Source: Deltaproteobacteria bacterium
Lineage (GTDB): Bacteria; JAUYMQ01
Direction of reading: 5' to 3'
Assembly: GCA_030698575.1 (NCBI GenBank)
Contig: JAUYMQ010000230.1
Coordinates: 1-9,736 of the forward strand
DNA length: 9,736 nt
Shown: positions 1 through 9,736 of the stretch, piece after piece
How the letters are laid out: each line of letters begins with the position of its first letter
How positions within the stretch are numbered: the stretch's first letter is position 1
The notes under the pieces: model-generated
Database searches by the model: none
Told to the model about the DNA's origin: nothing
The model's input: the letters and a program-made list of their open reading frames with translations, nothing else
Made by a program: the position numbers and the translations under genes

Positions 1-219
1 CTCGACGACGGAAACCACGGCGGGCTCGGGATCGGACTCTCGCTCGTCCGATCGATCGTGGATCTTCACGGAGGGCGAACCTGGTCCGAGAGCCCCGGCC
101 GGCTCACGGACGGTACACAGACCCGGGGCGCTTCCTTCTATTTCACCATCCCGCTGCCCGTCCCCGAGGAGGCGTCGCGGTCCGGCACGCCGACCGAGAC
201 CCCTCACGCCGGCGCGTAA
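1..219 (+). CDS. Sensor histidine kinase, C-terminal end (partial, 5' end outside window)
   Basis: Frame 1 is open from the left edge to a TAA at 217-219 and gives 72 residues. It contains the glycine-rich end of a HATPase_c ATP-binding domain, [18 protein letters not shown] at about residues 9-26. It then runs through a strand-like stretch to a closing FYFTIPLP, where kinases usually show GSxFxxxLP. This is the G2 box and end of the catalytic domain that phosphorylates the kinase's own histidine. The dimerisation and sensor parts lie upstream and cannot be judged. About 15 residues rich in E, S, T and P follow the domain, and no receiver domain is fused at this end. The gene points rightwards and converges on the GAF-GGDEF gene; its last 16 bases overlap that gene's 3' end. 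The histidine kinase call is firm from the motif; the signal and partner are unknown. Confidence 0.9.
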
Positions 220-1289
220 AGTGTCACGCAGTTCTTCCCGAGCGCCTTCGATTGGTACATCGCCGCGTCCGCCTCCCGCAAAAGCTGCTCCTTCCCCCCT
301 CCGTCGCCAAGCCGCGAAAGGCTCTGCACGCCGACGCTCGCCGTAACGCAGCCCGCGATGGCGTGCGCAGCAACCATCCGGCTCGACTCGGCCAGGAAGA
401 CGAAATCTTCGATGCTCTTGCGCACCGTTCCCCCCACCGCCATCGCCTCTTCAGGCCCCGTCCCCGGCAGGATCACCACGAACTCGTCTCCGCCGTAGCG
501 GGCCAGCGTGGCCTCAGGCGCCGTGACCACGCGCGCAAGCAACCTCCCCGTCTCGTGAAGCGTGCGGCTTCCGGCAAGGTGCCCGAAGCGATCGTTCACG
601 CTCTTGAAGTTGTCGAGATCGAAGAAGACGACGGAAAGGTCGCGATCGTCCCCGCGCGCCGCCACGATCTCGTCCTCGAGGTGGTGGTGGAACCAGCGGT
701 CGTTGAACAGCCCCGTCAGATCGTCGCGCCGGGCCATCTCGTTGAACAGCCGCGCGTCGAGGATGTTCCGGATCGAGGTGGAAATGTAGCTGGCGAAGAT
801 CTCGAGCAGGCCCATCTCGGCTTCGCTGAAGCGCTTCACCTCGCGCCGGTTCAGAAGCTCGATGACGCCCAGGATCTCCCGGTCGATGCGAATGGGAACG
901 CAGATGATCGAGCGCGTGGGGAATCCGATAGCCGCCGCGAACTCCTTGGCGAAAAAGGCGTCTTCGTTGACTTCCCGGCTGATGTACGACTTGCCCGACT
1001 GAAGGGTCTGACCGACAATTCCCTCGGCGGCCGAGATGCTCCGTCCGAGCAGGTCCGCTGATTTTTCTCCGAAGCTCGTGACGAATACGAGGCGGCCTGC
1101 GCCGCCAGCGGCGCCGGCCGGATCTAGCAGCAGGATCGAGCCCGCCTCCGACGGAACGAACTCGTTGGCCTTGGCGAGGATCTGGCAAAAAAACGTGTCG
1201 AGATCGGCGCCCGCCTCGAGATCGCGCTCGCCCTGGAGGCCCTCGAGGAATCGGGTGATTTCCCTGCCTTCCAGTGAACGAAGATCCAT
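204..1289 (-). CDS. GAF-GGDEF cyclic dinucleotide synthase, likely hybrid promiscuous (cGAMP) type
   Basis: A 361-residue soluble protein without signal peptide or membrane segments. Residues about 28-175 form a GAF sensor domain (note GVIELLNR at 141-148). A short helical linker leads to a GGDEF domain at about 185-361, with DDLTGLFN at 189-196, the metal aspartate D224 in FFDLDNFK, N232, GHLAGS at 236-241 and the intact GGDEF signature at 266-270. In classical diguanylate cyclases the residue after GHxxG is an aspartate that binds guanine (PleD Asp344). Here it is Ser241, as in the Hypr enzymes such as Geobacter GacA, which accept ATP as well as GTP and make 3',3'-cGAMP. The RxxD inhibitory site is absent: residues 257-260 read APEA. 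The ATG at 1289 is chosen because the frame upstream runs into rpe and is not GAF-like; a modest GAGG lies 8-9 bases before it. It follows rpe by 61 bp and may be cotranscribed. The nucleotide product is inferred, not shown. Confidence 0.93.
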
Positions 1290-1350
1290 GGCTGGCCGCC
1301 TCGGTGGCTTGCGCCGGCGGGTGATCCGGCCGCGACGCGGGCGATGCCGC

Positions 1351-2040
1351 TCAGGATTTCCCGAGCTGCTCCCGCATGGCCGCGATCGTGCCGCGGTAAT
1401 CCTTGCTGTCGAAGACCGCCGAGCCCGCCACGAAGACATCCCCTCCCGCGCGGGCGATTTCGGCGATGTTGTCGGTCTTGACGCCGCCGTCCACCTCGAT
1501 GTCGACAGAGAGCCCGTCGGCATCGATGCGATCCCGAAGTGAGCGGATCTTCTGGAGCACGGCGGAGATGAACTTCTGCCCCCCGAAGCCGGGGTTCACG
1601 GTCATCAGCAGGACGAAGTCAACGTCACCCAGCACCACGTCGATGACCGAGAGCGGCGTTCCGGGATTGAGGGCGACGCCCGCGCGCGCTCCCGATTCCT
1701 TTATCTGCTGAACCGTCCGGTGGAGGTGCGTGCAGGCCTCGGCGTGAACGCTGATCCAGTCAGCGCCCGCCTTCCGGAACTCTTCGACGTAACGCTCAGG
1801 GCGCTCGATCATCAGGTGGACGTCGAGGGGAAGATCGGTCACGCGGTCGAGGCAGGCGACCACCGGCTGCCCGAGGGTGATGTTGGGCACGAAATGGCCG
1901 TCCATGACGTCCACGTGGATGAGATCGGCCCCCGCCCCGGCCACCGCGCTCACCTCCTCGGCGAGTTGCGAAAAATCGGCCGAGAGAATGCTGGGGGCAA
2001 TGCGCCCTGCCGGCCGCGGCCTCGCCTTGCTTCCGCCCAT
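1351..2040 (-). CDS. rpe: Ribulose-phosphate 3-epimerase
   Basis: A 229-residue cytoplasmic TIM-barrel enzyme that interconverts D-ribulose 5-phosphate and D-xylulose 5-phosphate in the pentose phosphate and Calvin pathways. The family signatures are all present: IAPSILSADF at 14-23, HVDVMDGHFVPN at 42-53 (metal and acid-base residues H42 and D44), DVHLMIE at 73-79 (H75), the phosphate-binding NPGFGGQKF at 149-157, and EVDGG at 182-186 with the second catalytic aspartate D184. The length is normal, apart from about 10 extra residues before the conserved start of the barrel. The ATG shares one base with the TGA of rsmB (TGATG), and a very strong purine-rich ribosome site lies inside the rsmB 3' end, so the two genes are probably translationally coupled. 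No Calvin-cycle genes are visible here, so a general pentose phosphate role is the simplest reading. Confidence 0.98.
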   Translation of the reverse strand: MGGSKARPRPAGRIAPSILSADFSQLAEEVSAVAGAGADLIHVDVMDGHFVPNITLGQPVVACLDRVTDLPLDVHLMIERPERYVEEFRKAGADWISVHAEACTHLHRTVQQIKESGARAGVALNPGTPLSVIDVVLGDVDFVLLMTVNPGFGGQKFISAVLQKIRSLRDRIDADGLSVDIEVDGGVKTDNIAEIARAGGDVFVAGSAVFDSKDYRGTIAAMREQLGKS

Positions 2041-3434
2041 CAGCCCCTCCTCCTCATGCGCACCGCGAAGAAGGCGTCGGTGCCATGGCGCTGCGGCCAG
2101 GTGCTGAGGGCCCAGCCGAAGGACGCCCGTTCCATCATCTCCCGGCAGTCTTCACCGAGGACCGCCTCCGGACTTTCTACCACAAAATCACCCGTCTCGC
2201 CGAGCAGTCCCTCGATCACTCCGATCGTCTCCTCGGGCGCGAAAGTGCACACGCTGTAAACCAGAACACCGCCCGGACGGACGAGCGTCCGGGCCCGCGC
2301 GAGAATCTCGCTTTGCAGGCCGGCCAGACGCGCGGGCGCATCAGGGGTCATGCGCCAGCGAGCATCTGGATTTCGCCGCAGCACGCCGAGGCCGGTGCAG
2401 GGCGCGTCGGCGAGGACGCAATCAAAACCATCACCGGCCACCGTCTGCGGCAGCCCGCGCGCGTCGCCCATAACCGTCTCTACGTTGTCCAGCCCCATTC
2501 GCCGGCAAAGCGCGGTCACGAGATCGAGACGCGCCGCGTTCGCATCCAGCGCGACGACGCGGCCCTTGGGCCCCACCTGCTCCGCGAGGTGCGCCGTCTT
2601 TCCGCCGGGCGCCGCGCACAGATCGAGCACGCGCTCACCGCGCGCGGCGCCGACGAGCAGACTCACGAGCTGCGACGCCTCATCCTGCACGGCGAAGCAC
2701 CCCTCGGCGAAACCTGGCAGCGCGCCCGGCGGCGCGCGCTCGACCAGCACCACTGCACCCGGCGCGTAACGGCCCGCGCGCGCCTCGAAACCCGCATCGG
2801 CCAGTCGCGCGATGAGTTCCCCTGGCGTGGTCCGCCCCCCGCGAACGCGAAGCGTGAGCGGAGGCACAACGTTGTCGGCCTCCATGAAGCGAACGGCCTC
2901 TTCGTGGCCGAGCTGTTCAAATAGCCGCTCGACGATCCAGGGAGGATGGGCGTGGCATGCCGCGGCATGCCCCACCGGATCCCGGTCGGGGTCAGGGAAG
3001 GAGAGGTTGTCTCGCTCGCGATTCAGCCGCCGCAGCAGCGCGTTCGCAAAACCCGTGAGGCGCTCCATTCCGAGCGCGCGCATCGCCTCGACGGTCTCCC
3101 CGACCGCCGCGCGAGGTGGAACGCTCCGGGAGTGAAGCAGCTGGTAAGCGCCGGCGCGCAACGCCGCCCGCGCCTGCGGGGGCAGGGCGTCGATCGGGCG
3201 CTCCGCCCGCTCGTTCAGGAGGTAGTCGAGGCGGCCTCGCCAGCGCAGCGTGCCATAGACCAGATCGGTGGCAAAGGCGCGGTCGCGGGCGTCGAGGGAC
3301 GAACGGGAAAGCTCCGCATTGAGCGCAAGATCCGCGTATGCGTCGTCGGCATCCACGCGCCGCAGGACCTCGATCGCGATCGCCCTCGCCGATCCGTACC
3401 ACTTCGGATCGGGAGGGCGCGTCGCAGGTGCCAT
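2040..3434 (-). CDS. rsmB: 16S rRNA (cytosine-967-C5)-methyltransferase RsmB
   Basis: A 464-residue cytoplasmic enzyme using S-adenosylmethionine to methylate C5 of cytosine 967 (E. coli numbering) in 16S rRNA. The N-terminal ~140 residues are a NusB-like RNA-binding domain (ARAIAIEVLRRVD at 16-28, FATDLVYGTLRWRGRLD at 54-70). This domain separates RsmB from other rRNA m5C methyltransferases. The Rossmann methyltransferase part has the SAM motif DLCAAPGGKT at 271-280, motif IV DAPCTG at 343-348 (C346) and motif VI YSVCTF at 393-398, where C396 is the expected nucleophile. It ends near HGTDAFF at 450-456. Length and order of parts are normal for RsmB (also called Sun or Fmu). The start lies only 11 bp after the htpX stop, in an all-purine spacer without a strong Shine-Dalgarno core, so translation probably depends on ribosomes finishing htpX. 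The three AGG arginine codons near its end double as the rpe ribosome site. Confidence 0.97.
   Translation of the reverse strand: MAPATRPPDPKWYGSARAIAIEVLRRVDADDAYADLALNAELSRSSLDARDRAFATDLVYGTLRWRGRLDYLLNERAERPIDALPPQARAALRAGAYQLLHSRSVPPRAAVGETVEAMRALGMERLTGFANALLRRLNRERDNLSFPDPDRDPVGHAAACHAHPPWIVERLFEQLGHEEAVRFMEADNVVPPLTLRVRGGRTTPGELIARLADAGFEARAGRYAPGAVVLVERAPPGALPGFAEGCFAVQDEASQLVSLLVGAARGERVLDLCAAPGGKTAHLAEQVGPKGRVVALDANAARLDLVTALCRRMGLDNVETVMGDARGLPQTVAGDGFDCVLADAPCTGLGVLRRNPDARWRMTPDAPARLAGLQSEILARARTLVRPGGVLVYSVCTFAPEETIGVIEGLLGETGDFVVESPEAVLGEDCREMMERASFGWALSTWPQRHGTDAFFAVRMRRRG
2044..2055 (-). promoter_or_regulatory. Ribosome binding site of rpe, inside rsmB
   Basis: On the minus strand the last codons of rsmB read AGG AGG AGG GGC TGA, giving an extended GAGGAGGAGGGG. 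The AGGAGG part ends 8 bases before the rpe ATG. This is the strongest Shine-Dalgarno match I noticed in the window. It is coded entirely as consecutive arginine codons of the upstream protein. Confidence 0.85.
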
Positions 3435-3445
3435 CTTTTTCTTCT

Positions 3446-4294
3446 TCAGAGTCCGCCGCCGGTGAGGCGCATCAGGCGCTCAACCCGGTCCGCGGTGGGG
3501 GGATGTGTGCTGAAGAGTTTACTGATGCCGCCGCCCCTGAGCGGGTTCACGATGAACATGTGGGCGGTCGCGGGGCTCGGGTCCTGCATCGGAACCGCGT
3601 CGGATCCGGCCTCCAGCTTCTGGAGCGCGCTGGCCAGCGCCGACGGATCGCCCGTGAGCTTCGCGCCCGCCTCGTCCGCCGCGAATTCCCGCGTGCGGGA
3701 GACGGCGAGCTGAACGATCATCGCGGCGACGGAAACCACGACGCTCACCAGAAGCGTGAAGATTACGTTCCCGCCGCGGTTCTCGGAGCTGCCGCCGAAG
3801 ATGGCGCCCCAGCGGAACATCGTGCCGATCCAGGAGATGGCGCCCGCGATGGTGGCGGCGATGGTTCCGATGAGAATGTCCCTGTTGAAGACGTGGGACA
3901 ACTCGTGCCCCAGAACACCGGTCAGTTCCCGGCGGTCGAGGATTCGCAGGATGCCGGTCGTGCAGGCCACAGCGGCGTGATTCGGGTTGCGGCCCGTCGC
4001 AAAGGCGTTGGGAGTCTCGCTGGGAATGATGTAGAGGCGCGGCATCGGGATGGATGCTCGCTGCGCGAGGTCGGCCACGATGTGATAGAGATCCGGAGAC
4101 TCGCTCTCGGTTACTTCCTTGGCCTTGTACATCCGCAGAACGATCTTGTCGCTGAACCAGTAGCTCACGAGATTCATGACGCCCACGATCACGAGCGCCA
4201 TGGTCGCGCCGCGAGGGCCGCCGATCATGCTCCCGAGGCCCACGAGCAGCGCCGAGAGAACCACCAGGAGCGCGATGGTCTTCACTCCGTTCAT
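3446..4294 (-). CDS. htpX: Membrane zinc metalloprotease HtpX
   Basis: A 282-residue inner-membrane protease of the M48B family that cuts misfolded or damaged membrane proteins together with FtsH. Two hydrophobic segments at about 5-25 and 29-47 are followed by the cytoplasmic catalytic region. The zinc motif HELSH is at 130-134 (H130 and H134 ligands, E131 catalytic), and the third ligand is E203 in REFAADEAG. Two more hydrophobic stretches lie at about 140-160 and 176-198. The closing NPLRGGG...FSTHPPTADR (251-270) is typical of bacterial HtpX. The frame extends 24 codons further upstream, but the ATG at 4294 is preferred: it begins the first membrane segment and has GGAGG 7 bases before it. 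The gene sits between fmt (78 bp upstream) and rsmB (11 bp downstream), with a candidate promoter of its own. Its presence among translation genes may tie membrane protein quality control to translation, but that is inference. Confidence 0.97.
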   Translation of the reverse strand: MNGVKTIALLVVLSALLVGLGSMIGGPRGATMALVIVGVMNLVSYWFSDKIVLRMYKAKEVTESESPDLYHIVADLAQRASIPMPRLYIIPSETPNAFATGRNPNHAAVACTTGILRILDRRELTGVLGHELSHVFNRDILIGTIAATIAGAISWIGTMFRWGAIFGGSSENRGGNVIFTLLVSVVVSVAAMIVQLAVSRTREFAADEAGAKLTGDPSALASALQKLEAGSDAVPMQDPSPATAHMFIVNPLRGGGISKLFSTHPPTADRVERLMRLTGGGL

Positions 4295-4301
4295 CGAGTA
4301 T

Positions 4302-4306
4302 CCTCC
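4302..4306 (-). promoter_or_regulatory. Ribosome binding site of htpX (decides the start)
   Basis: GGAGG within AAAGGGAGGA, 7 bases before the ATG at 4294. It selects this ATG over the two in-frame ATGs further upstream at 4318 and 4366, which would place charged and glycine-rich residues before the first membrane helix. Confidence 0.85.
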
Positions 4307-4331
4307 CTTTCCCCTCATTAGCCGTCGCAGG

Positions 4332-4360
4332 AATATAGAGCCGCCCCCGGAGCCGGGCAA
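4332..4360 (-). promoter_or_regulatory. Candidate sigma-70-type promoter before htpX
   Basis: In the 78-bp gap after fmt the minus strand carries TTGCCC (4355-4360), a 17-base spacer, and TATATT (4332-4337). These match the -35 and -10 consensus at 4 of 6 and 5 of 6 positions. A start about 7 bases downstream would give a leader of roughly 30 bases before htpX, with the ribosome site inside it. The -10 is an AT island in a very GC-rich region, which adds some weight. It does not resemble a heat-shock (sigma-32) promoter. This is a by-eye match only. Confidence 0.35.
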
Positions 4361-4372
4361 CGGCAATCGCCC

Positions 4373-5314
4373 TTATCCCGCGCCGAGCAGTGCTCCCGCT
4401 TCGACCCGCGTCCCTCTCAGGAACTCGCTGGCGCCGAGGCGCCTTTTCCCCGCCATCTGAAGTTCCAGAAGCGCCACCGCGCCGCCGTCCCCCGCCGCTA
4501 CCACGATACCGCGGGCATCAGCACGAAGCACCGTGCCGGGCGCCGCGCCGGCGCTTTCTCCTTCAACAGGCCCCGCGCTCCAGACGATCAGATGCCGCTT
4601 CCCGAGCGTCGTGAAGGCGCCGGGCCAGGGCGTGACGGCGCGAATACGGTTGAGAATCTCCCCCGCCCCCTCCGCCCAGCGGATCCTGCCGTCGTCCTTC
4701 TGAAGGCGCGGCGCCAGGGTCGCCAGGGCCGCGTCCTGCGCCCGTCCCGTCACGGTTCCCGCCGCGAGGCCGTGAATTGTTTCGACGAGCAGGGCCGGGC
4801 CGAGGCGCGAGAGCCGGTCGGAGAGCGCCCCTGCCGTCTCATCCGGCAGAATGGGCACTTCGCGTGTGAGCAGGATGTCGCCGGCATCCATCTGCTCATT
4901 CATGTACATCGTGGTGACGCCGGTGATCTTCTCGCCGCGGAGTAGCGCCCACTGGATCGGCGCCGCGCCGCGATACTTCGGAAGCAAACTCGCGTGGAGG
5001 TTGATGCACCCGAGAGGGGGAACGTCCAGGAGCGAGCGCGGCAGGATCTGCCCGAAGGCGACCACCACGATCAGCTCGGGTGCGATCGCGGACACTGTTT
5101 CGATGAAGGCTGGATCGCGCACCCGCTCGGGCTGGAGCAGTCGCACGCCCGCGCGCCGGGCGACCTCAGCCACAGGTGGCGCCGCGGACCCGAGCCCGCG
5201 CCCGCGGGGGCGATCTGGTTGCGCCACCGCCGCCGCAATTTCCTGACCGTCGGAGAGGAGCGCCTCGAAGGAAGGGACGGCGAAGGCGGGCGTGCCCATA
5301 AAGACGATCCGCAA
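4373..5314 (-). CDS. fmt: Methionyl-tRNA formyltransferase
   Basis: A 313-residue cytoplasmic enzyme that transfers a formyl group from 10-formyltetrahydrofolate to methionyl-initiator tRNA, ahead of translation initiation. The N-terminal formyltransferase domain begins RIVFMGTPAFAVPS. It carries INLHASLLPKYRGAAPIQ around residues 104-121, with catalytic N105 and H107, and MDAGDIL from 142, with catalytic D143. The C-terminal tRNA-binding domain occupies about 205-313 (AVTPWPGAF near 226-234). The length is close to E. coli Fmt (315). The chosen start is TTG at 5314: Fmt proteins commonly begin right at this RIVFMGTP strand, and a strong GGGGGGAGG lies just upstream. The only upstream ATG in frame (5371) would overlap def by 14 bases and add 19 residues unlike the family. 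def lies 43 bp upstream, giving the usual def-fmt pair. Confidence 0.97.
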   Translation of the reverse strand: MRIVFMGTPAFAVPSFEALLSDGQEIAAAVAQPDRPRGRGLGSAAPPVAEVARRAGVRLLQPERVRDPAFIETVSAIAPELIVVVAFGQILPRSLLDVPPLGCINLHASLLPKYRGAAPIQWALLRGEKITGVTTMYMNEQMDAGDILLTREVPILPDETAGALSDRLSRLGPALLVETIHGLAAGTVTGRAQDAALATLAPRLQKDDGRIRWAEGAGEILNRIRAVTPWPGAFTTLGKRHLIVWSAGPVEGESAGAAPGTVLRADARGIVVAAGDGGAVALLELQMAGKRRLGASEFLRGTRVEAGALLGAG

Positions 5315-5318
5315 CGAG

Positions 5319-5327
5319 CCTCCCCCC
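5319..5327 (-). promoter_or_regulatory. Ribosome binding site of fmt (supports the TTG start)
   Basis: The minus strand reads AAGGGGGGAGG followed by CTCG and then TTG. GGAGG is 4 bases from the TTG, slightly close, but the long G-run lets the pairing shift upstream. Nothing comparable precedes the ATG at 5371. Confidence 0.75.
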
Positions 5328-5357
5328 TTCTCCCAGGCGCGGGCCGGCGCAGGCAGA

Positions 5358-5864
5358 TCAGCGCCCCGCAAGCTCCTTGCGGCGACGCTTCACGTATAGG
5401 CTGCGCTTGAGCCGGCTGATGCGATCGATGAAGAGCATGCCGTCCAGGTGATCCAGTTCGTGCTGAAAGCAGACCGCCTCGACCCCCTCGGCGTCGACCT
5501 CGACGGGCTTGCCGTCCGGATCCAGGGCCCTCACCACGACCCGCGATGCGCGCTTCACCTCAGCCTGGTACTCGGGGACCGAGAGGCACCCTTCCTCGAA
5601 GTCGATCCTCCCGTCCGAAAACACGATCTCCGGATTGATGTAGCCGCGGGGACTACGTTCCTGCTCGCGCCAGTTGACGTCCACGACGATGATGCGCCGC
5701 GAGATGCCGATCTGGGGCGCCGCAAGTCCGATGCCAGGCGCGTCGTACATGGTGTCGGCCATGTCGCGCAGCAGCTTGCGAACAGCCTCGTCGACCTTGT
5801 CGACGGGCTCGGCGACCTTCTTCAGGACCGTCTCCGGAAATTCGATGAGCGGCAGCACGGCCAT
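5358..5864 (-). CDS. def: Peptide deformylase
   Basis: A 168-residue cytoplasmic metal-dependent hydrolase that removes the N-formyl group from nascent proteins and so reverses the action of Fmt, encoded next door. All three family motifs are intact: GIGLAAPQ at 44-51 (motif 1), EGCLS at 91-95 with metal ligand C93 (motif 2), and HELDH at 135-139 with ligands H135 and H139 and catalytic E136 (motif 3). This makes it a typical active, iron or zinc type deformylase of normal length. The ATG at 5864 is preferred over one seven codons upstream (5885): AAGG lies 6 bases before it and the protein then begins MAVLPLIEFP, as the family does. A 205-bp spacer separates it from priA, with a possible promoter at the far end, so def may start the def-fmt unit. 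Confidence 0.98.
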   Translation of the reverse strand: MAVLPLIEFPETVLKKVAEPVDKVDEAVRKLLRDMADTMYDAPGIGLAAPQIGISRRIIVVDVNWREQERSPRGYINPEIVFSDGRIDFEEGCLSVPEYQAEVKRASRVVVRALDPDGKPVEVDAEGVEAVCFQHELDHLDGMLFIDRISRLKRSLYVKRRRKELAGR

Positions 5865-5868
5865 GGAT

Positions 5869-5877
5869 ATCCTTCCC
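5869..5877 (-). promoter_or_regulatory. Ribosome binding site of def (decides the start)
   Basis: GGGAAGGAT on the minus strand, with AAGG ending 6 bases before the ATG at 5864. It lies downstream of the alternative ATG at 5885, which rules that start out. Confidence 0.8.
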
Positions 5878-5888
5878 GATGTCATTCT

Positions 5889-5951
5889 ATGTCATTGCGA
5901 GGGGCACCCATTCGCATGTCATTGCGAGGAGCGCAGCGACGAAGCAATCTC
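5889..5951. repeat. Dispersed CATTGCGAG-type palindromic repeat, one full and one partial copy
   Basis: The plus strand has ATGTCATTGCGAGG at 5889-5902 and again at 5916-5929, a 14-base direct repeat 27 bases apart. Only the second copy continues into the full element (5916-5951), bounded by ATTGC (5921-5925) and its inverted GCAAT (5944-5948), with a small CGC-A-GCG inverted centre. A third fragment, ATGTCATT, lies at 5879-5886. From memory, near-identical elements are widely scattered in intergenic regions of Deltaproteobacteria, Nitrospirae, Chloroflexi and metagenomic bacteria, where they behave like REP or MITE-type repeats of unknown function. Here it lies between the def ribosome site and the priA end, so it would be in the def leader if the candidate promoter is used. 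Confidence 0.75.
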
Positions 5952-6016
5952 CCGGCTCCCCGGCGTTCTGCGCGGCGCGCGGCCTTCCCGTGCTCGGCGG
6001 GGCCCCGTCCCCGCCT

Positions 6017-6037
6017 GCGCGCGGAAAGTCCGCGCGC
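6017..6037. other. Perfect 9-bp GC hairpin downstream of priA
   Basis: GCGCGCGGA (6017-6025), loop AAG, then TCCGCGCGC (6029-6037): a perfect 9-bp stem, about 33 bp past the priA stop. No T-run follows it on either strand, so it is not a canonical intrinsic terminator. It could slow polymerase or protect the priA mRNA end. Confidence 0.4.
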
Positions 6038-6068
6038 CCGTGAGTGCAACCTACCGCCGGTACTCGAT

Positions 6069-6098
6069 TTTATAGCACGCCCACCGGATCGACGTCCA
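6069..6098 (-). promoter_or_regulatory. Candidate promoter for def-fmt at the priA 3' end
   Basis: On the minus strand TGGACG (6093-6098), an 18-base spacer, then TATAAA (6069-6074) overlapping the priA stop codon. The matches are 4 of 6 and 5 of 6 to sigma-70-type consensus. The TATAAAAT run is one of the few AT-rich spots in this area, and the long gap before def fits a new transcription unit. The leader would be about 195-200 bases and would carry the GC hairpin and the repeat. By-eye match only. Confidence 0.3.
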
Positions 6099-8568
6099 CG
6101 GCCACGGAGGCGCCGCCCCCCTCGCGCGCGCCCGCTGCCAGGGCCGCCAGCGCCAGGCGGCGAAGCCCCGCGAGCCGGCTTCCCTTCAGCAGAAGCTGCC
6201 AGCGCCAGCGGTTGCGCACGCGCGCGATGAGCGCCGGCGCCGGGCCCAGCACCTCTGTCCCGGCCAGATCCGCTTCGCCTCGCCCCAACGCGTCGCGCGC
6301 CGCCGCGGCGCATCGCGCCGCGCAGCTCTCGGCCCCCGCGGCCGTCGGCGCCGTAACGCGCACGCTCACCAGCCTGCAGAACGGCGGCCAGCGCGGCTCT
6401 TTCCGATGCCCAATCTCGTCTCGGAAGAAGCCGTCGTAATCGTGGGAGCGGACGTGCAGCAGGCAGGCGTTGTCGGGGTCAAAGGTCTGCACGAGGACGC
6501 GGCCTGGCGCATCGCCACGGCCGGCTCGACCGGCCACCTGCGTCAGGAGCTGGAAGGTTCGCTCCGGCGCCCGGAAATCGGGAAAGTACAGGCTCGCCTC
6601 GGCCGAGATAATCCCGACCAGCGTCACGCCGGGGAAATCATGCCCCTTTGCGACCATCTGGGTCCCGATGAGGACGTCGGCCTTCCCGTCGCGGAGCCGC
6701 GCGAGGATGCGCTCCTGAGAGCCGCGGCGGGACGCGGTATCGCGATCGAGCCGCGCCGTGCGCGCGCCGGGGAGCGCCGCCTGCACCTCCTCCTCGACGC
6801 GCTGGGTTCCGAGGCCTCGGGCCTCGGTATGGGCGCCCCCGCACTCAGGGCAGCGGGCGGGAACCTCGGCGTGGTGATCGCAGGCGTGACAGCGGAGATC
6901 GGTCCTTCCGGACGCGCCCCGCCGGTGGAGGACCAGCGAGACGTCGCAGTTGGGGCAACGAAAAGCGTGCCCGCAGTCGCGGCAAAAGAGGAAAGTGGCG
7001 AAGCCGCGCCGGTTGAGAAAGAGGATGGCCTGCTCGCCCCGCTCGATCGTGGCGCGAAGCGCGTCGCGAAGGGCCGTCGAGAGCGCCGGCAGTTCACCGC
7101 CGGCGGCCGGCGGCTCCTTGCGCATGTCGACGAGCGTGACCTCCGGCAGCGGGCGCGACGCCACGCGCTCCGGAAGATCGAGGCGCCGGTAGCGGCCCGT
7201 CTCGGCGTTCCGGAAACTCTCCAGCGACGGCGTAGCCGACCCGAGGACCACGATGCAGCCGGCCATCTTGCCGCGCATCACGGCTACGTCACGCGCGTTG
7301 TAGAGAAGGTTTTCTTCCTGCTTGTAGGCCCCCTCGTGCTCCTCGTCGACGATGATGGCGCCGATCCCGTCGAGCGGCGCGAACACCGCGGAGCGGGCGC
7401 CGATCACGATCGGCAGCTCGCTCCGGCGCACGCGACGCCACTGATCCGCGCGCTCGCGGTCGGTGAGGCCCGAGTGCTGAACCGCAACGCGGTCGCCGAA
7501 GCGCGCGCGGAAGCGGTGGACGAGCTGCGGTGTCAGCGCGATCTCGGGCACGAGCACCAGCGCGCCCTGTCCGGCGGCAAGTGCCCGGTCGATCACCCGC
7601 AGGTAGACCTCGGTCTTGCCGCTCCCCGTCGCTCCATAAAGCAGAAAGGGCTCGAAGCCGCCCTCGTCGAGGCGCGCGTGCAGAGCCTCCACGGCGGACG
7701 CCTGCGCGGCGGTGAGAGAGGGCGGCGTGTCGCGCGCCACGGGCACGCCCATGAAAGGATCGATCTCGGCGGCCACCTCCTCCCTCAGGACCAGGCCCTT
7801 CCGGGCGAGCGCACGGAGCGCCGCGTCGTTGAAACCCGCTCCTTCCGGTATCGCGCCGCCGGAAACCGGTCCGTGGGCCGCGAGATGGGCGAGTGCGGCG
7901 CGCTGGCTGCGAGCCCGGGACGGGAGCGCCTCCAGAGCTTCCTCGGGGGATCCGGGTTCGGGATTGAGGCGCCATTCGATGCGCGTGGGCGCGGAGGTCT
8001 GCCGGACCTGATCCTCGAGCGCCGCCCATCCGCGCTCAGAGAGCGCAGCCACCGCGGCGCGCCCGAAGCGCTGGGCGAGCGCTCGCTCGGCAACGCGACG
8101 GCGGCGCGCGAGATGCGCGAGCGCCTCGGCGGGCAAGCCCGTCTCGCCCACACCTGTGTCCACCATCTCGCGTCCGGCAGGGGTCAGCACGATGGTTCGG
8201 CGGCTCGAAGCAACGAGCGCCGTGGGGAGCGCGGCGCGAAGCGTAAGGCCCAGGGGATGCAGGTAGTAGTCGGCCACCCAGCGAAGCAGCGCGATGATCG
8301 ATTCGGGCAGCGCGGGAAGATCGTCGTCGAGCACGTCGAGGATTTCGCGGAGCGCGACGTCGCGCGGCGCCCCGCCCTCATCGCGGCGCCCCTCACCGAG
8401 GGCGATACCCGTGAGCCGCCGCCGGCCGAAGGGCACCAGGATTCGCGCGCCCGGCCGAACCCGCGCGGCCAGCCCGGGCGGGACCGCGTAAGTGAAGGTC
8501 CCCGCCGGCGGCGCGAGAACGCCCACCTCGACCGTCGAGGCCCGCGAAACTTCCCTGCGCTTGGACAT
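6070..8568 (-). CDS. priA: Primosomal replication restart helicase PriA
   Basis: An 832-residue superfamily 2 DNA helicase that recognises stalled or collapsed replication forks and reloads the replicative helicase. The N-terminal ~110 residues match the 3'-DNA-end binding domain (VGVLAPPAGTFTYAVPPGL near the start, VADYYLHPLGLTLRAALP around 98-115). A variable winged-helix region follows. The helicase core has Walker A GATGSGKT at 312-319, DEEH at 408-411, GSATPS at 443-448 and motif VI QVAGRAGRG at 677-685. All eight zinc cysteines are present (C529, C532, C538, C541, C560, C563, C573, C576), so the usual two zinc sites should form. The length is somewhat above E. coli PriA (732), mainly in the middle region. 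ATG at 8568 is preferred over the GTG one codon upstream because GAGAGGG lies 6 bases before it. The acyltransferase gene ends 66 bp upstream. Confidence 0.98.
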   Translation of the reverse strand: MSKRREVSRASTVEVGVLAPPAGTFTYAVPPGLAARVRPGARILVPFGRRRLTGIALGEGRRDEGGAPRDVALREILDVLDDDLPALPESIIALLRWVADYYLHPLGLTLRAALPTALVASSRRTIVLTPAGREMVDTGVGETGLPAEALAHLARRRRVAERALAQRFGRAAVAALSERGWAALEDQVRQTSAPTRIEWRLNPEPGSPEEALEALPSRARSQRAALAHLAAHGPVSGGAIPEGAGFNDAALRALARKGLVLREEVAAEIDPFMGVPVARDTPPSLTAAQASAVEALHARLDEGGFEPFLLYGATGSGKTEVYLRVIDRALAAGQGALVLVPEIALTPQLVHRFRARFGDRVAVQHSGLTDRERADQWRRVRRSELPIVIGARSAVFAPLDGIGAIIVDEEHEGAYKQEENLLYNARDVAVMRGKMAGCIVVLGSATPSLESFRNAETGRYRRLDLPERVASRPLPEVTLVDMRKEPPAAGGELPALSTALRDALRATIERGEQAILFLNRRGFATFLFCRDCGHAFRCPNCDVSLVLHRRGASGRTDLRCHACDHHAEVPARCPECGGAHTEARGLGTQRVEEEVQAALPGARTARLDRDTASRRGSQERILARLRDGKADVLIGTQMVAKGHDFPGVTLVGIISAEASLYFPDFRAPERTFQLLTQVAGRAGRGDAPGRVLVQTFDPDNACLLHVRSHDYDGFFRDEIGHRKEPRWPPFCRLVSVRVTAPTAAGAESCAARCAAAARDALGRGEADLAGTEVLGPAPALIARVRNRWRWQLLLKGSRLAGLRRLALAALAAGAREGGGASVAVDVDPVGVL

Positions 8569-8574
8569 CACATG

Positions 8575-8581
8575 CCCTCTC
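8575..8581 (-). promoter_or_regulatory. Ribosome binding site of priA
   Basis: GAGAGGG on the minus strand, 6 bases before the ATG at 8568 and only 3 before the GTG at 8571, which favours the ATG. Another ATG (8573-8571) followed directly by TGA lies between this site and the real start. Confidence 0.6.
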
Positions 8582-8634
8582 GCCAGCCCGCGGGCCAGGA
8601 TAGCAGCGAGATCCGACAGCCCAGCGCGCCGGCC

Positions 8635-9492
8635 TCAGGTCCAGATGCTCTTTCGTTTCTTCAGGATGCCGTTGAGCATGCGGCGGATGGCGTCCTTCAC
8701 CTTTTCGACCTTGACCGCCAGCTTTGCGTCGTCTTCGTCGGGATCGCCCTGAAAACGCAGGGGGGCGCCGAAGCGGATGTGGAACTTGGCCGGGAAGGGA
8801 ATCATCCCGAGGGGCCCGAGCCAGGGGAAGGTGGGCGTGATGGGAAAATCCGGTGCGCCGACGAGTTTCGCCAGCACCTTGCTCGTGGCGATGCCCGGGG
8901 ATTGTTCCTCGCTCCCCACGATGGCCATGGGGACGATGGGCGAGTTCGTTGCGAGCGCGAGCCGCATGAAGCCCTGGCCAAAGCGCTGGAGCTGGTACCG
9001 CTTGGCGTAAGTCTTCACGAACCCGTGCCGCCCCTCGGGGAAAACCATCAGCGCTTCGTCCGCCTCGAGCAGCCGCCGCGCGTTCTCGGGCCGCCCCACG
9101 ATGGAACCCAGGCGGTGCATGAGGACATTGAAGTAGGGGATTGTCGGCAGGTAGAACTCCGCCATCCCGCGGAGCGGCCGGGGCGGATTGGCCTCGAGCA
9201 CGGTGGCCGTGCCGGCCATCGCCCCGTCCCACGCGAACGTGTTGCCGGCGTGGTTGCCTATGACGATCATCCGGCCGGAAGGGAGATTCTCGAGCCCCGT
9301 GGCCTCCACCCGGAACCAGTACTTGTAGATGACGGCCATCGTCATCATGACGGGCTTCACCCACTGCGGGCTGTAGCCCCAGGGATCGAAACCGAATTCG
9401 TTGATGTTCCGGGACGGAAAGCTCTCGATCTGCTTGTCGACCTGCTCGGACAGCTCTCGAAGCGCCTGCGGCGTGGGGATCTCGATGGCCAA
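8635..9492 (-). CDS. Lysophospholipid-type acyltransferase (PlsC/LPLAT superfamily)
   Basis: A 285-residue protein of the glycerolipid acyltransferase superfamily, which moves acyl chains onto lysophospholipids or related acceptors at the inner face of the membrane. The catalytic block is IGNHAGNTFAWDGAM at 78-92. Its histidine H81 and aspartate D89 are separated by seven residues, where classical PlsC enzymes have four. FPEGRHG at 151-157 is the substrate-binding motif, and SPIVPMAIVGSEE at 184-196 is the usual later block. One hydrophobic segment lies at about 45-60; there is no signal peptide. The charged C-terminus ends in lysines and arginines. I recall the wider spacing from MGAT-like branches of the family, so the acceptor may not be lysophosphatidic acid, and I give no gene symbol. 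The start is TTG at 9492, with GGGAG 5 bases upstream; no other start codon fits nearby. It lies 66 bp before priA and 108 bp after a cytochrome gene. Confidence 0.9.
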   Translation of the reverse strand: MAIEIPTPQALRELSEQVDKQIESFPSRNINEFGFDPWGYSPQWVKPVMMTMAVIYKYWFRVEATGLENLPSGRMIVIGNHAGNTFAWDGAMAGTATVLEANPPRPLRGMAEFYLPTIPYFNVLMHRLGSIVGRPENARRLLEADEALMVFPEGRHGFVKTYAKRYQLQRFGQGFMRLALATNSPIVPMAIVGSEEQSPGIATSKVLAKLVGAPDFPITPTFPWLGPLGMIPFPAKFHIRFGAPLRFQGDPDEDDAKLAVKVEKVKDAIRRMLNGILKKRKSIWT

Positions 9493-9497
9493 GGGGG

Positions 9498-9502
9498 CTC
9501 CC
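9498..9502 (-). promoter_or_regulatory. Ribosome binding site supporting the TTG start of the acyltransferase
   Basis: GGGAG on the minus strand, 5 bases before the TTG at 9492. It is the only purine-rich site near the N-terminus. The first in-frame ATG inside the gene is at residue 49, far too late for the conserved domain. Confidence 0.6.
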
Positions 9503-9545
9503 GTGCGCGCCGGGCGGCGGGATCGGCCCGGCGTCGTCAGCGGAG

Positions 9546-9574
9546 AGGATATCCCAACCCGGCGCCGGTTTCAC
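9546..9574 (-). promoter_or_regulatory. Weak candidate promoter before the acyltransferase
   Basis: In the 108-bp gap the minus strand has GTGAAA (9569-9574), a 17-base spacer and TATCCT (9546-9551), each matching sigma-70 consensus at 4 of 6 positions. The spacer contains a 10-base palindrome CCGGCGCCGG (9559-9568) that could be an operator or chance in GC-rich DNA. It would leave a leader of about 45-50 bases. Confidence 0.2.
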
Positions 9575-9600
9575 CCGGCAGCCACGAGGCCGCGCAGGAG

Positions 9601-9736
9601 TCAGGGGGCAGGCGGCGGGTCGGCGGCGTAAGGTGGATCCTGGTAGACGAAGTGGTGGAGGTACGCGACGAGGTCCCAGCGCTCAGATTCGCTCAGCTTG
9701 TCGTGCCACCCTTTCATCGGCGTGTCCGGAATGCCG
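9601..9736 (-). CDS. Class I c-type cytochrome, C-terminal end (partial, 5' end outside window)
   Basis: The last 44 residues of a gene entering from the right edge, ending at TGA (9601-9603). The visible part reads GIPDTPMKGWHDKLSESERW, then DLVAYLHHFVY and a proline-rich tail ending PPPAP. This is the usual C-terminal block of small class I cytochromes: a TPM segment carrying the axial methionine of the haem iron, followed by LSxxERWDLVAYL, the last helix. The haem-binding CxxCH and any signal peptide lie outside the window. The protein would act in the periplasm as an electron carrier or as a domain of a larger redox protein. It points the same way as the acyltransferase, 108 bp away, but need not share its transcript. 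Confidence 0.8.
   Translation of the reverse strand, partial: GIPDTPMKGWHDKLSESERWDLVAYLHHFVYQDPPYAADPPPAP

Follow-up and report, generated by a model that had tools for sequence, protein, structure and literature searches.

A GAF-GGDEF protein with a selectivity serine and a cross-dimer aspartate belongs to a conserved subfamily of predicted Hypr-type cyclases

The closest described systems are the hybrid promiscuous (Hypr) GGDEF enzymes GacA of Geobacter (GSU1658; GmGacA, PDB entry 6d9m; PMC6456294) and Bd0367 of Bdellovibrio (PMC9140294), which carry Ser at the nucleobase selectivity position (S214 in Bd0367). The substitutions S347D in GacA and S214D in Bd0367 turn them into c-di-GMP makers (PMC6456294, PMC9140294). 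GGDEFs with Ser or Thr at this position (Hypr) represent 0.17% of all GGDEF domains (PMC9140294), and the work on GacA found Ser there only together with a GGDE[F/Y] motif (PMC6456294). The GacA structure paper described a second specificity position, the cross-dimer residue: 94% of predicted diguanylate cyclases have Arg there, and GmGacA has Tyr304 (PMC6456294). Arg at this position drives products toward c-di-GMP, and cGAMP is the main product of Hypr enzymes that have Tyr, Ser, Ala or Gln instead; Asp is not among the residue states reported for assayed Hypr enzymes (PMC6456294).

We analysed a window of 9,736 nucleotides, a contig (JAUYMQ010000230.1) of a deltaproteobacterial genome (G000) of 4.13 Mb in 653 contigs, with 91.6% completeness and 4.6% contamination. 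On its minus strand, at 204..1289, an intact ORF encodes a GAF-GGDEF protein of 361 aa (P0001), which the ORF, Pfam matches and trees identify as a Ser-type (Hypr-like) cyclase. The GAF sensor domain covers approximately residues 28-174 (768..1208, minus strand, computed from the residue numbers) and matches PF13185 (E 9e-14) and PF01590 (E 9e-13), while the GGDEF catalytic domain occupies residues 187-353 (231..731, minus strand; PF00990, E 9e-34). Given that the matches of the closest homologues start at residues 2-6 of P0001, the ATG at 1289 is favoured over a longer ORF of 439 aa that overlaps rpe. The gene closes a same-strand run, priA-def-fmt-M48 protease-rsmB-rpe, and lies 61 bp downstream of rpe (ribulose-phosphate 3-epimerase; 1351..2040, minus strand; PF00834); considering the spacing, the shared strand and the position at the end of the run, rpe and the cyclase gene are probably co-transcribed. 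On the opposite strand, the C-terminus of a histidine kinase, truncated at the contig end, converges on the cyclase gene. Two partial copies of the REP-like element TGTCATTGCGAGGAGCGNAGCGACGAAGCAATCTC are located at 5889-5951, between def and priA; this element has 63 copies in the genome at ≤3 mismatches, against 0 for the reversed control.

The codon at 567-569 reads gct on the plus strand and AGC on the minus strand, encoding Ser241. In alignments that are gapless around both specificity sites, this residue stands opposite Ser348 of GmGacA (GHLVGSQVL), D344 of PleD (GHDIGDEVL) and the corresponding Asp of WspR (GHVAGDEAL), which bears out the preliminary description, where a Ser had been placed at the position of PleD Asp344. 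The same holds for the catalytic residues that it listed as intact, D224, N232 and the GGDEF motif at residues 266-270 (480..494, minus strand), and the pairing of Ser241 with GGDEF rather than GGEEF fits the partner rule. The best PDB sequence match of P0001 is the Hypr domain of GmGacA (6d9m; E 6e-28, 101.5 bits), followed by a WspR fusion (92 bits) and PleD (85 bits). P0001 shares with PleD and WspR the GGDEF fold, the catalytic Asp, the Asn and the GG(D/E)EF motif, but PleD and WspR have Asp at the selectivity site and Arg at the cross-dimer site.

The cross-dimer residue of P0001 is Asp197 (699..701, minus strand; aligned following PMC6456294). Thus, like GacA, P0001 combines a selectivity Ser and a GGDEF motif with a non-Arg cross-dimer residue, and the PDB entry likewise names GmGacA as GAF-containing. 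The two enzymes nevertheless differ in that GacA has a receiver domain, a cross-dimer Tyr and an I-site, whereas P0001 lacks the receiver domain and, in the degenerate loop that precedes RYGGDEF (498..521, minus strand), has no RxxD. Bd0367 also differs from P0001 in keeping its I-site (R260; PMC9140294).

To place these residues in a wider context, we surveyed 290 genomes drawn across the domain and read the residues of 29 relatives, one per genome, outside G000; the set searched contained no second genome from the phylum of G000. The selectivity residue was Ser in 23 of the 29, so Ser-type GAF-GGDEFs occur in at least 23 of the 290 genomes, and the preliminary remark that the cGAMP pathway is described in few lineages understates the spread of the sequence signature. 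Two of these relatives (L088 and L103) share an NDR...GHxAGS signature with P0001, and 16 more came from searching the phylum of G082, all with the cross-dimer Asp and the selectivity Ser. P0001 and these 18 relatives, which are 34-49% identical to it, constitute a subfamily; 17 of the relatives belong to the phylum of G082 (L088, L119-L134) and one to that of G149 (L103). They have the same domains as P0001, and Ser241, Asp197 and the GGDEF motif are strictly kept in 19/19 members, none of which has an RxxD at the I-site position (0/19), indicating that the inhibitory site has been lost. Asp197 is what sets the subfamily apart, as other Ser-type enzymes mostly have Ser, Thr or Ala at the cross-dimer site. 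In a set of 105 rows, Arg occupied this site in none of the 28 Ser enzymes vs 58 of the 70 Asp enzymes, and 27 of the 28 Ser enzymes had GGDE[F/Y]; both counts match the prediction of the Goldilocks model proposed for GacA (PMC6456294). A genome-contig scan detected no selectivity Ser among the GGDEFs of 46 loci (L002-L047). Given this, and the conservation of the residue in all 18 other subfamily members, Ser241 is, judging from sequence, no stray substitution. No published description of an Asp197/Ser241 subfamily was found in the open-access literature, a scope that leaves aside the 2016 survey of Hypr enzymes. This conserved subfamily, with its cross-dimer Asp and without an I-site, is apparently an untested side branch of the Hypr-type enzymes.

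The gene neighbourhoods of the relatives are unlike that of P0001 and vary, featuring a glutamine synthetase-like gene, a MoxR/DUF58/VWA-like cluster (recognized by eye) or fmt-rsmB. There is no conserved operon around the subfamily gene, and the comparison of the relatives' neighbourhoods yielded no conserved neighbour that would name a cGAMP effector. In two other genomes (L159, L164), fmt and rsmB homologues occur no more than ~7 kb from the subfamily gene, as in the window, although in a different order.

Phylogenies of the GAF and GGDEF regions were built after removing both trait columns. In the first tree, the subfamily was recovered with a support of 100/100 inside a Ser-type clade of 53 rows (48 Ser, 5 other; 98/90) that is separate from nearly all Asp-type GAF-GGDEFs; two long-branched Ser rows of G000 (C335 and C287) fell outside this clade. 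In a second tree, most long branches were removed, GmGacA, PleD and WspR were included through their GGDEF domains only, and Bd0367 was left out. Here GmGacA was located inside the Ser-type clade (53 rows, 98/95), PleD and WspR were located outside, and P0001 stayed within its subfamily (100/99). On sequence, then, P0001 does not belong to a classical diguanylate cyclase clade, in line with what had been proposed for it. A tree of GGDEF domains only gave little resolution. An AU test of the arrangement with canonical enzymes and the subfamily on one side returned p 0.34; this split also fits the subfamily branching first in a single Ser clade, so the value speaks neither for nor against convergence. 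An independent-pairs test of Ser against non-Arg offered too few contrasts. The exceptions at the selectivity site within the Ser-type clade are Gly (L093, L105 and L147), Arg (L091) and Ala (L146), and most of these proteins carry GGDEY. Given these exceptions in the wider clade, Ser need not imply the use of ATP in every member.

Taken together, P0001 appears to be a GAF-regulated, feedback-insensitive Hypr-type cyclase that probably makes cGAMP together with c-di-GMP, and we put the probability that cGAMP is a substantial product at about 0.6. We infer cGAMP synthesis for an enzyme whose activity is itself predicted and whose cross-dimer residue is Asp; the acceptance of ATP and GTP, and the pair of products, are suggested by the mutagenesis of GacA and Bd0367. 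P0001 would work in the cytosol as a dimeric Hypr-type GAF-GGDEF cyclase, with Ser241 forming a hydrogen bond with either guanine or adenine, so that both ATP and GTP can bind. Glu269 of one subunit would activate the 3'-OH of the nucleotide held by the other subunit, giving 3',3'-cGAMP and some c-di-GMP as the main products, and the GAF domain may gate the dimer. Lacking an I-site, the enzyme would escape the product inhibition by c-di-GMP to which GacA and Bd0367 are subject. Asp197, which replaces the guanine-favouring Arg, may contact the amino groups of the partner base and thereby tune the product mix. The preliminary description had gone further and considered that the organism probably uses cGAMP signalling, but a pathway at that level does not follow from one enzyme, given that Hypr enzymes also make c-di-GMP.

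The main rival is an enzyme that makes only or mainly c-di-GMP, in which Ser is tolerated beside GGDEF and Asp197 is of no help to ATP. It has precedents: an engineered D-to-S GSU3350 was still a pure diguanylate cyclase, and Arg-bearing Hypr enzymes lean to c-di-GMP (PMC6456294). The riboswitches of these genomes bear on the same question, since an A at the equivalent of Vc2 G20 (G20A) leads to cGAMP binding (PMC6274999, PMC9262584). A search of G000 with RF01051 detected one GEMM-I aptamer (C487:350-434, L001; 60.6 bits), which has G and not A at this equivalent (model position 11, a mapping assigned in this analysis) and is thus of the c-di-GMP type, a point in favour of this rival. The ligand-choosing base is likewise G in five aptamers from four further genomes that carry the subfamily, so the six GEMM-I aptamers of these five genomes give no sign of a GEMM-Ib regulon, and the suggested check for cGAMP riboswitches returned only G-type aptamers. 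The lack of a GEMM-Ib regulon is nonetheless no argument against cGAMP synthesis, and further cGAMP sensors are expected in other bacteria (PMC8835794). Considering that the guanine-favouring Arg is missing and Ser strictly kept throughout the subfamily, and that P0001 shares a clade with GmGacA, we regard a mere c-di-GMP producer as unlikely, albeit worth keeping in mind. Of the five aptamers outside G000, two, located in two genomes with the Asp/Ser GAF-GGDEF subfamily, are of the Rfam variant c-di-GMP-I-GGC (RF03167; L148 and L150). After the C487 aptamer come a terminator-like stretch containing a T run and a small ORF (511-855) with a CxC...CxxC pattern.

Another alternative, which we consider improbable, is that the Asp197/Ser241 pair tilts P0001 toward c-di-AMP or another purine dinucleotide. 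The cross-dimer Asp is a subfamily hallmark for which the reported Hypr enzymes offer no characterized precedent, Hypr enzymes can use further purine NTPs (PMC6456294), and some c-di-AMP is among the products of Bd0367 (PMC9140294). No DAC-domain synthase was seen in 3 of the 19 subfamily-bearing genomes; however, the other 16, including G000, already encode a DAC-domain c-di-AMP synthase, which does not favour this alternative, and nothing in the sequence of P0001 excludes GTP. Slightly less probable still is a non-catalytic GGDEF, degenerate or of the receptor type: P0001 has a fairly long terminal branch within the subfamily, but its catalytic Asp, its Asn and its GGDEF motif are all in place, the motif is kept in 19/19 members, and the degenerate GGDEFs of the same genome (C239 and C635) look quite different.

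Besides P0001, the genome encodes four HD-GYP domains, and a selectivity Ser is present in 4 of its 15 GGDEF matches (P0001, C304, C335 and C287), compared with the published 0.17% of GGDEF domains for Hypr types; assuming a clean assembly, one organism thus carries four Ser GGDEFs. The C304 protein (L115, G000:C304:9244-9714) is a GAF-GGDEF with Ser at both the cross-dimer and the selectivity sites and an intact RxxD, close to the general GAF-GGDEF Ser type, and is, from its sequence, a more conventional Hypr candidate than P0001. The C335 protein (L116, G000:C335:20925-21392) has a cross-dimer Thr, a selectivity Ser and an intact RxxD, and its long N-terminus is by eye receiver-like and GAF-like; in the poorly resolved GGDEF-domain-only tree, its GGDEF domain clusters with GmGacA. 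The C287 protein (L117, G000:C287:6757-7233), a Ser-type GAF-GGDEF, combines a cross-dimer His and a selectivity Ser with GGDQF. Because Gln replaces the general-base Glu, and Glu-to-Gln at the fourth GGDEF residue kills GacA (PMC6456294), this protein is probably inactive, perhaps a receptor.

Returning to P0001 as a probable cGAMP and c-di-GMP producer, we tentatively propose, at odds somewhat below even, that the I-site-less Asp197/Ser241 subfamily constitutes a separate class of cyclic dinucleotide synthases present in at least three phyla. In this class, the acidic cross-dimer residue would determine the product, cGAMP or a different dinucleotide with adenine, made without being curbed by c-di-GMP and read by receptors other than GEMM-Ib riboswitches. 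If so, the range of cGAMP-capable GGDEF enzymes would extend well past Geobacter, Myxococcus and Bdellovibrio and take in many phyla that have received little study. The subfamily would then provide a natural test of the role of the cross-dimer residue in product choice, its Asp being set against the Tyr, Ser, Ala or Arg of other enzymes. This would also point to cGAMP receptors besides GEMM-Ib riboswitches, as suggested for other bacteria (PMC8835794).
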